From NCBI RefSeq assembly GCF_001457415.1, contig NZ_LN881724.1, forward strand, positions 1,488,001-1,552,000: a stretch of DNA of 64,000 nt, in the 5' to 3' direction. The translations under genes were made by a program, and so were the position numbers. The notes under the pieces are model-generated. The model saw only the letters and a list, made by a program, of their open reading frames with translations, was not told where the DNA came from and searched no databases. Below, in pieces: positions 1-64,000 of this stretch. The stretch comes from Gorillibacterium timonense. Its GTDB lineage: Bacteria; Bacillota; Bacilli; Paenibacillales; NBRC-103111. Positions within the stretch are counted from its first letter, which is position 1. Each line of letters starts with the position of its first letter.

Positions 1-13
1 ACCTTTTTTGGGA

Positions 14-220
14 TCAGAATAGTTGAAAGCCTGCAAAGGTGCGGGCCGCGGAATACAAAACTAAGAGGAGCAAGAGATAGCCGATGATCGTCAGCACGAC
101 GAACTTTCGTTTTTTTCGCAATTTCTTCTTCTTCTCCTTGTCGTCCCAGTCGTCCTGGACATCCAGACGAGCCTGCTGCCTTACTTTTTCCTCCAGATAG
201 ATCGGATCCGATTTGTCCAT
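14..220 (-). CDS. Small single-pass membrane protein, function unknown
   Basis: A 68-residue protein with no family I recognise. Residues 1-40 are charged and probably cytoplasmic, with a lysine/arginine-rich block just before one hydrophobic segment (about residues 42-62), so the N-terminus is predicted to stay inside. The start is the ATG preceded by GAAGGAGGGG at nine bases; an in-frame ATG 27 codons upstream lacks such a site. The gene is complete and points out of the window's left edge. Nothing in the neighbourhood indicates its job. Confidence 0.6.
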   Translation of the reverse strand: MDKSDPIYLEEKVRQQARLDVQDDWDDKEKKKKLRKKRKFVVLTIIGYLLLLLVLYSAARTFAGFQLF

Positions 221-338
221 GCTTGTCCGGCCCCTCCTTCCTCCATAAGAGTGTATGAGGTGAAAGAACGAAATATGAAACATGCGCGGGCTTATTCCCA
301 AATGCCAAGTATTACATATATATAAAGTATATACGGAA

Positions 339-427
339 TGATATACTGAACAGGCAAGCGATAGCTTGCTTCATAACCTTTTTTTCTCCGATTTAACCGC
401 CGGAAGTTGGATCCGGCGGTTTTTTTA
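339..427 (+). ncRNA. Candidate small RNA with its own promoter and terminator
   Basis: An extended -10 element (TGATATACT, 339-347) is followed, at the expected start near 354, by a perfect hairpin (GCAAGC-GATA-GCTTGC, 354-369), a T-rich stretch and a strong terminator ending at 427. No reading frame of useful length lies between, and the downstream gene has its own riboswitch leader. The -35 region (about 319-324) is poor. The call rests only on promoter and terminator architecture; a leader fragment of the downstream gene is the alternative. Confidence 0.35.
396..427 (+). terminator. Rho-independent terminator
   Basis: A nine-base-pair stem (ACCGCCGGA, 396-404, with TCCGGCGGT, 412-420) is followed by seven T. 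The T tract is on the + strand, yet no + strand coding gene lies upstream in the window; it would end the candidate small RNA. Confidence 0.8.
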
Positions 428-627
428 CGTTTACATAGAGGGATAAAACAAAATAATCCCGGGTAGGAGGTTCTTCCTATAAACCGGGATGACCACTATT
501 TGGCTATTGTTAATGTTTTTTTTGCGTGATAACTTAGTAAAGTAAGGAAAACCATTTGCCGAATCCGGTTCATTCGCGCCGGTACGGGGGATTTTTTTGT
601 CGGGTGTGCCAAAACGAAGAGCGGAAG
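428..627. other. Intergenic leader region, no gene seen
   Basis: No convincing reading frame with a ribosome binding site is present. The stretch holds an imperfect hairpin (ATCCCGG at 456-462 with CCGGGAT at 484-490), an AT-rich segment at about 505-550 that may contain the promoter of the riboswitch transcript, and a T run near 592-598. Confidence 0.5.
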
Positions 628-792
628 ACATCCGCTAGGTTTGGCAGGCCATACGACGTAACCAAGCGCTCTGATTGTTTTCGCATGAATGGGACAGCTT
701 GGTTAGGGGGGTGAATGCTTGCGGGGTAACCCGGCGAGCTAGGGAGAGAACCTCTTCCCGAATCCGTCAACTAACCTCGGAGGCACTAGGAG
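628..792 (+). promoter_or_regulatory. c-di-AMP riboswitch (ydaO-yuaA type)
   Basis: The conserved parts of the ydaO class are visible in order: CCGCTAGG at the 5' side, a stem closed by AACCAAGC (659-666) and GCTTGGTTA (677-685), GGGGTGAAT (near 709-716), GGGTAACCC, then CGAATCCGTCAACTAACCTCGGAGGC (split across 759-784). This class binds cyclic di-AMP and usually switches gene expression off at high ligand; cell-wall hydrolases are classic targets, which fits the next gene. The ribosome binding site (788-793) lies directly after the aptamer, so control may be exerted on translation or on an overlapping structure. Family knowledge supplies the ligand; the match to conserved bases is seen directly. 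Confidence 0.88.
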
Positions 793-801
793 GAACTGAA
801 A

Positions 802-1653
802 CTGAATAAAGTCACCAAGAGCATTTTGCTGTCGTCTGCTGTCTTTGCGTCCGGACTCCTGTTTGTCCAGCAGAGTGAAGCCGCATCGTCCCCCGTCAAG
901 GTTCAGATCAACGACACGATCGTTTCCTTTCCTGATGCCCAGCCGTTCGTCGATTCCAATAGCCGTACCCAGATTCCGGTTCGCGTCGTTTCGGAGAAAA
1001 TGGGATACTCGGTTACTTCTATAGACGAGGGAAAGCAAGTAAAGGTTACAATCTCGGGAAAAAATCGCACCATCATTTTAAAAACGGGTGAACAAACCGC
1101 TACCGTCAACGGAGAGACGATCAGCCTCGACACGAAAGCACTCATCTCCAAAAACCGTACTTATGTACCGCTCCGCTTTATCTCCGAATCGTTCGGGACC
1201 GAGGTGAACTGGGATTCCAAGACCCAGCTTGCTATCGTTAACGCAGACGGAAAGGACCATGCACCCGCAATCAAGGCGGAGAGCTCGGCTGCCCTGCTTG
1301 TTGCGAACTCCAAGAAATATCTCGGGATTCCTTACATGTGGGGAGGTTCGACACCAAGCGGCTTCGACTGCTCCGGATTCGTCGCCTATCTCCTCAATCA
1401 GCAGAAGGTGACCGTTCCCCGCACGGCGGACGGAATGCGCGCCAACACCGGGACAAGCGTATTCCAGCCACAGCCGGGAGACCTGGTTTTCTTCTCTAAC
1501 ACGCAAAAGGCTCCAGCCAATCATGTCGGCATCTATATCGGCAGCGGCAAATTCATCTCCGCCACCAACTCGAACGGCATTCATATCGATCCGTTGACGA
1601 CCGGCTACTGGGGCAACCGCTATTTCACCGCCAAACGCGTCTTTTCTTCATGA
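802..1653 (+). CDS. Secreted NlpC/P60 peptidoglycan endopeptidase with copper-amine-oxidase-like N-terminal domain
   Basis: A secreted wall hydrolase of 283 residues expected to cut peptide stems of peptidoglycan. Order: signal peptide ending near QQSEAA, a stalk domain of the copper amine oxidase N-terminal type (about 35-145, with IPVRVVSEKMGY and VPLRFISESFG repeats), then NlpC/P60 (about 165-283) with catalytic Cys in FDCSGF and His in NHVGIYIG. The start is unusual: AGGAGG (788-793) sits eight bases before CTG 802, giving a lysine-containing signal peptide N-terminus (MNKVTKS). The nearest classical start, TTG 826, is 32 bases from that site and would remove the positive charges. The gene is governed by the c-di-AMP riboswitch in front of it. 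Confidence 0.88.
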   Translation: MNKVTKSILLSSAVFASGLLFVQQSEAASSPVKVQINDTIVSFPDAQPFVDSNSRTQIPVRVVSEKMGYSVTSIDEGKQVKVTISGKNRTIILKTGEQTATVNGETISLDTKALISKNRTYVPLRFISESFGTEVNWDSKTQLAIVNADGKDHAPAIKAESSAALLVANSKKYLGIPYMWGGSTPSGFDCSGFVAYLLNQQKVTVPRTADGMRANTGTSVFQPQPGDLVFFSNTQKAPANHVGIYIGSGKFISATNSNGIHIDPLTTGYWGNRYFTAKRVFSS

Positions 1654-1699
1654 GCGGACTTATCAACCATTGCTAGCGGTTGAATGGTTCCGTTCGATG

Positions 1700-1725
1700 A
1701 GCGCTCCTTCCGGGAGCGCTTTTTC
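1700..1725 (+). terminator. Terminator of the NlpC/P60 gene
   Basis: Stem AGCGCTCC (1700-1707) with GGAGCGCT (1713-1720), loop of about five bases, followed by TTTT. Confidence 0.8.
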
Positions 1726-1798
1726 GATTTGGATTGTAATTCTTCGGGACAAACGGGTACAATGGGGAGCGTAGTAAGCCGATATGGAGGGGATTGCA

Positions 1799-3220
1799 TT
1801 GTCCAAATCCTATGAGATCGTCGTCTTGGGCGGTGGAGTTGGGGGATATACCGCCGCGATTCGCGCGGCTCAGCTCGGCAAGAGCGTAGCGCTGGTGGAG
1901 AAGGAGAAGCTCGGAGGCACCTGCCTGCATCGGGGGTGCATCCCGACGAAGGCCCTGCTTCGCAGCGCCGAGGTGTACGCGGAGTTTCACGAGGCCGAGG
2001 ATTACGGCATCGAAGCGGAAGCGTTCCGCGTGAACATGGGCAAGGTTCAAGAGCGGAAAAACCGGATTGTCGAACAGCTGCACAAGGGTGTGCAGTTTCT
2101 GATGAAGAAAAATAAAATCGATGTCTACGCCGGAATGGGACGGCTGATCGGGCCTTCGATCTTCTCGCCGCGCGCGGGCAGCGTTGCGGTCGAGCTGGCC
2201 GACGGCGAGACGGAGACGCTGGTGCCGGAGCATCTCATTCTGGCGACGGGCTCGCGTCCCCGTTCGCTTCCGGGACTCGTTCCGGATGGCAAGCGAATTC
2301 TAACCAGCGACGAAGCCTTGGAGCTACCGGAGATTCCCCGCTCGGTCATCATCATCGGCGGCGGCGTCATTGGCTGCGAATTCGCTTCACTCCTCTCCGA
2401 TATGGGAGCGGAGGTCACGATGGTCGAATATGCCGACCGACTCCTACCAATGGAAGACAAGGACATTTCGGCGGAGCTCGCCCGCCGATTCAAGAAAGAT
2501 GGCATCCGCGTGTTGACCGGAGCTCGCGTCCTGCCGGAAACGGTATCCGCAGATGAGCGGGAGGTCAGGCTTAATGCAGAGCAGTCCTCCGGGACGGTGG
2601 AGCTGACGGCTGACATTGCCATCGTAGCGGTGGGCCGGATCGCCAACACCGAGGGCATCGGCCTTGAGAACACCGATATCGTCCTCGACCGGGGCTTCAT
2701 TCGAACCGACGATTATTTGCAGACGGCCGAGAATCATATCTACGCCGTCGGCGATGTGAACGGCAAGATGCAGCTGGCGCACGCCGCCGCTCACCAGGCT
2801 GTCGCGGCGGTCGAGCGGATTGCCGGAATGGCGGCGCATCCGTTCCGCGTGCAGGAGGTGCCACGCTGCGTGTATACGCGGTTGCAGGTGGCGAGCCTGG
2901 GGATCTCCGAGCAGGAAGCGAAGGATGCCGGCCGGAGCGTCAAGATCGGGAAGTTTCCTTTCAAAGCGCTCGGCAAGGCGCTCGTTCAAGGCGAGACGGG
3001 CGGCTTCGTCAAGGTGGTCGCCGACAGAGAATCGGACGACATTCTCGGCGTCCATATGATCGGCGGTCATGTGACCGAGCTGATCGGCGAAGCCTCTCTC
3101 GCCGGCTTCCTGAATGCGTCTGCCTGGGAAGCGGGACAAGCCATCCATCCTCACCCGACTCTGTCGGAGGCGCTGGCGGAAGCGATGCTGGCGGTGGACG
3201 GCAAAGCATTAAATTTGTAA
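1799..3220 (+). CDS. lpdV: Dihydrolipoyl dehydrogenase (E3), branched-chain complex
   Basis: An FAD-dependent E3 subunit of 473 residues that reoxidises dihydrolipoamide on E2 with NAD+. Visible: N-terminal FAD-binding GGGVGG (11-16), redox-active disulfide Cys42/Cys47 in GGTCLHRGC, NAD-binding IIGGGVIGCEFA in the middle, second FAD motif IYAVGDVNG, and the C-terminal HPHPTLSEA with the catalytic His-Glu pair. The in-frame ATG at 1784 overlaps the ribosome binding site ATGGAGGGG, so TTG 1799, seven bases after it, is the likelier start. It precedes bkdAA-bkdAB-bkdB as in Bacillus, but a terminator and 220 bases separate it, so it is probably transcribed independently. The second lpd gene in the window (pdhD) is about as long but differs in sequence. 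Confidence 0.9.
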   Translation: MSKSYEIVVLGGGVGGYTAAIRAAQLGKSVALVEKEKLGGTCLHRGCIPTKALLRSAEVYAEFHEAEDYGIEAEAFRVNMGKVQERKNRIVEQLHKGVQFLMKKNKIDVYAGMGRLIGPSIFSPRAGSVAVELADGETETLVPEHLILATGSRPRSLPGLVPDGKRILTSDEALELPEIPRSVIIIGGGVIGCEFASLLSDMGAEVTMVEYADRLLPMEDKDISAELARRFKKDGIRVLTGARVLPETVSADEREVRLNAEQSSGTVELTADIAIVAVGRIANTEGIGLENTDIVLDRGFIRTDDYLQTAENHIYAVGDVNGKMQLAHAAAHQAVAAVERIAGMAAHPFRVQEVPRCVYTRLQVASLGISEQEAKDAGRSVKIGKFPFKALGKALVQGETGGFVKVVADRESDDILGVHMIGGHVTELIGEASLAGFLNASAWEAGQAIHPHPTLSEALAEAMLAVDGKALNL

Positions 3221-3227
3221 GAAGAGA

Positions 3228-3250
3228 AGCCCTGTGCGCAGGGCTTTTTC
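3228..3250 (+). terminator. Terminator after lpdV
   Basis: Stem AGCCCTG (3228-3234), loop TGCG, CAGGGCT (3239-3245), then TTTTT. It separates lpdV from the bkd genes. The 190 bases that follow contain an AT-rich TATAGT (about 3335) that could be a -10 element, with no good -35. Confidence 0.82.
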
Positions 3251-3440
3251 CATCGGGTGTGATGAGAACCGTACGTAAACGATGGTTTCATGCGGATATT
3301 CCGAAAAAATGTGCATCCAAAGGTCGGACTGTGCTATAGTATCTTATAGGGTCAAGTATTAGGACCAGGTAATAAAAAACACATTCCTTCCGGATGATCC
3401 CAAGAGAAGGTAGACCGGGGGAATAAGGAGGCAAGCTCCC

Positions 3441-4451
3441 TTGACGATCGGTCAAATGACAAAGCATCGCAGCCTAGGGATATCGGACGAAAAAGCCGTA
3501 CAGATGTATGAGCTGATGGTAAAGGCGCGCAAATTCGATGAGATGGTCATGCTGCTTCAGAGAACGGGGAAAGTGGCATTTTTCGTATCGGGAATCGGGC
3601 AGGAGGCCTGTCAGGTTGCCGCTGCTTTGGCTTTAGAGCCGCATAAGGATTATTTTTTACCGTATTATCGTGATTACGGGTTTGTCCTGTCCGTGGGTAT
3701 GACCTTGAAGGAGCTCATGCTCTCCGCATTCAGCAAGGGTGACGATCCCACCAGCGGAGGCCGGCAGATGGTCGGTCATTTCAGCCACAGAGAGCATCAC
3801 ATCGTCACGGGATCGAGTCCGGTGACGACCCAAGTGCCGCATGCAGTCGGCTTTGCTCTTGCCGCGAAGATGAAGAAGCAGGATTTCGTATCGTACGTCA
3901 CCTTCGGGGAAGGCTCCAGCAATCAGGGGGATTTCCACGAGGGTTGTAATTTTGCCGGAGTGAATAAGCTTCCGGTCATCTTTCTCTGCGAAAACAATCA
4001 ATACGCCATCTCCATCCCGGCTCACCGGCAATTAGGTGGGCAGGTGAGCGATCGAGCGCTGGGCTACGGTTTCCCGGGCATTCGCGTGGACGGCAACGAT
4101 CCGTTAGAAGTATACCGAGTGGTGAAGGAAGCTCGCGCGCGCGCCATTCACGGAGAAGGTCCGACGCTGATCGAAGCGATGATGTATCGGCTTTCGCCGC
4201 ACTCCACCTCGGACAATGATCTTCTGTATCGCACCAAGGAAGAAGTCGAGACCAACCGCAAGCAAGACGGAGTGCCGCGTTATCGCGATTACTTGATCGA
4301 ATGCGGGCTATGGAGCGAAGAACAGGACCGGGAACTGCTCGCGGCGGTTGACCGGGAGGTACGGGAAGCGGCGAAATTCGCCGAGGACGCTCCTCATGCA
4401 AAGGCCGAAGACCTGCACCGCCACCTGTATGCCGAAACGGAGGAGATCTGA
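3441..4451 (+). CDS. bkdAA: Branched-chain 2-oxoacid dehydrogenase E1 alpha
   Basis: Thiamine-diphosphate-dependent E1 alpha subunit (336 residues) that decarboxylates the oxoacids of valine, leucine and isoleucine with its beta partner; in Gram-positive bacteria this supplies primers for branched-chain fatty acids. The cofactor-binding stretch is seen as GEGSSNQGDFHEG ... CENNQYAIS, the variant typical of BkdAA rather than the [10 protein letters not shown] form of PdhA later in the window. The phosphorylation-loop region RLSPHSTSDND is present. The start is TTG 3441, nine bases after AAGGAGG. The stop lies two bases before bkdAB, so the two subunits are co-translated. Confidence 0.93.
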   Translation: MTIGQMTKHRSLGISDEKAVQMYELMVKARKFDEMVMLLQRTGKVAFFVSGIGQEACQVAAALALEPHKDYFLPYYRDYGFVLSVGMTLKELMLSAFSKGDDPTSGGRQMVGHFSHREHHIVTGSSPVTTQVPHAVGFALAAKMKKQDFVSYVTFGEGSSNQGDFHEGCNFAGVNKLPVIFLCENNQYAISIPAHRQLGGQVSDRALGYGFPGIRVDGNDPLEVYRVVKEARARAIHGEGPTLIEAMMYRLSPHSTSDNDLLYRTKEEVETNRKQDGVPRYRDYLIECGLWSEEQDRELLAAVDREVREAAKFAEDAPHAKAEDLHRHLYAETEEI

Positions 4452-4453
4452 CT

Positions 4454-5434
4454 ATGGCGGTTATCACATACCTGGAAGCAATCCGCAGCGCCATGCTGGA
4501 AGAGATGGAGCGGGATGAGAATGTATTCGTATTAGGAGAAGACGTCGGCAAGGGCGGCGTGTTCAATGCGACCAAGGGCTTCCGAGATCGGTTCGGCGAG
4601 GATCGCTGCCTCGATACCCCGCTTGCCGAGTCGGCCATCGCAGGCGTCGCCATCGGGGCGGCCATGTACGGGATGAAGCCGATTGCAGAGATGCAGTTTG
4701 CCGATTTCATCCTCCCGGCAACCAACCAGATCATCAGCGAAGCGGCCAAAATCCGCTATCGTTCCAATAACGACTGGAACTGTCCGGTCGTCATCCGGGC
4801 TCCGTTCGGCGCTACAGGCGGCAGCGCCCTCTACCATTCGCAATGCACCGAGTCCATCTTCTTCGGAACGCCTGGACTTCAAATGGTGGCACCTTCCAAT
4901 CCCTACGATGCCAAAGGGTTGATGAAGGCAGCTATCCGCAGCGAAGACCCGGTGCTCTACTTTGAGCACAAGAAGTGCTACCTGTCGATTACCGGGGAAG
5001 TACCGGATGACGATTATATCGTGCCGATCGGCAAAGCGCGGGTGGCGCGAGAAGGAGAGGACATCACGGTCATTTCTTATGGGATGGCTGTGAACCTGAC
5101 GCTGAAAGCAGCGGAGGAGCTGGCGAAGGAGGGCATCAGCGTCCATGTGCTGGATCTCCGTTCGTTGGCGCCGCTCGATAACGAAGCCATCCTTGAAGCT
5201 GCTGCCAAGACGGGCAAGGTACTGGTGGTCCACGAGGACAACAAGACCGGCGGTGTAGGAGCCGAGGTGTCGGCCATCATCTCGGAGGAGCTGTTCTATG
5301 ATTTGGACGCTCCGATCATGCGGCTTTGCGGGCCGGACGTTCCTGCAGTCAGCATGAGTCCGGTGCAGGAGAAGGCTTTCCTGCTCACCCCAGAAAAGAT
5401 CGCCGCAGCCATGCGCAAGCTGGCCGAAATTTAA
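4454..5434 (+). CDS. bkdAB: Branched-chain 2-oxoacid dehydrogenase E1 beta
   Basis: The beta subunit (326 residues) completes the E1 active site with BkdAA. Features of the transketolase-like pyrimidine domain are clear: [25 protein letters not shown], a GSALYHSQCTESIF segment with the active-site His, then the C-terminal domain with VLDLRSLAPLD and VVHEDNKTGGVGAE. ATG 4454 follows the bkdAA stop by two bases, with GGAGAT as ribosome binding site inside the end of bkdAA. Length is normal for the family. Confidence 0.93.
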   Translation: MAVITYLEAIRSAMLEEMERDENVFVLGEDVGKGGVFNATKGFRDRFGEDRCLDTPLAESAIAGVAIGAAMYGMKPIAEMQFADFILPATNQIISEAAKIRYRSNNDWNCPVVIRAPFGATGGSALYHSQCTESIFFGTPGLQMVAPSNPYDAKGLMKAAIRSEDPVLYFEHKKCYLSITGEVPDDDYIVPIGKARVAREGEDITVISYGMAVNLTLKAAEELAKEGISVHVLDLRSLAPLDNEAILEAAAKTGKVLVVHEDNKTGGVGAEVSAIISEELFYDLDAPIMRLCGPDVPAVSMSPVQEKAFLLTPEKIAAAMRKLAEI

Positions 5435-5525
5435 CTGCTCAGGCGGAGAGGATCGCGATCAACCCATCTTCTCCGCTTTCGAACGTGAAAGCGAAGGAAT
5501 TTTGAAGGAAACGAGGGATTGAGCC

Positions 5526-6959
5526 ATGAGTGGCAAGGACAGCCGAGGCACAGCCGTGCCTGTTCCCCATCTGGCGGAGAGCCTGGTCGCCGCAACGGTC
5601 GGCAAATGGCTGAAGCAGCCGGGGGATTACGTCGTGCAATATGAAGTGCTCTGCGAGCTCATTACGGAGAAGGTCGTCGTGGAAATGCCGTCTCCGATAG
5701 AAGGAACGTTAACCGAATTTGTGGTCGCCGAAGGGGAAACTGCCCAGGTCGGTGACCCGATCTGCTACATTCGCGAGCAGGGAGATGCGGAAGCGGCAAT
5801 CACTGCTCCGCCGTCCGACTCGGCGGCTGGACATGGCGTCAGCGGAGGAGGGATTCCCTCATCCGCAGCCGAAGCGGCGGCTCCGGTGGCGGCCCAAGGC
5901 GGCGAGCACAGCGCGCGGTTCTCGCCGGCCGTGCTGAAGCTCGCCGCCGAGCGCGGCATTCAGCTCGCCGATGTGCCGGGAACCGGTCTCGGCGGACGGA
6001 TCACGCGCAAGGACGTGCTCGCCTACGCGGAACGCGGTCCGGCAAGCCGTCCGGTCGCTCCCGCGCAGGCAGCCGTGCAGCCGAGCGCTCCGGCGCATGC
6101 TTCTTACGCCGCGCCGTCTGCTCCGCCTGCGCCTGCTGAGAGCGAATACCGCTCGCCGATGATGCCGCAGCAAGCGCCAGCAGGCCCGGTACGTTCAACC
6201 GGCCTGCACCTGACCTCCAACCCGCCGACGCCGTTCAGCGAAGCCGATCGGGTCGAGAGCCGCGGCGAATATTTCATCGATGTGACTCCGGTGCGGGACA
6301 CCATCGCCAGCCGCATGCGGCAGAGCGCGACAGAAATCCCTCACGCCTGGACGATCGTGGAGGTGGACGTCACCAATCTCGTTCAGCTGCGTACGAAGCT
6401 GAAGGACGAGTTCATGCGTAAGGAAGGCATCAACCTGACGTACTTGGCGTTCGTACTGAAGGCGGTCGTCGGGGCCATTAAGGACTATCCGATCTTGAAT
6501 TCCGTCTGGGCGGTCGATAAGATCATCGTCAAACGGGATATCAACATTTCCCTCGCCGTAGGGACCGAGGATTCCGTCATTACGCCCGTTATCAAGAAAG
6601 CGGATCAGAAGAACATCGCAGGCCTTGCCCGGGAAGTGGATGAGCTCACTCGCAAGGCGCGCTCCGGCAAGCTGTCCTTGAATGATCTTCAGGGCGGTAC
6701 GTTTACCTTGAACAATACGGGCTCGTTCGGATCGCTGCTGTCCTACCCGATCATCAACTATCCGCAGGCGGCGATTTTAACCTTCGAATCCATCGTGAAG
6801 AAGCCGGTTGTCATTAACGATATGATCGCCGTGCGCTCGATGGTGAATCTCTGCTTGTCGCTCGACCATCGGATTCTGGACGGGGTAATCTGCGGTCGCT
6901 TCTTGCAGCGAGTCAAGGAGAACCTCGAAAGCTACGGACCGGACACTCAGTTGTATTAA
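5526..6959 (+). CDS. bkdB: Branched-chain 2-oxoacid dehydrogenase E2, dihydrolipoyl acyltransferase
   Basis: E2 core of the BKD complex (477 residues). One lipoyl domain carries the lipoylation site Lys49 in ITEKVVVEMPSP. A peripheral subunit-binding domain follows at about 139-175 (FSPAVLKLAAERGI ... GRITRKDVLAYAE), then a long proline/alanine linker (about 180-235), then the catalytic acyltransferase domain with SLDHRILDG near the C-terminus. The ATG follows GAAGGAAACGAGGG. A 90-base gap after bkdAB has no terminator, so the three genes probably form one operon. The ptb, bcd and buk genes that accompany bkd in Bacillus are not in this window. Confidence 0.92.
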   Translation: MSGKDSRGTAVPVPHLAESLVAATVGKWLKQPGDYVVQYEVLCELITEKVVVEMPSPIEGTLTEFVVAEGETAQVGDPICYIREQGDAEAAITAPPSDSAAGHGVSGGGIPSSAAEAAAPVAAQGGEHSARFSPAVLKLAAERGIQLADVPGTGLGGRITRKDVLAYAERGPASRPVAPAQAAVQPSAPAHASYAAPSAPPAPAESEYRSPMMPQQAPAGPVRSTGLHLTSNPPTPFSEADRVESRGEYFIDVTPVRDTIASRMRQSATEIPHAWTIVEVDVTNLVQLRTKLKDEFMRKEGINLTYLAFVLKAVVGAIKDYPILNSVWAVDKIIVKRDINISLAVGTEDSVITPVIKKADQKNIAGLAREVDELTRKARSGKLSLNDLQGGTFTLNNTGSFGSLLSYPIINYPQAAILTFESIVKKPVVINDMIAVRSMVNLCLSLDHRILDGVICGRFLQRVKENLESYGPDTQLY

Positions 6960-7121
6960 ATACGGAGAGATCGGCCATCCTTCAAGAAATGAATCAGATA
7001 CGCTCTTGCTCGTGGAGGATGAGGGAAGCCGACCGATTGCCAGCCTCCCGACAATCCTGAGACCGGCTGGACCGGACGGCGATCCATCTCTTGCTTAGGC
7101 ATTGGCTCCGGCAAACAAATA

Positions 7122-7165
7122 AGCCGTCATTCCCGGATATCTTGTGGGAATGACGGCTTTCTGTT
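7122..7165. terminator. Bidirectional terminator between bkdB and the Prli42-like gene
   Basis: A perfect 13-base-pair stem (AGCCGTCATTCCC, 7122-7134, with GGGAATGACGGCT, 7146-7158) lies between converging genes. T-rich bases follow on both strands. Confidence 0.8.
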
Positions 7166-7176
7166 CTAGGCTCGCC

Positions 7177-7284
7177 TCAGAACGGTTGAACGAAGGCTTC
7201 GAGAACATACATGAGCGTGGAGATCAGCATGCTGCCGATCATGAGCCAGAGAACGACACGGAACCAGAACTTTGAAGACTTCAA
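7177..7284 (-). CDS. 35-residue membrane protein, Prli42-like (stressosome anchor family)
   Basis: A very short gene that standard length cut-offs miss. The product has a basic start (MKSSKFWFR) followed by one membrane segment with the pattern LMIGSMLISTLMYVLEAF, which resembles the LMLxSMLxSTLLxG core of Prli42, a roughly 31-residue Firmicutes protein reported to tether the stressosome to the membrane in Listeria. Start TTG 7284 has GGGGAG seven bases upstream, and a strong terminator follows the stop. No stressosome genes are in the window. The assignment is by recall of the pattern; an unrelated small membrane protein remains possible. Confidence 0.6.
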   Translation of the reverse strand: MKSSKFWFRVVLWLMIGSMLISTLMYVLEAFVQPF

Positions 7285-7403
7285 AAAGCGACTCCCCTTT
7301 TCAGGTGATTTGGAAACGAGTAAGATAAAGAAAGCGCCTAGCGCGCAGGAACGTTTGTCCTATGACCTTAGTTTACCTAATAGAAGCGATGGAGGGAAGA
7401 CCC

Positions 7404-8546
7404 ATGGTGCAGCATGACCGGATTATCGGTGAATTTATGGAGCTCGTTCAAGTTGACAGCGAGACGAAACATGAGGAAGCGATCGCCGAAGTTCTGAAGA
7501 AGAAATTCGCGGATCTCGGTCTTCACGTGCAGGAGGATGACAGCAAGGAGAAAACTGGACACGGAGCAGGAAATCTGATCTGCACCCTTCCGGCCAAAGG
7601 AAAAGGCGTCGACGCGCCCAAATTGCTGTTTACCTGCCACATGGATACGGTAACGCCGGGCAAAGGCATCAAGCCGGAGCTTGGAGTCGATGGATACATA
7701 CGCAGCGACGGTACGACGATTCTCGGCAGCGACGACAAAGCAGGGCTAGCCGTGCTGCTGGAAGGCATCCGCGTTCTTCAAGAGCAGGGGACCGAGCATC
7801 CGCAGCTGCAATTCGTCATCACGGCTGGTGAGGAATCCGGCTTGAACGGCTCGCGGGCGATGGACCCGAAGTGGCTGGATGCCGACTTTGGTTATGCGCT
7901 TGATTCCAGCGGAGAGATCGGTGGAATCGCAGTTGCGGCGCCGTCGCAGCAGAAGATCTTTATCACCTTCTATGGCAAATCGGCACATGCCGGTGTCAAT
8001 CCGGAAGATGGCGTCAGCGCGATCACCGTGGCCAGCAGAGCCGTATCGAAGATGACGCTCGGCCGCATCGACAAAGAGACGACCGCCAACATCGGCAGCT
8101 TCTCCGGCGGCATCGTCGGAGCGACCAACATCGTTTGCGACAAGGTGATGCTGGAAGCGGAAGCTCGCAGTCTGGATACAGAGAAGCTGAACAAGCAGGT
8201 CGCTTCGATGCAAAAGGCTTGTGAGGATGCGGCGGCTGAAATGGGCGCGACCTGTGAATTCCGCAGCCATCTGCTGTACCCTTCCTTCAAGTTCACGGAT
8301 GAAGCACCGGTTGTTCAATTGGCCAAGCGTGCCATTACGCGTGTTGGGTTGGATCCTCTGACCTTTCACTCCGGCGGCGGCAGCGACGCCAACGTCTTCA
8401 ACGGTCACGGCGTTCCCACCGTCAACCTGGCTGTCGGCTACGAGTATATCCACACCAAGAAGGAACAGATCAAAGCCGAAGATATCGTCAAGCTGGCTAC
8501 GGTTTTCGTCGCTCTCGTTGAAGAAGTCGGAAAAGAAACCCGCTAA
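7404..8546 (+). CDS. M20 family metallopeptidase, tripeptidase-like (YqjE type)
   Basis: A cytoplasmic dizinc aminopeptidase of 380 residues, closest by eye to the peptidase T-like/YqjE group. Metal ligands and catalytic residues are recognisable: TCHMDTVTPG (His and catalytic Asp), SDDKAG (bridging Asp), GEESGLNGS (general base Glu and Glu ligand), ALDSSGEIG (Asp) and HTKKE near the C-terminus (His). The dimerisation domain sits in between (about 175-290, KSAHAGVNPEDG). ATG 7404 is seven bases after GGAGGG; a longer reading frame exists upstream but has no ribosome binding site. It is divergent from the Prli42-like gene and stands alone. Confidence 0.87.
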   Translation: MVQHDRIIGEFMELVQVDSETKHEEAIAEVLKKKFADLGLHVQEDDSKEKTGHGAGNLICTLPAKGKGVDAPKLLFTCHMDTVTPGKGIKPELGVDGYIRSDGTTILGSDDKAGLAVLLEGIRVLQEQGTEHPQLQFVITAGEESGLNGSRAMDPKWLDADFGYALDSSGEIGGIAVAAPSQQKIFITFYGKSAHAGVNPEDGVSAITVASRAVSKMTLGRIDKETTANIGSFSGGIVGATNIVCDKVMLEAEARSLDTEKLNKQVASMQKACEDAAAEMGATCEFRSHLLYPSFKFTDEAPVVQLAKRAITRVGLDPLTFHSGGGSDANVFNGHGVPTVNLAVGYEYIHTKKEQIKAEDIVKLATVFVALVEEVGKETR

Positions 8547-8582
8547 GGCTAACGAAACATAATCAGCCTCATGCAAATGAAG

Positions 8583-8632
8583 AGCCACGAGGACCTTTCC
8601 CTTAACGGGATAGGTATTCGTGGCTTTCTTTA
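8583..8632 (+). terminator. Terminator after the M20 peptidase
   Basis: AGCCACGA (8583-8590) pairs with TCGTGGCT (8618-8625), with an internal second stem (ACCTTTCCC/GGGATAGGT), then TTCTTTATT. It also faces the end of adaA. Confidence 0.7.
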
Positions 8633-8692
8633 TTGGGGGCTGCATCCGTTCAATAACAAGCGATCATGGCTGGGGGTACCCTAGCTTCTCCT

Positions 8693-9274
8693 TTATCTTT
8701 CGGCTGTTTCATCACGGTGTTGCCTTCGGCGATACTCTTCCGGTGTGAAGTCGGTTCTCTTCTTGAACAGCGTGATGAAGTAGGGGATGTTGCGAAAGCC
8801 CACCGCTTCGCCGATCCCGGCAATCGAGTTGCTCGTGGAGATTAGAAGTCGCTTGGCATTGTGCAAGCGCGTCTGTTGAATATAAGCGAGCGGCGTTATA
8901 CCCATGACCCTCTTAAACGTTCGGTGCAAATGATAAGGTGTGCCGTGGCAGAGGACCGCGAGTTGTTCCAGCGATAGCGGTTCCGCATAATGAGTGTCGA
9001 TATAGTCGGTCACCACCGTGATCCATTCCTCATCGGGAAGACGTTTTCCGGTTGGCTTACAGCGTTTGCAGGGCCGATATCGAGCGGCAAGCGCTTCTTC
9101 GGAGGATGGGTAAATCTCGATGTTTTCCTGCTTCGGGGGCTTGGATTTGCAGGACGGTCGGCAAAAGATCCCCGTTGTTTTAACCGCGTAAAAGAATGTT
9201 CCGTCATAAGCCGCATCGTTTGCTAGAATCGCATTCAACTGTTCAACCGTAGGCGTGGTGTGACGCTCTGTCAT
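8693..9274 (-). CDS. adaA: AdaA-type methylphosphotriester-sensing activator
   Basis: A 193-residue regulator of the adaptive response to DNA alkylation. The N-terminal zinc domain has the four-cysteine set Cys38, Cys42, Cys69, Cys72 (GIFCRPSCK ... YRPCKRC); Cys38 is the family's methyl acceptor from phosphotriesters, and methylation turns the protein into an activator. Residues about 95-190 form an AraC-type DNA-binding domain (LEQLAVLCHGTPYHLHRTFKRVMGITP, and GFRNIPYFITLFKKRTDFTPEEYR). ATG 9274 is seven bases after GGAGGTGA; a longer frame extends 18 codons upstream without support. It is divergent from ogt, from which it is separated by 126 bases that should hold its operator. Confidence 0.92.
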   Translation of the reverse strand: MTERHTTPTVEQLNAILANDAAYDGTFFYAVKTTGIFCRPSCKSKPPKQENIEIYPSSEEALAARYRPCKRCKPTGKRLPDEEWITVVTDYIDTHYAEPLSLEQLAVLCHGTPYHLHRTFKRVMGITPLAYIQQTRLHNAKRLLISTSNSIAGIGEAVGFRNIPYFITLFKKRTDFTPEEYRRRQHRDETAER

Positions 9275-9353
9275 ATCCGATTCACCTCCATCCTCAGTAT
9301 AACCGCAATCGCGGGTAATGGATTTCATTATCTTGCTCTTCTATTCCGCAAGC

Positions 9354-9382
9354 CTTACAGGACGGTGAGAAAAGGATATACT
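9354..9382 (+). promoter_or_regulatory. Candidate promoter of the ogt-alkA-alkD operon
   Basis: CTTACA (9354-9359) and TATACT (9377-9382) are spaced 17 bases. The inferred leader is only about a dozen bases. An Ada-type activator box may lie just upstream, but its sequence cannot be assigned by eye. Confidence 0.4.
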
Positions 9383-9400
9383 CAGAAAAGAGGTGATCTT

Positions 9401-9913
9401 GTGATAAATATGGATTCGAAGCTTTATTGGTCGCTGCTTGTGAACAAGGATTGGAGCCTTCATCTTGCGGCGACCGCAGAGGGGCTCTGTTATGTCAGCC
9501 CGGCCAATCGGCCGTTTGAGGAGTTGGCTGAGTGGGCTAGATCCCGTTTCCCCGGTTCGGAGTTGGTGCAGGACGACCGGATGTTGGAGCCGTACGCCAA
9601 CGAGCTGGACGAGTATTTGCATGGAACACGCCGGAGCTTTTCCGGTTCACGGGTATTCAAGGGGACGCTGTTTCAACAACGCGTCTGGGATGCTCTGTGC
9701 CGAATCCCATATGGAGAGACCCGCTCTTACTCCGATATCGCTGCGGCGATTGGTAAACCATCCTCCGTTAGAGCCGTTGGAGCAGCGATTGGAGCGAATC
9801 CGATCCTGATCACGGTTCCTTGCCATCGGGTGATCGGCAAGAATGGTGCATTGACGGGGTTTCGCGGAGGACTTGACATGAAGACGCGTTTGCTTCAACT
9901 GGAACAGGGGTAA
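9401..9913 (+). CDS. ogt: Methylated-DNA-[protein]-cysteine S-methyltransferase
   Basis: A 170-residue suicide repair protein that takes methyl groups from O6-methylguanine onto its cysteine. The active site is seen as VPCHRVIG; the helix-turn-helix and arginine finger region RSYSDIAAAIGKPSSVRAVGAAIGANP precedes it, and the C-terminal GFRGGLDMKTRLL is typical. This is the partner that AdaA lacks, since the two activities of E. coli Ada are split here as in Bacillus adaA/adaB. Start GTG 9401 is six bases after AGGTG; ATG 9410 is an alternative. A longer frame beginning near 9260 would overlap the adaA start and is unlikely. Confidence 0.9.
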   Translation: MINMDSKLYWSLLVNKDWSLHLAATAEGLCYVSPANRPFEELAEWARSRFPGSELVQDDRMLEPYANELDEYLHGTRRSFSGSRVFKGTLFQQRVWDALCRIPYGETRSYSDIAAAIGKPSSVRAVGAAIGANPILITVPCHRVIGKNGALTGFRGGLDMKTRLLQLEQG

Positions 9914-9953
9914 GGGAAAGGCCGATTCACTCGCATGAACGGGAGGGCTGCTC

Positions 9954-10571
9954 TTGGCAACGGTTGTGACCAAGGTCTTTGAGTATGGGCAATTGGAGAT
10001 GGACTACCTATGCCGTGCAGATGTCGCATTGGGGGAGGCGATCCGGCGTTTGGGGAAGATTGAACGCTTCGTCATCCCCGATCTCTTCGCCGCTCTTGTC
10101 TACGCTATCGTGGGTCAGCTCATCTCCACGAAGGCAGTCCAAACGATATGGGCGAGGATGCAGGATAGGCTGGGGGAGATTACCCCGCATCGGTTGGCGA
10201 CTTGTCCTGTCGAAGAGATTCAGCAATGCGGCATCACCATGAAGAAAGCGACCTGCATCGCTGAGATCGCCCAGCAAGTGGCGGAAGGTCGCTTTGATTT
10301 GGAAGGATTATCCGTCCTGCCGGACGAGGAAGTGATCCAGAGGCTGTCGAAGCTGAAGGGGATCGGCCGGTGGACGGCCGAAATGCTGTTGCTTCTTTCC
10401 ATGGAGCGGAGCGATGTGGTCAGTTGGGGAGACATCGCCATTCGCAGAGGCATGATGAAGCTGTATGGGCTGCCCTCGCTTTCGAAAGATCAATTTGAGG
10501 GTTACCGAAAAACATATTCACCTTATGGCTCGGTGGCATCGCTTTATCTATGGGTGGTCTCCTTTGAATAG
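9954..10571 (+). CDS. alkA: DNA-3-methyladenine glycosylase II (AlkA-like)
   Basis: A 205-residue glycosylase of the HhH-GPD superfamily that removes alkylated purines. The helix-hairpin-helix is seen as LKGIGRWTAEMLLLL and the catalytic aspartate follows in VVSWGDIAIRRG. It lacks the N-terminal beta domain of E. coli AlkA, as the short Gram-positive forms do. Start TTG 9954 follows GGGAGGG. It lies 40 bases behind ogt with no terminator and so is very probably in the same damage-inducible operon. Confidence 0.87.
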   Translation: MATVVTKVFEYGQLEMDYLCRADVALGEAIRRLGKIERFVIPDLFAALVYAIVGQLISTKAVQTIWARMQDRLGEITPHRLATCPVEEIQQCGITMKKATCIAEIAQQVAEGRFDLEGLSVLPDEEVIQRLSKLKGIGRWTAEMLLLLSMERSDVVSWGDIAIRRGMMKLYGLPSLSKDQFEGYRKTYSPYGSVASLYLWVVSFE

Positions 10572-10618
10572 CCGCTAGGTATAGTCTAAGCGACCGAAAC
10601 AAGAAGAGGAGCAGATGA

Positions 10619-11320
10619 ATGGAGAGTCTCATTCGGGACCAATTGAGTGCATGGGTCGATGAAGATTACCGCAAGTTTTCCGCAGCGCTGATTCCTACTA
10701 TCACGAATGTGATGGGGGTCCGGCTGCCGGAGCTTCGCAAGCTGGCAAGAAGGATAGCCCGAAGCGATTGGCGAGCCTATCTCGCCCAAGCTGAGGATGA
10801 CTTCTTTGAAGAAACGATGCTGCAGGGCATGGTGATCGGTTATGCGAAGATGGAGATTGACGAGCGACTTCTCTATATCGCTCAATTCGTGCCGAAGATC
10901 GACAATTGGTCGGTGTGCGACAGCTTCTGCTCCGGGTTGAAGATGACCGCTTCTCACCCGGAAACGATGTGGCTGTTCTTGCAGCCGTATCTGAGATCGG
11001 ATAAAGAGTTCGAGCTCCGATACGGTGTTGTCATGCTGCTAAACTACTATGTATCGGAGCTCTATATCCAGGAAGTGTTGGATCGTTTGAACCGCATTCG
11101 CCATGAGGGCTACTACGTGAAGATGGCTGTAGCCTGGGCGATCTCCATCTGCTTCATCAAGCTTCCCGAGCCCACGATGGCGCTTTTGCAGAACAATTCT
11201 TTGGATGATTTCACCTACAACAAAGCGCTGGCCAAAATTACGGAGTCGCTCCGCGTTGACCCAGAAACCAAGAAGCGGATTCGCAGCATGAGACGTTCGG
11301 TTACCGTATGCGAAGTGTAA
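10619..11320 (+). CDS. DNA alkylation repair protein, AlkD-like
   Basis: A 233-residue all-helical protein of the AlkC/AlkD family (HEAT-like repeats), which excises bulky or positively charged alkylpurines without base flipping. The family's central motif is visible as DNWSVCDSFCSGLK, with the aspartate and tryptophan that line the DNA pocket, and YYVKMAVAWAIS follows in the next repeat. ATG 10619 follows AGAGGAGCAGA. It is the third gene behind ogt and alkA, which supports a repair role. It converges on the ABC permease pair with only 40 bases between and no clear terminator. Confidence 0.85.
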   Translation: MESLIRDQLSAWVDEDYRKFSAALIPTITNVMGVRLPELRKLARRIARSDWRAYLAQAEDDFFEETMLQGMVIGYAKMEIDERLLYIAQFVPKIDNWSVCDSFCSGLKMTASHPETMWLFLQPYLRSDKEFELRYGVVMLLNYYVSELYIQEVLDRLNRIRHEGYYVKMAVAWAISICFIKLPEPTMALLQNNSLDDFTYNKALAKITESLRVDPETKKRIRSMRRSVTVCEV

Positions 11321-11360
11321 AGCCACTCCTTGACTTACCTTGAGAGGCGGGATACCAAGC

Positions 11361-12533
11361 TTACAGCACATCGCGGACGCGAGTGTGCTTCTTTTGCAAT
11401 TGGGTAAGGAAGAACTTAAGAATGGCCACGGTCAAGATGAAGAACAAGCCGGTTCCGAGCAGGATATGCGGATAGAATTGGATGAACCGTGTGCCGTACG
11501 AGATGAGGGCGCACCATTCCCCGCTACGACTTTGCTGGATAGTCGGCATGCCGTCTTCCAGATTCACGATCTCGGAGCCTCCGAGGAAAATACCGAGAAC
11601 GGCCAACTGCCCGAGCAAGAACAACACCTGAATCAGCTCGGCCAAAAAAGCGAAGAGAAGCTCCGGTGCGAGATTTGGCAGGATGTGGCGGCGGGCGATT
11701 CGCACCCTTCCCGCCCCCATGAGGCGGGCGGCGGATACGTATTCCTTGTTGGTGAAGAAGCGAGTCCGTTCCGCAACCTGGTCCGCAACCGGAGCAATGC
11801 CGAGGAACGAAACGGATCCGAACAGCATCACGCTGAAGAGGGTCAGCTTCCATTCCTGGCCGGGAATCACCATGCTTAGATTCAAAATGTAATAGGCCAT
11901 ATAGAGGGCAGGGAATAGCAGAATCAAAGCGGGAACGGCCGAGGTTGTCATTTGAATGATACGAATGAAGGAGCGCCCGAACCGGCTGCTGCCTCCCCAT
12001 AGCCCGAGCGGCACACCGATGAGGAAGCGGCACAGTGCAATGCTGAGGGAAAATCCGAGAGTGAGCTTCATACCGTTCAGTAGAAGGCTGAGAAGATCGA
12101 TCCCCCGGTGATCGGTCCCGAGGAGGAATTCGCTGTTCGGTTTGACCGGAGGAGTTGTATAGACGGTTTGGCCGTCAACAAGCTCTTGACGGAATTGGAA
12201 CTTCTCCGAATCCGCGATGCTGTGAGGCATAAGCCATGTCCCAAGAACAGCTGTCAGAATGAGCAAACCGAAGAGAACCCATGCGGTCAGATAAGCGGGA
12301 GAATGCTTGGATAAACGCTTCACCATCGACTTCATGGGATTTTTCGAAGAGCTGCCGATCACCTGACGCGCGCGCTCAACTTCGCTTAGCGCCTTGCTGT
12401 CGGCAGGTGCAAAGCCACCGGGAGTAACAGGCGGATAACCTGCGGAGGTTGAAGAGGCCTGTCCGGTAGAAGCAGGAGTTACAGAAGATCCAGATTGATA
12501 AGCTTTCGGCTGCCAACGGTTTCGATGAGCCAT
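11361..12533 (-). CDS. ABC transporter permease, OppC/DppC-like
   Basis: A 390-residue inner-membrane permease of the peptide/nickel type. The first 70 residues are a proline/serine/threonine-rich cytoplasmic extension that the family does not normally have. A transmembrane helix (about 82-102) and an extracytoplasmic segment with SEFLLGTDHRGIDLLSLLL follow, which is the OppC signature TDxxGRDxxSRLL in altered form. The EAA loop that contacts the ATPase is recognisable as EYVSAARLMGAGRVRIARRHILPN. Its ATG overlaps the TGA of the upstream permease by one base. No ATPase or substrate-binding protein gene adjoins, so the substrate is unknown. Confidence 0.8.
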   Translation of the reverse strand: MAHRNRWQPKAYQSGSSVTPASTGQASSTSAGYPPVTPGGFAPADSKALSEVERARQVIGSSSKNPMKSMVKRLSKHSPAYLTAWVLFGLLILTAVLGTWLMPHSIADSEKFQFRQELVDGQTVYTTPPVKPNSEFLLGTDHRGIDLLSLLLNGMKLTLGFSLSIALCRFLIGVPLGLWGGSSRFGRSFIRIIQMTTSAVPALILLFPALYMAYYILNLSMVIPGQEWKLTLFSVMLFGSVSFLGIAPVADQVAERTRFFTNKEYVSAARLMGAGRVRIARRHILPNLAPELLFAFLAELIQVLFLLGQLAVLGIFLGGSEIVNLEDGMPTIQQSRSGEWCALISYGTRFIQFYPHILLGTGLFFILTVAILKFFLTQLQKKHTRVRDVL

Positions 12534-13630
12534 CAGATCTGAACCTCCCTTTTGTCAACGTGCAGAAGTCTCTTTAAGATGGCGTAGAACAGATTAAGAG
12601 CGAAGGTGAGGAGCCCGAGGATCAGGCAGACGGAGATGAGCGACTCGCCCGGATTGTACCGAGGACTGTTCACGATTCCGCCCAAGCCGAATATTTGGCA
12701 GAGTACCTCCACCATCACCATCCCGGCTACCGCAAGCCCGGTCGCTTTTGGCAGGACGGCAAACAAGTCATCCGCCACGTTGCGTAAAACATGACGAAGG
12801 ATGATCAAACGGCGGGTAAGGCCCTTGGAGCGCGCGGTGACGATGTAATCCTCGGCCCACTCGCGGCGGACAGCAACGCGCAGGGTGCCGTATATGAGCG
12901 CTCCCGGGATCAGAGCGATCGTGGCAAACGGGATGAGGAATGGAGTCCGATCATTGAATTCTACGATGAGGTAGAAGGGACGGTCAAAGCTCTGCGCGAG
13001 AAAGATACAGAGGATCTGCAGTAGACAGACGACCACAAAATCGGGAAGCGCCATTAAGATGGCATGGATGCTGTCAAAGCATTTTCCGAGCCAAGGCTTA
13101 AAGGATGCGATGAGGGCGCTTGCGGTGCCGGCTGCAATCGCTAGAGCAAGGGCAGGCAGAAGGTAACGGAGTGTTTTGGGCAAAAGCTCCCCCAGCTTGT
13201 CCGCAAAGGGAACTTCTGCGGTTGCTTGTCTTCTCGAGGAATAGCTAGGATATAAATTGCCAAGGTTACCGTGAAAATAGCGATCAAGGCTGCCCTTCAT
13301 CGCCTTGCCATAGCTTGTCAGGGAGAAGGTTGGACGCCCTTCTACGGGCAAGACTTCATTGACACCGAATTCATTTAAGAGGATTGCCGCATAGTCTTCG
13401 ATTTTACCGGAAGGAATCTGCAAGGTTCCCGGCATGGAACGATTCCCGTCCTTGATCACCACGGTTTCAGGATGCTTGACGGGAATGCTGTGCAGAACGC
13501 TCGCGTCGGCAACGACGCGGATCTGATCATCCGCGATAGTCGGTTTAAGCCCCGCACCCAAATGACTGAACAAGAAGATACCGATGAGCATGCAAATGCC
13601 TGTTAAGATCGTGCTTCGAATAGACTTCAA
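12533..13630 (-). CDS. ABC transporter permease, OppB/DppB-like
   Basis: The partner permease, 365 residues. A first helix (about 8-26) is followed by a large extracytoplasmic region to about 150, longer than usual for OppB, then five predicted helices. The EAA loop is EDYIVTARSKGLTRRLIILRHVLRN, and the OppB-like ending GLGGIVNSPRYNPGE ... is present though diverged. The upstream ribosome binding site is weak by eye (GGGGTGAACACG precedes the ATG). It heads a two-gene unit with the OppC-like gene. Together they could form a heterodimeric channel needing an ATPase from elsewhere. Confidence 0.78.
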   Translation of the reverse strand: MKSIRSTILTGICMLIGIFLFSHLGAGLKPTIADDQIRVVADASVLHSIPVKHPETVVIKDGNRSMPGTLQIPSGKIEDYAAILLNEFGVNEVLPVEGRPTFSLTSYGKAMKGSLDRYFHGNLGNLYPSYSSRRQATAEVPFADKLGELLPKTLRYLLPALALAIAAGTASALIASFKPWLGKCFDSIHAILMALPDFVVVCLLQILCIFLAQSFDRPFYLIVEFNDRTPFLIPFATIALIPGALIYGTLRVAVRREWAEDYIVTARSKGLTRRLIILRHVLRNVADDLFAVLPKATGLAVAGMVMVEVLCQIFGLGGIVNSPRYNPGESLISVCLILGLLTFALNLFYAILKRLLHVDKREVQI

Positions 13631-13687
13631 TCGTGTTCACCCCGAACTTATAAGAAAATATAACCCATTCTACCACAAAAAGGGACC

Positions 13688-14037
13688 GTGTGGTCGGATA
13701 TTTTCTTCGGTCAACGAATACCGAACTCGAAGAAGAAAGCCGACTTAGCGGTCCTGATTATCTATGCCATTTTCGACGTAATCTTTTTAACGCAGTTTTT
13801 AAAACGGCCCATAAAGTGGGTAATGCCTTTTTACTAGCAACCCTACCAGCCACCCTTGTGGTAGTGACAATGGAAGTGATTGTGCATGTTCCGAGGTTCG
13901 AATGGCTCGATCGTGTTGTATCCGAAATAATGTTGAAACAGTTGCCCATACTAATTGCTGGCGTACCCATATATAGCATCGGAATGTTGATTGAATATCG
14001 GGTATCCTCAAATCGTTTTGAGCAGGTCGATTTGTAA
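13688..14037 (+). pseudogene. Frameshifted small membrane protein gene
   Basis: Two overlapping frames together give one plausible three-helix membrane protein. Frame one starts at GTG 13688 (MWSDIFFGQR ... KKADLAVLIIYAIFDVI) and reads one hydrophobic segment until TAG near 13837. The other frame carries GNAFLLATLPATLVVVTMEV and, after VPRFEWLDRVV, LPILIAGVPIYSIGMLIEY to the stop at 14037. The switch falls near 13810-13825. Either the gene is broken or there is a sequencing error; the second frame alone would begin with a non-membrane, odd N-terminus. I do not recognise the family. The ribosome binding site is poor (AAGGGA, close to the GTG). Confidence 0.5.
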
Positions 14038-14120
14038 GACTTTTGCCTAGTTCAGGCATGGACGAGTCTGACCGGCTTGATGGATTTAGGGGAACGGGTA
14101 GAGGCGCATGTTTTGCATCT

Positions 14121-14282
14121 CTACCTGTTCTTTTTCGTCTTCTTCTCTTTCTCCGATTTCGGCAAAAGGGATGTCACGGGGACATCCGAGTCGGTGCTTC
14201 GCGAGAACTCCTTCAGCTTGCTGCGAACCTCCCAAGCCTTTCCGACCATTCGAAAGCCGCCGTCTGAGAGATACACTTTCAT
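14121..14282 (-). CDS. mciZ: MciZ-like FtsZ inhibitor peptide
   Basis: A 53-residue gene. Its N-terminal part, MKVYLSDGGF then RMVGKAWEVRSKLKEFSR, closely follows Bacillus MciZ (MKVHRMPKGV then VLVGKAWEIRAKLKEYGR), a 40-residue sporulation peptide that caps FtsZ filaments and blocks Z-ring formation in the mother cell. GAAGGAGG lies eight bases before ATG 14282. The position next to nudF is the same as in Bacillus, which supports the call. The last 20 residues differ: instead of the short MciZ end there is a lysine-rich tail (KSEKEKKTKKNR). No sigma-E promoter could be read with confidence. Confidence 0.8.
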   Translation of the reverse strand: MKVYLSDGGFRMVGKAWEVRSKLKEFSRSTDSDVPVTSLLPKSEKEKKTKKNR

Positions 14283-14327
14283 TGTCATCGCCTCCTTCTC
14301 AAGGATTCTGCCGGAAGGGTCCGGATG

Positions 14328-14336
14328 TGTTACAAT
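14328..14336 (+). promoter_or_regulatory. Candidate extended -10 promoter for nudF
   Basis: TGTTACAAT is a TGn-extended -10 element about 100 bases before nudF, overlapping the divergent upstream region of mciZ. No good -35 is visible. Confidence 0.4.
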
Positions 14337-14436
14337 CCTATGTAGGGAAAGAGAGAACTATGACGCTTGTCCAAAAGGAAGTTCCGTTTTGGGCAGCCGT
14401 CCGAATTCAACGAGCCGCTGAGGAGTGAATGAAACG

Positions 14437-15018
14437 ATGAGCACCGATAATCAGAACGGGATCAAGGAGAAGCCATTCGAAGAAGTAACGTTGGAGGTCA
14501 AACCGATCTTTCAAGGGAAGATCATCAACCTTGATGTGGAGACGGTTAAGTTACCGGACGGGGGAACTGCGACGAGGGAAATCGTCCGCCATCCTGGAGC
14601 GGTATGTGTACTAGCGCGTCTCGGAGAACGCATTCTTGTGGTGGAGCAATACCGTAAAGCGCTCGGCCGCAATCTCGTCGAGATTCCGGCAGGCAAGCTG
14701 GAGCGGGGAGAGAATCCACTGGAAGCCGCAGAGCGGGAGCTTCAGGAAGAAACCGGCTATACGGCGGGAAGGATCAAAAAGCTCACTTCCTTCTATTCCG
14801 CGCCTGGATTCTGCGACGAGCTGCTTCATCTCTATCTGGCGGATGAACTCGTAGCGGGCGAATCCCACCCGGACGAGGATGAGTTCCTCGAATGCGGTGC
14901 CCTCACTCTTGAGGAAGCCAAGAGCCTGATCGCGGATGGGGGAATCGCCGATGCGAAGACGATTCTTGCCGTTCAAGCCTGGGAGCTTCTCCTATTGAGG
15001 GAGAGCAAGCAAGCGTAA
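14437..15018 (+). CDS. nudF: ADP-ribose pyrophosphatase, Nudix family
   Basis: A 193-residue Nudix hydrolase that splits ADP-ribose to AMP and ribose 5-phosphate. The Nudix box is complete: GKLERGENPLEAAERELQEETG, with the REXXEE metal-binding glutamates. The preceding VVEQYRKALGRNLVEIPAG is typical of ADP-ribose pyrophosphatases and gives the substrate preference by analogy to B. subtilis NudF (YqkG). ATG 14437 follows GAGGAG; GTG 14425 overlaps that site. The stop overlaps the start of the next gene (TAATG), so both are translated together. Confidence 0.9.
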   Translation: MSTDNQNGIKEKPFEEVTLEVKPIFQGKIINLDVETVKLPDGGTATREIVRHPGAVCVLARLGERILVVEQYRKALGRNLVEIPAGKLERGENPLEAAERELQEETGYTAGRIKKLTSFYSAPGFCDELLHLYLADELVAGESHPDEDEFLECGALTLEEAKSLIADGGIADAKTILAVQAWELLLLRESKQA

Positions 15019-16193
15019 TGAAGGATTATTTCGCGGACCTGCATATCCACATCGGCCGTACCGAGCGCGGTATTCCTGTCAAAATCACGGGAGCGCGCAA
15101 CCTGACCTTTCAGAATATTGCCCGGGAAGCATCGGAGCGCAAGGGTATGGACATCGTTGGAATCATTGACTGCGCTTCTCCTGCCGTTCAGGAGGATATT
15201 CGGGCTTGCCTTCAGCGCGGAGAGATGGAGGAGGTGCGGCGAGGCGGTTTGCGGTACCGCAATACCGTCCTCTTGCTGGGCTGCGAAATTGAAGTGCATG
15301 ACCCGGGCTTCGGTCCCGCTCATGTTCTATGTTATTTGCCGGGGCTAAAGGAGATGGAGGATTTTACGGAGTGGCTGAAGCCGCGTATGACCAATGTGAC
15401 CCTCAGCACTCAGAGGCTCAGGGCAACCGCCAGAGAGCTGCAGGAAACGGTTCTCTCCCGACAAGGCATCATCATTCCTGCCCATATCTTCACTCCCCAC
15501 AAAGGCTTGTACGGAAGCGCTACGGACCGGATGATTGATCTTCTCGACCTGTCAGGCGTGATTGCGGTAGAGTTGGGTCTAAGTGCGGACACGGCCATGG
15601 CCGAGCGCTTCAGCGAGCTCGATGCCTTCCCGTTCGTCACCAATTCCGATGCCCATTCGCTCGGCAAGATCGGAAGAGAGTATAATCGGATGAAGCTTGC
15701 CGAACCCAGCTTTGCCGAGCTCGTCAAGGCACTCAGAAGCCGGGATGGACGGGCCATCACTGCCAATTACGGGCTGAACCCCCGTCTCGGCAAGTATCAC
15801 CGCACCTATTGTGAGGCTTGCTCTCGCATCGTGGACGAGCCCAGGCAGGCGGCTGATCAATGCTTGTATTGCGGCAGCCGGAGGATCGTTCGGGGTGTGA
15901 TGGACCGCATCGAGGAGATTGCTGACAGAGCTACTTCTCTTCATGCTGCTTCCCGGCCTCCGTACATCCATCAGGTCCCGCTCGAATTCATTCCCGGCCT
16001 CGGCCCCAAGCTGCTCGAGAAGCTGCTCGCTCGCTTCGGAACCGAAATGAGCATTCTTCACCGCGCCGCCGCAGGAGAGCTTGCCGAAGTGGCAGGTACC
16101 CGGATCGCGGACGCTATCGTCGCATCCCGGGAAGGCAGGTTGGCTGTTGACGCGGGCGGCGGCGGCCGATACGGTCGGGTATCTGTCACCTGA
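15018..16193 (+). CDS. EndoQ-like PHP-domain endonuclease
   Basis: A 391-residue protein resembling Endonuclease Q, which nicks DNA 5' of deaminated bases and abasic sites. A PHP metal-binding domain begins at the N-terminus (DLHIHIGR, GIIDCAS, LLGCEIEVHD), continues with PAHIFTPHKG and ends with TNSDAHSLGKIG. A zinc ribbon follows (CEACSRIVDEP ... CLYCGS), and the C-terminus has helix-hairpin-helix repeats (FIPGLGPKLLEKLLARFG). All are consistent with binding damaged DNA. It is coupled to nudF by a one-base overlap. The substrate is by family analogy and unproven here. Confidence 0.72.
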   Translation: MKDYFADLHIHIGRTERGIPVKITGARNLTFQNIAREASERKGMDIVGIIDCASPAVQEDIRACLQRGEMEEVRRGGLRYRNTVLLLGCEIEVHDPGFGPAHVLCYLPGLKEMEDFTEWLKPRMTNVTLSTQRLRATARELQETVLSRQGIIIPAHIFTPHKGLYGSATDRMIDLLDLSGVIAVELGLSADTAMAERFSELDAFPFVTNSDAHSLGKIGREYNRMKLAEPSFAELVKALRSRDGRAITANYGLNPRLGKYHRTYCEACSRIVDEPRQAADQCLYCGSRRIVRGVMDRIEEIADRATSLHAASRPPYIHQVPLEFIPGLGPKLLEKLLARFGTEMSILHRAAAGELAEVAGTRIADAIVASREGRLAVDAGGGGRYGRVSVT

Positions 16194-16403
16194 TCGGTTG
16201 GGAGCTGTTACCAAGGGGTATTCTCCTCTTCTTGATCCGATGGGCTTGCCGAGCAATTGAGAGCGTAAGCTTCCAAGTTCAGTTGTGAGGAACGGGAGAC
16301 AGACGAATAACGGGGTGAATTCTACCGTAGCGAGTTGCAAGCTTCTGGCTCGAATAATGCGGATCAAATTCGATTCTAGCTATGATGAACGTAAAGGAAA
16401 ACA

Positions 16404-16413
16404 GCACCTCCAA
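16404..16413 (+). repeat. Left-junction copy of a 10-base direct repeat
   Basis: GCACCTCCAA spans the inferred left end of the IS element and recurs at 17664-17673 inside the structured right end. It could be the target strand recognised by the guide RNA. Confidence 0.5.
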
Positions 16414-16489
16414 ATTTGCTCGAATCGTAGGTTAAAATGGAGTTGTCCCCACCATTTCAGAGCTACAAGCAAAAGGAGATGCTGATACC

Positions 16490-17608
16490 ATGAAGTTTAC
16501 CACAAAATATATTGGTTTAGATGTCTCAAAAGAAAAAATAGCGGTGGCAATTGCAGATGCGGGAACAGAAGCCCCCCGTTATTACGGCACAATTTCGCAT
16601 ACCCCAGCTGCAATACGGAAGCTGCTTAAGGAGCTTGGGCCGGCGAATAGCTTGGCGTTCTGTTACGAAGCGGGACCCACCGGGTACGAAACCCATCGCT
16701 GGATTGAATCCATGGGTGCCAGCTGCACGGTTATTGCTCCCTCACTCATCCCCAAACGGGCAGGAGACCACGTTAAGACAGATCGCCGGGACGCCGAGCA
16801 ACTGGCACGACTATTCCGCGCAGGGGAACTGACAGCCGTTCACGTGCCGACAAGAGAAGATGAAGCCTTACGTGACCTTGTCCGCACGCGCGAAGCAGCA
16901 AGGGAGGATATCCATCGTGCCAGGCAGCGCCTGTTGAAGTTTCTGCTTCGGCACCACATCCATCCGCCAGTTACCATCAAACGGAGGTGGACAAAAAAGT
17001 ACCGCGAATGGCTGACTCAGCTCACGTTCGAGCATGAGGGAATGCAAGTTGCTTTTACGGAAATGCTCCATGCGATCGATGAAGTCGATCAGCGCATGGC
17101 CCGCTTGGAAAAAGCGCTGCTCGTACAAGCCACGAAGGGAGCGAAGGCTCCCGTCATTCAGGTCCTTCAATCTTTGCGCGGCGTCGCTCTTCTCACAGCC
17201 GTTACGATTGCGGCAGAGATCGGTTCCTTCGCTCGTTTTCGTTCCCCCGCCCAACTCATGGCTTACTTAGGATTGGTTCCTCGCGAGTATTCAACCGGAC
17301 AGCGCACACGTCGAGGATCGATGACCAAAGCGGGCAATAGCCATTTGCGACGCGTCCTCATTGAAGCAGCATGGAGTTACCGCTATCGTCCCGCAGTAAA
17401 AGGGGAGCTTGAGAAACGCTTGGATGGGCTGTCGGGTGAAGTCCAAATGCTTTCATGGAAAGCACAGGAACGATTACATCGCAAATATCGGTACTTGGTG
17501 TTTGGCAAGAACAAGCAAAAAAATGTAGCGATCGGTGCGGTTGCGCGAGAACTGGTTGGGTTTGTATGGGCGGTTGCGCGGACGGTGGAACCATCGCCGA
17601 CGGCTTAA
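16490..17608 (+). CDS. IS110 family transposase
   Basis: A 372-residue recombinase. The N-terminal RuvC-like domain shows the acidic residues of the DEDD set: YIGLDVSKEK (Asp11), FCYEAGPTGY (Glu) and KTDRRDAEQLARLF (Asp pair). The C-terminal transposase-20 domain begins near IAAEIGSFARF and includes LVPREYSTGQ ... MTKAGNSHLRRVL, whose serine is the catalytic nucleophile in this family. A coiled, charged linker lies between (about 195-225). ATG 16490 follows AAAGGAGATG. The frame is intact from end to end, so the element may still be active. Confidence 0.92.
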   Translation: MKFTTKYIGLDVSKEKIAVAIADAGTEAPRYYGTISHTPAAIRKLLKELGPANSLAFCYEAGPTGYETHRWIESMGASCTVIAPSLIPKRAGDHVKTDRRDAEQLARLFRAGELTAVHVPTREDEALRDLVRTREAAREDIHRARQRLLKFLLRHHIHPPVTIKRRWTKKYREWLTQLTFEHEGMQVAFTEMLHAIDEVDQRMARLEKALLVQATKGAKAPVIQVLQSLRGVALLTAVTIAAEIGSFARFRSPAQLMAYLGLVPREYSTGQRTRRGSMTKAGNSHLRRVLIEAAWSYRYRPAVKGELEKRLDGLSGEVQMLSWKAQERLHRKYRYLVFGKNKQKNVAIGAVARELVGFVWAVARTVEPSPTA

Positions 17609-17760
17609 CCCTTAAGGGGAAACGCAGGGGACTCGCCCCCTGCACCCCCACACTCGCCGTGAGGCACCTCCAACAGCAAGCTGTTGGAAGGAACGACAGT
17701 GTTACCTGCAGAACAACCGCTTGTCAAGGAATCCACTTGACAAGCTCCCACTCGAGCATT
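17609..17760 (+). ncRNA. Candidate bridge/seek RNA of the IS element
   Basis: The noncoding right end folds into three clear hairpins: GCAGGGG/CCCCCTGC (17624-17643), CCAACAG-CAAG-CTGTTGG (17670-17687) and CTTGTCAAG/CTTGACAAG (17720-17744), the last touching the right subterminal repeat. IS1111-type elements are known to encode their guide RNA downstream of the transposase. In support, 10 bases in this region, GCACCTCCAA (17664-17673), also occur at the left insertion junction (16404-16413), as a left-target guide should. The extent and guide assignment are inference. Confidence 0.5.
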
Positions 17761-18335
17761 AAGCCCAGGAGCAAATGAAAGGTTTCAGGAGAGAATTCGC
17801 GACTTCCGTTTGCACTAGACGAGTCATCGTCGAATGTGCGTTTCTAGCTAGCGTTTGCTCTCCCTGACGAAGGCATTACATGTGGTACCCAACCCACGGA
17901 TAGCAGCGTGCCGACCGTCGCTCGCATATTTGCTCCTGCGCTTAGTGCTTAAGTTGAATAAATGCAAATGATGAAGGGCTTGACTAAAACGTTCATAGCA
18001 ACGGAAGCAGCAACTGTTAAGCAGCTTTATAAAGCACCCTCATCCAGCTAACGGAAATGGAAGCAGTTATTTTGCTTCAATTGAAGTGGATATCGTCAAT
18101 TGCCCCAAATAGCAGCGTGCAGCTCCGTTAGAATCTCAAAACTCTACAAATCGATTAAATAGCGGCTAGGGCCGCCATTAGAAAACACGAGCCCCCGGTC
18201 GCGCTAATGGCCGAGTAGTTTTTTCACGACCACAACGTGTTCGAGAAGGCAGCAAACGACAATCAAGCACAATAGGGAGCGAATCATGCCGGTTCACCTT
18301 GCCCGCTTCATTCGCCCCTATCTTACATCTAATCG
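17761..18335. other. Gene-free region with short repeats
   Basis: About 575 bases with no supported gene. It contains a 12-base direct repeat ATAGCAGCGTGC (17900-17911 and 18109-18120), a palindrome CTTCAATTGAAG (18075-18086), an inverted pair CTAACGGA/TCCGTTAG near 18047 and 18125, and CCATTAG/CTAATGG near 18177 and 18204. This composition suggests debris of a dispersed intergenic repeat or older insertions. Confidence 0.45.
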
Positions 18336-18386
18336 GGGGCTGACCCCAAAGCAGGAAAAACCTGCTTTGGGGTCAGCTCCTTTTTT
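18336..18386 (+). terminator. Perfect long inverted repeat with T tract
   Basis: GCTGACCCCAAAGCAGG (18339-18355) pairs exactly with CCTGCTTTGGGGTCAGC (18361-18377), loop AAAAA, followed by TCCTTTTTT. The T tract is on the + strand, but the only adjacent gene ends here from the other strand. Without a T tract on the - strand, it is either a + strand terminator for readthrough from the IS region or a repeat of another kind. Confidence 0.6.
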
Positions 18387-18397
18387 GTGTTTGGTCG

Positions 18398-19753
18398 TCA
18401 CGGCTCCTGAGTAGGCCGAGCCGGGTCCAACGCCTTTGCCGCGTCGAAGAGAGGAGCGAGCCGCTTCGGAGTTTCGGTGAGCGCCATCCCGTCGATATGA
18501 CGGCGGTCCATGAACAGAGCCTGCTTCGTTGCCTTCAGATAAGGCGTCGGCCCAACTGAGCAGAACACCCGGAAGCCCCGGTCTTCCAGCAGCTTTAATT
18601 TGTCGGGGTCTCGGTCAACCGAGCTTCCAAACGGATAGATGTAGATGGCGGTCGGGCCGATGAGCGGCTCGACTTCCTTCAGCCAACGATCCGTATCCTC
18701 GGCGAGATGAGCCTTGGTGATCTTCCTGGCATCGCGATGGCCCCAGCTGTGGGATGCGAAGGACCAGCCGGTCGCTTTTAATTCATGGACGACTCGCTCG
18801 ACGTCGGTTTTGTCTTGTTCATAGGTAGAGGAGGACGGATCATTGGTACGGTAGCCGAGAATCCCTTCATAACCTGTGAGCGCCAATATTCCTTTGGCTC
18901 CTTGGAAGGAAAAATCAGGATGAGCGGCGACGAAATCATCGAGGATCGGAACAATGTCATTGTCGCGGGCGGTGATTTCGCGGCCTGATGGATCGATGGC
19001 ATAACCCGCGATTCGCCCGTCTTTATCGACGACGAGCTTTTGGATGTTCCCGTTTTTTCGCATGTAATCGTAATAGTTGTTGTCGTCCACAGAGAGGATG
19101 AGAGGTTTCTTTCCTTCTGGCAGAAGAAGCTCCTTCGTGTAGACCTCCGGTTTGTTCTCCTTATCGGTTCGGACGCCGTACAGAGAATCCATCCCGATCA
19201 GAATGTAACCGTTCCGATAGAGATCCTCCAGGATACTGCGGAATTCTTTTGCCGTCACGAACCAATCAAAATACCCTTTGGCCATGCTATCTCCATCGAA
19301 CGCAAGCTCGGGATACACGACGAGCGGATGAAAAAACAGATGCTCCACGCATCCCTTGTAGGGAACAAGCGGAACAGCGGGCGTGGCGCTTGTTCCGGGA
19401 GAACCGGATGTCGTGACGCTAGGACCGGGGGAACCGGATACTGTTGAGGGAGCCGATGAGTTCGAGGCAACCGGAGTTGAGGACGGAATTGTCGATGGAG
19501 CAGCGGAAGGAGCGGCGGATGCCTGTTGAGTTGGTTTTGCGCTTTGACTCGATGAGGGGATTGCTTCTGGAGAAGCTGCTCCATCGGTTGAATGGCCCCC
19601 AGATGAGTCTGACGCCTCACCTGCAGCAGCGCCTCCGCCACTAGGCGCGAGCGCACGCCCCGTTGGCATTTGATACAGAATCCATCCAATCGCAATCGCC
19701 AATGCGGCGAGAGTTACGAGCAGCACTCCGGTTTTTTTACGCCCGCTCTTCAT
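18398..19753 (-). CDS. Membrane-anchored polysaccharide deacetylase-like protein
   Basis: A 451-residue protein with an N-terminal membrane anchor or signal (about 8-27), a long serine/proline/alanine/glycine linker (about 33-130) and a C-terminal NodB-like fold. Candidate metal ligands are the aspartates of LSVDDNNYY and the histidines of SHSWGHRDA, the counterparts of the TFDD and HSxxH motifs. A roughly 110-residue insert between them (KDGRIAGYAIDPSG ... LTGYEGILGYRTN) is larger than in typical deacetylases. The expected role is removal of acetyl groups from wall or matrix glycan outside the cell; the substrate is unknown. ATG has AGGAGGT seven bases upstream. Confidence 0.78.
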   Translation of the reverse strand: MKSGRKKTGVLLVTLAALAIAIGWILYQMPTGRALAPSGGGAAAGEASDSSGGHSTDGAASPEAIPSSSQSAKPTQQASAAPSAAPSTIPSSTPVASNSSAPSTVSGSPGPSVTTSGSPGTSATPAVPLVPYKGCVEHLFFHPLVVYPELAFDGDSMAKGYFDWFVTAKEFRSILEDLYRNGYILIGMDSLYGVRTDKENKPEVYTKELLLPEGKKPLILSVDDNNYYDYMRKNGNIQKLVVDKDGRIAGYAIDPSGREITARDNDIVPILDDFVAAHPDFSFQGAKGILALTGYEGILGYRTNDPSSSTYEQDKTDVERVVHELKATGWSFASHSWGHRDARKITKAHLAEDTDRWLKEVEPLIGPTAIYIYPFGSSVDRDPDKLKLLEDRGFRVFCSVGPTPYLKATKQALFMDRRHIDGMALTETPKRLAPLFDAAKALDPARPTQEP

Positions 19754-19897
19754 TTTGCCTACCTCCTAAAGGTTTCTTCCCAATAGACGATAGAGCGAGA
19801 CGGTCGGTTGCTGATTGCTCGGAGCCTGCATGTTTCGCCCGCTTGAATCATAAGCATTAGGGATGGGACAAGGATGGAGGCAAGGAGGCTGCTCGAC

Positions 19898-20557
19898 ATG
19901 CAGGCGAATCGCAAGCTTGCTACGCACGTGAAATCGTATCTTTCCTTTTATATTTTCGTATCCGCGATCTTCGTTACGGGTGTCATCTTCGGGGTTGTGC
20001 TGGTCAGCGCCTTAACGCTCGATATGACGCAGGAAATTCGCCGTCATTTGGGTCACTTCTTCGAGACGATGAATCAAGGAGAGGAACTCGATGCCGTCCG
20101 TTCCTTCTGGTCGATATTCGGGATGAATGTCAAATGGGTCCTACTCATTTGGTTGTTCGGCTTGTCAGTGATCGGTCTTCCGCTCATCCTGGTACTCGAT
20201 TTCTTTAAAGGCGCACTCATCGGGTTTACGGTCGGGTTCCTGGCGGGACAATATGCTTGGAAGGGATTATTGTTCTCGCTTGCCTCCGTTGTTCCTCAAA
20301 ACCTGATTCTCATTCCGGTGATGCTGATCGGCAGTGTATCCGCCTTGTCTTTCAGCGTCTATTTGGTCAAAAATCGCTTTCTGAAACAGAGAGGAACCCT
20401 CTATCAACCTCTATTTCGCTATTGCGCGCTAGCGCTCCTTCTCGTGATTTTGACCGCAGCCGTTTCCTTGTATGAGGCTTATTTGTCACCGGAATTGATG
20501 AAGCAATTAACGCCGTCCCTCGTCACCCTGTTCGGCTTCGTGAAGGAAACTGTTTGA
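19898..20557 (+). CDS. spoIIM: Stage II sporulation protein M
   Basis: A 219-residue integral membrane protein of the SpoIID-M-P engulfment machinery, which drives mother-cell membrane migration by remodelling peptidoglycan. Five or so hydrophobic helices can be traced: about 17-40, 75-97, 105-125, 135-158 and 174-195. The segments FKGALIGFTVGFL and VVPQNLILIPV are characteristic of the family. ATG 19898 is nine bases after AAGGAGG; the in-frame ATG eight codons upstream overlaps another GGAGG and seems less likely. It sits before fur, as in Bacillus. Confidence 0.9.
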   Translation: MQANRKLATHVKSYLSFYIFVSAIFVTGVIFGVVLVSALTLDMTQEIRRHLGHFFETMNQGEELDAVRSFWSIFGMNVKWVLLIWLFGLSVIGLPLILVLDFFKGALIGFTVGFLAGQYAWKGLLFSLASVVPQNLILIPVMLIGSVSALSFSVYLVKNRFLKQRGTLYQPLFRYCALALLLVILTAAVSLYEAYLSPELMKQLTPSLVTLFGFVKETV

Positions 20558-20583
20558 CTTTGCGATAAGACTCCTCCTATAAT
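20554..20583 (+). promoter_or_regulatory. Promoter of fur
   Basis: TTGACT (20554-20559) and TATAAT (20578-20583) are 18 bases apart, a near-consensus sigma-A promoter overlapping the spoIIM stop. Confidence 0.7.
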
Positions 20584-20617
20584 AAATAGTAGCAACTTGC
20601 GTCCGGGGAGGAAGATT

Positions 20618-21103
20618 ATGGAAGCCCGTATTGAGAAAATTAAACATCAATTGCAGTCTCAGGGCTACAAACTGACACCTCAGCGAGAAGCCACCGTCCG
20701 GGTACTCTTGGAGAACGAAGAGGACCATTTGAGTGCAGAAGACGTTTTTATGCTCGTTAAGGACAAAGCGCCCGAGATTGGGCTGGCAACCGTCTATCGA
20801 ACACTCGAATTGCTGAGCGAGCTTCATGTGCTGGAGAAAATGAACTTTGGTGACGGAGTTGCCCGTTACGATCTCCGCAATGACCGAGCCCGGCACCATC
20901 ACCACCATATGATCTGCGTGCAATGTGGATCGGTGAATGAGATTATGGAGGACTGGCTGTCACCGCTGGAGAATAAACTGGAAGAGGAATTCGGCTTCAA
21001 AGTCCTCGATCACCGCCTGGATTTCCAGGGGATATGCAGAGCCTGTGCGGAGAAGAACAAGCAGAAGGTTCCTCCCGTTCCATACACCAGCAGCACCCTC
21101 TGA
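20618..21103 (+). CDS. fur: Ferric uptake regulator
   Basis: A 161-residue iron-responsive repressor. The N-terminal winged helix contains YKLTPQREATVRVLLENEEDHLSAEDV and the recognition segment PEIGLATVYRTLELL; the HHHHHM run and CVQCGS ... CRACAEK carry the regulatory and structural zinc-site residues. Sequence and position (spoIIM-fur-DUF4227-xerD) match B. subtilis Fur more than PerR or Zur. ATG 20618 is preceded by GGGGAGG; a TTG seven codons upstream is unsupported. No Fur box was identified with confidence at its own promoter. Confidence 0.92.
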   Translation: MEARIEKIKHQLQSQGYKLTPQREATVRVLLENEEDHLSAEDVFMLVKDKAPEIGLATVYRTLELLSELHVLEKMNFGDGVARYDLRNDRARHHHHHMICVQCGSVNEIMEDWLSPLENKLEEEFGFKVLDHRLDFQGICRACAEKNKQKVPPVPYTSSTL

Positions 21104-21136
21104 TGCGCACCCGCGCAGCAGGAGGGTGTTCTTTAT
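21094..21136 (+). terminator. Terminator after fur
   Basis: CACCCTC (21094-21100) pairs with GAGGGTG (21122-21128) around a GC-rich loop, then TTCTTTATTT. It overlaps the fur stop codon. Confidence 0.7.
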
Positions 21137-21206
21137 TTGAATAGGTTCCGCTTCTCCTTCATAGGCTTTAACAAGAAGTCAATATGAAGCTGCGAGGAGG
21201 ATCGTG

Positions 21207-21437
21207 ATGGTACTTTCCCTAAGGAAGTTGATTCGGCGGACAACCTTCCTTCTTCTTCTCATTCTGGGTTCCTATCTCTTGCACGACTTAACGGCGAACT
21301 TGAGAGAGTGGACGAAGGTTCCCCCGACAAATGGCGATGGAACAACGGTTACTGCCGCGTTCCATGCGGACGACAAACCCGCGTACGGACTGTCGCGTTT
21401 GGAGCGGTTGAAGCTGTTTTACCGGCTTGGGGAATGA
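21207..21437 (+). CDS. DUF4227 family small membrane protein (YqzK-like)
   Basis: A 76-residue protein with one N-terminal hydrophobic helix (about 12-28, FLLLLILGSYLLHDL) and a charged C-terminal half ending in LSRLERLKLFYRLGE. Conserved proteins of this size between fur and xerD are assigned to DUF4227 (YqzK in Bacillus); I rely on position plus the recognisable ending. AGGAGG precedes the ATG by six bases. Function is unknown. Confidence 0.7.
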   Translation: MVLSLRKLIRRTTFLLLLILGSYLLHDLTANLREWTKVPPTNGDGTTVTAAFHADDKPAYGLSRLERLKLFYRLGE

Positions 21438-21556
21438 GGAAAAGAAACATGAAGAGCAAATTCCGGGAGGATCAAGCAGGAATTTCCTTCGGTTGTGTGG
21501 AATGAAATGGGCGGGGGTTTTATTCCGGGAACCATAGGACAAGGGGCATCGATGTT

Positions 21557-22474
21557 ATGGAAGCATGGCTTCAAACCTTCATTCATCATCTATCCGCCGA
21601 AAAAGGCTTGGCGCCTAATACCTTGGATTCGTACGAGCGGGACATCAGCCAATATCTTGCTTATTTGCAAGAGGATGGCATCATCGACATCCGCGATTCT
21701 AGACGAGTCCATATCCAAAAGTATCTGCATGAACTGAAAAATCGCGGAAGAGCGGCTTCGACCGTGTCGCGGTCTCTCGTATCCATTCGTTCCTTCTATC
21801 AGTACCTTTCGAATGAGAACGTCATCTCGGGTGGCAATCCGGCGCTTCAATTGGATGCTCCCAAGCTGGACAAGAGGCTCCCTCATGTGCTCAGCGTCGA
21901 TCAGGTGATCAAGCTTCTGGAAGCTCCTGAGACGGGCACACCGGCAGGCGTTCGGGACAAGGCAATGCTCGAAATGCTGTATGCGACCGGCATGCGTGTG
22001 ACCGAGCTGATCTCTCTGGATATCTCGAAGGTGAATCCCGAGCTCGGTTTCATCGAGTGCAGCGGGAAGAACAAGGAACGGGTCATCCCGATTGGGAAAA
22101 CGGCGGCCAAATGGCTGCGGCTCTATCTCTCGGAGATGCGGACCCTTATGTTGAAGCAGCAGGGCGACGAGCCGGCCTTGTTTGTCAATCATCTCGGTAC
22201 GCGGCTCACTCGGCAAGGCTTTTGGAAGATCATGAAGAAATACGCTAGAGAAGCCCGGATCGAGCAGGAGATCACTCCGCACACCCTTCGTCATTCGTTT
22301 GCGACTCACCTTCTGGACAATGGCGCCGATATTCGCTCCGTTCAGGAGATGCTGGGGCATGCGGATATCTCCACGACCCAGATCTACATCCAGACGATGA
22401 AAAGCAATCTGAAGGAAGTCTATGATCGGGCACATCCCCGCGCCAAGGAAGAGATTTCGTCACAATCGATTTAG
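21557..22474 (+). CDS. xerD: Site-specific tyrosine recombinase XerD
   Basis: A 305-residue recombinase that resolves chromosome dimers at dif with its partner (CodV/XerC, not in this window). The N-terminal SAM-like core-binding domain begins with LQTFIHHLSAEKGLAPNTLDSY. The catalytic domain shows Arg in TGMRVTELI, HTLRHSFATHLL (His and second Arg), LGHADISTTQIYI with the His and the Tyr nucleophile. The family length and ending (YDRAHPRAK) are normal. AAGGGG precedes ATG 21557 by about nine bases. Confidence 0.94.
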   Translation: MEAWLQTFIHHLSAEKGLAPNTLDSYERDISQYLAYLQEDGIIDIRDSRRVHIQKYLHELKNRGRAASTVSRSLVSIRSFYQYLSNENVISGGNPALQLDAPKLDKRLPHVLSVDQVIKLLEAPETGTPAGVRDKAMLEMLYATGMRVTELISLDISKVNPELGFIECSGKNKERVIPIGKTAAKWLRLYLSEMRTLMLKQQGDEPALFVNHLGTRLTRQGFWKIMKKYAREARIEQEITPHTLRHSFATHLLDNGADIRSVQEMLGHADISTTQIYIQTMKSNLKEVYDRAHPRAKEEISSQSI

Positions 22475-22580
22475 TGGGTGTGGAATCGGGTAAATTTGTA
22501 CAAGGGGTACAAACTAAGAACGGCATGTCTTCCGGTTTACGGAAGACGATGGAACGTTTTGTCATGTAGTCGATTACTGG

Positions 22581-22606
22581 AAAAAGCTCCTGCGACGGAG
22601 CTTTTT
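22581..22606. terminator. Terminator after xerD
   Basis: Symmetrical stem AAAAAGCTCC (22581-22590) and GGAGCTTTTT (22597-22606), loop of six bases. The A and T runs make it usable from both strands. Confidence 0.8.
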
Positions 22607-22628
22607 ACCTTCAAGGAGGAGCTTTTGC

Positions 22629-23810
22629 ATGAGTTTTCGCAGAATTTGCTTGATTGTATTGGATAGCGTGGGAATCGGCGAACTGCCGGATGCACCGGAC
22701 TTTCATGATGAGGGAGCACACACGCTTGGACATATCGCGGAGAGAGTCGAAGGCTTCTCGCTGCCGAATCTCCAGAAGCTCGGCTTGGGAAATATCGCAA
22801 AGCTGAAGAATGTCCTGGCGGCCGCTAAACCGGAAGGGTATTTCGGCAAGCTGGCGGAGGTATCGGTAGGGAAGGACACGATGACGGGACACTGGGAGAT
22901 CATGGGGTTGAAGGTGGATGTCCCGTTCAATACGTACCCGGACGGCTTCCCGGATGCTTTGCTGGAGGAGTTTGTGAAGAGAACCGGACGCAAGGTCATC
23001 GGCAACAAGCCGGCATCCGGTACGGAAATTCTCGACGAGCTTGGCGAAGAACAAATGAAAACAGGCGCGTGGATCGTCTACACATCGGCGGACAGCGTTT
23101 TCCAAATTGCTGCCCATGAAGATATCATTCCGCTCGACGAGCTGTATCGTGCCTGCAAGATTGCCCGAGAGCTGACCATGAGCGAAGAATATTCGGTCGG
23201 ACGGGTCATCGCCCGTCCTTACAAAGGGGAGCCGGGGAATTTCAAGCGGACACCTAACCGGCATGACTATGCGGTCAAGCCGCCGGCCCCTACCGTCATG
23301 AACAAGCTGCAGGAAGCCGGGCTCGATGTAATCGCCATCGGCAAAATCAATGATATTTTCGTCGGCGAAGGGGTTACGGAGGCGACTCCCACCAAGAGCA
23401 ACGAGCATGGCGTCGAGGTGACGATCGAGACGATGGGACGTGATTTCCGTGGACTTGCATTCACCAACCTTGTCGATTTTGACTCCCTGTACGGTCATCG
23501 CCGCGATCCGCAGGGCTATGGACAAGCGCTCATGGATTTCGACCGTTCCTTACCGGACATCATGGCTAAGCTGACGAAGGAGGATCTGCTCATTCTCACC
23601 GCCGACCACGGCAACGACCCGATCCATGCCGGAACGGATCATACCCGCGAATATACCCCGCTCCTGGTTTGGAGCCCTGCTTTCGCGGAAGGTGGAGAAC
23701 TTGGCATTCGCGCCACGTTCAGCGATATCGGAGCCACGGTAGCCGATAACTTTGGCGTCAGCCTGCCGGAATACGGGACGAGCTTCTTGTCCGAATTGAA
23801 GAAAGGCTGA
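22629..23810 (+). CDS. deoB: Phosphopentomutase
   Basis: A 393-residue manganese enzyme that interconverts ribose or deoxyribose 1- and 5-phosphates in nucleoside salvage. Alkaline-phosphatase-superfamily motifs are seen: [16 protein letters not shown] (metal Asp), [13 protein letters not shown] with the phosphorylated Thr, and the C-terminal LTADHGNDP ... [13 protein letters not shown] with metal Asp/His residues. AAGGAGG lies nine bases before the ATG. It stands 60 bases ahead of pdp, whose ribose 1-phosphate product it uses. Usual family length is about 390-395. Confidence 0.94.
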
Positions 23811-23871
23811 TCTTCACGATCAAGTCCAAGCTCTAAGCAACAGTCAACTTTGATGGAGGCATTCGAAACCT

Positions 23872-25215
23872 ATGCGCACAGTCGATCTGATCCAGAAGAA
23901 ACGCGACGGGCATGAACTGTCCGAGGAAGAGATCGCTTTTCTCATTGATGGATACACAAAGGGGGAAATCCCCGATTATCAAATGGCCGCTTGGGCGATG
24001 GCGGTTTATTTTCAAGGCATGACGGCGGCAGAGACGGCCCAGCTCACGATGGCGATGGTCCGCTCGGGCGAACAGATGGATCTGAGCGGAATCCCTGGAG
24101 TGAAGGTCGACAAGCATTCCACGGGGGGAGTTGGCGATACGACGAGCCTGCTGCTCGTTCCGCTCCTTGCCGCTGCCGGGGTTCCGGTCGCCAAAATGTC
24201 AGGCCGCGGCCTTGGGCATACGGGCGGAACCATCGATAAGCTGGAAGCCATACCGGGATTCCGCACCGAGCTGACGCGGGACGAATTCATCGATCAAGTG
24301 AAAGCGGTCGGAGCTTCGATCATTGGACAATCCGGCAACTTCACTCCGGCCGACAAGAAGCTGTATGGCCTGCGCGATGTTACCGCGACAGTGAATTCCA
24401 TTCCGCTCATCGCAAGCTCCATCATGAGCAAGAAGATCGCTGCGGGAGCGGATGCCATCCTCCTCGATGTGAAGACGGGCGGCGGCGCCTTCATGAAGAC
24501 GCTCGACGATTCGATCAAGCTGGCGCAAGCGATGGTCGCCATCGGCACGGAAGTCGGCAGGGAGACCGTAGCGCTCATCACCGGTATGGAACAGCCGCTC
24601 GGCAGCTCCGTAGGCAATGCGCTTGAGGTGAAGGAAGCGATTGAAGCCCTGCATGGCCTTGGTTCGCCTCGGCTGCAGGAAGTAGCCCTGACGCTCGGTT
24701 CCCATATGCTCGTGCTCGGCAGGAAAGCGAGTGATTTGGCCGAAGCGCGGAAGACCTTAGCCGAACGGATTACCGACGGCTCTGCGCTTGCGAAGCTGAA
24801 GGAGCTGGCTACTGCTCAGGGAGGAGATGCCTCGGTCATCGACGATCCGTCGCTTTTGCCGGCGGCTTCCCGTGTGGAAGTGATCCCTTCCGGCGAAGAT
24901 GGATACGTGCAGGCCATCGAAGCGGAAGAGATCGGATTGGCTGCGATGATGCTGGGAGCGGGGAGGCCGACGAAGGAGGCCAATATCGATCTGGCGGTCG
25001 GCATCGTTCTTCACAAGGGGATCGGAGACGCTGTGAAAAAAGGTGAACCGCTTGCGGAGCTTCATGTCAACTCGCCTGAGCCTGTGGTGGCGGAGGTTGT
25101 TGACCGGGTGATTCGAGCTTTTACGCTGTCTTCGCAGCCGGTTGAGAAGCCGCCTTTGGTCTATGCGGTTGTCTCGAAGAATGGCGTGGAACGGCTGGAC
25201 GGTGTCCGCACATGA
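23872..25215 (+). CDS. pdp: Pyrimidine-nucleoside phosphorylase
   Basis: A 447-residue enzyme that phosphorolyses uridine, thymidine and deoxyuridine, giving base and (deoxy)ribose 1-phosphate. The family signature is seen as [33 protein letters not shown] is the phosphate-binding loop, and [20 protein letters not shown] belongs to the substrate site. The C-terminal small domain ([23 protein letters not shown]) is typical. Downstream of deoB it forms a salvage pair. Its end overlaps lipL by four bases (ATGA). Confidence 0.92.
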
Positions 25216-26150
25216 GCGATTCACCGAGCCGAATGAGCGACAAGAGCTGCTGCCAAGACGAAATGCTGGCCAAACCGTTGGTTTGGCCAGATCCGCTGGA
25301 GCTTCTCGACCGATCCGCCGAATTGGACGACTCGGATATCGCCCTCCCTTTCGCGCTCGATGAGCTGCTTTGCAAGCGCGTTGGAGAAGGAGGACAGCCG
25401 ATCGTTCACCTGTGGCGGCATCCCCGGGCATTCGTGATGGGGCTTCGGGACAGAAGGCTGCCGCATGCCGAGGAAGCCATGAACGGGTTGAAGGAACAAG
25501 GCTATCAGGTTCTTGTGCGCAATTCGGGAGGAGCGGCAGTACCGCTTGATCCCGGGGTCGTCAATGTCTCGCTGATCCTGCCGAATCCGACGAGGTCGCT
25601 TGCCTTCCGCCAAGACTTCCGCTATATGGTGGAGCTCGTCAAAGGAGCGCTCGCCGCGTCCGGGAGAACGGTGGAAGCGGGAGAGATTGGCGGCGCTTAT
25701 TGTCCCGGCGATTATGACCTAAGCATCGACGGACGGAAGTTTTGCGGGATCGCACAGCGCAGACAAACCAAAGCGTTCGTCGTCCAGGGCTTTATCGTCG
25801 CCGATGGCAGTGGGAAAGCCAGAGCGGAGCTTGTCCGCTGGTTCTACGAACGAGCGGTGGGAGCGTCAACTGCCAGAGTGGTGGAGCCTGTTCCTCAACC
25901 ATCGAGCGGCAGCCCGATCGAAAGCTCCCAGTCCGTTGACAGCCGGGAACCGGATTACCCCGTGGTCCATCCGGAGACGATGGCTAGCCTCATCGAGCTC
26001 GGGGTTCCGGATGGCGCTGAAGGTTTTCTGTCCGGGATGCTGGGTTGGCTTCAGAAACAGGGCCAAGTGATACGGCTTGACGGTTCGGGTGTTTCACCGG
26101 AGGATGCAGAAGCGATGATAATGAAGCTGCGCAGCAGATACGATAGGTGA
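25212..26150 (+). CDS. lipL: Octanoyl-[GcvH]:protein N-octanoyltransferase, LipL-like
   Basis: A 312-residue member of the lipoate ligase/biotin ligase fold. LipL moves octanoyl or lipoyl groups from GcvH to E2 subunits. The conserved [21 protein letters not shown] is present, and [25 protein letters not shown] contains the expected acyl-thioester Cys (YCPG) and the lysine of [10 protein letters not shown]. The ending (about 220-270) is serine-rich and variable. Overlapping the pdp stop by four bases, it is probably co-expressed with nucleoside salvage genes, an odd partnership. The E2 clients BkdB and PdhC are encoded in the same window. Confidence 0.82.
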
Positions 26151-26241
26151 AAATAATCACAATTAATAATCGAATCTGGATTGGTACAGAGGATTTGCTA
26201 AGGAATTAAATCAAAGTCTGGAACTGTCCCGATCATGCACG

Positions 26242-26294
26242 AAGGACCTCACCCCCCCACCGTAAAGTGGAGAGTGAGGTCCTTTCTTTTTTTC
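26242..26294 (+). terminator. Terminator after lipL
   Basis: AAGGACCTCAC (26242-26252) pairs with GTGAGGTCCTT (26274-26284), then TCTTTTTTTC. Confidence 0.85.
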
Positions 26295-26300
26295 TTGGGA

Positions 26301-27029
26301 TTAGCCAAGAAAGTGGCGGATTCCTTCCGCAAGCCGGTTTTGCCAAAAGCCCCAAAGGTGCTTGCCGTCCGCTTCGACATAGGCCGTATCCGCTCCGCGC
26401 TCCTCCAAAAGCTTCTTGGCTTTGCGGTTACAGTCCAGGAAGTCAAAGGTTCCCCGGTCTGTTTTGACCTCCTCCTCCTGAAGACCGATCAGTTGGTACA
26501 GCTCCAAGCGGGACAAATCGGTTTCCTGCTCCAGCCTTTGGAGGGTGGGCTGCAAAAAGGCGCCGGATAGGGACAGTATCTTGTGAAAGAGCTCTGGGTA
26601 ATCCAATGCAAGATGCAGAGAAACGGTGGCTCCAAGCGAGTCGCCTGCGAGAATGCGACCTTCCGCTTCGTTTTGTACGGGGAATTCCCGCTCAATGGAA
26701 GGAAGAACTTCTTCCACGACAAACCGGCTATAAGCGGTAAATCGGCTTCCGTCCGGAGAGTATTCTTCCGTGCGTACCGGCAGATCGACTTCAATTCCAA
26801 CGATAACCGGTGAAACAATTCCTTCTTCTAGGACAAGATAATTGGTATGGGTGGCAATCCGGCCAAAGTTAAGGAATTCCAGACCGTCCTGGCAGTAGAT
26901 GACCGGATAGGTAGCTAGCTCCGTGTAGCCGGGCGGCAGGTATACCCACAAACTCCGTTCCTTTTGGAGGTGACTTGAGGCGATCTGCCGTTTGAGTATG
27001 GTTCTTTTGTTGTATGACGCGCTGTCCAA
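26301..27029 (-). CDS. Alpha/beta-hydrolase, esterase D/enterochelin esterase-like
   Basis: A 242-residue cytoplasmic hydrolase of the putative-esterase group. The nucleophile elbow is GDSLGA, a HIS candidate lies in DGKHLWGFWQ near the end, and the start RSLWVYLPPGYTE ... YPVIYCQDG is typical of the Fes/YbbA-like family. No signal peptide is visible, so it acts inside the cell; the substrate is unknown. TTG 27029 follows AAAGGGGG by eight bases. It is divergent from the pdh operon and separated from it by 260 AT-rich bases. Confidence 0.75.
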   Translation of the reverse strand: MDSASYNKRTILKRQIASSHLQKERSLWVYLPPGYTELATYPVIYCQDGLEFLNFGRIATHTNYLVLEEGIVSPVIVGIEVDLPVRTEEYSPDGSRFTAYSRFVVEEVLPSIEREFPVQNEAEGRILAGDSLGATVSLHLALDYPELFHKILSLSGAFLQPTLQRLEQETDLSRLELYQLIGLQEEEVKTDRGTFDFLDCNRKAKKLLEERGADTAYVEADGKHLWGFWQNRLAEGIRHFLG

Positions 27030-27251
27030 AAACCGATCCCCCTTTGTACAAGTTGTTGTTCAACAATTCTTCAATTATAACAAGTTCATGTTCGATTCAC
27101 CATTTTTTCGAACGGGTAATAACTAGGCGAGGTGTTTCAACTGTATCACTAATATTATAACGCTGTTTCGTAACAGATGATTAAAATAATGTGATAAAGT
27201 TAACTTTTTTAGTGGCTTTTTTGCTGAGACAGTATTATAATATCGGTATAA

Positions 27252-28355
<1,104 letters not shown>

Positions 28356-28481
28356 TCCTTGCCTGATCCAGCTTCCCGGTCGGCATGACCAATGCGCCGG
28401 GTTTGGCTGAATAATAGAAAATAGCGGCATCACACAAGCAAGATTAGAACCCTGTGTAACTTAAGGAGGATATCGGTTGTC

Positions 28482-29462
28482 ATGGCCCAAATGAACCTGA
28501 AAGAAGCGATCCGCGACGCCATCCGCGTCGAGTTGAAACGCGATGAGAACGTGCTCCTGTTTGGAGAAGACGTTGGACATGTAGGCGGCGTCTTCCGTGC
28601 GACGGAAGGGCTGCAAAAGGAATTCGGCGAAGAGCGAGTCTTCGATACGCCGCTAGCGGAATCGGCGATCGGCGGCCTTGCGGTCGGCCTCGCTGTTCAA
28701 GGCTTCCGTCCCATCGCCGAGATTCAATTCGTCGGCTTTATCTATGAAGCGCTGGACCAAATGCTTGTTCAATCCGCTCGTCTGCGCTACCGCTCCGGCG
28801 GCCGCTATAACGCCCCGATCGTATTCCGTACTCCGTTCGGCGGAGGCGTCAAAGCAGCTGAGCTGCATACCGACTCGCTGGAAGGCTTGGCCATCCAAAC
28901 CCCCGGTATCAAGGTTGTCATTCCTTCCAATCCTTACGATGCCAAGGGCTTGATGATCTCGGCCATCCGCGACAACGACCCGGTCTTCTTCATGGAGCAT
29001 CTGAATCTGTACCATGCGTTCCGTGCGGAAGTTCCGGAAGGCGAGTACACCGTGCCGATCGGCAAAGCCAATGTTGTTCGCGAAGGCAAGCACGCGACGA
29101 TCTTGACCTACGGCCAAATGGTTCACAAATCCTTGCAAGCGGCGGAAGAGATCAAGAAATCGCGCGGAGTGGAAGTAGAGGTCATCGACCTGCGCACGCT
29201 CAGTCCGCTTGACATCGATACCATCGTCGAATCGATCAAGAAGACGAATCGCGCCATCGTCGTTCAAGAAGCTCAACGCATGGCTGGTGCGGCTCCGGAG
29301 ATCATCGCGCAAATCAATGAAAAAGCCATTCTTCACCTGGAAGCACCGGTTCTTCGCGTAGGCGCTCCGGATACCATCTATCCGTTTGCCCAAATCGAAG
29401 ATTCCTGGCTGCCGAATCCGGCTCGCATTGTGGAAGGCTTGAATAAAGTTCTGGACTTTTAA
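28482..29462 (+). CDS. pdhB: Pyruvate dehydrogenase E1 beta
   Basis: 326 residues, the E1 partner of PdhA. Order: [36 protein letters not shown], a central [19 protein letters not shown] with the active-site histidine, and a C-terminal domain with [12 protein letters not shown] and [16 protein letters not shown]. Compared with BkdAB it lacks the HSQCTES segment, which separates the two beta subunits. AAGGAGG lies about 12 bases before ATG 28482, a long spacing; ATG 28491 (three codons in) is an alternative. Confidence 0.93.
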
Positions 29463-29480
29463 TACAAGGAGGATAAGCTT

Positions 29481-30839
29481 GTGGCCAGATTTGAATATAA
29501 GTTTCCTGAACTGGGCGAAGGCCTGCATGAAGGCGAAATCGTCAAGATTCATATTAACGTCGGTGATACGGTGACCGATGAAGACATCATCATGGACGTC
29601 CAAAACGACAAAGCCGTCGTCGAGGTTCCTTGTCCGGTTAACGGGAAGGTATTGGAAGTCCGCGTGAAGGACGGACAGGTTTGCCACGTTGGCGAAGTTG
29701 TCGCCGTCATTGACGCGGAAGGCGATCTACCCGATCAGCCGGTTGATGAATCCCAAGATAGCGGCACGACCCATGCCCCCGAGAGCGAAGAGCAGATCAA
29801 GGGCAACATCGGGCAAGCCGTCGTCGAAAATGTAAAAGATCCGGCAATCGATGCACAGCCAGTTGCTCAAGCAGCGGCCGCAGCACCAGCCAAAGACCCG
29901 TCCGAAGTGCTCGCCACTCCGAGCGTGCGCAAGCTGGCTCGTGAGAAAGGCGTGAACATCGGTGCCGTTCCGGCTACCGGCAAGAACGAGCACGTCACCC
30001 GTGAGGACGTTCTGGCCTTCGCCGAAGGCAAGACCGCTCCGGCTGTCGCTCCCCAAGCTGCAGCATCGGCTGCTCCTGCTGCAGAAGCGGCTCCACAAGC
30101 CGCCAAGGCTGCCCCGGCATCGGTACCTGCAGGTCCTGGCGAAGAAGAGCGCGTACCGTTCAAGGGCATTCGCAAGGTGATCGCGAACGCCATGGTGAAG
30201 TCCGCTTACACCGCTCCGCACGTCACCTTGATGGACGAAGTGGACGTCACCAAGCTGGTTGAGTTCCGCAACCGCATGAAGCCGCTCGCCGAGAAGAAGG
30301 GCGTTAAGGTAACCTACCTGCCGTTCATCGTCAAGGCATTGGTCGCGGCATGCCGCGAATTCCCGATCTTGAACTCGACGCTGGATGAAGCTGCAGGCGA
30401 GATCGTGCTTAAGAAGTACTACAACATCGGAATCGCCACGGATACCGACAACGGCTTGATCGTTCCGGTCATCCATGACGCGGACCGCAAGAATCTGTTC
30501 AAGATTGCCGAATCGATTAAGGACTTGGCTTCCCGCGGTCGTGATGGCAAGCTCGCTCCGAACGAAATGAAGGGAAGCACCATCTCCATCACCAACATCG
30601 GCTCTGCCGGCGGCATGTTCTTCACCCCGATCATCAACTTCCCCGAAGTGGCGATCTTGGGTACCGGACGCATCACCGAGAAGCCGGTTGTGCGCAATGG
30701 AGAAGTCGTGGCCGCTCCGGTCATGGCGTTGTCTCTCAGCTTTGACCACCGCCTGATTGACGGTGCGACGGCCCAGAACTTCCTCAATCTGGTGAAGAAC
30801 CTGTTGGCCGATCCTGATCTGTTCCTTATGGAGGTGTAA
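29481..30839 (+). CDS. pdhC: Pyruvate dehydrogenase E2, dihydrolipoamide acetyltransferase
   Basis: 452 residues with a single lipoyl domain (Lys44 in [12 protein letters not shown]), a subunit-binding domain (about 137-175, [22 protein letters not shown]), an alanine/proline-rich linker and the catalytic domain ending with [15 protein letters not shown]. It forms the 60-subunit core of the complex by family analogy. GTG 29481 follows AAGGAGG. The lipoyl lysine is a client for LipL at 25.2 kb. The linker is about 40 residues, shorter than in BkdB. Confidence 0.93.
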
Positions 30840-30845
30840 GCGATC

Positions 30846-32255
30846 ATGGTAGTAGGTGACGCTTCTGTAGATATTGACGTAGTGGTAATCGGTGCGGGAC
30901 CTGGCGGCTATGTGGCCGCCATCCGCGCCGCACAGCTCGGCAAGAGCGTGCTTGTCGTGGAAAAAGAATACATCGGCGGGGTTTGCTTGAATGTAGGGTG
31001 TATCCCTTCCAAGGCTCTGATCTCGGCAGGCCATCAGCTTGAAACGATCCAGCATGCAACCGATATCGGGATCAGCGCGGGAGAAACGAAAGTGGATTGG
31101 GACAAGGTTCAGGAATGGAAAGGCTCCGTCGTCAAGAAGCTTACCGGCGGCGTAGGAGCCCTGCTCAAGAAGAACAAAATCCAAGTCTATAACGGCGAAG
31201 CGATGTTCATCAACGAGCAGGAAATCCGCGTGTTCAATGACGAAGGTCAAGCGCGCTACCGCTTCAAGGACTGCATCATCGCCGTCGGCTCCCGGCCGAT
31301 CGAGCTGAAGGCATTCCCCTTCGGCCCGCGGATCGTATCGTCGACCGGTGCGCTTGCTCTTAAAGAAATTCCGAAGAGCCTCGTGGTCATCGGCGGCGGC
31401 TACATCGGCATCGAGCTCAGCCAAGCGCTGGCCAAATTCGGCACGAAGCTGACGATTCTGGAAGGCTCGGGAACGATCTTACCCGGCTTCGAGAAAGACC
31501 TGTCCCAACTGGTCGTCAAGAAGCTGAAGGCATCTGGCGCTGAAATCTACACGGAAGCGATGGCGCAATCGTCTGAAGTCACCGACAAGGACGTCACCGT
31601 CACCTTCACCGTGAAGGGCGAAGAGAAGAAGGTAACTGCCGATTATGTGCTGGTGACCGTCGGACGCCGCCCGAACACCGACAACGAAGACTTCGGTCTT
31701 GGCATGATCGGCATCGAGATGGGCGATCGCGGCTTGATCAAGGTTGACAAGCAGGGCCGCACCAACAAGCCGCACATCTACGCCATCGGCGACATCGTCG
31801 CTGGACCGGCCCTCGCCCACAAAGCCTCCTACGAAGGCAAAGTAGCGGCGGAAGCCATCGGCGGATTGCCGAGTGAAGTCGAATACCGGGCCATCCCGCT
31901 CGTCGTCTTCTCCGATCCCGAGATCTCCAGTGTCGGTCTCAGCGAGACGGAAGCCAAGGAAAAGGGAATCGACGTCAAGGTATCCAAATTCCCGTTCGTG
32001 GGCAACGGCCGTGCACTGTCGCTTAACGCAGGAGAAGGCTTCATGAAGCTCGTTACGGCGAAGGATACCGGCCTTGTGCTCGGCTGCCAAATCGTCGGCA
32101 TCGAAGCCTCCAATCTGATCGCCGAGCTCGGTCTCGCGATTGAGATGGGCGCAACTGCCGAAGACATCGCTCTCACCATCCACGCTCACCCGACCCTGGG
32201 CGAGATCACGATGGAAGCGGCGGAGGTCGCCCTCGGCCATCCCATTCACATCTAA
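30846..32255 (+). CDS. pdhD: Dihydrolipoyl dehydrogenase (E3) of pyruvate dehydrogenase
   Basis: 469 residues; FAD-binding GAGPGG (16-21), redox disulfide Cys47/Cys52 in GGVCLNVGC, NAD-binding VVIGGGYIGIELSQ, second FAD motif IYAIGDIVAGPALAHKA, and the ending HAHPTLGEI with the His-Glu pair. ATG 30846 is nine bases after GGAGGTG in the end of pdhC. As last gene of the operon it is the E3 of PDH and probably also of the oxoglutarate complex, whose genes are not here. LpdV at 1.8 kb is the dedicated branched-chain form. Confidence 0.94.
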   Translation: MVVGDASVDIDVVVIGAGPGGYVAAIRAAQLGKSVLVVEKEYIGGVCLNVGCIPSKALISAGHQLETIQHATDIGISAGETKVDWDKVQEWKGSVVKKLTGGVGALLKKNKIQVYNGEAMFINEQEIRVFNDEGQARYRFKDCIIAVGSRPIELKAFPFGPRIVSSTGALALKEIPKSLVVIGGGYIGIELSQALAKFGTKLTILEGSGTILPGFEKDLSQLVVKKLKASGAEIYTEAMAQSSEVTDKDVTVTFTVKGEEKKVTADYVLVTVGRRPNTDNEDFGLGMIGIEMGDRGLIKVDKQGRTNKPHIYAIGDIVAGPALAHKASYEGKVAAEAIGGLPSEVEYRAIPLVVFSDPEISSVGLSETEAKEKGIDVKVSKFPFVGNGRALSLNAGEGFMKLVTAKDTGLVLGCQIVGIEASNLIAELGLAIEMGATAEDIALTIHAHPTLGEITMEAAEVALGHPIHI

Positions 32256-32317
32256 GCCGGTCAGCTTCGCCTTTCGATAGGCGAAGCCTCCGGATGGTTT
32301 CCTCCATAAATAGATGA

Positions 32318-32370
32318 AATAAGGACCTTCATCGCCACTTGTTCAGCGGCTTTGAAGGTCCTTATTGCGT
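32318..32370. terminator. Terminator between pdhD and the HD-domain gene
   Basis: AATAAGGACCTTCA (32318-32331) pairs exactly with TGAAGGTCCTTATT (32353-32366); loop of about 21 bases. T/A content at both edges suits two converging genes. A smaller hairpin (CTTCGCC/GGCGAAG, 32270-32286) precedes it. Confidence 0.7.
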
Positions 32371-32406
32371 AGAGACGTGTAATAGAACACAAGGGATGTA
32401 TGCCGT

Positions 32407-33453
32407 TTATGCCTTCGTGGATCTCCTTGTTCTTGGCTTTCTTTTTGTGGCCGGAGTCTCAACAAGCGTTTCAGCGGGTGTGTTTGTCGGAGCTTCGAAT
32501 TCCGCACGATCCGCATTCGCAGCAGATCCTTTCGCGGTTCGTCTCCTTGTTTTTGTCGGAGGACGGTTTGCTTCCGCTGCTACGGTGGCTTCGGTTACGG
32601 CTAACTTAGCAGATTCACCCTTAGCCTCTACTACAGCCGCCTTCTCGGTTGAATCATCCTTAGCGTCAACAACAGGCTTCCCGGCTGCTCCATCCTGAGC
32701 GTCAGCCACTGTTTCATCGGCTGGCAATCCGGCTGCTTTCGCAGCGGTTCCTTTAGGGCCTCTCTTCCTCGGTTTTGCAGGAGGAAGCTTTTCGACGGCA
32801 GCCTCTTCAGCTGTATCTGAGGGTTCCGCCGTCCCAATGACATCGTCCGCAGCTGTCTTTGCAGCCGGTGCAAGGTCAGCTTCCGCAGTTTCTTCCACAG
32901 ATCCAGTTAAGCTGGCGCTTGGCTTCTCTGCGTCCTCCAGCTCAGCTGTTAAGCTGGCATAGGATACCGACTCGGGCTTCAAAATCGCTTCCGCAGCCTG
33001 CGGATCGGCCTCTTCCGGCTCGGGCTCCGGAAATCCTCCTAGCAGGGTATCGAGGGCTCGGCTGTATTTTTTCAGCCGATCTTTGTCCTTTGATGATTTC
33101 TTGCGATTGCGCAGGGGAGCCATGTTGTCCTGGAGATCAAGAATTTTTACGCGACGCGCCAAGGAATTTTGCTTGATGCGGAGAATAAAATCCTCGTAGG
33201 ATTCTTTCTTTCGCCGGGAGAGAGCGTCGATCGCACTTACGATCCGCTCGTCGAAGCCTTCCTCCCGGAGTTGCTCAAGGGTGAGATCGGTGTCTTCGAT
33301 GGTGTCGTGAAGAACGGCGATGATTTGCTCATCCTCTGTCAACGCGTTCAACATCAGACGCAGCGGGTGAAACAGATAAGGCTGGTTTCCTTTGTCCTTT
33401 TGTCCATCGTGATGCTTGGCGGCAAGTACGATCGCTCGGGTTAACGTTGCCAT
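32407..33453 (-). CDS. SpoT/Mesh1-like HD-domain hydrolase with long basic-acidic disordered tail
   Basis: A 348-residue protein. Residues 1-140 form an HD domain of the RelA/SpoT hydrolase type with the expected metal ligands: His29 (YLFHPLRLM), His49-Asp50 (VLHDTIEDT), Glu53/Asp54, and Asp106 in KILDLQDNM. No synthetase, TGS or ACT domain follows. Residues about 141-348 are low complexity, rich in Ala, Glu, Lys and Thr, with basic clusters KPRKRGPKG, KTRRRTAKG and KRKPRTRRSTKA that resemble AT-hooks or histone H1 tails. ATG 33453 follows AAAGGA by nine bases; ATG 33459 is possible. It is divergent from ppk1. (p)ppGpp hydrolysis is inferred only. Confidence 0.7.
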   Translation of the reverse strand: MATLTRAIVLAAKHHDGQKDKGNQPYLFHPLRLMLNALTEDEQIIAVLHDTIEDTDLTLEQLREEGFDERIVSAIDALSRRKKESYEDFILRIKQNSLARRVKILDLQDNMAPLRNRKKSSKDKDRLKKYSRALDTLLGGFPEPEPEEADPQAAEAILKPESVSYASLTAELEDAEKPSASLTGSVEETAEADLAPAAKTAADDVIGTAEPSDTAEEAAVEKLPPAKPRKRGPKGTAAKAAGLPADETVADAQDGAAGKPVVDAKDDSTEKAAVVEAKGESAKLAVTEATVAAEANRPPTKTRRRTAKGSAANADRAEFEAPTNTPAETLVETPATKRKPRTRRSTKA

Positions 33454-33642
33454 TCCCATTCATCCTTTCCATCCATCGGAAATCAAGACTTTGGAGCGCT
33501 TTTTTCCATTTTCCCATATTTTCTGAAAGAAAGATATTCCTTCCGTTTCAAACTCATTAATATCGGCTTAACAATTCCATGGCATACTAGAAGTGAATAC
33601 CGAATCTTGTCGACGTAGGACGTCGAAAACGGGTGGTACATA

Positions 33643-35739
33643 ATGAAAACCGAAGAAACCATGCAGGAAATAACCCGCTACATCAATCGGGAGTTAAGCT
33701 GGATCGAATTTAACCGCCGCGTGCTGGAGGAAGCTCAGGATAAAGACACCCCTCTCCTGGAGAAGGCAAAATTCCTCGGCATCACCGCATCCAATCTCGA
33801 CGAGTTCATGAGCGTCCGGGTGGCGGGACTGCTTGATCTGCAAAAAAGTGGGTATAGCAAAAAGGACTTTACCGGCTACGCTCCCGCGAGTCTCTTGCGT
33901 AGAATCTTCAAACGAACCTCCGGGTTCGTTACGGAGCAGTACAAGGCCTACAAGGATTTGACCAGGCAGCTGGCCCGGCACGGCATTCGCATTCATACCT
34001 TTGAAGAGCTGTCGCAAACTCAGCAAAAAGCAGCCAATCAGTATTACCATCAGATCGTGTTTCCGGTATTGACGCCGATGGCGATCGATCAGTCGCGACC
34101 TTTTCCGCTCATCAACAGCTTGGGGATTTATTTAGCAGTCGTGCTCGTTCGCAATGAGGATGCGGGAGTAGAGGACGCTCCGCTTCATTTCGCGGTCGTG
34201 CGGGTTCCGGCCAACTTTTCCCGGCTCGTTCAAGTTCCCTCACGCGGGAAGGCAAAAGCTCATTTTATCTTCTTGGAAGAGCTGATCCGCGAGCATATCG
34301 AGACTCTGTTCAACGGCTACGCGCCCATCTCCGTCCATGCCTTCCGCTTGACCCGCAATTCCGACTTGGCTTTGGATGAAGAAGCGGCGGAGGATCTTCT
34401 GGAAGAGATTGAGAAGGAACTGCGCAAACGGCGCTGGGGAACGCCGGTCCGGCTTGAGGTCGAGAAGGGAATTCATCCTTATGCCCTCGAACAGCTGATT
34501 GAGGAGTTTGAAATCTCTTCCGCCACTGTCTTTGAGATCGACGGTGGGCCGCTGGATCTCGGCTGCTTGACCCGAATGCCGGATCTCATCAAAGAGAACA
34601 CCAGTCTGAAATACCCGGAAATTATACCGAGTTATCCGCAGGAATTTCTGGAAGAGGATTCGCTCTTTGATGTGATTCGCAAGAAAGACGTTCTTATCTA
34701 TCATCCTTATGAGTCGTTCCAAGCGGTGAATGATTTCGTGATCGAAGCGGCAGAGGACCCCCAAGTTCTTGCCATCAAGATTACACTGTACCGGGTTAGC
34801 GGCAACTCGCTGCTCGTTCGTGCTTTGGAACGTGCAGCCGAGTATGGCAAGCAGGTGACCGTCGTGCTGGAGCTAAAGGCGCGATTTGATGAAGAGCGTA
34901 ATATCGCATGGGCGAAACGGCTTGAAAAAGCGGGCTGTCACGTCGTCTACGGGCTCGTCGGCTTGAAGACGCATGCGAAGGTCACCCAGATCATCCGCCA
35001 GGAAGAGGATGGACTGCGCCGGTACATGCATGTGGGGACGGGCAACTACAATGAAAATACGGCGAAGCTGTACACGGATGTCGGATTGTTCACCGCCGAT
35101 TCGGAAATCGGTGAGGATGCATCTTCTCTGTTCAATGAGATAACCGGTTATTCTTCCGCCCCCCGGATGAACCAGCTGATCCCGGCGCCGACCTGGATGG
35201 CTCAGGAGTTTGCCCGGCTCATCCAGCGGGAGACTCTGAACGCGCAGCAGGGGAAGCCGGCACGCATCATCGCCAAGGTGAATTCCTTGTCCAATCAAGA
35301 CATCATCGATCTTCTGTATGAAGCGTCTCAGGCAGGAGTACAGATTGATCTGATCGTGAGAGGCGTCTGCTGCTTGCGTCCGGGTGTGCAGGGCTTGAGC
35401 GAGAATATCACGGTCCGCAGCATCATCGACCGTTATTTGGAGCATTCCCGGCTCTTCTATTTCGAGAATGACGGCGATCCGGAAGCGTGGTTGTCCAGTG
35501 CAGACTGGATGACGCGAAACTTGACCAGACGGGTGGAAGTCATGTGTCCGGTGCGCAATCGCTGTACGCGCGACACTCTCTTCCGCATCTTGAAGCTGCA
35601 TCTGAAGGATACGGTGAAGGCTCGCCATCTTCAGCAAAACGGAACCTATATCCGCATGGCAGACGAAGGAGTCGCGTTCCGCAGCCAGTTTGAGGCCGTG
35701 AAGATCAAGTCGTGGAAGAAGCCGCTGAAACGGAGTTAA
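33643..35739 (+). CDS. ppk1: Polyphosphate kinase 1
   Basis: A 698-residue enzyme that reversibly makes polyphosphate from ATP. The N-terminal domain begins with YINRELSWIEFNRRVLEEA and SNLDEFMSVRVAGL; the catalytic C-terminal domains include LYRVSGNS, LELKARFDEERNIAWAK, and GLKTHAKVTQI with the histidine that is autophosphorylated. RRYMHVGTGNYNENTAKLYTDVG follows. Length matches the family (about 690). The ribosome binding site is weak (GGGTGG before ATG 33643), while ATG 33661 lacks one. Ppx lies opposite downstream, so synthesis and breakdown genes are paired. Confidence 0.94.
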   Translation: MKTEETMQEITRYINRELSWIEFNRRVLEEAQDKDTPLLEKAKFLGITASNLDEFMSVRVAGLLDLQKSGYSKKDFTGYAPASLLRRIFKRTSGFVTEQYKAYKDLTRQLARHGIRIHTFEELSQTQQKAANQYYHQIVFPVLTPMAIDQSRPFPLINSLGIYLAVVLVRNEDAGVEDAPLHFAVVRVPANFSRLVQVPSRGKAKAHFIFLEELIREHIETLFNGYAPISVHAFRLTRNSDLALDEEAAEDLLEEIEKELRKRRWGTPVRLEVEKGIHPYALEQLIEEFEISSATVFEIDGGPLDLGCLTRMPDLIKENTSLKYPEIIPSYPQEFLEEDSLFDVIRKKDVLIYHPYESFQAVNDFVIEAAEDPQVLAIKITLYRVSGNSLLVRALERAAEYGKQVTVVLELKARFDEERNIAWAKRLEKAGCHVVYGLVGLKTHAKVTQIIRQEEDGLRRYMHVGTGNYNENTAKLYTDVGLFTADSEIGEDASSLFNEITGYSSAPRMNQLIPAPTWMAQEFARLIQRETLNAQQGKPARIIAKVNSLSNQDIIDLLYEASQAGVQIDLIVRGVCCLRPGVQGLSENITVRSIIDRYLEHSRLFYFENDGDPEAWLSSADWMTRNLTRRVEVMCPVRNRCTRDTLFRILKLHLKDTVKARHLQQNGTYIRMADEGVAFRSQFEAVKIKSWKKPLKRS

Positions 35740-35833
35740 AGCGGGATGTAATCTCGGCAATAATCGTAAATTGGGTGAAATCGGGATGAAACTGGGGAAA
35801 TCCGTTTAGAATCGCATTGGAACGTTGAGCCAA

Positions 35834-35885
35834 AAAGAAGCGTTCGCCTATCACTGAAACAGTGTCAGGCGGACGCTTCTTTATG
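35834..35885. terminator. Bidirectional terminator between ppk1 and ppx
   Basis: AAAGAAGCGTTCGCCT (35834-35849) pairs with AGGCGGACGCTTCTTT (35867-35882) with one mismatch; A and T runs flank it, fitting the two convergent genes. Confidence 0.8.
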
Positions 35886-35920
35886 TGGTTCGAAGTCATC
35901 TATGTTCCTGTAGCAAGCGC

Positions 35921-37453
35921 TTATGCTTGTTGCTCTTTAACAGCGAATCGGAGCGGGAAGCCCCAAGTCTTGCGGAAATCATCCGAAAGCTTCATCGCGG
36001 CATCAAGTTCCGCATCGGGAGCCGATTTGCAGGTCAGTCGAAGCAGCGGAGCGCCGTCGGACGTGACGATTTCAATCCGGGATACACAGCTTTGGCGTCC
36101 GGAATCGAGGGCAGAGGCGAGCTGCAGCAAGGTTCCGAGCGCAACCGCTGTTGACAAATCCGCCTCCGTCAGCAAATCCTGATGGGCGAGAAAGGCTTTG
36201 CGCGACTTTTTCTTGCCGGTATGGGCCGCAATCAAAGCGGCCAGGACGACCTCGCGATGCTCCAGCCCGTTCAAACGAGAATGGGTGATCCAATAGAACG
36301 TATGGGCCGGATAGGTATAGTAATTGATGGCGGCTCCGATCCGGAACAGCTTGGAGGCGGCGTAGAGGCTGTTCCGGGCATCGCTTCCGAGCCGGTGATA
36401 GGCCTTCAGCCCGTCGAACAGCTGCAGGGCCAAACGATGAACTTGCTCCACATGAGGAGTCGATTCGATCCCGGCATTGTGCATGAGAATCTGGATGCTG
36501 TGAGCAAGCACATGATCCGTCATGGGTTGATCTGGACAAGAGGTTTCGTAATAAACCCCTTCGCGCAGCCCGGTTCCACTGACTATGCAGGTTGAGGCTC
36601 CCGTATGCATAAGTGCGGTCTGGAGCAGAACGAGCCCTGGTACCAGAATGTCTGCGCGATCCGCATTCAAGCCGTCTACCTTCAGCTTCTGTGCCAGCGT
36701 CATGCTGCCGAGCAGGTCGATGGTTTCATGTACGGTAATAAGGGGAATGCGGTAATTATGGGTGAGCGGCAAGGAATACCCGGATCGCTTCTGGGTAAGC
36801 TTGGCCAAAGTCCGAATCGTGCCTCCGAGCCCGATCAGCGGCAGACCCGGATGCTGGCGCAGCCAAGGCTGCTGCTCGAACAGCGTTTCCGCCATCACGC
36901 GAATGTCACGCAGACTGGTTTCATCCGTTACCCCATTAGGTGTGAAGCGCTTGGCCGTATTTACAGCCCCGAATGGGAAAGAAACCGAATGAATGATTTT
37001 ACGGTCGCGGAACAACGTGATCTCTGAGCTTCCACCTCCGATATCGATCAGGAAGCCGTCAGAGATATCCATGGCATTCATGACGCCGATGAAGCCGTAA
37101 CGCGCTTCGTCCTCATCGCTTGCGATTTCGATGACAAGCCCCGTCGCTTCGTGAAGCGCATCCACGACTTCGTGGGAGTTCGTTGCGTTGCGAATGGCCG
37201 CTGTGGCGACAGAACGGATAAAATCAGCGCGGTACGCTTCGCAGAGAGAGCGAAAGTGAAGCAGCGTGGCGATAAGCTCATCCAATTGATCGAGCGGCAG
37301 AGACCCGTCGCGGGCGACCTTGCTGATCAGACGGATCGTTTTTTTGCTTTCTTCCACAATGCGGTGAATGCCGTGTCCGGCATCCTCGTACAGCACTAAG
37401 CGTACGGAGTTGGAGCCGATATCGATGATGCCGAACAGCCGGGTTTGAGTCAT
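35921..37453 (-). CDS. ppx: Exopolyphosphatase, Ppx/GppA family
   Basis: 510 residues. The actin-like ATPase-fold domain is clear: GIIDIGSNSVRLVLYE, SVATAAIRNATNSHEVVD, and LIDIGGGSSEITLF for phosphate binding, then GLGGTIRTLAKL. The C-terminal half (from about 310) is an HD-like helical domain with HRLALQLFDGL and LNGLEHREVVLAALIAAHTG. Such proteins hydrolyse polyphosphate or pppGpp; which dominates cannot be told. AGGAGG lies seven bases before the ATG. It converges on ppk1. Confidence 0.9.
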   Translation of the reverse strand: MTQTRLFGIIDIGSNSVRLVLYEDAGHGIHRIVEESKKTIRLISKVARDGSLPLDQLDELIATLLHFRSLCEAYRADFIRSVATAAIRNATNSHEVVDALHEATGLVIEIASDEDEARYGFIGVMNAMDISDGFLIDIGGGSSEITLFRDRKIIHSVSFPFGAVNTAKRFTPNGVTDETSLRDIRVMAETLFEQQPWLRQHPGLPLIGLGGTIRTLAKLTQKRSGYSLPLTHNYRIPLITVHETIDLLGSMTLAQKLKVDGLNADRADILVPGLVLLQTALMHTGASTCIVSGTGLREGVYYETSCPDQPMTDHVLAHSIQILMHNAGIESTPHVEQVHRLALQLFDGLKAYHRLGSDARNSLYAASKLFRIGAAINYYTYPAHTFYWITHSRLNGLEHREVVLAALIAAHTGKKKSRKAFLAHQDLLTEADLSTAVALGTLLQLASALDSGRQSCVSRIEIVTSDGAPLLRLTCKSAPDAELDAAMKLSDDFRKTWGFPLRFAVKEQQA

Positions 37454-37553
37454 GCTGTATCCTCCTGTAGACGGATTTCGATTGTCCTCTATTCTACCAC
37501 GGATGGGTCATTCACCCAAAGGATGAAACTCATTTTTTTCACGGACGATCTTT

Positions 37554-37582
37554 TTGACAACTAAAAAATGGATTAGTTAAAT
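37554..37582 (+). promoter_or_regulatory. Candidate promoter of the DUF5316-like gene
   Basis: TTGACA (37554-37559) is a consensus -35 and TTAAAT (37577-37582) follows after 17 bases. The start would be about base 37589, which is also the first possible start codon. Confidence 0.5.
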
Positions 37583-37588
37583 AAGAGG

Positions 37589-37894
37589 GTGATAAGAATA
37601 TTTAGGTCTACTCTTTTTTATGGTGTCGTTGTTGTACTGGCCTCACTCCTTCTTGCGCAGTTTAATCCGCAATTAGCAATTCGATTGACAGGTCTTTGCG
37701 CAGGTGTTCCGATCATTCTCGCTATGATTTTTTCCGGATCATTGAACTCCGGAGACCGTCTGAGGGCCAATTATTCAAGAGAAACTCAAAGCGAGCGCGA
37801 CCAAAGATATTATTTGAGCGGAGCGTTATTCAAGTTCGGAATCCCCAATCTGCTGCTTGCTATCCATTTATTTTACAAGCATTATATTCCCTGA
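37589..37894 (+). CDS. DUF5316-like small membrane protein
   Basis: A 101-residue protein with two or three hydrophobic helices (about 8-25, 32-50 and 83-98) and a conserved-looking loop IFSGSLNSGDRLRANYSRET, which I associate with DUF5316. Function is unknown. Translation start is uncertain: GTG 37589 directly abuts AAGAGG and coincides with the predicted transcription start, so the mRNA may be leaderless, or translation may use a rare codon a little downstream. It is divergent from ppx. Confidence 0.5.
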   Translation: MIRIFRSTLFYGVVVVLASLLLAQFNPQLAIRLTGLCAGVPIILAMIFSGSLNSGDRLRANYSRETQSERDQRYYLSGALFKFGIPNLLLAIHLFYKHYIP

Positions 37895-38138
37895 TTTTGG
37901 GAGAAGTCGGTTTTTGCATCCTTATGTAGCGCTTAGTAGCGGAGGCAAAACTCCGCAGCGAAGAAATCGATAAACGGGTCGTGAGGCGTGAGATCGAGCC
38001 GGAGCCGGTTTGGGGATACCAAGTGCAACCGAAGCTTTAAGCGATTTCTGCTTCGAGGCTTACCGATGGTGAGTCAGAAGGTCAGGTGGCTTTTCCTTGT
38101 CCACAATCTGCTCAAGAAGGCAGCGATAGACACCAAAA
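37895..38138. other. Intergenic region, no supported gene
   Basis: Short frames here lack ribosome binding sites and similarity. The segment ends at the terminator of the prohibitin-like gene. I see no other signal in it. Confidence 0.4.
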
Positions 38139-38190
38139 ACGAAGGAGCTAAGCGAAAACAAACCGCTTAGCTCCTTCGTCTCGTTTCTTT
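38139..38190. terminator. Terminator of the prohibitin-like gene (bidirectional)
   Basis: ACGAAGGAGCTAAGCG (38139-38154) pairs exactly with CGCTTAGCTCCTTCGT (38164-38179), loop of nine bases; CTCGTTTCTTT follows on + and GTTTTTGG on -. Confidence 0.8.
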
Positions 38191-38278
38191 GGTTGTTTCA
38201 TTTGTTCATGGGTCGTTCCAAAGCTTACTTTTAAGACACCCTCATCATGTTTATGACAATCGTTCCACTCACCTATTC

Positions 38279-39181
38279 TTACGGCTTCGAAGAGGCAGCG
38301 GGAGCTTTAGCCGAATCGGCAGATGAACTGGATGTCGAGCTGCTCGCCTGCGGGCTGATGCTGTCGAGGTCGATGAACGGAGTAGCTCCGCCGGTAACCG
38401 TGGGGAGCTTGCCGTCCCACTTCTCGAGCGCTTTCTCCTGCACTTCAATCTGCTTGAGCTGAATCAGCTCCGGCGTAACTTCCTGCTTCTTCAACCGCAG
38501 TGATTCGGCTTCGGCCTGCGCTTGGGCGATCTTTTGCTTCGCTTCGATTTCAATCCGCTTCAGGTCGTTCTCGGCCTGCATCGCCTTTTGGGATGCGATC
38601 TGCTTCGCTTCGATCGAAGCGTTGAAGGCATCGGCAAATTCGAAGTTGACGATACTGATATCGGTTACGATCAGCTGATAATTGCCAAGCCGCTTGGACA
38701 AGCCTTCCTTGACCTCAACGGCGACCGTATCGCGCTTCTGGATCAACTCCTCCGCGGTGAACTTACTCGTCACGGATTTTAACACTTCCTGGATGGCTGG
38801 AGCGACGATGCGGCTTGCATAGTCGGGACCTACGTTGTTGTACAGCTTGTAAGCGCCCGCTGCGTCAACTCGGTAGTTGACCGCGATGTTCGTATGGGTG
38901 ATCTGCAGATCGCGGGAAGCCGCCGCGGCTTCTGCTTCGGATTTGGTTACCTGAACATTGACGGGGATGATCGTCTGAACGAACGGAACCTTCAGGTGCA
39001 GCCCTTCCTTCAACGTCTCGCTGCTCATTTTCCCGAGCGTCTTGCGGATGCCCACATGGCCGTATTCAACAACGGCAAAACTGTTGAACAGCACGATGAC
39101 AATGACGAGAGCGAGCGCGGTCCATCCGATGATGCGGGGCGCCGGATTCTTCTTTCCCTTATAGGGAACTTCTGTACTCAT
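38279..39181 (-). CDS. Prohibitin-family (SPFH) membrane protein
   Basis: A 300-residue protein with one membrane helix (about 17-36), an SPFH/prohibitin domain (about 40-215, VEYGHVGIRKTLGK ... FADAFNASIEAKQIA) and a coiled-coil stretch (about 195-250, repeated AEAE/AQAQ). The C-terminus is serine/alanine-rich. Such proteins form rings that organise membrane domains and modulate proteases; the partner here is unknown. ATG 39181 follows GAGGAGGACATATCC; a longer frame from 39208 has no support. It diverges from dacF, leaving 150 bases for both promoters. Confidence 0.85.
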   Translation of the reverse strand: MSTEVPYKGKKNPAPRIIGWTALALVIVIVLFNSFAVVEYGHVGIRKTLGKMSSETLKEGLHLKVPFVQTIIPVNVQVTKSEAEAAAASRDLQITHTNIAVNYRVDAAGAYKLYNNVGPDYASRIVAPAIQEVLKSVTSKFTAEELIQKRDTVAVEVKEGLSKRLGNYQLIVTDISIVNFEFADAFNASIEAKQIASQKAMQAENDLKRIEIEAKQKIAQAQAEAESLRLKKQEVTPELIQLKQIEVQEKALEKWDGKLPTVTGGATPFIDLDSISPQASSSTSSSSADSAKAPAASSKP

Positions 39182-39335
39182 GGATATGTCCTCCTCTATC
39201 TTTTTCACGATGTGCTGTTACATACGGAAGAAGGGACCCCCTCGTTTCACTCGCAAGGGAATATTATCGGATATTTCCGTCAAGAATGGAAAAGAAGGAA
39301 TACCGGATATTTCCAATATGGGAGGAACTTCCACA

Positions 39336-40508
39336 ATGAAGAAGATGCTAGCTTTCTCAGTTGCGCTCCTGCTGACGTTGAGCGCTGCGCTTCCCGTACT
39401 CCATGCCGATGAGAAAAAAGCGGTTCCCGTCGCCGATTATGCACCAGGTGCCAAGTCCGCCGTCTTGATTGACAGCGATACAGGAACCGTCCTCTACGAG
39501 AAGAACAAAGATACGAAGCTGCCCCCGGCCAGCATCACCAAGATCATGACGATGCTTCTCATCATGGAGGCGCTGGACCAAGGGAAGATCGCGATGACGG
39601 ACAAGGTGAGGACGAGCGAAAACGCGGCCTCGATGGGCGGTTCGCAAATCTTTTTGGAGCCGGGCGAGGAAATGACGGTGGAGGAGATGCTCAAGGGCAT
39701 CGCGATGGCCTCGGGAAATGACGCTTCGGTCGCGATGGCGGAGAAGCTTGCCGGAAGCGAAGAGGCGTTCGTCGCCCAGATGAATGCCCGCGCCAAGGAG
39801 CTCGGGATGAACAACACGCATTTTTCTAACTGCAACGGTCTTCCGGTTGACAATCATTATACGTCGGCCTATGACATTGCCATCATGTCGCGCGAGCTGC
39901 TCAAGCATCCGGAGATCACCAAATTTACGGGAGCCTATCAGGATTACCTGCGGAAAAACTCCGCAAAGCCGTTCTGGCTCGTCAACACGAATAAGCTCGT
40001 GCGCTTCTACCCCGGAGCGGATGGGCTCAAGACCGGATTCACAGCGGAAGCTCGCTTCTGTCTCTCTGCAACGGCCAAGAAAGAAAGCTTGCGTGTAATC
40101 GCGGTCGTCATGGGAGAGCCGGATACGAAGACGCGCAATGCCGAAGTGTCCAAGCTGTTTGATTACGCCTTTGCTCAATTTGCCAGCCATCCGATTCTGA
40201 AGGCAGGCGATGTCATCGGAACCGTCAAGGTGGACAAAGGGATGGAGAAGCAGGTGACCCTCAAAGCCAAGACCCCTTACAGCATCCTGCTGAAGAAAGG
40301 CGAGGAGAAGGGGGATGTCCGCTTTGAGCTGAAGCTGGAGAGCCAGGTGAAGGCTCCGCTCCATGCTGGAGACAAGGTCGGGACGCTTGCCATTTACCGC
40401 AATAACGCTCTGCTGAGCGAGGTGCCGGTGGAGAGTCCTGCAAACGTAGCCAAGGCGGGTTGGTGGACCCTCTTTAAACGAACCTTTGAGCAGTTGGTCA
40501 CCTTTTGA
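39336..40508 (+). CDS. dacF: D-alanyl-D-alanine carboxypeptidase DacF
   Basis: A 390-residue penicillin-binding protein (peptidase S11) of the forespore. Signal peptide about 1-24 (cleavage after LHA); active-site serine in PASITKIMT; SGN in ASGNDASVAM; KTG in DGLKTGFT; a C-terminal beta-rich domain and an amphipathic end (WWTLFKRTFEQL) that would hold it to the membrane. Directly upstream of spoIIAA as in B. subtilis, where dacF is transcribed together with that operon at later stages. ATG 39336 follows GGAGG; longer upstream frames extend into the prohibitin regulatory region. Confidence 0.92.
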   Translation: MKKMLAFSVALLLTLSAALPVLHADEKKAVPVADYAPGAKSAVLIDSDTGTVLYEKNKDTKLPPASITKIMTMLLIMEALDQGKIAMTDKVRTSENAASMGGSQIFLEPGEEMTVEEMLKGIAMASGNDASVAMAEKLAGSEEAFVAQMNARAKELGMNNTHFSNCNGLPVDNHYTSAYDIAIMSRELLKHPEITKFTGAYQDYLRKNSAKPFWLVNTNKLVRFYPGADGLKTGFTAEARFCLSATAKKESLRVIAVVMGEPDTKTRNAEVSKLFDYAFAQFASHPILKAGDVIGTVKVDKGMEKQVTLKAKTPYSILLKKGEEKGDVRFELKLESQVKAPLHAGDKVGTLAIYRNNALLSEVPVESPANVAKAGWWTLFKRTFEQLVTF

Positions 40509-40513
40509 AGACA

Positions 40514-40570
40514 TTGTCGGACTATGCCAGGTTTCTTCTAGTTTTGTTGCGTCAGTTCTAGTTTTGTCGG
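40514..40570 (+). promoter_or_regulatory. Candidate Spo0A boxes and a 12-base direct repeat before spoIIA
   Basis: TTGTCGG occurs at 40514-40520 and 40564-40570, one base from the Spo0A-box core TTGTCGA. A direct repeat TTCTAGTTTTGT (40536-40547, 40556-40567) is spaced by two helical turns, and its second copy runs into the second box. They lie just upstream of the sigma-H-like promoter. Confidence 0.45.
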
Positions 40571-40574
40571 CCAG

Positions 40575-40602
40575 GCAGGAGAAGTATTTTGAGGTGTAGA
40601 AA
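40575..40602 (+). promoter_or_regulatory. Candidate sigma-H promoter of the spoIIA operon
   Basis: GCAGGAGAA (40575-40583) and GTAGAAA (40596-40602) are 12 bases apart, close to the sigma-H pattern RNAGGAWWW-N11/12-RNNGAAT. In Bacillus this operon is sigma-H and Spo0A dependent. Confidence 0.5.
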
Positions 40603-40637
40603 TCAATGTTCATGCCAAGGAAGGAGTGAGCTGAACG

Positions 40638-40994
40638 TTGAGTTTGCACATCGAAATCGAGAAAGGCGGACGCAAAACCTTGATCGTCCGACTGGCCGGC
40701 GAGCTGGATCACCACACCTCCGAGATTGTGAGATTGAAGATGGAAGAAGCCCTGCAGCGGGAGGGCAGCATCCACGTGATCTTGAGCATGAAGGATTTGA
40801 CCTTCATGGACAGCTCAGGGCTCGGAGTCATTCTGGGCCGGTATAAGCAGATTACCGGTATGGGCGGCAAGATGGTCGTCTGCGACATTCATCCTTCCGT
40901 GCACCGGCTCTTCGAGATGTCCGGTCTCTACAAGATCGTATCCGTTAAGGAGAACGAGCGGCAAGCGGTATCCAGTCTGGAGGTCGTATCATGA
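40638..40994 (+). CDS. spoIIAA: Anti-sigma F factor antagonist
   Basis: A 118-residue STAS protein. When dephosphorylated it binds SpoIIAB and releases sigma-F in the forespore. The phosphorylated serine is Ser59 in [18 protein letters not shown] 40638 is preceded by AAGGAG at about 11 bases. It overlaps spoIIAB by four bases (ATGA). Length matches the family (about 117). Confidence 0.95.
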
Positions 40995-41443
40995 CAATGA
41001 CAGGCTCCAATTTCATGAGGCTGGAATTTGCCAGCCGTTCCGAGAACGAAGCCTTCGCCCGGGTAGCAGTCGCCTCCTTCGCTTCCCAGCTGGACCCCGA
41101 TATGAACGAACTGACTGACATCAAGACCGTCGTCTCCGAAGCCGTAACGAATTCGATCATTCACGGGTACGACAACCGTCCGGATCGGGTCGTGACGATC
41201 ACGGCCCGCATTGAGGAGGATGTCCTCTATCTGACGGTGGAAGACGACGGAGCCGGTATTGCAGACCCCGAGCAGGCCCGTCAGCCCCTCTACACCTCGA
41301 AGCCCGAGTTGGAGCGCTCCGGCATGGGCTTTACCATCATGGAGAATTTCATGGATCGGGTGGAGATCGAAACGGAAGTCGGCAAGGGAACCGTCGTGCG
41401 CATGGTGAAGCGCATCGAATCGAAGAAAGCTCTATATAACTAA
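40991..41443 (+). CDS. spoIIAB: Anti-sigma F factor, serine kinase
   Basis: A 150-residue GHKL kinase that binds sigma-F and phosphorylates SpoIIAA. ATP-binding motifs: [12 protein letters not shown] (N box), VEDDGAGI (G1), and [12 protein letters not shown] (G2). The start ATG overlaps the spoIIAA stop; a second ATG two codons on is possible. About 100 bases separate it from sigF, more than in Bacillus, without a terminator. Confidence 0.95.
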
Positions 41444-41543
41444 AGCAGGTTTGGGAATCTGCAGAAGAAGCCTGTAGTAGTCAGAAGGGGCATCAAGCGG
41501 GAAAAGGTGTTTATGAGTTGATCACGTACTAGGAGTCGAGCCT

Positions 41544-42299
41544 ATGAATGGGGATTTGAAGCACGCTTCCGGGAGCTACCTGGACGACAGTGAAGTCAAA
41601 CGCTTGATCGCCCTCAGCCAAGCGGGTGACGGCGTTGCCCGCGACACGCTGGTGAACTGCAACATTCGCCTCGTTTGGTCGGTGGTGCAGCGCTTCCTCA
41701 ACCGGGGATACGAAGCCGAGGATCTGTTTCAGATCGGCTGTATCGGGCTCTTAAAAGCGGTTGATAAGTTTGACTTGTCCTTCGACGTCAAGTTCTCGAC
41801 TTATGCCGTTCCGATGATCATCGGGGAAATTCAGCGCTTTCTAAGGGATGACGGCACTCTTAAGGTCAGCCGCTCCCTCAAGGAGCTCGCCAACAAAGTT
41901 CGGAAGGTAAAGGACGAGCTCTCCAAACAGTTCGGACGGCTGCCCACCATCAAGGAGGTGGCCGACGAGCTCGGAATATCGCCTGAAGATGTGGTGTTTG
42001 CCCAAGAAGCAAATAAGCCGCCTTCCTCGATACACGAGACCGTGTTCGAGAATGACGGCGATCCCATCACGCTGATGGATCAAATATCTGATGATTCGCA
42101 AGAGAAATGGTTCGACAAAATGGCTCTTGGCGAAGCGATTGAACGGTTGAACGAACGCGAGCGGCTTATCGTCTATCTCCGGTATTACCGGGATCAGACA
42201 CAGTCCGAGGTAGCGGGGCGGCTTGGCATCTCACAGGTGCAGGTCTCCCGTCTGGAGAAGAAGATCCTTCAGTCGATCCGCGACCAGATCGCCCAGTAG
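41544..42299 (+). CDS. sigF: RNA polymerase sporulation sigma factor F
   Basis: A 251-residue sigma-70-family factor active in the forespore. Region 2 is seen in LVNCNIRLVWSVVQRF ... DLFQIGCIGLLKAVDKFD ... FSTYAVPMIIGEIQRFLRD; region 3 follows; region 4 contains LNERERLIVYLRYYRDQTQSEVAGRLGISQVQVSRLEKK with the helix-turn-helix. Ribosome binding site TAGGAG precedes the ATG. It closes the spoIIA operon and converges on the Spo0E-like gene with only 11 bases between. Confidence 0.95.
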   Translation: MNGDLKHASGSYLDDSEVKRLIALSQAGDGVARDTLVNCNIRLVWSVVQRFLNRGYEAEDLFQIGCIGLLKAVDKFDLSFDVKFSTYAVPMIIGEIQRFLRDDGTLKVSRSLKELANKVRKVKDELSKQFGRLPTIKEVADELGISPEDVVFAQEANKPPSSIHETVFENDGDPITLMDQISDDSQEKWFDKMALGEAIERLNERERLIVYLRYYRDQTQSEVAGRLGISQVQVSRLEKKILQSIRDQIAQ

Positions 42300-42310
42300 G
42301 CAGAAGAGGA

Positions 42311-42475
42311 TTACGCGCTAAACCTTCTTTTTTGCTGATAGCGGACGATGAGCTGATCCAGCTCTTCACTGAGACGGACCACCTGTGGGTGCGCGAGGTT
42401 GTCTCGTCGGCCTGCAAGCCGATTCAACTGTTCCCGGAGCATCTCGATTTGATCGGAAATATGCGATAGGTCCAT
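42311..42475 (-). CDS. Spo0E-like aspartyl-phosphate phosphatase
   Basis: A 54-residue two-helix protein with the Spo0E signature, VRLSEELDQLIVRYQ (family SQELD motif, here SEELD). Spo0E proteins dephosphorylate Spo0A~P and so delay sporulation. The start is uncertain: ATG 42475 lies 15 bases after AAAGGAG, a long spacing, while upstream in-frame ATGs overlap or precede that site. Its antisense position at the end of sigF is notable. Paralogues are common in bacilli, so target identity is not assured. Confidence 0.75.
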   Translation of the reverse strand: MDLSHISDQIEMLREQLNRLAGRRDNLAHPQVVRLSEELDQLIVRYQQKRRFSA

Positions 42476-42764
42476 GTTCGTCTGGAAGGCTCCTTTCCAA
42501 AATAGCATGACTATCATATATAACCATATTAACCACCTATAGTAAAATGAATCTTTTCGTAACTTCGGTCATTTTGCAAAAAAAGAGCGAAGTGTCCCAT
42601 ATCGTTCATATTTTGTCAGTTTCCCGCCGGCTTGCAAAGGCCGGTTTTTCTTTGAAACGGAATGTTGAGCCAAACCGTATTACCGAAGTGACCTATGAAA
42701 TGAGACAAACCCTACCAGCAGGTGCGGCAGTCCGCAAATTGAACATCGGGAGAGAAGACAAGTG

Positions 42765-43451
42765 ATGGATACCTTGGAGATCACGGAACAAGCCGTTCGG
42801 TCTATGAATACGAAAATGATCAATGATTGGAAAAATTGGCTCCTCGTCTACAAATTCGCCCTGGACGAAGTCAACACGAAGCTCGAAATCTTGAATGAAG
42901 AATTCCAGTTCATCCACAATTACAATCCGATTGAGCACATGAAGTCCCGCTTGAAATCCCCAGAGAGCATCATCTCCAAGCTGAGGCGCAAGCAGCTGGA
43001 TGTGACGATGGAGAACGCTCGCGAGCATATCCGCGACATTGCAGGAATTCGTATCATTTGCTCGTTTACGACGGACATTTATAAGATCATCGACCTGCTG
43101 TCCCGCCAAAGCGACGTTCAGGTGCTGAAGGTGAAGGATTACATCCAAAATCCGAAGCCGAACGGGTACCGCAGCGCCCATATGATCATCCTGATCCCTG
43201 TTTTCCTGACGGACCGAGTGGAGCAGGTTCCGGTTGAGATTCAGATTCGAACGGTCGCCATGGACTTCTGGGCGAGCCTGGAGCACAAAATCTACTACAA
43301 ATTTGAAAGCGAGGTTCCCCAATCCATCACCGATCAGCTGAAGGATTCGGCGGAGCTCATCGATCTGCTCGACAAGCGGATGCTAGCCATTAATGAAGAG
43401 GTATCGGAATACAAGCAGGAAGAGAAGGAGCCTTCTCCGTTCCGGTTTTAA
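42765..43451 (+). CDS. Small alarmone synthetase, YwaC/RelP-like
   Basis: A 228-residue single-domain (p)ppGpp synthetase. Family motifs: SRLKSPESIISKLRRK, IRDIAGIRIICSFTTDIYKI, NPKPNGYRSAHM, VPVEIQIRTVAMDFWASLEHKIYYK. The last segment reads like YwaC/RelP rather than YjbM/RelQ. No HD hydrolase domain is fused, so it makes but does not degrade alarmone. GTG 42762 and ATG 42765 are adjacent; CGGGAGA is upstream. It lies between sigF/Spo0E-like and spoVAA with 310 bases of AT-rich sequence before it. Confidence 0.88.
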   Translation: MDTLEITEQAVRSMNTKMINDWKNWLLVYKFALDEVNTKLEILNEEFQFIHNYNPIEHMKSRLKSPESIISKLRRKQLDVTMENAREHIRDIAGIRIICSFTTDIYKIIDLLSRQSDVQVLKVKDYIQNPKPNGYRSAHMIILIPVFLTDRVEQVPVEIQIRTVAMDFWASLEHKIYYKFESEVPQSITDQLKDSAELIDLLDKRMLAINEEVSEYKQEEKEPSPFRF

Positions 43452-43480
43452 CCGACAGGCCAAAACCTGACGCAGAAAGA

Positions 43481-43508
43481 GTACACATCCGCAGATTTTG
43501 GCATACTT
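43481..43508 (+). promoter_or_regulatory. Candidate sigma-G/F promoter of spoVAA
   Basis: GTACA (43481-43485) and GGCATACTT (43500-43508) resemble the forespore pattern (G-ATA, then CATACTA) with 16 bases between. Expected because spoVA operons are sigma-G dependent. Confidence 0.4.
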
Positions 43509-43586
43509 CCCATTAGAGCGTGTTGTCTGATCGTCTGATCCCCGGTTTGATAGCGCGCTCGAGGATGATCGGGGAGGCGATGCCCA

Positions 43587-44243
43587 TTGACGGTAGATCG
43601 GTATGAACATCAGGTGCTCTATCTCCGTTTCCGCAAACGGGTGTGTCTGGAAAAGGGCGAGGCGCTGACGCTCGGCAAAGCCGCCCGGTTGATCGCCGAC
43701 CCCGACCGCGAGCCAGAGCTGAAGAGGATGGTGCTCACCCGCCCGGAGCATCGGGATGGCAACATGGTCCTCGTGGATGTCTTGCATATCGTGGAGCTTG
43801 TCCGTGAGCGCTATCCCGACATGCGCATCGAGCATTTCGGCGAGCCCTTCGTTCTGGTCGAGGTCAAATCCCGACAGGAGCGGATTCCCGGTTGGTTGCT
43901 CGTCACCGTAGTCTGGCTCTTGCTGTTCATCGGCTCGGGTCTTACCATCATGAACTTTCATGCCGATGTGAGCATGCAGGCGGCTCACCGGAGAATGTAC
44001 CAGCTCATAACGGGGAAATCGGAGCTTAGGCCCTACGCGCTGCAAATTCCGTATTCGCTTGGAATCGGGATCGGGATGGCGCTGTTCTTCAACCGATTTT
44101 TCAAGAAAACGTTCAATGAGGAACCAAGCCCCCTGGAAGTAGAAATGTTCCTCTATCAGGAGAACATGAACCAGTATATCGTCACGGAGGAATACGGCAA
44201 GCTGGCGGCAAAAGAAGGGGATCGCCATGGCGATTGTCCGTGA
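43587..44243 (+). CDS. spoVAA: Stage V sporulation protein AA
   Basis: A 218-residue protein of the SpoVA channel that moves Ca-dipicolinate into the forespore and out at germination. A soluble N-terminal domain (about 1-100) is followed by helices at about 104-125 and 150-168. TTG 43587 is nine bases after GGGGAGG. It overlaps spoVAB by 17 bases. Confidence 0.87.
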   Translation: MTVDRYEHQVLYLRFRKRVCLEKGEALTLGKAARLIADPDREPELKRMVLTRPEHRDGNMVLVDVLHIVELVRERYPDMRIEHFGEPFVLVEVKSRQERIPGWLLVTVVWLLLFIGSGLTIMNFHADVSMQAAHRRMYQLITGKSELRPYALQIPYSLGIGIGMALFFNRFFKKTFNEEPSPLEVEMFLYQENMNQYIVTEEYGKLAAKEGDRHGDCP

Positions 44244-44643
44244 GCTTGGGGCCGCGTTCGTCGGGCTGGCCTGGGGGCTTGCCGTCGGCAGCGGCTTTGT
44301 GGCGTTCATCGCCGTGCTGGACATTCTTCCCCGCCTCGCGCAGGTCACCCGTACGTATGCAACCATTCGCCTGTACGAACGGGCCTTGATCGCGGGCTCC
44401 GTATATTGGACGCTAGCGGATTTATACAGCTGGATGTTCCCGTTGCACCAGGCGGCTGTTACGATAACGGGGCTTCTCTCTGGCATGTTCGTCGGATTGC
44501 TTGCGGGAGGACTCACGGAAGTCGTCAACGTTTTACCTATTTTAGCGAAACGCCTCGGGCTTGCCTCTCATATCGGGCTGCTCTTGTTCGCGATGATTCT
44601 CGGCAAGGTCATTGGATCGCTTTTCGAATGGTTGTTCTATTGA
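44227..44643 (+). CDS. spoVAB: Stage V sporulation protein AB
   Basis: A 138-residue membrane protein with four hydrophobic helices; the first begins at the N-terminus (GAAFVGLAWGLAVGSGFVAF). FVGLLAGGLTEVVNVLPILAKR is characteristic. In Bacillus the operon continues with spoVAC to AF, but here lysA follows at once. Confidence 0.87.
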   Translation: MAIVRELGAAFVGLAWGLAVGSGFVAFIAVLDILPRLAQVTRTYATIRLYERALIAGSVYWTLADLYSWMFPLHQAAVTITGLLSGMFVGLLAGGLTEVVNVLPILAKRLGLASHIGLLLFAMILGKVIGSLFEWLFY

Positions 44644-44687
44644 GGCTAATTCCCTTATTTTTGGGCCGGAAACGCCTTGCATAATGA

Positions 44688-44716
44688 TTGTCAACCCCCC
44701 AGCCATGTGATAAGTT
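44688..44716 (+). promoter_or_regulatory. Candidate promoter of lysA
   Basis: TTGTCA (44688-44693) and TAAGTT (44711-44716) spaced 17 bases; the -10 is weak. Confidence 0.4.
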
Positions 44717-44750
44717 TAGAGTAAACTTTTTTAGGGGGAGCGCACGCGTT

Positions 44751-46091
44751 ATGTTTTTGCATGGAACCAGTACGATTAATGGACGGGGGCATCTGGAGAT
44801 TGGCGGATGCGACGCGACCGTCCTCGCCGAGTCGTTCGGAACCCCCCTGTATGTGATGGATGAAGAATTGATCCGCAGGCGCTGCCGGGAGTTCACCCAA
44901 GCATTCAAGGAGTCCGGACTTGATTACCAGGTGGCTTTTGCCAGTAAAGCGTTTTGCGTTATGGCCATGTGCCGGCTTATCGAGGAGGAAGGACTCACGC
45001 TTGACGTGGTGTCGGATGGTGAGCTGTACACAGCGCTGCAGGCGGGCTTTCCGCCAGAACGCATTCACTTCCACGGTAACAACAAGACTCCGGACGAGAT
45101 CGCATTCGGGGTGGATGCGGGAATCGGCGTCTTTGTGGTGGACAACTTTCACGAGCTCGCTCTCTTAAACGCGATCGCAGGCTCCAAGAAAAAGACGGTG
45201 AAGATCTTGCTGCGCGTATCTCCGGGTGTGGAGGCGCACACGCATGATTATATGCTGACCGGCAACGAGGATTCGAAATTCGGCTTTGATCTAGGCAGTG
45301 GAGGGGCGATGGAAGCGGCGAAGCAGGCGCTTGAACAGCCTCATCTGAAGCTGCTTGGCATTCATTCGCACATCGGCTCGCAGATCTTCGAGGTGGACGG
45401 CTTCCGCATGGCGGTCGATAAGCTGATGCAGTTCTGCCTCGCGGTCCGTACCGAGACGGGGGCGGAATTCCGCGTGCTCAATCTGGGCGGGGGCTTTGGC
45501 GTCCGCTATGTAGAGGGCGACAAGCCGCTTGAAATCGCGGATTATGTCAAAGCGATTACGGCCAATATCTATTCGACGTTTACGGACAACGGCTATCCGG
45601 TGCCGTCCATCTGGGTCGAGCCGGGACGAACCATCGTCGGGGATGCCGGGACGACGCTCTATACGATCGGGTCCATGAAGGAGCTTCCGGGTATTCGCAA
45701 GTATGTGTCCGTTGACGGCGGTATGACCGATAACCCTCGTCCCGCCCTCTATCAAGCCAAATATGAGGCGATGCTGGCGAACCGAGGCCACGATGCGAAC
45801 GAAGAGACGGTCTCCATCGCGGGCAAATGCTGCGAGAGCGGCGATATGCTGATCTGGGATTTGGAGCTTCCGAAGGCCGAAGCTGGAGACATCCTCGCCG
45901 TGTCGTGCACCGGCGCGTACAATTACTCCATGGCGAGCAATTACAACCGCATCCGCAAGCCGGCCGTCGTCTTCGTGAAGGACGGAGAAGCGGAAGTGGT
46001 GGTTCGGAGGGAGACGCATGCCGATCTGATCGCTGGCGACGTTATCCCAGCCCGCATGCACAAGGCGCCTTCGGAGGCGGGCATTCGCTAA
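44751..46091 (+). CDS. lysA: Diaminopimelate decarboxylase
   Basis: A 446-residue PLP enzyme that converts meso-diaminopimelate to lysine. Lys66 in VAFASKAF is the Schiff-base lysine; glycine-rich GGGFGVRY binds phosphate; HSHIGSQIF and the C-terminal CCESGDM (active-site Cys) and [12 protein letters not shown] complete the site. ATG 44751 is about ten bases after AGGGGGAG; 63 upstream bases of open frame lack support. Its place after the spoVA genes is the same as in Bacillus. Confidence 0.93.
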
Positions 46092-46103
46092 GAAATCGGC
46101 GAT

Positions 46104-46132
46104 TTGTATTTTTGCGCTTTTCCCCGTACAAT
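46104..46132 (+). promoter_or_regulatory. Candidate promoter of ppiB
   Basis: TTGTAT (46104-46109), 17 bases, TACAAT (46127-46132). Confidence 0.5.
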
Positions 46133-46171
46133 GGTAACCGAGTTCGTCAACTTGAAGGAGATGATTTCCAC

Positions 46172-46603
46172 ATGGCTAAACAAGCGAATATTACGATGGA
46201 AAATGGGGAGCAAGTCGTGATCGATCTGTTCGAGCAGGACGCTCCCAATACGGTCGCTAACTTTGAGAAGCTGGCTAACAGCGGCTTTTACAACGGTCTC
46301 GTTTTTCACCGGGTCATCCCGGGGTTTGTCGCTCAAGGCGGCTGTCCCCAAGGAACCGGCACCGGCGGTCCCGGCTACACGATCAACTGCGAGATCAACC
46401 CGAACAAGCATGAGCGCGGCACTCTCGCCATGGCCCATGCCGGACGCAACACCGGCGGAAGCCAATTCTACATCTGCTATGCGCCGCAGCCTCACCTGGA
46501 CGGACAACACACGGTGTTCGGCAAAGTGGTGAGCGGCATGGACGCAGTGGACAAGTTCCACGGCCGCGACAAGATGGCCAAGGTTGAAGTAGTCGAAGCC
46601 TGA
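46172..46603 (+). CDS. ppiB: Peptidyl-prolyl cis-trans isomerase, cyclophilin type
   Basis: A 143-residue cytoplasmic foldase. Cyclophilin motifs are complete: [13 protein letters not shown] with the catalytic Arg, [20 protein letters not shown], and [22 protein letters not shown] follows GAAGGAGATGA by eight bases. A longer overlapping frame inside lysA exists but is an artefact of its open reading. A terminator follows. Confidence 0.93.
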
Positions 46604-46618
46604 TTTTGAAAGGAACCG

Positions 46619-46658
46619 GAGTCCCGGGTGCGGTTCGTTCTGCACCGGGACTCTTTTC
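46619..46658 (+). terminator. Terminator after ppiB
   Basis: GAGTCCCGGGTGC (46619-46631) pairs with GCACCGGGACTC (46642-46653), then TTTT. Confidence 0.78.
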
Positions 46659-46823
46659 GTTTCGAGCACAAATCAGCTTCCAAGCAACTTTTCGATTCGG
46701 GAAACCGTCTGTTCTTTCGTGAACCGATCTTATTTTTCACATACGGCCCATACAGTAAAGATAAGCGGCCGTGTCCACCGGAAGGGACAAGCGTGGGTAC
46801 CGGGTTGAGAGAAGGGGGAAATC

Positions 46824-47780
46824 ATGAAAAAACCAATGAAACGAATCATTTTATTCGTAGGCTTGCTTCTTATTGTCTTTCTTGCGGTCTATGCTTACCG
46901 CATCTATGATTCTCTGAACGGTCTAAGCAAAGGCAAAACCGTCGCAGTGGAAGGGATAACCGATTGGAACGGAAAGGATCGCGTGAATGTCCTGCTTCTT
47001 GGCGGAGACTCCCGCGACAGCGGGAAGGATCAAAATCCGCGCTCGGATACGATCATGATCGCGTCGGTTGACCCGGCAGAGAAGAGCATCGTTCTCTTTT
47101 CCGTCTTGCGCGATACGTATGTGAGCATCCCCGATCACGGGAAGGGCAAGATCAATGCGGCTCTTGCGCTCGGCGGTCCGTCACTTGCGATCCAAACCGT
47201 CAGCAATTTGCTCGATATTCCGATTCATTACTATGTGTACACGGACTTCCAGGGTTTCATGTCGCTTATTGACGCCATTGGAGGCATTGAGATCGACGTA
47301 GAAAAAAACATGGATTACGAGGATGCGGCCGACGGCCACAAATTCGATATCCATTTGAAAAAAGGCTTGCAGGATATGGATGGGAAGACCGCCTTGCAAT
47401 ACGTGCGGTTCCGTCATGACGCGACATCCGACTTTACCCGTACGGAACGGCAGCGCAAGCTGATCGCCGCCGTCACCGAAAAGCTGCAAAACGCCTCTTC
47501 GCTGGTGAAGCTGCCCGGAATCATCAAATCGGTTAGCCCCTATGTCGATACGAACATGAAGCCGACCGACATGCTGAAGCTAGGCCGGCTTGGCTTATCT
47601 GCCAAGGGCAACGGGATCGACAGTGTTCAACTGCCTCCCACCAATCTGATCCAAAACATTCGCACCAAAAGCGGGGCCGCTCTCAGTGCCGATCCTGCTG
47701 CTCTCCAGGGGTTCGTTTCATCTACTCTGGAACAGGCGAATGAGCAGGCTTCCGGCAAGGGAGAGAAAGACGGGAAGTAG
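46824..47780 (+). CDS. LCP family cell-wall glycopolymer ligase
   Basis: A 318-residue LytR-CpsA-Psr protein, membrane-anchored by an N-terminal helix (about 7-26) with the domain outside. LCP enzymes attach teichoic acid or capsule to peptidoglycan. Seen: NVLLLGGDSRD, RSDTIMIASVDP, LRDTYVSIPDHGKGKINAALALGG, QYVRFRHDATSDFTRTERQRKLI, which carry the pyrophosphate-binding arginines and aspartates. GAAGGGGGAAATC precedes the ATG. It stands alone between two terminator-like elements. Confidence 0.88.
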   Translation: MKKPMKRIILFVGLLLIVFLAVYAYRIYDSLNGLSKGKTVAVEGITDWNGKDRVNVLLLGGDSRDSGKDQNPRSDTIMIASVDPAEKSIVLFSVLRDTYVSIPDHGKGKINAALALGGPSLAIQTVSNLLDIPIHYYVYTDFQGFMSLIDAIGGIEIDVEKNMDYEDAADGHKFDIHLKKGLQDMDGKTALQYVRFRHDATSDFTRTERQRKLIAAVTEKLQNASSLVKLPGIIKSVSPYVDTNMKPTDMLKLGRLGLSAKGNGIDSVQLPPTNLIQNIRTKSGAALSADPAALQGFVSSTLEQANEQASGKGEKDGK

Positions 47781-47836
47781 TCGTAGGAAACGGAATTCGC
47801 TTGGAGGGTAAGTTAACACCCCATGAGATAAACTCG

Positions 47837-47885
47837 ACATGACAGCTCCAGGAATCGGGGGCTGTCATTCGCGCCTGTCTTGCTT
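47837..47885 (+). terminator. Weak terminator candidate after the LCP gene
   Basis: ATGACAGC (47838-47845) pairs with GCTGTCAT near 47862-47869, but the T-rich stretch starts only after a dozen bases. Confidence 0.35.
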
Positions 47886-47909
47886 TTATACCGAATGCAG
47901 TGGTAGAAT
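47880..47909 (+). promoter_or_regulatory. Promoter of the rib operon
   Basis: TTGCTT (47880-47885), 18 bases, TAGAAT (47904-47909), just ahead of the FMN riboswitch. Confidence 0.55.
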
Positions 47910-47943
47910 CTCCGTAGTACGGTAAAACGTACGAGATGAATTT

Positions 47944-48113
47944 CCTTCGGGGCAGGGTGCAATTCCCTACCGGCGGTGACCGCAGACTGGATTTACTCCA
48001 CATGCGGAAGTCCGTGACCCGTGTGGATGAACAGCCTTCGAGCTGCTGCATCTACGCGGCTGATCCGGTGCAAGTCCGGGACCGACAGTTACAGTCTGGA
48101 TGGGAGAAGGAAA
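47944..48113 (+). promoter_or_regulatory. FMN riboswitch (RFN element)
   Basis: The RFN core is nearly at consensus: CTTCGGGGCAGGGTG, AATTCCCTACCGGCGGT, AAGTCCGTGACCC, CCGGTGCAAGTCCGGGACCGACAG and CAGTCTGGATGGGAGAAGG. FMN binding ends transcription early. A variable arm (about 48014-48060) is longer than minimal. The aptamer is followed by a GC-rich terminator (48213-48241). Confidence 0.97.
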
Positions 48114-48212
48114 TACGGAGATTCAACCGCGTGCCATTGTTGTACTTTTTTTCACATTCCCTTTGCGGGATAAATGGCTGCTGTTGATCCGTTCGTGTTT
48201 CAGAACCCCTAC

Positions 48213-48241
48213 GCCCCCGAAAAACAAACGGGGGCTTTTTT
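48213..48241 (+). terminator. Regulated terminator of the FMN riboswitch
   Basis: GCCCCCG (48213-48219) pairs with CGGGGGC (48229-48235), followed by TTTTTT. It lies between the aptamer and ribD, so premature termination at high FMN is the likely mode. Confidence 0.85.
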
Positions 48242-48279
48242 GTGTACAGCTTCCGATTCTGGGAAGGGAGCGACGAGAT

Positions 48280-49389
48280 GTGGATGTGCTGAACGACGAC
48301 TATTACATGGGGTTGGCGCTCGATCTCGCGCGCGGCACGTCCGGTCAGACCGGGATAAATCCGGCTGTCGGCTGTGTGATCGTCAAGGAAGGCCGGATCA
48401 TCGGCCTTGGGGCGCATTTGCGCCGAGGAACGGCTCATGCGGAGGTTCATGCACTCAACATGGCTGGAGCCGATGCGGAAGGGGCAACCGTCTACGTCAC
48501 CCTGGAACCATGCAGCCACTACGGGAAAACGCCTCCTTGCGCCGAGAAGCTCGTCGCCGAGAAGGTGGCGAGGGTGGTGGTGGCGGCCAGCGACCCCAAC
48601 CCCCGTGTTGCGGGCCGGGGAATTGATCGATTGCGGGAGAACGGGATCGAAGTGGTCACGGGAGTTCGGGAGTCGGAGGCCCGCGACCTGAACGAGGCGT
48701 TCAACAAGTATATCGTCACCGGGATGCCTTTCGTCACCTTGAAGACGGCCAGCACCTTGGATGGCCGCATCGCCAGCCGGACCGGGGACAGCAAGTGGAT
48801 CACGAATCCGCATTCGCGCGAATACGTCCACTTGCTCCGCCACCGCCATCAGGCGGTGATGACCGGCAGCGGTACGGTGCTTGCGGACGATCCTGAGCTG
48901 ACGACTCGTCTCTCCGTACCGGGCCTTCAACCGGTGCGGGTCATCGTCGACTCGGCCTTGCGGCTGCCGCCGGAGGCGCGCCTTCTGGCGGCCGACTCCG
49001 GCGGACCGGTCCTGGTGCTCACGCGGGCAGGAGCCAACCCCGAGCGAGCCAAACGCTTGGAGGCGCTAGGCGCGGAGATTATTCCGATCGAAGGGGCTGG
49101 ACCTCAAGTCGATTTGACCGCCGGTCTTAAGGTGCTCGGCGAACGAGAAATTGGCTCGATTCTCTTGGAGGGGGGAGGGCGCTTGAATGGAGCTATGCTT
49201 GAGCGTCGGCTCATCGACAAGATCGTGCTCTTCTTCGCCCCGAAGATCATCGGCGGCTCCGATGCGCCGGCCAGCTTCGCCTTTGACGGCTTCGAGCGCA
49301 TGGACGAAGCCATCCGGTTAACCCGAACAAGCGTCGAGCTGTTCGGTGAGGACATCTGCCTCACGGGATATCCGGATTTTCGCTTGTAA
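48280..49389 (+). CDS. ribD: Bifunctional riboflavin deaminase/reductase RibD
   Basis: 369 residues, second and third steps of riboflavin synthesis. The N-terminal deaminase has zinc ligands in HAEVHALNMAG and PCSHYGKTPPC; the C-terminal reductase contains TLDGRIASRTGDSKWITN and LLEGGGRLNGAML. GTG 48280 is nine bases after AAGGGAG; a much longer open frame extends upstream through the riboswitch and is not coding. First gene of ribD-ribE-ribBA-ribH. Confidence 0.93.
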   Translation: MDVLNDDYYMGLALDLARGTSGQTGINPAVGCVIVKEGRIIGLGAHLRRGTAHAEVHALNMAGADAEGATVYVTLEPCSHYGKTPPCAEKLVAEKVARVVVAASDPNPRVAGRGIDRLRENGIEVVTGVRESEARDLNEAFNKYIVTGMPFVTLKTASTLDGRIASRTGDSKWITNPHSREYVHLLRHRHQAVMTGSGTVLADDPELTTRLSVPGLQPVRVIVDSALRLPPEARLLAADSGGPVLVLTRAGANPERAKRLEALGAEIIPIEGAGPQVDLTAGLKVLGEREIGSILLEGGGRLNGAMLERRLIDKIVLFFAPKIIGGSDAPASFAFDGFERMDEAIRLTRTSVELFGEDICLTGYPDFRL

Positions 49390-49421
49390 GAAGGTGACGT
49401 TACAGGAAGGAGGCTGGCCCC

Positions 49422-50084
49422 ATGTTTACGGGGATCATTGAAGAAATCGGCACGATGAAGGGGATCAAGCGACAAGGTCAAGCCCTCGTGTTGACCGTTG
49501 GAGCCTCGCGCATTCTAGAGGATGTACATCTGGGAGACAGCATCGCAGTGAACGGCGTCTGCCTCACAGTGATCAGCTTCGATGCCGCGAGCGTCTCGAT
49601 GGATGTGATGCCGGAGACGTACCGCAAGACCAGCCTAAGGCTGCTCCAGCCCGGAAGCCGGGTGAATCTGGAGCGGGCAATGGCGGCTGGCGGCCGTTAC
49701 GGAGGCCATATGGTTCAGGGACATGTGGATACGACTGGGACGATTCGGAACCGCGAACGGGAAGAGAATGCGGTGGTGTATACGATCGAACCGGAGAAGC
49801 CGGAAGTGCTGCGTTATATCATTCCGCAGGGCTCCGTGGCGATTGACGGCATCAGCTTGACGGTCGTCGATACAGCCGACCGAACGTTTACCGTGTCGAT
49901 TATTCCCCATACCTTGCAGGAAACGATATTAGCAGACAAATATGCAGGAGACACGGTGAACCTCGAATGCGACATTCTAGGCAAGTACATTGAACGGCTG
50001 CTGCGTTACCCGGCTGCAGCCGCGAGCAGCCATAAACAAAGCGGGCTCACCGAGCAGTTTCTCGCCGAGAACGGCTTTCTTTGA
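49422..50084 (+). CDS. ribE: Riboflavin synthase alpha chain
   Basis: 220 residues; two repeated barrel lumazine-binding domains, starting MFTGIIEEIG and YIIPQGSVAIDGISLTVVD. The first repeat has GDSIAVNGVCLTV and the second GSVAIDGISLTV. It dismutates two 6,7-dimethyl-8-ribityllumazine to riboflavin. AAGGAGG precedes the ATG. Third-last gene of the operon. Confidence 0.93.
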   Translation: MFTGIIEEIGTMKGIKRQGQALVLTVGASRILEDVHLGDSIAVNGVCLTVISFDAASVSMDVMPETYRKTSLRLLQPGSRVNLERAMAAGGRYGGHMVQGHVDTTGTIRNREREENAVVYTIEPEKPEVLRYIIPQGSVAIDGISLTVVDTADRTFTVSIIPHTLQETILADKYAGDTVNLECDILGKYIERLLRYPAAAASSHKQSGLTEQFLAENGFL

Positions 50085-50116
50085 GAAGCCAATCCGAATG
50101 ACAGGAGGAAATCACG

Positions 50117-51352
50117 ATGGACGATATCCGGTTTGATTCCATCGAGGAAGCGATCTATGACCTCATGCAAGGAAAAGTCATCATCGTTGTGGATGACGAA
50201 GATCGCGAGAACGAAGGGGATTTCATCGCTCTCGCCGAAAAGGCAACCCCGGATGTGATCAATTATATGATTCGCGAAGGGCGCGGGCTCGTCTGCGTCC
50301 CAATCACGGAAGAGCGGGCAGCTGAATTGGAGCTTCGCCCGATGGTCGAGCGAAATACGGACAATCACGGGACAGCCTTTACGGTTTCGGTCGATCACGT
50401 CACGACGACGACGGGAATCTCCGCACACGAACGCTCCGCTACGGTTCAAGCGTTGATCGACGGCAAAGCGAAGCCGGCGGATTTCCGCCGTCCCGGGCAT
50501 ATCTTCCCGCTGATCGCCAAGAAGGGCGGCGTTCTGCGCCGGGCCGGACATACGGAAGCGGCGGTCGATTTGGCCCGGATGTGCGGCGCGTATCCCGCTG
50601 CCGTGATCTGCGAGGTCATCAAGGAAGACGGGACGATGGCAAGGGTTCCCGACCTGATGAAGCTCAAGCAGACGGGGGACCATAAAATCATTACGATTCG
50701 GGATTTGATCCACTACCGTAACGAGAAGGATAAGCTCGTCAATCGGGAAGTCGAAGTCAAGCTGCCGACCGATTATGGAACCTTCCGCGCAATCGCTTAT
50801 TCCAATGATGTGGATGGCAAAGAGCATGTCGCTCTTGTAAAAGGAACCCTCGATCCGGCCGCTCCGGTGCTGGTCCGCGTTCATTCCGAATGCTTGACGG
50901 GTGACGTCTTCCACTCTCACCGGTGCGATTGCGGTCCACAGCTGGAAGCCGCACTCGCTCAAATTGAACAGGAAGGCTCCGGTGTGCTGCTCTATATGCG
51001 CCAGGAGGGGCGAGGAATCGGCCTCATCAACAAATTGCGCGCGTATAAGCTTCAGGAAGAAGGACTTGACACCGTCGACGCGAATATTAAACTAGGCTTT
51101 GCAGCCGATTTACGCGACTACGGCATCGGAGCGCAGATTCTTCGCGATCTCGGCATCCGCCAAATCCGGCTTTTGACCAACAATCCCCGTAAGATCACCG
51201 GTCTGGAAGGCTACGGGCTGCAAGTGACGGAACGGGTTCCCCTACAAATGCAGGAAAACGAAGACAATACCCGCTATCTGCATACGAAGAAGCAGAAGCT
51301 TGGTCATCTCTTGAACTTTGTGGAACAAAATGAAACCCAACCAACCAAATGA
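50117..51352 (+). CDS. ribBA: Bifunctional DHBP synthase/GTP cyclohydrolase II
   Basis: 411 residues. The N-terminal half makes 3,4-dihydroxy-2-butanone 4-phosphate ([35 protein letters not shown]). The C-terminal half opens GTP ([21 protein letters not shown] zinc cysteines, [16 protein letters not shown]). AGGAGG precedes the ATG. Supplies both precursors of the pathway. Confidence 0.95.
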
Positions 51353-51368
51353 CGAAAGGAAGATTTCA

Positions 51369-51839
51369 ATGACGCGCATTTTTGAAGGCAAGCTCATCTC
51401 CGAGAATAGCAAATACGCCATTGTGGCGGGACGTTTCAATGAATTTATCGTAGGCAAGCTGGTATCCGGAGCACTTGATGCTCTGAATCGCCATGGAGCG
51501 GGAGAAGAAGACGTGGATGTGGCTTGGGTGCCTGGAGCTTTTGAAATCCCCCTCGTCGCCAAAAAGCTGGCGGAAAGCGGCAAATACGATGCGGTCATCA
51601 CGCTGGGCGCCGTGATCCGGGGGTCAACGCCGCACTTCGATTATGTGGCGAGCGAAGTGTCCAAGGGAGTTGCGTCGATCGGACTCTCCACGGGAGTTCC
51701 TACCGTATTTGGCGTCCTGACGACGGATTCCATCGAGCAGGCCATCGAACGCGCCGGTACGAAAGCCGGCAACAAAGGCTGGGAAGCGGCGACGACTGCA
51801 ATTGAAATGGTGAACTTGATCAAACAGATTCAGGCTTAA
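51369..51839 (+). CDS. ribH: 6,7-dimethyl-8-ribityllumazine synthase
   Basis: 156 residues; condenses the RibBA and RibD products and forms a 60-subunit shell around RibE by analogy. Motifs: [50 protein letters not shown] (catalytic His). ATG 51369 follows AAAGGAAGATTTCA; the 5' frame overlapping ribBA is not supported. Last rib gene; scpA begins 20 bases later. Confidence 0.93.
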
Positions 51840-51859
51840 GGGAGATTACGGAGAACCGC

Positions 51860-52921
51860 ATGAATGGACCTACCGAGGAAAACCAAATCGCTTCACAAGA
51901 GCATCCGCAGGCAATCGTACAGACGGAGGCGCTTGACCAGCCGAACGCGGAAAGAGGGCAGGGAGCGGAGACCTCTGAGCTCAATGAGCCTGTAGGGGCC
52001 GCTGAGCTTGAGGGGTCAGAAAAAGCCACTGAGGGCGAAGGGCTTGAAAAGCCGCTTGAGGCTGCTGAGGTCGACGAATTCGGCGAGCCAGTAAAACTCG
52101 CCGAAGGCGATCCTGCTGCCGACGCGCATCCTTCCGCCAAGGTGACGTTCAAGCTCGAGGCCTTCGAGGGTCCGCTTGATCTCCTGCTGCATCTGATCGA
52201 CAAGAACGAAGTCGACATCTACGATATTCCGATCAAGACGATTACCGATCAGTACATGGAGTACCTTGATCTGTTCCAGGAGCTGGAGCTCGATATCACG
52301 AGCGAGTTCCTGGTCATGGCCGCAACCCTCTTGTCGATCAAGAGCAAGATGCTTCTGCCGAAGCCGCCCGTCATCGAGATGGATTGGGAGGACGGCATGG
52401 AGGATCCGGATTTGGACCCGCGTGCGGAATTGGTTCGACAGCTGATGGAGTACAAAAAGTACAAGGAGATTGCCGATCAACTGCGGGAGATGGAAGAGGA
52501 GCGCAGCCATATCTTCACCCGCGAACCGGCGGACTTGACTCCCTATGTGGTGACCGTAAAGGAGAATCCGGTAGAAGGCTTGCTTCCGGCGGATCTCCTG
52601 CTCGCCTTTCGGCGGGCGCTCCGAAAGATGGCGAGCCGGAATTCTGTCGCGCGCATTCGCCGGGACGAAATCTCGGTGAAGGAACGGATTCGCCAAGTCA
52701 TGCGCCAGCTGAAACGCGAAGGCGGCCGCGTTTTGTTCTCCCGTCTGCTGGAAGACGGTTTTTCCCGGGAGGAAGTCGTGACGACGTTCCTCGTCCTTCT
52801 GGAGCTGATGAAGATGAAGCGGATCGTCTGCTTTCAGCACCGCTTGTTTGATGACATAGTAATTGAAGCCAGAGAGGATGGAAGTGCGGTTGTCCCTGAA
52901 TCCGATGTTACCGATTATTGA
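51860..52921 (+). CDS. scpA: Segregation and condensation protein A with long acidic N-terminal extension
   Basis: 353 residues, about 100 more than usual. Kleisin subunit of SMC-ScpAB condensin. The core starts near residue 94 (VTFKLEAFEGPLDLLLHLIDKNEVDIYD) and includes EFLVMAATLLSIKSKMLLP and the C-terminal winged helix VRLFSRLLEDGFSREEVVTTFLALLELMKM-like sequence. Residues 1-93 are rich in Glu, Ala and Gly and predicted disordered. GGAGA precedes ATG 51860; no ribosome binding site is seen near residue 94, so the extension seems genuine. Confidence 0.88.
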   Translation: MNGPTEENQIASQEHPQAIVQTEALDQPNAERGQGAETSELNEPVGAAELEGSEKATEGEGLEKPLEAAEVDEFGEPVKLAEGDPAADAHPSAKVTFKLEAFEGPLDLLLHLIDKNEVDIYDIPIKTITDQYMEYLDLFQELELDITSEFLVMAATLLSIKSKMLLPKPPVIEMDWEDGMEDPDLDPRAELVRQLMEYKKYKEIADQLREMEEERSHIFTREPADLTPYVVTVKENPVEGLLPADLLLAFRRALRKMASRNSVARIRRDEISVKERIRQVMRQLKREGGRVLFSRLLEDGFSREEVVTTFLVLLELMKMKRIVCFQHRLFDDIVIEAREDGSAVVPESDVTDY

Positions 52922-53588
52922 AGGCCTGCTGTTCGCAGCAGGCGATGAAGGCCTTGATGCCAGGCAGCTTGCGGAAGTGCTGGAGATCAGCGCAGCCGCT
53001 TCGCGAGAGCTGGTGGAGAGCCTTCGCCACAATCTGCGAGAAACCGGCAGAGGGGTTCAGATCGTGGAACTCGCCGGCTCCTTCCAGATGACGACAGTGG
53101 CCGAGCATGCTCCCTATTTCGAGAAGCTGGCCGAATCACCATCCCGTTCTTCTCTGTCTCAAGCCTCTCTTGAAACGCTGTCGATCGTCGCCTACCGCCA
53201 GCCGATCACGCGGGTGGAGATCGAGGAGATACGCGGCGTGAAATGCGATCGGGCACTGCAAACCCTTGTAGCCAAGGAACTCATCGAGGAGACGGGGCGC
53301 GCGGAAGCGGTAGGCCGGCCCATCCTGTATGGAACCACCAAACCATTTCTCGATTATTTCGGCTTATCCAGCTTGGATGACCTGCCGGATTCGTCGATCA
53401 TCGAACAGTCGCTTAGCTTGGAGGAGGAGGATCGGCTTCTCTTCGATCGGGCCGAAGCCAAACAGATCACATTTGAAGATTTGGCCGCTGCTCCCAAGCC
53501 TGACGATTTTGCACAGGAGTTTGAAGCCTTGGAAGAGTCCTTTCTCGCACTCGATCAGGAGCCGCTCTCGAAGCTTGACGAAGAGTAA
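52878..53588 (+). CDS. scpB: Segregation and condensation protein B
   Basis: 236 residues. Winged-helix partner of ScpA: IIEGLLFAAGDEGLDARQLAEVL, SQASLETLSIVAYRQPITRVEIEEIRGVK, GRPILYGTTKPFLDYFGL. The C-terminus (about 180-236) is acidic. The start is ambiguous: ATG 52878 or TTG 52890, both inside the end of scpA, with AGAGAGG and GGAAG as weak sites. Overlap with scpA by about 40 bases indicates translational coupling. Confidence 0.88.
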   Translation: MEVRLSLNPMLPIIEGLLFAAGDEGLDARQLAEVLEISAAASRELVESLRHNLRETGRGVQIVELAGSFQMTTVAEHAPYFEKLAESPSRSSLSQASLETLSIVAYRQPITRVEIEEIRGVKCDRALQTLVAKELIEETGRAEAVGRPILYGTTKPFLDYFGLSSLDDLPDSSIIEQSLSLEEEDRLLFDRAEAKQITFEDLAAAPKPDDFAQEFEALEESFLALDQEPLSKLDEE

Positions 53589-53707
53589 GCTCCGGTTGTG
53601 CATTTTTTCCAAAAGAGGGTGCATACTAACCCGTGTTCTCCGGCTTATGCTTGGAGAGTGCGGGTTATTTGCGTGCGAGACTGTTTCGATCGGAAAGGGG
53701 CTCTTCC

Positions 53708-54409
53708 ATGGGTTGGCTCATCGCTCTGCTGCTGCTCCTCCTGTTTCTCCTTCTTCTTGCGGCTGTGCTGACGAGTCAGATCCGCATCGAATTCCGGTTC
53801 CGAAGAGTGCATGATGACGACCGGCTGGAGGTCGATGTGAAAGCACTCTTTGGCTTCGTCCATTACCGCTATGAAGTTCCCTCAATCGATTATCGCGGTA
53901 TCCTCACAGGCTTTCGTTTCTTCGGCAAAGAGAAAGGGATTGCCAAACCGGAGACCCAAGCCGATGCGGCCGTTGAAGATTTGAACAAGCAGGATGTGGA
54001 GTGGGGAAAAGCTGTCTTTAAGACCTTTCAAGAGAATTTCCGCGATTATAACGGCTGGCTATCGGATATGATGGCGAATATCACCTGTACCGGCTTCCGT
54101 TGGTCCTCCAGCGTCGGCGTAGGCAGTCCGGCGAACACGGCGGTGCTTGTCGGTGCTGGTTGGGGGCTGAAGTCGTTTCTGCTCGGAAGATTGACCGATA
54201 AGCTTGCGTTTAAGAGCAGGCCGATTCTACTGGTGACGCCTTGTTACAACCGATCGTCCTTCTCGACGGATCTCGAAATGAGGCTGCAAATGAGAGCGGG
54301 AGCTCTTGCCGCTTCCGGGTGGAAGCTGCTGCGCCGAATGGGCGGCCTGGGTCATACGAGACAGGTTCTGATGGGGATCAGGCGTACGCTGCAAGCAAGA
54401 CCTTCCTAA
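53708..54409 (+). CDS. DUF2953 family membrane-associated protein (YtfI-like)
   Basis: 233 residues with an N-terminal membrane helix (about 3-22, mostly leucine) and a cytoplasmic or extracytoplasmic beta-rich domain. WSSSVGVGSPANTAVLVGAGWGLKS and the CYN...F motif near the end (LVTPCYNRSSFSTD) mark DUF2953. ATG 53708 follows AAAGGGG. In Bacillus this gene precedes ytfJ (gerW); here fabV stands between. Confidence 0.75.
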   Translation: MGWLIALLLLLLFLLLLAAVLTSQIRIEFRFRRVHDDDRLEVDVKALFGFVHYRYEVPSIDYRGILTGFRFFGKEKGIAKPETQADAAVEDLNKQDVEWGKAVFKTFQENFRDYNGWLSDMMANITCTGFRWSSSVGVGSPANTAVLVGAGWGLKSFLLGRLTDKLAFKSRPILLVTPCYNRSSFSTDLEMRLQMRAGALAASGWKLLRRMGGLGHTRQVLMGIRRTLQARPS

Positions 54410-54410
54410 T

Positions 54411-54461
54411 AAAAAGTGGAAACCCGGAACGGCATGCCGCCTGGGTTTCCACTTTTTCCGT
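54411..54461. terminator. Bidirectional terminator after the DUF2953 gene
   Basis: AAAAAGTGGAAACCC (54411-54425) pairs with GGGTTTCCACTTTTT (54443-54457), usable from both strands (fabV ends opposite). Confidence 0.85.
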
Positions 54462-54526
54462 AATATCGAAGGGGGTAAGCGCGATCAACCTGTTGTGGCA
54501 GCCGGAATCTGATCCGGCTGAGTCTC

Positions 54527-55714
54527 TCAGGATCGGGTTAGCGGGACATTCGGTTCGACTTCAACCGCATAATCGAGATCCGGAACCCCGAAGCCAAACA
54601 GGTGAAGGAAGTCATTACGATAGCCTTCGAGATCGGCGAGCTCGCCTAGATTGTCGGCATCGACCTTTTCCCAAAGTGCAGCGACCTCGCTCTGAACGTC
54701 TTCCCGCATCTCCCAATCGTCGATGCGGATGCGCCCGGTTTCATCCACGGGGGTATCCGTTGCGTACAGTCGGTCGGCATAGAGACGGTACATCTGCTCG
54801 ATGGTTCCTTCGTGAAGTCCCTTTTCTTTCATCACCTTGAAGAGCAGGGAGATGTAGAGGGGGACGATGGGAATGGCCGAGCTGGATTGGGTGACAAGCG
54901 CTTTGTTTACCGAAACGAACGCACTGCCGCTGATCTTGCCGCGGAGGAGATCGTTCAATTGATGGGCCTTTGCCTCAAGATCGTCCTTGGATCTTCCGAT
55001 CGTGCCTTCCCGGTAAATCGGGTATGTGATCTGCGGACCGATGTAGGAATAGGCAACGGTTTTGGCGCCTTCCGCAAGCACTCCGGCTTCCAGAAGATCC
55101 TCGATCCAGAACTGCCAGTCCTCTCCGCCCATAACGGCGATGGTTTGCCGGATTTCATCCTCCGTCGCTGGAGCGACGGACACCGTGGAGACCGCTCCGG
55201 TCATAAAATTGACCGTCTTGTTCTCATAGTCGCCGCCGATCGGCTTGATGACCGAAGTAAACGCTTCTCCCGTCTTCGGATGGGTACGGCGGGGAGAGGC
55301 GAGGCTGTACACGACGAGATCGACTTGGCCGAGCTTCTCTTTAATCAAGGCGATCGTCTCCTGCTTGATCTCATCGGAGAAGGCGTTGCCGTTGATGCTT
55401 TCGGCAACAAGCCCTTCCGCTCGTGCGGCAGCTTCAAGTGCGGCCGTATTGTACCAGCCGGCGGAAGCGGTGCGGTCCTTCTCGGCCGGGCGCTCGAAGA
55501 AGACGCCGAGGGTGTCGGCGCCGAATCCGAAAGCGGCTGCGATCCGGCTGGCAAGGCCGAAGCCGGTGGATGCTCCGATGACGAGGACCCGTTTCGGTCC
55601 GTTCAGCTTCGGTTGTTCTTTTATGTACCGGATTTGCTCGCCTACCTGCCGGGCGCAGCCTTCCGGATGTGCGTTGGTGCAGATAAACCCGCGAATTTTC
55701 GGTTGAATGATCAT
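54527..55714 (-). CDS. fabV: Enoyl-ACP reductase FabV (trans-2-enoyl-CoA reductase family)
   Basis: 395 residues. NADH-dependent enoyl-ACP reductase of the FabV/TER type. Rossmann motif VLVIGASTGFGLASRIAAAFG; the Tyr-X8-Lys signature is seen as YREGTIGRSK; the start MIIQPKIRGFICTNAHPEGC is typical. AAAGGAG lies seven bases before the ATG. It is inserted on the opposite strand between the DUF2953 gene and gerW. FabV is resistant to triclosan and is best known in Gram-negatives, so acquisition by transfer is possible; base composition is similar to neighbours. Confidence 0.92.
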   Translation of the reverse strand: MIIQPKIRGFICTNAHPEGCARQVGEQIRYIKEQPKLNGPKRVLVIGASTGFGLASRIAAAFGFGADTLGVFFERPAEKDRTASAGWYNTAALEAAARAEGLVAESINGNAFSDEIKQETIALIKEKLGQVDLVVYSLASPRRTHPKTGEAFTSVIKPIGGDYENKTVNFMTGAVSTVSVAPATEDEIRQTIAVMGGEDWQFWIEDLLEAGVLAEGAKTVAYSYIGPQITYPIYREGTIGRSKDDLEAKAHQLNDLLRGKISGSAFVSVNKALVTQSSSAIPIVPLYISLLFKVMKEKGLHEGTIEQMYRLYADRLYATDTPVDETGRIRIDDWEMREDVQSEVAALWEKVDADNLGELADLEGYRNDFLHLFGFGVPDLDYAVEVEPNVPLTRS

Positions 55715-55991
55715 CGGTATGCTCCTTTATCGGGGATTGAAAATGGGGGATCGCCGAAACGCTGTTCGTACGAACTCCGGCTTCCTGTTATTGCGTGGTA
55801 TCAGTATACCATGTCCTGCTGCGTTTTGCCGCTCAGCGGTCACGGTGAGCGGACAATCGGCAAAAAAATCATCTTGTGTTGCCACCATACCGCGATCCCA
55901 CTCTAGCGCGAGTACACATACTGACCACCTGATTGGAACACACTACAGAAAGCATAAATCATTGAATCCGAATCAAGGAGGAGGTACTACC

Positions 55992-56654
55992 ATGTCCGAC
56001 CATCCCATTCAAGGTCTCATGAAGACCGCCATGGAACAGATTACGGAAATGGTCAATGTCAACACCATTGTCGGCGATGCCATTGAAACCGGCGACGGCG
56101 ATGTGATCATGCCGATTTCGCGCGTAAACTTCGGTTTCGCGGCAGGCGGCAGCGATTTTAACACGGAGAAGAGCAAGGAAGTAGGCGAGGAAGCGAAGCA
56201 TGCTTCCGTTCAGCTCCCATTTGGCGGCGGCAGCGGCGGCGGGGTATCGATTACCCCGATCGCCTTCCTTGTCGTCGGAAAGCAGGGAGTTCGCGTCGTT
56301 CCGTTGGACAACCAAACGCATATCGTCGAACGGCTGATTGATTCCGCTCCGCATGTGGTAGACCGCATTCAGGGGATGCTGCAAAGCTTTGGAGCAACCA
56401 ACCGGACAGCAAGTGTAGGCGTAAAGGGCCAAGCCTATTCGACCGGGGCACCGGGAAGCGGATCGGCTGCTCCTGCGCCCGGCGGCTATACCGGAAATAA
56501 TACCGGCGGCGGTTCATTCGGCGGTTATTCGGGAATGGGCAGCACGGGCAGCGGCTTTACGAACGCGGCCGAAGTTTACCCGATCGCCGCAACCGATAAT
56601 CCGGTCTCCGCTGCTGGGGCAGCCAGCACCGTATCCGGTATCGATACTAACTGA
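55992..56654 (+). CDS. gerW: GerW family sporulation protein (YtfJ-like)
   Basis: 220 residues. Residues 1-140 are the conserved GerW domain (MKTAMEQITEMVNVNTIVGDAIETGDGDVIMPISRVNFGFAAGG, VSITPIAFLVVG, PLDNQTHIVERLIDSAPHVVD), linked to spore germination in Bacillus. Residues about 150-220 are an unusually long Gly/Ser/Pro/Ala tail. GAGGAGG lies seven bases before the ATG. A terminator follows at about 56729. Confidence 0.85.
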   Translation: MSDHPIQGLMKTAMEQITEMVNVNTIVGDAIETGDGDVIMPISRVNFGFAAGGSDFNTEKSKEVGEEAKHASVQLPFGGGSGGGVSITPIAFLVVGKQGVRVVPLDNQTHIVERLIDSAPHVVDRIQGMLQSFGATNRTASVGVKGQAYSTGAPGSGSAAPAPGGYTGNNTGGGSFGGYSGMGSTGSGFTNAAEVYPIAATDNPVSAAGAASTVSGIDTN

Positions 56655-56728
56655 TCATCCTGCAGAGTGAAGTACGAAGTCCTCTCTGGCAACAAGCAAG
56701 CCGAAGCCGTTCTCGCGCGGAATAATCC

Positions 56729-56750
56729 GCCGTGAGACGGCTTTTCTCTT
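56729..56750 (+). terminator. Terminator after gerW
   Basis: Short stem GCCGT (56729-56733)/ACGGC (56737-56741) with GAG loop, then TTTTCTCTT. Confidence 0.5.
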
Positions 56751-56842
56751 GCTATCGGGGATCGAATCTAATGCGGACATGTTCCTGCCGATCCAGGCAT
56801 ATACATGGGTAGAAACAGACCCATTGAACCGGGAGTGAGACC

Positions 56843-58096
56843 ATGACTCGTGTGGTGCTATGTTTGGCTGCGTTCCTTCTCCTGTTCCTGCCCGCATCCC
56901 ACCTTGAAGCCTCGGGGGACGAGCCTGGATCGGCCGTGCGTCCTGCAACAGCGGACCCGTCAAAAGCTTCACCAAGTAAGAAAACGGTCGAGACAAATGC
57001 GGAAGCGGCTGCCTTGGTCGATGTCGCTTCCGGCCGGATTCTCTTCAGTAAGCAGGGAGAGAAGCGGATGCGGATCGCCAGCACGACCAAGATCATGACC
57101 GCGATAATTGCCATTGAGTACGGTCATTTGTCGGACAAGGTTACCGTGAGCAAGAATGCGTTCGGCAAGGAAGGCTCCTCGATCTATTTGAAGCTTGGAG
57201 AAGAGATGAGCTTGAACGACCTGCTGTACGGGCTCATGCTCCGCTCCGGCAACGATGCCGCAACCGCAATCTCGGAGCATGTGGGAGGGTCTCAGGATGG
57301 CTTTGTTTACCTGATGAACCGAAAAGCGGAAGAGCTCGGCATGTCCGGCTCACATTTCGCGAATCCGAGCGGGCTCGATGCTAATGACCATTATTCCACC
57401 GCCAATGATATGGTGCGGCTCGCAGCTTACGCCCTCAAGAATTCAACCTTTCGCGAGATCGTGAAGACGAAATCCAAGCGGGTCTCGCGCGAGGATGAAC
57501 CGTGGGATACCGTCTGGACCAATAAGAACAAGATGCTGACGCTTTACCCGGGCTCGGATGGCGTGAAGACCGGGTTTACCCAGCTGTCTCGCCGCTGCTT
57601 GGTCTCCTCTGCCACCCGAAACGGGCAGCAGCTCGCGGCGGTCACCTTGAACGATGGAAGCGACTGGGCCGATCACAGTCGGATGCTGGACTATGGCTTT
57701 CAGAATTACCCGCAGCAGACAATCGTCAAGAAAGGGGAATCGCTTGGCGGCCTATTTGTCGCGGCCGAAGCTTTCACCTATCCTTTGACCGAGGAAGAGC
57801 TTGATGCCGTTCAAAGAAAAGTGATCGCAGCCGATCCGAAGAGTGCGGATTACCGCCTGGGAGAACGGGGGAATCTGCTTCTGCTCTTGAACGGCGAAAC
57901 AATCGGCAAGGTGCGAATTACGGTACAAGCGAAAACGGACGGCGGCAAGGGGGCAGCGAGTGGCAGTATCTCAAGCTTACAGCTCGGAGGAGCGGGTCTT
58001 TCGAATTCCGTGAAGAAAGAAGATTGGATTCACAAATGGACCCTAGCCTTCCGGCAGGTTTGGAGCGGGCTCATCCCCGGAGAGAAGAGGGGGTAG
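56843..58096 (+). CDS. dacB: D-alanyl-D-alanine carboxypeptidase DacB
   Basis: 417 residues, signal peptide about 1-23. Active-site Ser in ASTTKIMT, SGN in RSGNDAATA, KTG in DGVKTGFTQ. The DacB (spore cortex, PBP5*) assignment rests on the neighbours spmA-spmB, which follow in the same order in Bacillus; the protein controls cortex cross-linking. ATG follows GGGAGTGAGACC. Four bases separate it from spmA. Confidence 0.9.
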   Translation: MTRVVLCLAAFLLLFLPASHLEASGDEPGSAVRPATADPSKASPSKKTVETNAEAAALVDVASGRILFSKQGEKRMRIASTTKIMTAIIAIEYGHLSDKVTVSKNAFGKEGSSIYLKLGEEMSLNDLLYGLMLRSGNDAATAISEHVGGSQDGFVYLMNRKAEELGMSGSHFANPSGLDANDHYSTANDMVRLAAYALKNSTFREIVKTKSKRVSREDEPWDTVWTNKNKMLTLYPGSDGVKTGFTQLSRRCLVSSATRNGQQLAAVTLNDGSDWADHSRMLDYGFQNYPQQTIVKKGESLGGLFVAAEAFTYPLTEEELDAVQRKVIAADPKSADYRLGERGNLLLLLNGETIGKVRITVQAKTDGGKGAASGSISSLQLGGAGLSNSVKKEDWIHKWTLAFRQVWSGLIPGEKRG

Positions 58097-58100
58097 AACG

Positions 58101-58703
58101 ATGGTCAACTACATCTGGCTGTTCTTTCTTGTCGTCGGTTTCGTCGTCGCCGCAGTTCAGGGCAATATCGATGTGGTGACCAAGGCTGTATTTGAAGGCG
58201 CCGAGAACGGGGTAACGGTCTCTCTCGGCTTGATCAGCATCCTGACGTTTTGGATGGGGATGATGCGAATTGCCGAAGACGGTGGTTTGATTCAAGCGTT
58301 GTCCAAGCTTCTGAGGCCCGTCGTTCGCTTTCTCTTTCCGAGCGTACCGATCAATCACCCGGCAGCGGGGTACATCATGTCCAACATGAGCGCGAATTTG
58401 CTCGGTCTTGGCAATGCGGCTACCCCGATGGGCATCAAGGCTATGCAGGAGCTGCAGAAGCTCAATCCCGATAAGGATAGGGCCAGTCCCGCGATGAGCA
58501 CGCTGCTCGCCTTGAACACGGCCAGCATCACCTTGATCCCGACGACCCTCATCGCCATCCGGATGAATCTGCATTCGGGCAATCCCGCCGAGATCATCGG
58601 GACGACCCTGCTCGCCACGGCCGTTTCGACTCTCGCTGCCATCGTTGTGGATCGCTGGTATCGAAAGCGTGAAGGTCCCATGCCGCCAACAGGAGGAGGG
58701 TAA
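58101..58703 (+). CDS. spmA: Spore maturation protein A
   Basis: 200 residues, polytopic, nucleoside-recognition (Gate) domain. Motifs: FWMGMMRIAEDGGLI, NMSANLLGLGNAATPMGIKAM, LNTASITLIPTTLIAIR. Needed with SpmB for spore core dehydration in Bacillus. Start four bases after dacB; overlap none. Confidence 0.92.
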   Translation: MVNYIWLFFLVVGFVVAAVQGNIDVVTKAVFEGAENGVTVSLGLISILTFWMGMMRIAEDGGLIQALSKLLRPVVRFLFPSVPINHPAAGYIMSNMSANLLGLGNAATPMGIKAMQELQKLNPDKDRASPAMSTLLALNTASITLIPTTLIAIRMNLHSGNPAEIIGTTLLATAVSTLAAIVVDRWYRKREGPMPPTGGG

Positions 58704-58706
58704 GCC

Positions 58707-59240
58707 ATGTTCGCCGTCGTATCCGCCATCTCCGCTTGGGCGATTCCTGTCCTGCTGGTCTTCATCCCCCTATATTCTGCATACCGCAAGGTTCCGGTCT
58801 ATGAATCGTTTGTGGATGGAGCCAAGGACGGCTTTCAGACCGCGGTATCCATTATTCCTTCCTTGGTCGGCATGATGGTGGCCATCAACGTATTCCGCAT
58901 GTCAGGAGCGATGGATCTATTCGTGAATGCCCTGAAGCCGATCCTGAACTGGGCGGGTATACCGGGAGAAGTATTGCCTCTCGCCATTCTGCGGCCGATC
59001 ACAGGAGCGGGATCGCTTGCGTTTACCACCGATCTGATGAAGCATTTCGGTCCGGATTCTCTCATTGGCCGAATCGCTTCCACTGTTCAGGGCAGCACGG
59101 ACACGACTCTCTATGTGATCACGGTTTACTTCGGAGCGGTTGGCATCCGCAAGGCCGGCTATGCTCTTAAGGTGGGACTCATCAGCGATGCGGTCGGCTT
59201 CATCGCTTCTGTAGCGGTCTGTTACCTGGTGTTCGGCTAA
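58707..59240 (+). CDS. spmB: Spore maturation protein B
   Basis: 177 residues, four to five hydrophobic segments, VYESFVDGAKDGFQTAVSIIPSLVGMMVAI and LRPITGAGSLAFTTD are family motifs, followed by STVQGSTDTTLYVITVYFGAVGIRK. Ribosome binding site GGAGGAGGGT overlaps the end of spmA. A terminator follows. Confidence 0.92.
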   Translation: MFAVVSAISAWAIPVLLVFIPLYSAYRKVPVYESFVDGAKDGFQTAVSIIPSLVGMMVAINVFRMSGAMDLFVNALKPILNWAGIPGEVLPLAILRPITGAGSLAFTTDLMKHFGPDSLIGRIASTVQGSTDTTLYVITVYFGAVGIRKAGYALKVGLISDAVGFIASVAVCYLVFG

Positions 59241-59276
59241 AATCTGCGTGAAACCGACTTTTTTCCATCCGATCGT

Positions 59277-59309
59277 CAGGGTTTCCTTAGGGAAGCCCTG
59301 TTTTGCTTG
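59277..59309 (+). terminator. Terminator after spmB
   Basis: CAGGGTTTCC (59277-59286) pairs with GGAAGCCCTG (59291-59300), loop TTAG, then TTTTGCTT. Confidence 0.8.
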
Positions 59310-59357
59310 TGATTTTGGTCCTAACTGGGTATGATTACGAATGAGGTGAACCGACAA

Positions 59358-60134
59358 ATGGAACGTTTGCAAAAGGTGCTGGCTCAGGCTGGCATCGCTT
59401 CACGGCGAAAATGCGAAGAAATTATCAGCTCCGGCCGGGTTCAAGTGAATGGAACGGTAGTCAAGGAGCTTGGGGTTAAAGTGGATCCGAAGGCGGATGT
59501 CATCCTGGTTGACGGCAAGCCGATCAAAAATGAGCAAACGCTTTACTTGCTTCTGCACAAACCGAAGGGTGTTATTACGAGCGCTAAGGATACCAAGGGA
59601 CGAAAGGTTGTGAGCGACTATCTTCCCGGGATCAAGGAACGCGTCTATCCGGTCGGGCGGCTTGATTATGACACAGAGGGGCTGCTCATCCTGACCAATG
59701 ACGGCGAGTTCGCTTACCTGATGACCCATCCCCGTCATCATGTGCCTCGGACCTATCGGGCAACGGTCGAGGGCACGCCGCACGGCAGTGTCTTGGAAAA
59801 GCTGGCCAAAGGAATCAAGCTGGAGGACGGGATGACGGCGCCCGCCATCGTCGATTATCATGACGTTAATCCAGAGAAGAAGGAGACCGTCATCTCCATC
59901 ACGATCTTTGAAGGACGCAACCGGCAGGTCCGGCGGATGTTCGAGGCGGTTCATTATCCGGTCATCCGGCTGAAACGGGTTCAATTTGGCCCACTTCATC
60001 TGGGAACCTTGGCTCGCGGTAAGTTCCGCCACCTGACCCCGCAAGAAGTTGAGGAGCTGCGCAAAGCAGCGCTGGAAGCGGAAAGTCCGGCAGCTGCAGC
60101 AGACGAGTCACAATCCGTTCAAAAAAAGAATTAA
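59358..60134 (+). CDS. rluB: 23S rRNA pseudouridine synthase RluB-type
   Basis: 258 residues. An S4 RNA-binding domain (about 1-65, RLQKVLAQAGIASRRKCEEIISSGRV) precedes the synthase domain with the catalytic aspartate in GRLDYDTEGLLILTNDGE and VTIFEGRNRQVRRMFEAV. RluB modifies 23S helix 80/89 region by family analogy. ATG 59358 is nine bases after GAGGTGA. A 30-residue Ala-rich tail is present. Confidence 0.88.
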   Translation: MERLQKVLAQAGIASRRKCEEIISSGRVQVNGTVVKELGVKVDPKADVILVDGKPIKNEQTLYLLLHKPKGVITSAKDTKGRKVVSDYLPGIKERVYPVGRLDYDTEGLLILTNDGEFAYLMTHPRHHVPRTYRATVEGTPHGSVLEKLAKGIKLEDGMTAPAIVDYHDVNPEKKETVISITIFEGRNRQVRRMFEAVHYPVIRLKRVQFGPLHLGTLARGKFRHLTPQEVEELRKAALEAESPAAAADESQSVQKKN

Positions 60135-60159
60135 CGAAATCGCCAAAATTCGCTATAAT
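60131..60159 (+). promoter_or_regulatory. Promoter of resD-resE
   Basis: TTAACG (60131-60136) and TATAAT (60154-60159) are 17 bases apart, starting at the rluB stop. The leader of about 100 bases is uncharacterised. Confidence 0.6.
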
Positions 60160-60268
60160 GAGGGAATGATTTGAATATTCCGTGACAGCGAGCGGCGATG
60201 TCGGTCACGTCTCCTGTTTAACGGCCTGGATATACATTTCATCGGGAAGTTTTAGGAGGAGCTTTTTT

Positions 60269-60985
60269 ATGGCAGATAACATGGAAAGCATATTGGTCGT
60301 GGATGATGAGGAACGGATCCGCCGGCTCCTTCGCATGTACCTTGAGAAAGAAGGCTATGCCGTCGATGAAGCCGAGGACGGAGAGTCGGCTCTGCAGAAA
60401 GCGATCGATCACGATTACGACCTCATCCTGCTCGATCTGATGCTGCCGGGAATCGACGGTCTGGAAGTATGCGCCCGTCTGCGGCAGGTGAAGGCGACGC
60501 CGGTCATCATCTTGACAGCCAAAGGGGAAGAATCCAATCGGGTGCAGGGCTTTGAAGCCGGAACGGATGATTATGTGGTCAAGCCCTTCAGCCCGCGCGA
60601 GGTGATCTATCGCGTGAAGGCGATTCTGCGCCGCTCCTCGGCGACGGCTTATCTCTCCAAGGGGGCTAACTCGAGCAATAACATTGTATTCCCCCATCTG
60701 CTCATCGAGCATGACGCTCATCGCGTGACGGCGGGGGGACATGAAATTGCTCTGACTCCCAAGGAATACGAGCTGCTGCATTACCTTGCCGTTTCTCCGG
60801 ACAAGGTGTTTTCCCGGGAAGAGCTTCTGAAAGATGTCTGGAATTATGAATTTTTTGGTGATCTTCGAACGGTGGATACCCATGTCAAGAGACTGCGCGA
60901 AAAGCTGAACAAGGTTTCTCCGGATGCAGCCGCCATGATCACAACCGTCTGGGGAGTCGGATACAAGCTCGAGGTACCCAAATAA
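60269..60985 (+). CDS. resD: Response regulator ResD-like (OmpR family)
   Basis: 238 residues. Receiver domain with Asp12/Asp13 acidic pocket, Asp56 phosphoacceptor in LLDLMLPG, Lys in VVKPFSPRE; then a winged-helix DNA-binding domain (HEIALTPKEYELLHYLAVSPDKVFSREEL). ResD controls respiration and anaerobic genes in Bacillus. AGGAGG precedes ATG 60269. Overlaps resE (ATAATG; one-base overlap). Position after rluB supports ResD, though resABC is absent. Confidence 0.85.
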   Translation: MADNMESILVVDDEERIRRLLRMYLEKEGYAVDEAEDGESALQKAIDHDYDLILLDLMLPGIDGLEVCARLRQVKATPVIILTAKGEESNRVQGFEAGTDDYVVKPFSPREVIYRVKAILRRSSATAYLSKGANSSNNIVFPHLLIEHDAHRVTAGGHEIALTPKEYELLHYLAVSPDKVFSREELLKDVWNYEFFGDLRTVDTHVKRLREKLNKVSPDAAAMITTVWGVGYKLEVPK

Positions 60986-62787
60986 TGTTCCTATTCAGGA
61001 GCGTCGTAGGCAAGCTCTGGATGACGATCATCACAATGGTGGCTGTGGTGCTGATCATCTTGGGCTTGCTTCTTTTTCGTTACATCGACACGAGCTTTCC
61101 TGATCAGTCAGGCTCTTTACTGAACACAGCCGAGAAGCTGGCAAGCAGCTATCGGCAGCATTCGGGAGATTCCGCATTCGTTAAGTCGGCCAATGAAATC
61201 CTGGCTGCGGAAGACGCGGGCATGGTCGTTCTGGACCTTCAGAGCCCGTCGCAAGAGAACCGATTTTCTTTTGACGGTACGGTGATACCGGCTGATGAAG
61301 TCTTCAATCCCAAGGAGCTGAATGCCATTCGCAGCGGCGATCGGCTTAAAGCGACGTACGCTCTGCCGGGAAAATCGGACTCCAGCTATTTGCTCGTAAC
61401 GGTTCCGGCCCTTGTGAAGGACGGAGAGACGCTGACGCACAGCCTCGTTCTTTTTCAATCGAAAAAAAGCATTGAGAACCTTCAGTACTACGTCAAGAAT
61501 CTCTTCGTGTATGCCTGCATCCTCGGCTTCACGCTTACAACCTGCTTCGCCTTTTTCTTGATCACACAAATTAATCGACCTCTGTTGGAGTTGAAAAAAG
61601 CCGCCGAAAATATCCGTACGGGAAATTACAATCGCAAGGTGGTGATCCACTCCCGAGATGAAATTGGGGAGTTGGGTACAACCTTCAACCTGATGGCGGA
61701 TCAGCTTGATCACACCATACGTGACCTTCATCTAGAAAAAGACAATCTGGCAAGCGTGCTAAGGAGCATGGCCGATGCGGTCATTTCGTTTGATCTCGAG
61801 GGCAGGATCATCTTCCTCAATCCGGGCGGCGAAAAGGTTCTTGCCGATTGGTCCCGCTTCCGTACCTACGATGGGGAGAACGGCGAGGTTCCGCAGGAAA
61901 AGAATGTCATTCCCGATCCGTTGCAACCGCTCTTCCAATCGGTGACTTCGGAAACGAGGGAGATTGCCACCCGCCTTCATGTAGAGAAGGGGGTATGGTA
62001 TGCCGCGATGACTCCGCTCTATTCCGACGGTACGGTGCGCGGCGCGGTTGCCGTGCTTCGCGACGTCACCGATGAATACCGCGCGGAAAAGATGAAGACC
62101 GACTTCGTGGCCAATGTGTCTCACGAGCTGCGAACGCCTTTGTCGATGCTGCAAGGCTATAGCGAGGCACTCATCGATGATATCGCAGGCTCTCCAGAGG
62201 AGCGCAAGGAACTGGCCCAGATCATTTATGACGAATCGTTGCGGATGGGCCGCCTCGTGCACGATCTGTTGGATCTGTCACGGCTGGAGACCGGTCACAT
62301 GACCATGCATTTTCGGGAGACGGAGGTTCATCAGCTCATTACCCGGATGCAGAAGAAATTCGCCGCGATGTGCAGGGACAAGGAAATTGAGCTTAGGCTG
62401 GAATATGTGCCGAATGCGGAGGTATCGATTCAAGCGGATGAAGACCGGCTTGAGCAGATCTTGACCAATCTGCTGGATAACGCGATCCGCCATACGCCAG
62501 CAGGGGCCGCGATCACTCTGCGCTCTTACCCGGCGATATGGAAGGGGGAGCCGGCCGTGACCATGGAAGTGCAGGATGAAGGGGAGGGAATCCCGGCGGA
62601 TGATCTGCCCTATGTGTTTGAACGCTTCTACAAGGCGGATAAAGCGAGAAAGCGGGGCAGCTCCGGCGGAACCGGACTCGGTCTTGCCATTGCGAAGAAC
62701 ATCGCCGAGCTGCACAGAGGCTCGATCGAGGTGAAGAGCAAGCTCGGTACCGGCACAACCTTTACTTTACTCGTGCCGCTCCATTAA
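60985..62787 (+). CDS. resE: Sensor histidine kinase ResE-like
   Basis: 600 residues. Two membrane helices (about 10-31 and 170-195) bracket an extracytoplasmic sensor domain; HAMP (about 195-247), PAS (about 255-365), HisKA with His380 in FVANVSHELRTPL, and HATPase (N box NLLDNAIRHTP, G1 VQDEGEGIP, G2 GGTGLGLAIAKN). Partner of ResD. A strong terminator follows, so the pair ends the transcription unit. Confidence 0.88.
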   Translation: MFLFRSVVGKLWMTIITMVAVVLIILGLLLFRYIDTSFPDQSGSLLNTAEKLASSYRQHSGDSAFVKSANEILAAEDAGMVVLDLQSPSQENRFSFDGTVIPADEVFNPKELNAIRSGDRLKATYALPGKSDSSYLLVTVPALVKDGETLTHSLVLFQSKKSIENLQYYVKNLFVYACILGFTLTTCFAFFLITQINRPLLELKKAAENIRTGNYNRKVVIHSRDEIGELGTTFNLMADQLDHTIRDLHLEKDNLASVLRSMADAVISFDLEGRIIFLNPGGEKVLADWSRFRTYDGENGEVPQEKNVIPDPLQPLFQSVTSETREIATRLHVEKGVWYAAMTPLYSDGTVRGAVAVLRDVTDEYRAEKMKTDFVANVSHELRTPLSMLQGYSEALIDDIAGSPEERKELAQIIYDESLRMGRLVHDLLDLSRLETGHMTMHFRETEVHQLITRMQKKFAAMCRDKEIELRLEYVPNAEVSIQADEDRLEQILTNLLDNAIRHTPAGAAITLRSYPAIWKGEPAVTMEVQDEGEGIPADDLPYVFERFYKADKARKRGSSGGTGLGLAIAKNIAELHRGSIEVKSKLGTGTTFTLLVPLH

Positions 62788-62801
62788 GGAGCAGGATAAT
62801 A

Positions 62802-62840
62802 GGAAACGGGACCCCATGTGGGTCCCGTTTCCCTGTTCCT
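62802..62840 (+). terminator. Terminator after resE
   Basis: GGAAACGGGACCC (62802-62814) pairs exactly with GGGTCCCGTTTCC (62820-62832), then CTGTTCC. The next 210 bases hold no gene I can support. Confidence 0.75.
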
Positions 62841-63053
62841 AGAGCGTGTTCGCAAATCCGACCTTCGGTCGAATTAGTCGAGTGGGTTCTCTTGACTTTA
62901 GCCACATATGGCTAATCTTCAGGTGACTCTCACCTGCTATTCGAACGGTTCATGGGTCTACAAGCACGCTTAGTCCAAACGCTTAGCGAACGAACAGCTT
63001 TTTTGACAGAAGAGGAGATAGAATCTTGTTTTTCGTGGAACATCTTTATCGAT

Positions 63054-64000
63054 TTAAAGCGTTAATTCTTTGACTCTATCGATTTCGTCCAGCTTTTCTA
63101 ATTGCTCAAGGGCTTGATTGTCCGCATGCTTGTCGATGGTCAGCACCATGATCGCGGGGCCTCCCACATCCTTGCGGCCAACTTGCATGGAGGCAATGTT
63201 GACGTTGTTGATGCCAAGCAGCGTCCCTACCTTGCCGATAATTCCCGGTTTGTCGGTATGGGAGACGAGCAGCAGCGTTCCTTCCGGAGCGATATCCACC
63301 GGGAACTCATTGACCTTGACGATGCGTTCTCCGAAGCCTGCGAGCAAGGTCCCGGCCAACGTGAGATCGCCCGCCTTGGTCTTCAACGTTACCGTGACGA
63401 GATTTTTGTAATTTTCGGCCGTGGCGGTCTTCTGGACAAGGACATTCACCCCGCGGGATTTCGCAAGATGCGTGGCGTTGACCAGGTTGACTTCATTGCC
63501 GAGATGCGCCGAGAGGACACCTTTCACCACGTAACGGGTGAGGGGATTCGTATCGAGATCCATCAGTTCTCCGGAATAGCTGACCACGATATCCGATACC
63601 GGAGCTTCCGCCATGCGAGCCACGAACAAGCCGAGCTTCTCACCGAGCTTGAAGTAAGGCTGAAGTTTATTCAGCACGACAGCCGGTACAGGCGGCATAT
63701 TGACGGCGTTTTTGTACGGTTGATCGCGAAGGATGTTCAGAACCTCTTCCGATACATCGATGGCGACATTCTCCTGTGCTTCTACCGTTGAAGCGCCAAG
63801 GTGAGGGGTGACGATGATGTTCGGATGCTTGGTGAAGGGATGACCTTCGGGAAGCGGCTCTTGCGTGTATACGTCGAAGGCAGCTCCTGCCACAATGCCT
63901 TCCTCCACGGCGGCAACAAGCGCTTCTTCGTTGATGATCCCGCCGCGTGCGCAGTTGATGATGCGAACGCCTTTCTTCATCTTTGCGAATTGCGGCTGAT
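63054..64000 (-). CDS. serA: D-3-phosphoglycerate dehydrogenase, 5' end beyond the window
   Basis: Only the C-terminal part (about 315 residues) lies in the window; the reading frame stays open to the right edge. First step of serine synthesis. Visible: the end of the NAD domain with GGIINEEALVAAVEEGIVAGAAFDVYTQEPLP and catalytic His in TPHLGAST; then the intervening ASB domain and a C-terminal ACT domain (LLLVSHTDKPGIIGKVGTLLGINNVNIASM) for serine feedback. The start is not in the window. Confidence 0.93.
   Translation of the reverse strand, partial: QPQFAKMKKGVRIINCARGGIINEEALVAAVEEGIVAGAAFDVYTQEPLPEGHPFTKHPNIIVTPHLGASTVEAQENVAIDVSEEVLNILRDQPYKNAVNMPPVPAVVLNKLQPYFKLGEKLGLFVARMAEAPVSDIVVSYSGELMDLDTNPLTRYVVKGVLSAHLGNEVNLVNATHLAKSRGVNVLVQKTATAENYKNLVTVTLKTKAGDLTLAGTLLAGFGERIVKVNEFPVDIAPEGTLLLVSHTDKPGIIGKVGTLLGINNVNIASMQVGRKDVGGPAIMVLTIDKHADNQALEQLEKLDEIDRVKELTL

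What the first reader, a model, noticed from the sequence alone, without database searches (positions are those of the whole stretch)
16404..17760. IS1111-like element whose structured 3' end carries a 10-base match to its own insertion junction
The right noncoding end forms three hairpins and ends at a subterminal inverted repeat. Ten bases in it (GCACCTCCAA) are identical to the left junction. Chance of such a match in about 150 positions is small (order of one in several hundred to a thousand). This is what a target-binding loop of a bridge/seek RNA should look like. A right-target guide could not be assigned.
Basis: partly seen in the sequence, partly recalled or inferred. Interest (0 to 1): 0.65.

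Follow-up and report, generated by a model that had tools for sequence, protein, structure and literature searches.

The report
RNA-guided jumping gene, guide relocated

Summary
The window holds an IS1111-group insertion sequence at 16378-17999 (1622 bp), not 16404-17760; an identical second copy and relatives fix the ends. GCACCTCCAA occurs twice, but both places are inside the element, and 2 of 72 related elements (the two identical copies) carry it: not a guide. The likely guide RNA is a conserved fold at 17753-17952. Its target loop holds a right guide (17803-17810, complement of the right flank AACGGAAG) and a left guide (17841-17848, reading like TTCT|AGC). Over 67 insertions with 40 distinct loops, flanks match their own loop better than others' (right 6.94 vs 2.30 bases; left, 33 loops, 3.19 vs 0.84; 0 of 100,000 permutations each). 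A donor segment follows the element's right end (68 of 68 at the variable base). The target lies in an interspersed intergenic repeat. In two of six hosts tested the guide's target is strongly enriched only in its own host; four show no excess. New member of a known kind; transcription and transposition are inferred, not shown.

The parts
16378..17999 (+). Complete IS1111-group insertion sequence, 1622 bp
   Evidence: 100% identical second copy covers 16375-18006 with other flanks; relatives in other genomes share the ends
16374..16377 (+). Left target half TTCT (host DNA)
   Evidence: Left flank; matches the left guide
18000..18007 (+). Right target half AACGGAAG (host DNA), first bases of an interspersed repeat running to about 18185
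   Evidence: Repeat matches elsewhere in the genome mostly start at 18000
16378..16384 (+). 7-bp left terminal extension AGCTATG
   Evidence: Sequence; comparison of ends
16385..16392 (+). Left subterminal inverted repeat ATGAACGT
   Evidence: Sequence
17989..17996 (+). Right subterminal inverted repeat ACGTTCAT
   Evidence: Sequence
17997..17999 (+). 3-bp right terminal extension AGC
   Evidence: Sequence; its middle base is followed by the donor segment of the RNA
16490..17608 (+). Transposase gene, 372 aa (DEDD_Tnp_IS110 + Transposase_20)
17753..17952 (+). Predicted structured seek/bridge RNA: long closing stem, target loop, donor region
   Evidence: Consensus fold of 7 relatives, 15 of 51 pairs with a change on both sides in at least one sequence; 218.8 bits to model R1 (the window sequence is one of the seven that built R1); own fold z = -4.66
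17803..17810 (+). Right target guide CTTCCGTT, complement of the right flank AACGGAAG
17841..17848 (+). Left target guide TTTCTAGC, reads like the left junction TTCT|AGC
17900..17907 (+). Donor segment ATAGCAGC, reads like the joined ends ATAGC|AGC
   Evidence: Variable base follows the element's right end in 68 of 68 elements counted
17980..17985 (+). -35-like TTGACT of the promoter formed if the ends join in a circle; spacer 17 to 16381-16386
16381..16386 (+). -10-like TATGAT of the circle-junction promoter
16404..16413 (+). First copy of GCACCTCCAA, inside the element; not a junction
17664..17673 (+). Second copy of GCACCTCCAA, mostly in a predicted hairpin arm; not the guide

Best explanation
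A complete IS1111-group insertion sequence (16378-17999). Inferred from published IS1111/IS110 work: the ends join into a circle, which creates a promoter (here TTGACT-N17-TATGAT) that transcribes the transposase and the downstream RNA. The RNA (within 17753-17952) binds the transposase. Its target loop pairs with the two halves of a short site: the 5' guide CTTCCGTT with the top strand right of the cut, the 3' guide TTTCT(A) with the bottom strand left of it. A second region pairs with the joined ends, and the circle is inserted at TTCT|AACGGAAG in an interspersed intergenic repeat, in one orientation. Shown here by sequence: ends, second copy, RNA fold, guide-flank covariation, donor-segment covariation, junction promoter. 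Not shown: transcription, RNA-protein binding, circle, transposition.
For: Ends: identical copy over 16375-18006; shared ends in relatives. RNA: conserved fold; model R1 matches 84 of 87 sources picked for encoding the transposase (some sources are the same locus twice, seven sequences built the model, and L053, L068, L070 have no match). Guides: 67 insertions, 40 distinct loops; right flank prefix matched by own loop 6.94 vs 2.30 by others', left 3.19 vs 0.84 (33 loops), 0 of 100,000 permutations each. In the window alone the exact 8-base right guide occurs in 109 of 20,000 shuffles of the right end, and both guides in order in 3 of 20,000. Donor segment: right end CATAGC with ATAGCAG 46 of 46; CATATC with ATATCAG 21 of 22, the other ATATCCG. 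TTGAC at 17-18 bases from the -10-like box in 60 of 62 joined ends scored (the -10-like box is part of the pattern used to find the left end, so only the TTGAC and its distance are a test). Guide order (top-strand complement first) is the one published for IS1111 (PMC11187229, parts 1-5 of 9 read).
Against: Some insertions match poorly on the right: L088 (0-base prefix), L116 (3), L057 (4); L087, L067 and L114 have 3-base prefixes (7 of 9, or 7 of 8 for the 8-base flank of L067, with mismatches) and one L044 copy 0 (8 of 9 with one mismatch). The left guide pairs over about 3-4 bases only. The donor segment fits the third base of the left end in 29 of 29 AGCT elements but in 11 of 36 AGTT elements, and its two main states may reflect few events. 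Elements are related, so permutations overstate independence. The subterminal repeat is 8 bp (11-13 usual) and the transposase 372 aa (330-350 given for IS1111; PMC11187229). No RNA data were available.
Confidence: 0.95

Rival explanations
1. One reading: the element is 16404-17760 and GCACCTCCAA at 17664 is a target-binding loop matching the left junction.
For: The 10-base repeat and three hairpins are real; a shared 10-mer between the non-coding ends has about a 1-4% chance.
Against: Both copies lie inside the mapped element; 2 of 72 elements, the two identical ones, carry it; seven of its ten bases are in a predicted hairpin arm; the 16404 stretch is, by eye, a variant of a block (CAGCNCTCCGTATTTGC and the like) at the left end of all nine other elements printed.
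Confidence: 0.01
2. The guide-flank match is inherited: loops and flanks travelled together by segmental duplication, without any guiding.
For: Elements and targets are related; many right flanks start AACG and belong to related repeats.
Against: Left flanks of copies in one genome differ beyond the last 2-4 bases, and right flanks differ within the repeat; loops and flanks change together between elements whose transposases are 81-87% identical to the window's; unoccupied repeats carry the same target in G392, G371 and in part G191.
Confidence: 0.03
3. The RNA is real but serves another role (for example regulating the transposase gene), and target choice is by protein.
For: Small RNAs regulating a REP-targeting IS transposase are described (ISPpu9, PMC8450116; start of abstract seen in a search listing only).
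Against: It does not predict that two loop arms match the two flanks and a third segment follows the element's own end.
Confidence: 0.02

Closest known systems
IS1111-group insertion sequences with seekRNA (ISEc11, ISKpn4, ISPst6, ISPa11; PMC11187229, parts 1-5 of 9 read)
   Same: DEDD transposase, longer non-coding region downstream, subterminal inverted repeats with 7-bp left and 3-bp right extensions, top-strand guide 5' of bottom-strand guide, promoter at the joined ends, no target duplication in the inferred empty site.
   Different: 8-bp inverted repeat (11-13 usual); 372-aa transposase (330-350 given); its own target, TTCT|AACGGAAG. The RNA, circle and transposition are not shown here.
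IS621 and bridge RNAs of the IS110 group (PMC11208160, passages seen)
   Same: Target loop plus a donor-matching segment in one RNA; guides match opposite strands; repeat-type target.
   Different: RNA in the right end, guide order reversed, longer inverted repeats; the second donor arm was not resolved here. By sequence, the best stretch shared with the solved IS621 (8wt6) and ISCro4 (9t56) transposases is residues 224-294 and 224-292.
ISPa11, ISPpu9, ISPpu10 and others that insert into REP sequences (PMC1525189, abstract read)
   Same: Insertion into a short interspersed extragenic repeat.
   Different: Other hosts (named relatives here are Paenibacillus and Cohnella); the repeats themselves were not compared.

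Membership tests
IS1111 group | DEDD/IS110-type transposase (PF01548 + PF02371) | tested here: met
   60.4 and 81.4 bits, above both cut-offs; NF033542 267.4 bits
IS1111 group | Subterminal inverted repeats with 7-bp left and 3-bp right extensions | tested here: met
   AGCTATG+ATGAACGT ... ACGTTCAT+AGC; 8 bp, shorter than the usual 11-13 but inside the 7-17 given in PMC11208160; sequence
IS1111 group | Longer non-coding region downstream of the transposase gene | tested here: met
   391 bp downstream against 112 bp upstream
IS1111 group | Guide sequences in that region, top-strand complement before bottom-strand match | tested here: met
   17803-17810 then 17841-17848; presence as a transcript not tested
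IS1111 group | Transposase of 330-350 aa (a typical range in PMC11187229, not a strict criterion) | tested here: not met
   372 aa
IS1111 group | GL-P----S(T)G motif in the C-terminal part | tested here: met
   GLVPREYSTG in the translation, read by eye against the motif quoted
IS1111 group | Circular intermediate whose junction makes a promoter | tested here: inconclusive
   Joined ends would read TTGACT-N17-TATGAT; TTGAC at 17-18 in 60 of 62 joined ends; the circle was not observed
Bridge RNA (target loop + donor loop) | Donor region matching the element's joined ends | tested here: met
   ATAGCAG/ATATCAG follow ends CATAGC/CATATC, 68 of 68 at the variable base; left-end third base fits in 29 of 29 AGCT but 11 of 36 AGTT elements; one arm only
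seekRNA | 70-100 nt RNA copurifying with the transposase | not testable with these tools
   Needs RNA sequencing

The most novel reading that the evidence does not exclude
In this IS lineage the guide is repeatedly rewritten in nature so that it follows the dominant version of each host lineage's own intergenic repeat: a jumping gene whose RNA address tracks a fast-changing, host-specific landing site. Two hosts show it strongly (CTAACGAAAC 143 times in G392 against 2-12 in each of 12 other genomes; CTAACGGTTG 296 times in G371 against 3-27 in each of 12 others), and one in part (G191: 23 of 61 counted sites exact in unoccupied repeats). Four show no excess over the reversed-pattern control (G000; G159, G228, G235 in 400-kb samples, which have limited power).
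Probability: 0.35. Interest if true: 0.5.

Novelty: new member of a known kind. Interest (0 to 1): 0.3.

Why it matters
It corrects where the guide and the element's ends lie, and adds a natural set (67 insertions, 40 distinct loops) in which target guides, and in part a donor segment, change together with the DNA they should pair with.

Tried and rejected
Rfam (16200-18400, E up to 5): no family matches the guide RNA; the only hits are mir-3926 at 18336-18380 on both strands, below its gathering score. Host-tracking as a general rule: not upheld. The window's own target CTAACGGAAG is not in excess in G000 (4 sites, reversed control 26), and 400-kb samples of G000 (contig 7 only), G159, G228 and G235 show no excess over control for their own guides (6 vs 9, 4 vs 6, 6 vs 9, 6 vs 7). 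A first permutation test (46 rows, 18 groups, right 6.80 vs 4.13, left 2.81 vs 1.62, 0 of 100,000 each) allowed two offsets only and under-scored G154, G235 and G329; replaced by the alignment-free test. Further copies of the RNA in the own genome: none beyond the two elements at E <= 1. Excision footprints: CT+AGC+AACG once in the G000 repeats and once in G371, with other triplets also seen; inconclusive. Literature on this repeat or on IS110 targets in Paenibacillus: the titles listed show none on it (listings capped at 15, 15 and 10 rows; open PubMed Central subset; papers not opened).

Rows dropped: of 85 sense matches, 13 were left out before counting (L074, L076, L079, L080, L082, L083, L086, L123, L124, L125 repeat loci already kept; L047 and L051 are further Evansella contigs like the kept L046 and L048; L050 was not read). 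Of the 72 kept, 5 had no right flank of 8 bases (L046, L059, L064, L066, L090), leaving 67; fewer had a readable left end (33 loops). L090, left out for want of a right end, has the odd donor segment ATAACAG.

Full report
Observation. GCACCTCCAA is at 16404 and 17664 and nowhere else in the window, and three main hairpins lie between the transposase stop codon and 17760. The boundaries are wrong. The genome holds a second copy, identical over window 16375-18006. The element is therefore 16378-17999, with 8-bp subterminal repeats, a 7-bp left and a 3-bp right extension.

What it is. The 372-aa protein is an IS110-family transposase. The longer non-coding end is downstream (391 against 112 bp), as in IS1111 elements (PMC11187229, parts 1-5 of 9 read). 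If the ends are joined they form TTGACT-N17-TATGAT. TTGAC stands 17 or 18 bases before the -10-like box in 60 of 62 joined ends scored; that box is part of the pattern used to find the left end, so only TTGAC and its distance are a test.

The guide RNA. Seven relatives give a consensus fold of 51 pairs, 15 with a change on both sides in at least one sequence. The window's own RNA folds better than all 200 shuffles (z = -4.66). A model built from these seven matches 84 of 87 sources picked for encoding the transposase (some are one locus twice), and in the own genome the two copies only. The target loop has two arms, CTTCCGTT (17803-17810) and TTTCTAGC (17841-17848). The first is the exact complement of the right flank AACGGAAG. 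The second reads like the left junction TTCT|AGC.

Test of the guides. In 67 insertions with 40 distinct loops each right flank was compared with its own and with every other loop: mean exact prefix 6.94 bases own, 2.30 others'. Left flank: 3.19 own, 0.84 others', over 33 loops. No permutation in 100,000 reached either observed sum. Examples: the D2_2 loop for AACGAAACT with four of five flanks AACGAAACT (the fifth AGCGAAACT); the P. curdlanolyticus loop for AACGGACC with four of four; the G371 loop for AACGGTTG with five of five; the G019 loop for AATACAAGA with three of three read. Poor right matches: L088, L116, L057, and in part one L044 copy, L087, L067 and L114. Elements are related, so the permutation figure overstates independence. 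The window alone has both guides in order, which 3 of 20,000 shuffles do.

Donor segment. 17900-17907, ATAGCAGC, reads like the joined ends ATAGC|AGC. Where the right end is CATAGC the segment is ATAGCAG (46 of 46); where it is CATATC it is ATATCAG (21 of 22, one ATATCCG). The third base of the left end fits in 29 of 29 elements starting AGCT but in 11 of 36 starting AGTT. The other arm of a donor loop was not resolved.

Target. The right flank starts an interspersed repeat with 20 further matches in the own genome at E <= 0.001, not counting the two element copies and the second copy's own flank. The second copy is flanked by the two parts of such a repeat. In unoccupied repeats, among sites of the form YT|AACGNNNN (so that only the last four bases are informative), the resident guide's eight bases occur in 85 of 99 sites in G392, 77 of 105 in G371, 23 of 61 in G191 and 4 of 52 in G000 (these repeats were found with an element flank as query, which favours like sequences). 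Without that bias, CTAACGAAAC occurs 143 times in G392 (reversed control 16) and 2-12 times in each of 12 other genomes, and CTAACGGTTG 296 times in G371 (control 8) and 3-27 times in each of 12 others. The window's own target is not in excess in G000 (4 against 26), and 400-kb samples of G000, G159, G228 and G235 show no excess for their guides. So following of a host repeat is strong in two hosts and not general on this evidence.

Verdict. The element is a new member of the IS1111 group with a predicted seekRNA/bridge RNA of the published kind. REP-type targets are known for such elements (PMC1525189 abstract; PMC11208160 passages; PMC11187229). The steps from transcription to insertion are inferred from those works, not shown here.

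Noticed in passing
window 18000-18185; L005-L025: An interspersed repeat with units beginning (T)AACGGAA, and comparable repeats beside the element in G191, G392 and G371; in the listed places of G371 and G392, target motifs by eye often lie 50 bp apart in pairs with inverted pairs about 75-125 bp on, like mosaic REP clusters.
   Followed up: partly
L016 (G000:C7:294378-294567 and flanks): An unoccupied repeat reading TCT-AGC-AACGG, the target with the triplet shared by both element ends between its halves: an excision footprint or chance.
   Followed up: partly
L044, about 2894-6068 (Paenibacillus sp. D2_2): Two copies of the element stand side by side in the same orientation, separated by about 50 bp of target repeat.
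   Followed up: no
window 17624-17745: Three strong hairpins between the transposase gene and the guide RNA (z = -5.0), role unknown; the right arm of the third (CTTGACAAGCTC) is also seen upstream of the RNA in L055 and L056.
   Followed up: no
window 18336-18380: Rfam mir-3926 hits on both strands, below the gathering score; probably just a palindrome.
   Followed up: no
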